A DNA stretch of 5,583 nucleotides from Gammaproteobacteria bacterium (GTDB taxonomy: Bacteria; Pseudomonadota; Gammaproteobacteria; HK1): assembly GCA_020444775.1 (NCBI GenBank), contig JAGRHX010000363.1, forward strand, positions 1 through 5,583. The letters run 5' to 3'. The translations under genes and the position numbers were made by a program. Each line of letters opens with the position of its first letter. The first letter of the stretch is position 1. Below are positions 1-5,583 of the stretch, one piece after another. The notes beneath the pieces were generated by a model. The model was not told where the DNA came from. It searched no databases and saw only the letters and a program-made list of their open reading frames with translations.

Positions 1-602
1 CGGTCATACACGTTCATGGTGAACAAGGGTGCGGCGAGCGCGAACAGGTTGACCATCACCGAACCGATGATCACGGCTGCATAGATGCGTCGGCTACGTG
101 CAAGCGTGCCCCAGAACCAATGCCCGGATCGGACTTCGAACAGGTTCGTCGAGGGTGTCTCGCTACGGTACTCTCGCTTGAGTAGGAACGCGAAGCCGAG
201 GTACTGACGCTCCAACACCTCCAGCGAGACCCAGGACTCCCCGTCACTCACATCGGGATGGATGACCTTTGCCCGATTGCCGGCCCGATCTATTGACTCC
301 AGGATGCAGGCATCACGTTCCTTCAGAACCAGGATGCACGGCAGCAGCAGCTCGGAGAAATCCTCCAGACGTCGTCGTACGAGTCGGCTGGCGAAACCGG
401 CGCGCTTCGCAACCCGCGAGAACAGGCTCTTTGGCTTGTCCACGCTGAAGAGCTCGGGGATCGTCGCGCCCGGGCTTACCGGCAGACCCGCGAGCAACGC
501 GTCGGCGGTGACCGGGCGGTGAAACAGGCGGGCGAACTCGACCAGGCACTTCAGCAGCGCGTCATCGTCCGCAGTCTCAGGCGGGGCGTTTTGATCCGAC
601 AT
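1..602 (-). CDS. lapB: LapB-like type I secretion ABC transporter, N-terminal part (truncated by window edge)
   Basis: Inner-membrane permease/ATPase of a type I secretion system, of the kind that exports LapA/RTX-type adhesins with ATP hydrolysis. About 200 residues are visible, read leftwards from an ATG at 600-602 and running off the left edge. Residues 12-145 resemble the degenerate C39-peptidase-like domain (CLD) of this family: there is a family-typical RPVTADALLAGLP stretch, no DCG-type catalytic Cys motif, and no His where the catalytic one would sit (LPCILVLKERDACIL, residues 87-101). It should therefore bind substrate rather than cut a leader. A HWFWGTL motif (161-167) is followed by a hydrophobic first membrane segment (about 172-195) ending in LFTMNVYD, a hallmark of LapB-like exporters. 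GAGAG lies 8 nt before the ATG. The remaining membrane segments and the Walker ATPase domain lie outside the window. The TolC-like gene is upstream on the same strand. Family assignment is confident; the symbol is by analogy to the Pseudomonas lap genes. Confidence 0.9.
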   Translation of the reverse strand, partial: MSDQNAPPETADDDALLKCLVEFARLFHRPVTADALLAGLPVSPGATIPELFSVDKPKSLFSRVAKRAGFASRLVRRRLEDFSELLLPCILVLKERDACILESIDRAGNRAKVIHPDVSDGESWVSLEVLERQYLGFAFLLKREYRSETPSTNLFEVRSGHWFWGTLARSRRIYAAVIIGSVMVNLFALAAPLFTMNVYD

Positions 603-944
603 CTCTGGGGCTCTCAATCGACCGAACCCGTCTGCGTTGCACAAATGCGAAGCGCTGGCAGCACGCCTTACTCTCCAGAATTGGCTCGTCGGCACTGCTC
701 GTCTAAATCGCCATCGGCTGGCGACTGACGCGCGAGGTCATACCCGCACCCCACGCGTCGATCAGCCGCGCGCTACCGCGGGTGATGGGCGTGCCGGCAG
801 GACGTCTCCTATACGCGACGAACAGTGCTTGCAGTGAATAGCGGCAGGAAGCGCCGAGGCTGAATGAGCCGAGTGCGACCGGGGTCACGATACTCGGGGA
901 CGGGCAGGAACTCAGCGACTGTTTCGGACCGGTTCTTGCAAGGA
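603..944 (-). other. Long gap between outer-membrane and ABC transporter genes
   Basis: These 342 bases separate two co-directional genes that would normally be tightly packed. No convincing gene was found on either strand; short open frames here have no recognisable motifs and no good ribosome binding site. It contains small inverted repeats: TCGCCA/TGGCGA at 708-724 and CCGAGT/ACTCGG at 869-897. On the minus strand a TATAGG hexamer (about 806-811) could be a weak -10, but no well-spaced -35 goes with it. The gap may carry a separate promoter or a processing/attenuation site for the transporter gene, or be decayed sequence. Confidence 0.5.
708..724 (-). other. Small GC-rich hairpin, possible weak terminator or attenuator
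   Basis: A perfect 6-bp inverted repeat, TCGCCA/TGGCGA with a 5-nt loop. On the minus strand it is followed by ATTTAG. The T tract is too short for a strong intrinsic terminator. It lies about 105 bases before the transporter start, so partial termination or mRNA processing between the two genes is conceivable. The call is structural only. Confidence 0.25.
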
Positions 945-3278
945 TTAACGAACGACCCGATCTGCCAGCGGCCGGAGTCTCAGCTCGGCGCGACGATTCA
1001 AGCGCCGCCCTTCCTCCGTGCGATTGCTGGCCACCGGTTGGCGCTCGCCCAGACCGAACGCGCGGATGCGCGGCGCTTGCACGCCGCGCTCGAGCAGCAT
1101 CTGCCTGATCTGCTCGGCCCGTTGCTCTGACAGGCGCTGGTTGTAGCCACGTGAGCCTACGTTGTCGGTGTAGGCCTGGATGTCGACGCCGAGCTCGGGC
1201 TGCTCGCCGAGGGTCCTGACAATCCGCTCCAGGCGCAGCGCCGACTGTTCGGTCAGCCCGCTCTGCTTGTAGGCGAACCGAACCGTGGCATCGGGCGCGG
1301 ACCGCGCACTGGGCTGGTCCTGCACCTCGATCGATACGGTGCCTGTCGCGAGTCTGCCGCGCCGGTCGCCGATGGTGTAGCTGAAGGCGTCCGCACCGCG
1401 GAAGCGGCGCCCGGGGGTATACACGAGTCCGGTGCCATCGGCATTCAGACGCAGATCGCCGTGCTGGGGCTGGGTATAGCTGCTCAGCTTGGGCCGATCC
1501 CTGGCGCTCGCCTGGTCGTTGGCGATCAATGCCGCGATATCCAGTACCAAAGGCTCATTGACTGGCGTGAAATAGCTGTCGTCTTCGGCGATGAAGGGAT
1601 ACTCGGCCGGATCGTAGCCAAGCTTGAGGTCACTGATCGAGAGACAGCCGCTGGTGCCGACCTGTGCCTGCCCGGGTGAGTTGACACAGTGGTCGCCGGC
1701 ATCATCAATGCGGTCGGCGTCCCGGTCGTTGGCGACGGACGTATCGTCCACGCCCGCGGCGCGCAGCGAGGCAATGCGTATGTCGTCATTCTCCAGGCTC
1801 ACCTGGATCCCCACCGCGGGCAGCAACTCACCCACGCCTTCATAGATGCGGTACCGGGCGGTCACCTGGCTGTAGTGAGCCTCGGCTTCGGCAATCAGCG
1901 CCCGGTTGAGCTCGCTCTCCGCGTCCAGCAGGTCGATGAGATCCCGGATCAGCAGCGTGAACTCCTCTCGATACAGCTTGACCGTCTCGAGCGACTCGTC
2001 CGAGTGTGCCTTGAGAAACGGTAGCTGGGTGCCCAGCGCCTCATCCGCGGCCCAGGCGAGCCGCAGATTGTCGATGACCTGGCGCCTGACCAGGTCCAGG
2101 AAGGCCTTGTTCTCCTGCACGACACTGGCTTTTTGCTGTTGTGCGGCCAGGTCCGCGCCGCCTCGGTACAGGTTGTAGCGAAACTGCAGCAACGCACTGC
2201 CCTCGTCGCTGCCGCCGAGCGGACCGCCGCTGTTGTGACCAACGCTCTGACGTAGCTGGAGGTCCAGCTCGGGCAGGTCACGGCTGAGGCTGCGGCGATA
2301 GTCGAATCGCGCGGCCTCGATATTGCTCAGGGCCGAGCCGATGCCGGGATGAGATGCCAGGGCTTTGTCGATGGCGACGCTCAGAGTGCCGCTGGGACGG
2401 GCCTGAGGCAGCTCAGGCTCGCTGAAGGCATCCGTTTCCAGATAGCGGCCGAGCAGTCGATGAGCCTCGGTCAACGCATCCTGGAGATTGTTCTGCTGGG
2501 CGATGAGGCTCGCCTTGGCGCGTGCCAGCCGGCCGCGGGTCTGGACCATGTCCGAACGCCGCAGCAGCTCCTTCTGGGCCAGCTCTTCGATCTGGCCGAG
2601 TATTCGCTCATGAGACTCGACGTTCTGCGCCGCCAGCTCCACCAGGCGGCGCTCGCGCAGGACCTTGACGTACGCACGTACCGCATCCAGCGCAATGTTG
2701 TCGGCGGTGTCGAACAGGCGATAGGCGGCGGAGCGGATTCGAGCACCAGCCTGCTCGATCTGATTGTCGACCTCGAAGCCGTCGAACAGCTGCTGGCGCA
2801 GCGTCACATCGGCCTGCGCGGTGTCATAGGCATCGCGGCGGTTGCCGGTGTTCTGCGCATCGCGTGTCACCAAGCCGGCGGACGCGCCAATGTCAATCTG
2901 CGGGCGCCACCCGGCGCGGGCGATGTCCTTGTCTCGGGCTGCCTGCCGATAGACGTGGATCCCCTCGCGTACCTGAGGATGCTCGGTGACCGATTCGTAG
3001 ACGAACCGCTCAAGCGGTAGCGCGTGAAGGCCCTGCGCCGCGCAGATCATGACCACGCCGAGCATCCAGACGATTGGCGGCCATGGCCGGCTTGGCGGGC
3101 CCCACCACGCCGCCCCGGCCGTCCATGCGCGATCCGCCCGTGCAGGGGATGCGTGACGCGGCCGGCTGGGGATTTCCGCAGGTTGCGCTGGAGAGCCGGA
3201 GGGGCAAGTCCTTGTATCTCGGGATCCGCCTTTCGGTCTGAGGGGCGCGATGTCAGTCTGGGGTATCAATGGGATCAC
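945..3278 (-). CDS. TolC-family outer membrane secretion protein fused to TSP3-like, cadherin-like and OmpA C-terminal domains
   Basis: Probable outer-membrane exit pore for the adhesin secretion system (LapE/AggA role). The open frame gives 777 residues; numbering follows it. Residues 88-490 form a TolC/OEP domain with two helical-hairpin repeats (about 88-285 and 296-485), including PLERFVYESVTEHPQV and LRQQLFDGFEVDNQI. Residues 515-546 are an Asp-rich thrombospondin type-3-like motif (NDRDADRIDDAGDHC) with Cys531 and Cys545. Residues 564-652 resemble a cadherin-like/Big-type beta domain (NADGTGLVYTPGRRFRGAD, then FSYTIGD). Residues 664-770 are an OmpA C-terminal domain with YTDNVGSRGYNQRLSEQRA and NRRAEL; Asp705 and Arg720 fit the diaminopimelate-binding pair, so it should bind peptidoglycan. 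A plain TolC is about 420-500 residues, so this is a true multidomain fusion without internal stop. The start is uncertain: GTG 3278 or TTG 3269 give a long Pro/Arg-rich leader, while ATG 3065 gives 706 residues and begins right at the signal peptide core (LGVVMICAAQGLHA). None has a clear ribosome binding site. Confidence 0.9.
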   Translation of the reverse strand: MIPLIPQTDIAPLRPKGGSRDTRTCPSGSPAQPAEIPSRPRHASPARADRAWTAGAAWWGPPSRPWPPIVWMLGVVMICAAQGLHALPLERFVYESVTEHPQVREGIHVYRQAARDKDIARAGWRPQIDIGASAGLVTRDAQNTGNRRDAYDTAQADVTLRQQLFDGFEVDNQIEQAGARIRSAAYRLFDTADNIALDAVRAYVKVLRERRLVELAAQNVESHERILGQIEELAQKELLRRSDMVQTRGRLARAKASLIAQQNNLQDALTEAHRLLGRYLETDAFSEPELPQARPSGTLSVAIDKALASHPGIGSALSNIEAARFDYRRSLSRDLPELDLQLRQSVGHNSGGPLGGSDEGSALLQFRYNLYRGGADLAAQQQKASVVQENKAFLDLVRRQVIDNLRLAWAADEALGTQLPFLKAHSDESLETVKLYREEFTLLIRDLIDLLDAESELNRALIAEAEAHYSQVTARYRIYEGVGELLPAVGIQVSLENDDIRIASLRAAGVDDTSVANDRDADRIDDAGDHCVNSPGQAQVGTSGCLSISDLKLGYDPAEYPFIAEDDSYFTPVNEPLVLDIAALIANDQASARDRPKLSSYTQPQHGDLRLNADGTGLVYTPGRRFRGADAFSYTIGDRRGRLATGTVSIEVQDQPSARSAPDATVRFAYKQSGLTEQSALRLERIVRTLGEQPELGVDIQAYTDNVGSRGYNQRLSEQRAEQIRQMLLERGVQAPRIRAFGLGERQPVASNRTEEGRRLNRRAELRLRPLADRVVR

Positions 3279-3296
3279 TCAGCGGGATCACTCAGC
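3271..3296. repeat. 13-bp tandem direct repeat (two copies)
   Basis: The unit gggatcactcagc occurs twice back to back with no mismatch (3271-3283 and 3284-3296). It overlaps the GTG that would be the longest start of the TolC-fusion gene, at the edge of the divergent intergenic region. It could be a recent slippage duplication or a pair of protein-binding half-sites. Nothing else in the sequence distinguishes these options. Confidence 0.85.
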
Positions 3297-3308
3297 CGAA
3301 GTCGTTCA

Positions 3309-3334
3309 GGGGAGCTCACGGACTACCGCTCCCC
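3309..3334. repeat. Inverted repeat with 7-bp perfect arms
   Basis: Arms GGGGAGC (3309-3315) and GCTCCCC (3328-3334) are separated by 12 bases. The symmetry suits either an operator for a dimeric regulator or an RNA hairpin. It is not followed by a T tract on either strand, so an intrinsic terminator is unlikely. Confidence 0.5.
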
Positions 3335-3447
3335 AGAGGGCTCCGCGTGTCTCCATCTTGTTGAAAGTGCTGAAGTCTGTTGCGGATTCACGTGTGGCGC
3401 CGCGGCACCTGGCCCGTACCTTGAAGCGGTCGCCCCGGGACCACGCT

Positions 3448-3459
3448 CCGGTGCACCGG
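3448..3459. repeat. 12-bp perfect palindrome
   Basis: CCGGTGCACCGG reads the same on both strands and sits near the middle of the divergent intergenic region. It could be a dimeric regulator site. Palindromes of this length also arise by chance in GC-rich DNA, so the functional call is weak. Confidence 0.3.
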
Positions 3460-3621
3460 GCCGGGACGAATTCTGTACCCAGCCATGTGCTCGACGCAAT
3501 TCGGGCGCCTGGCGCGGTCAGGCGATGACCCGTTTCCCGAGCGGAGCGTCCGAACCGAGGAGCGCAACGCGGCCGTGGACCGGGCTTGTAGCCAATCGAC
3601 TACACCCCATGCGCCGACCTT

Positions 3622-3651
3622 TTGAAGCTCTGCAACCCAGCCCCCGATAAG
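3622..3651 (+). promoter_or_regulatory. lapG: Candidate sigma-70-like promoter for lapG-lapD
   Basis: TTGAAG (3622-3627) and GATAAG (3646-3651) are separated by 18 bases; shifting the second box by one (CGATAA) gives 17. Each box matches the consensus at about four of six positions. It lies about 90 bases before the chosen lapG start. The fit is modest and other starts are possible. Confidence 0.25.
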
Positions 3652-3728
3652 ACTCTTCGACCGGCGTGCGCGGGCATCCACGGACAAGCGTGGCACTCGG
3701 CCAGCCAGCAGCAGCTGAACGACGGTCC

Positions 3729-3735
3729 AGGAGAG
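3729..3735 (+). promoter_or_regulatory. lapG: Ribosome binding site deciding the lapG start
   Basis: AGGAGAG lies 5 nt before the GTG at 3741. It is the best Shine-Dalgarno match near any in-frame start of this gene and supports GTG 3741 over the upstream in-frame GTG codons at 3666 and 3690. Confidence 0.7.
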
Positions 3736-3740
3736 CCTGG

Positions 3741-4511
3741 GTGCAGTGGAACTTCAACAATCCGGCGCAAGCGCATACCGCGCCTCGAACGGCCTGCGTC
3801 CTCGCGACGCGCCGCGCTCGGCTGTTCATCACGCTGGCGGCTCCAGCCACCGGGACCATCCTGCTGCTCGTCATCGTGGTGCTCTGTGCGCCAGCCTCCG
3901 CGCCAGCGCAGCCGGCCAGCATGAAGCTGTTCGATGCCGCATTCCTGCAACGCTTCGAAGCCCGCTACGGGCAGGATGCCAGCCACCGGCTCGAGCGCTG
4001 GCAGGCCATGCTGGCCGAGGTCGCTGGTCGGGAGACGAGCGACAAGCTCGAGGCAGTCAACAGCTTCTTCAATCGGATCCCCTGGCTCAGCGATGAAGAG
4101 CACTGGGGCAAACGGGACTACTGGGCGACGCCGCTCGAGATGCTCGGCACCAACGGCGGCGACTGCGAGGACTACTCCATCGCCAAGTACATCAGCCTGC
4201 GCAAGCTCGGGTTTGCTGACGAGCAATTGAGAATCACCTATGTTCGCGCCCGAACCCTGCGCCAGACGCACATGGTGCTGGCGTACTACAAGTCACCGGA
4301 TGCCGAGCCGTTGATTCTCGATAATCTCGATCCGACGATTCGCCTCGCCGGCCAACGCGGCGACCTGCAACCGGTGTACAGCTTCAATGGCAGCGGCCTC
4401 TGGGCTGCCGTCAAACGCGGGCAGGGCGAACGCATCGGGGACCCGGGCCGACTTGCGATGTGGCGGGACGTCACCAGTCGAATGAACCTCACCGAGCTCG
4501 GGTTGCGCTAG
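3741..4511 (+). CDS. lapG: LapG-like periplasmic cysteine protease (bacterial transglutaminase-like, BTLCP family)
   Basis: Calcium-dependent periplasmic protease that cuts the N-terminal retention module of LapA-type adhesins and so releases cells from a surface. The chosen GTG start gives 256 residues, close to family length. An N-terminal segment with TRRAR followed by a long hydrophobic stretch (ITLAAPATGTILLLVIVVL) and APASAPAQPA looks like a cleavable signal peptide or membrane anchor. The mature part carries the family signature: HWGKRDYWATPLEMLGTNGG, then DCED with the catalytic Cys (residue 142 from this start), HMVLAYY with the catalytic His (177) and LILDNLD with the catalytic Asp (194). 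The acidic residues flanking the Cys in DCED correspond to the calcium site known in LapG proteins. lapD follows after 30 bases, so the two are almost certainly co-transcribed, matching their function as protease and inhibitor/receptor. In-frame GTGs upstream (3666, 3690) would add up to 25 residues and lack a good ribosome binding site. Confidence 0.95.
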   Translation: MQWNFNNPAQAHTAPRTACVLATRRARLFITLAAPATGTILLLVIVVLCAPASAPAQPASMKLFDAAFLQRFEARYGQDASHRLERWQAMLAEVAGRETSDKLEAVNSFFNRIPWLSDEEHWGKRDYWATPLEMLGTNGGDCEDYSIAKYISLRKLGFADEQLRITYVRARTLRQTHMVLAYYKSPDAEPLILDNLDPTIRLAGQRGDLQPVYSFNGSGLWAAVKRGQGERIGDPGRLAMWRDVTSRMNLTELGLR

Positions 4512-4530
4512 CAACCCTGCAAAGGACCGC

Positions 4531-4534
4531 GGAG
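4531..4534 (+). promoter_or_regulatory. lapD: Ribosome binding site of lapD
   Basis: GGAG lies 7 nt before the ATG at 4542, in the short spacer after the lapG stop. It fixes the lapD start. Confidence 0.65.
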
Positions 4535-4541
4535 AACGCAC

Positions 4542-5583
4542 ATGACGCTTGCACGACAGCTCATCTCCTGGACGGCCCTGGTGCTGATCGTGGGCATGAC
4601 CGGATCGAGTGTCATCAATGTGCTGAGCACCCGGTCGTACGTCACGCAGCAGCTCGAAACGCACGCCCGGGATGCCGCCACCTCACTGGCCATGTCCGTG
4701 TCGCTACACCTGGCTGAGGGAGACGCGCTGTTCGCCCAGTCCATGGTCGATGCCATGTTCGACAGTGGCTACTACCGCAGCATCGAGGTCAGCGCCCCCG
4801 GGCACATACCGACCATCATGCGCAACGCCGATCAAAGCCTTGCCGGCGTGCCGAGATGGTTCATCGATGCGCTGCCCATCTCGTTTGGCACGGCCAGCGC
4901 GGAGCTGACCTCGGGTTGGCAGATCGTCGGTGTAGTGCGCGTGCGCAGCCACCCCGGGCACGCTTACCGTGCGCTGTGGCAGGCGGCCATGTACGAGCTG
5001 CAATGGACCGTCGCGCTGACCCTGGTCGGATTCCTGCTGCTGTGGCTGTTGCTGCGCTGGTTGTTGCGACCGCTGCGTGACATCGAGGCACAGGCGCTGG
5101 CGGTCGCCAACAGGGTCTTCCCGAAGCTCGAGCGCCGTCCACGCACACGCGAGCTTCGCCGGGTCGCCGATTCCATGGAGCTGATGACGCGGCGGGTGGA
5201 GCAGATGCTCGATGAGCAGGCCAGCCACGCCCAGAGACTCGAGACCGAGCTCTACCAGGACACGGTCAGTGGTCACAAGAACCGGCGCGGCGTCGAGCGC
5301 GCCCTGGAGGAGCTGGTCCGCTCCAGACGTGATACCAGCGCGGGCGCATTGATGATCATCTCCGGCGGTGAGCTGGATGCCATCAATCGCGGTGCCGGCT
5401 ACGAGGCCGGCGACGCCTACGTGCGGGCCCTCGCCGAAGGCGTGTGGAGCTGCGTTGCCGAGCGTGGCGCAACGCTCGGTCGGGTCGGCGGCGCGAGACT
5501 GGCGCTGATCCTGCCCGAGGCGACACCTGGCACGACCCTGCAGATGGCCGAAGCCATCGTCCAGCGACTGCGCGAGGAGGTCG
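4542..5583 (+). CDS. lapD: LapD-like c-di-GMP receptor, N-terminal part (truncated by window edge)
   Basis: Inner-membrane receptor that senses cytoplasmic c-di-GMP and, when bound, captures LapG in the periplasm, sparing the surface adhesin. 347 residues are visible. In order: a short cytoplasmic N-terminus and first membrane segment (about 8-28); a periplasmic LapD/MoxY N-terminal domain (about 30-150) with QLETHARDAATSLAMS and VDAMFDSGYYRSIEV; SGWQ with Trp126, probably equivalent to the Trp that inserts into LapG; a second membrane segment (about 154-176); a HAMP-like linker beginning RPLRDIEAQA (176-185) and a signalling helix; then a GGDEF-fold domain from about 238 (DTVSGHKNRRGVERAL). 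The signature position reads VGGARLALILPE (315-326), so the Asp-Glu pair of GGDEF is replaced and diguanylate cyclase activity is not expected. The c-di-GMP-binding degenerate EAL domain of this family should follow beyond the right edge. It is co-directional with lapG, 30 bases downstream. Confidence 0.95.
   Translation, partial: MTLARQLISWTALVLIVGMTGSSVINVLSTRSYVTQQLETHARDAATSLAMSVSLHLAEGDALFAQSMVDAMFDSGYYRSIEVSAPGHIPTIMRNADQSLAGVPRWFIDALPISFGTASAELTSGWQIVGVVRVRSHPGHAYRALWQAAMYELQWTVALTLVGFLLLWLLLRWLLRPLRDIEAQALAVANRVFPKLERRPRTRELRRVADSMELMTRRVEQMLDEQASHAQRLETELYQDTVSGHKNRRGVERALEELVRSRRDTSAGALMIISGGELDAINRGAGYEAGDAYVRALAEGVWSCVAERGATLGRVGGARLALILPEATPGTTLQMAEAIVQRLREEV

Follow-up and report, generated by a model that had tools for sequence, protein, structure and literature searches.

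In the Lap system the adhesin remains anchored in the TolC-like channel LapE up to its cleavage by LapG, a protease that LapD, together with c-di-GMP, restrains (passages cited from PMC6890996). The bpf cluster of S. oneidensis, as far as the cited passages of PMC4523816 go, also encodes an OmpA-like protein, SO4321, located between the secretion genes and bpfG. It is reported to take part in biofilm formation; according to the authors its role is not known, and they speculate that it may aid the localization of BpfA on the outer membrane. This is the Shewanella OmpA-family gene near aggA and bpfG that the original prediction had named, and it is documented. A giant adhesin lodged in a TolC pore has to withstand pulling, and the Lap passages cited here mention no attachment of the pore to the wall.

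The window, i.e., the whole stretch of DNA analyzed (5583 bases), contains a gene of this kind of channel with several additional domains, accompanied by genes of lap type. The features are the following:

945..3278, minus strand: TolC-TSP3-like-Big_9-OmpA fusion gene (LapE-type outer membrane channel plus putative C-terminal anchor module)
3021..3065, minus strand: probable signal peptide region, residues 72-86, start codon uncertain (direct reading of the sequence and comparison with relatives P0002 and P0009)
1794..3023, minus strand: TolC channel, two OEP repeats, residues 86-495
1614..1733, minus strand: TSP3-like motif rich in Asp and carrying two conserved Cys, residues 516-555 (column conservation)
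1329..1592, minus strand: Big_9 / cadherin-like domain, residues 563-650 (PF17963 2.1e-14, PF17892 1.9e-10)
993..1277, minus strand: OmpA peptidoglycan-binding-type domain, residues 668-762 (PF00691, OmpA-like fold)
3..695, minus strand: lapB-type ABC exporter gene, 5' part (LssB subfamily, C39-like N-terminal domain), truncated by the window edge
3666..4511, plus strand: lapG-type periplasmic cysteine protease (Peptidase_C93; PF06035 5.4e-16, above cut-off)
4542..5582, plus strand: lapD-type c-di-GMP receptor, N-terminal part (LapD_MoxY_N, HAMP, GGDEF), truncated by the window edge

The real start codon of the fusion gene is probably near 3065. Profile searches found two OEP repeats in the TolC part and a match to TIGR01844 above its cut-off, and in the AlphaFold model (a monomer in which the linker is poorly placed) the channel part shows a TolC fold and the C-terminal domain an OmpA-like fold. 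Thus, the prediction that a complete OEP/TolC, an Asp-rich motif, a cadherin-like domain (Big_9) and OmpA share one open reading frame was confirmed. The domain searches proposed with it recovered OEP, Big_9/cadherin-like and OmpA, and failed only for the Asp-rich motif: the Pfam TSP_3 model gave no match to the fusion protein at E <= 1, and for this reason we call the motif only "TSP3-like", though its Asp/Cys pattern is conserved. Actually, its D, C, N and G columns are invariant across 40 relatives, and a model built from the segment matched it. The OmpA domain has an Asp at residue 705 (bases 1164-1166) and an Arg at residue 720 (bases 1119-1121), which we take, after the structure of A. 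baumannii OmpA, to be the pair that binds diaminopimelate. No Rfam matches were found in the window.

The fusion protein had 281 protein matches at E <= 1e-10. Among the matches listed, all 120 relatives carried OEP, Big_9 and OmpA by precomputed Pfam, and TolC, TSP3-like, Big_9 and OmpA by our local models, with a second OmpA or Big_9-OmpA unit in eight of them. A stand-alone Big_9-OmpA protein that could be the source of the second half was looked for among the 120 matches listed (of 187), none of which contained Big_9. We found no description of a TolC-OmpA fusion in the open-licence PubMed Central literature (titles and abstract starts, among the matches listed), and the word 'OmpA' does not appear in the available text of PMC13082787, PMC6890996 and PMC13090378 or in the first 300,000 characters of PMC8277102.

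The window is part of a Lap adhesin locus. The lapB-type gene lies downstream of the fusion on the same strand (TIGR03375 3e-43, partial and under its cut-off; PF03412 0.0075, under cut-off), while lapG and lapD are divergent, on the opposite strand. The lapG-type protein also matched NF045674 (8e-64, under its 320-bit cut-off) and contains, by eye, the Cys, His and Asp of the LapG triad, in the motifs GDCEDY, THMVL and ILDNL. In the lapD-type part PF16448 was above cut-off (6e-39) and NF045673 matched across positions 1-346 of 647 (5e-69, under cut-off, the gene being cut short). Twelve related loci were available in named assemblies, and lapG and lapD directly followed the fusion in all seven that are intact on that side (L001-L006, L008), the remaining five stopping at a contig end on the lapG side; LapG was present in 10 of the 11 genomes carrying these loci. 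The gene order in the relatives that could be read far enough was fusion, lapG, lapD, lapB, lapC (HlyD), LuxR-type regulator and adhesin, the regulator and adhesin end being domain-checked in L001 and L004. The HlyD-type adaptor was found in L001, L004-L006 and L008, the window itself stopping inside lapB. Adhesin frames in which a TAAG or PAAG site, taken by us to be the LapG-type cleavage motif, lies near residues 106-128 were detected in L001, L004/L186 and L137, and in L143 an adhesin with such a site adjoins a TolC-TSP3-OmpA fusion. Both complete adhesins, those of L186 (1741 aa, two RTX-type repeats) and L143, have RTX repeats near the C-terminus. All of this adhesin evidence comes from related loci, as the window has no adhesin gene.

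Several peculiarities of the neighbourhoods were also noted. The regulator between lapC and the adhesin is a LuxR-type (GerE) protein of ~208 aa (L001:18381-19004, L004:18403-19026). A surface-type protein of 3196 aa, combining FG-GAP repeats with a Peptidase_C13 domain, is encoded at L009:146-9733, immediately upstream of a window-family TolC gene that is cut by the contig end. In L147 (1419-2781 and 4921-6866) lapC and lapD each appear in two overlapping pieces in different frames, by decay or sequencing error, and at L269:1765 (plus strand, 1209 aa) a LapB-type exporter and a LapC-type adaptor share one open frame beside TolC, LapG and LapD.

The architecture of the window's fusion is one of several in which the two domains are joined, namely TolC-TSP3-Big_9-OmpA, TolC-TSP3-OmpA, TolC-OmpA, TolC-OmpA-SPOR and the reversed OmpA-TolC. 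We have examined a class sample of 369 genomes, drawn with G004 as the centre from the class to which it belongs, 47 of them with a close TolC (E <= 1e-38), and the neighbourhoods of 60 LapG places plus 29 further ones, 28 of these being TolC places away from LapG. Fusions were found in 11 genomes (G004 included): five of the window type, three TolC-OmpA, two TolC-TSP3-OmpA and one reversed OmpA-TolC. The reversed type is shared by another genome, G379, whose copy is 98% identical and truncated by the contig end. When a TolC-OmpA protein was the query, the best 120 of 1755 proteins comprised 13 TolC-OmpA, 17 OmpA-TolC and 90 plain TolC. In L156:4627-6462 and L185 the reversed fusion reads, in one chain, as a signal-like N-terminus, then OmpA, then TolC. 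A phylum-wide sample (398 genomes, 99 with a match), covered by 28 new best-match loci and 40 places chosen mainly for long open frames (G710 counts in both), added six fusion-bearing genomes. Among their fusions, L266:4670-6973 is TolC-OmpA-SPOR and has therefore two different types of wall-binding domain on one channel; another, L272, has a partial OmpA part only and sits on a long branch. In L260:2 (plus strand, 4796 aa) TolC was found at the end of an open frame opposite a 4272-aa frame with Big_9 matches; the 4796-aa frame probably stays open by chance, within an adhesin gene rich in G+C.

The joining of TolC and OmpA seems to have recurred: on a 56-row TolC tree no fewer than five changes (gains or losses) are required to explain the fused state. 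A single clade for all fusions was rejected (p-AU 2e-64), as were one clade of Big_9 and TSP3 fusions (p-AU 2e-52) and one of Big_9 and direct TolC-OmpA fusions (p-AU 0.015), and a shared origin of the class sample's two TSP3 fusions was weakly rejected (p-AU 0.043), all these p-values being indicative because the groups were defined with the tree already in view. For the direct and reversed types, which differ in domain order, the TolC tree did not reject a common origin (p-AU 0.142). The recount, the AU tests and the contingency table given below exclude L007 and L009, in which the TolC frame continues past the contig end.

We consider it fairly likely that the window codes for a LapE/AggA-type pore of a Lap/Bpf system with a cell-wall anchor in the same chain, which would pass the pull on the adhesin to the wall. 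The domains of channel, linker and OmpA type are directly observed, and so are their conservation and the lap setting; from these we infer peptidoglycan binding and a mechanical role. The C-terminus of TolC lies in the periplasm, close to the equatorial ring. Three fusion protomers would form the TolC trimer with their C-termini leaving the channel on the periplasmic side, and the TSP3-like and Big_9 segments might act as a spacer bringing three OmpA domains per pore to the peptidoglycan. The equatorial region of TolC has itself been proposed to interact with peptidoglycan (PMC13082787, in the part cited). To judge from its sequence, the OmpA domain of the fusion probably grips the cell wall, binding peptidoglycan of the diaminopimelate type by means of its conserved Asp and Arg. 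The giant adhesin would be lodged in the pore by its N-terminal plug until cleavage by LapG, and the anchor would both transmit the pulling force from adhesin to wall and fix the position of the pore, so that a pore loaded with adhesin would be riveted to the wall. Where OmpA is a separate protein encoded beside tolC, as in other bacteria, it probably has a related role. The repeated joining of TolC and OmpA suggests that tying the adhesin to the wall matters.

Separate OmpA genes beside tolC are indeed frequent. Of the 28 new best-match loci of the phylum sample (best-scoring matches, not a random draw), 19 had an OmpA gene of 200-232 aa directly following tolC on the same strand, with a spacing from 84 bases of overlap to a gap of 4 bases, and a TSP3-like motif was detected in 12 of the 19 proteins. 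In the class sample separate OmpA genes were located 17 bases upstream of tolC in L158 and L161 and directly before lapG in L104, and in plasmid records of Vibrio, Salinivibrio and Photobacterium the OmpA and TolC genes are adjacent by their coordinates. These tolC-adjacent genes fit SO4321 of S. oneidensis. The original prediction held that the window gene fuses two partners that are separate elsewhere, and this adjacency, together with fusions of several kinds in both orders, is in favor of it in general terms. The part that is not supported is the derivation of this particular OmpA domain from the common neighbor. All 19 separate OmpA proteins downstream of tolC (L228-L231, L233-L235, L238-L241, L244-L247, L251-L254) have Ser at the position of the peptidoglycan-binding Asp and keep the Arg. 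The same Ser is present in three TolC-TSP3-OmpA fusions (L135, L263, L274), with which the neighbors cluster in the OmpA tree (support 95/85), and the OmpA domain of the window, with its Asp, groups apart from them in this tree of 113 columns with weak deeper forks. Therefore, the anchor of the window looks like an independent recruitment and not like the common neighbor welded on, as far as these sequences can tell.

The same data bear on the first alternative, that the C-terminal module serves periplasmic Lap partners (LapG, LapD or the adhesin plug) as a docking platform, with peptidoglycan binding incidental or lost. The replacement of the binding Asp in every one of these neighbors and in three fusions indicates that wall binding is not the whole story for all members. 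Besides, lapG was found within the short stretch read in 11 of the 19 loci, where the OmpA gene stands between tolC and lapG, and the S. oneidensis authors speculate, in the passage of PMC4523816 on SO4321, about a part in BpfD and BpfG translocation or in BpfA localization. But every copy examined of the window, direct and reversed types has both Asp and Arg: 12/12 window-type copies in loci and 127/127 in the proteins listed, 13/13 TolC-OmpA and 17/17 OmpA-TolC among the proteins listed. The 11 other fused copies in loci include seven with both residues, three with Ser and one with Ala (the partial L272), and the separate OmpA proteins of L104, L158 and L161 retain the pair. The extra SPOR domain of L266 also points to the wall, and we regard docking as an unlikely main function of the window's module.

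A second alternative is a neutral fusion, in which a widely shuffled anchoring domain was acquired with no special link to adhesin retention. OmpA domains are indeed found in a wide range of proteins (many OmpA-bearing families), and because of such shuffling a fusion by itself is modest evidence for the interaction of two particular proteins. In the class sample 9 of 22 TolC rows with lapG in the stretch read were fused versus 1 of 28 without it (Fisher p 0.0027; 50 rows, centre excluded, with stretch lengths differing between the groups), but once relatedness was considered the link was not significant, the tree-aware comparison having only five independent pairs, too few for significance, and showing nothing. 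With the centre counted, 13 of 23 LapE-type pores of the class sample with lapG nearby were unfused. Of the six further fusions of the phylum sample only that of G637 had lapG in the stretch read, and four had it elsewhere in the genome; no LapG was found in the genome of fusion-bearing G648, and in G255 lapG was on a different contig from the reversed fusion. Against neutrality stand the several origins in both domain orders, the OmpA gene abutting tolC in so many loci, the biofilm role reported for SO4321 (PMC4523816, passage cited above) and the behavior of the other OEP proteins in the same 11 genomes. These genomes hold 75 open frames with OEP matches (two matches below cut-off left out), 15 of them of at least 540 aa, and OmpA was found on only 11, all Lap-type; it was absent from the other four long frames, from six shorter ones and from the 19 non-fused of 30 loci, the rest of the other 64 frames being judged by length alone. 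A neutral fusion is hence improbable in our opinion. Finally, that the gene is an assembly or sequencing chimera of two adjacent genes has a negligible chance of being right: the window appears as a single short metagenome contig, but the same parts were joined in all 120 relatives listed, from many contigs, and L001-L006 come from separate assemblies, which rules out the assembly error by which two separate genes might have been joined.

Returning to the wall-anchored pore, a broader view would be that a pore-bound OmpA module is an overlooked part of Lap secretion, welded to the channel in several independent events, in either order and with additional wall-binding domains. In it the Asp type would rivet the pore to the wall and the Ser type would have traded canonical diaminopimelate binding for another ligand or partner. 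We give this view an even chance. The claim that the OmpA-type protein works directly with the pore gains from the recurrent fusion and the adjacency, but the neighbors are of a different OmpA type, and since the window's domain does not come from them a direct interaction in the unfused systems is only suggested. The repeated joining of a wall domain and the OmpA gene abutting tolC in many loci point to a part of the system that has been overlooked; they suggest what SO4321 might do, and the question becomes open to tests in laboratory strains.

The C-terminal domains of OmpA, OprF and Pal hang on a small barrel or a lipid, whereas the OmpA domain of the window sits on a TolC channel. Like LapE of P. 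fluorescens and AggA of S. oneidensis, the window protein has a TIGR01844 TolC channel in a setting of lapB, lapG and lapD, and as in the Lap/Bpf systems its related loci carry an adhesin with an N-terminal LapG-type site. LapE and AggA are described only as TolC-like channels in the cited parts of PMC4523816 and PMC6890996, and the window protein differs from them in its TSP3-like, Big_9 and OmpA segments. SO4321 differs from the fusion in being a separate chain; it was compared by description only, the Ser at the binding Asp being a feature of the tolC neighbors found here. The E. coli TolC also has an accessory envelope part and in this resembles the window protein with its putative anchor; the part in question, the lipoprotein YbjP, binds TolC between the equatorial domain and the membrane boundary (PMC13082787, sections cited). 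Unlike the OmpA module, YbjP is a separate lipoprotein, and the data given in those sections suggest no avid interaction with peptidoglycan. Accessory envelope partners of TolC have therefore a precedent, although by way of a different protein.
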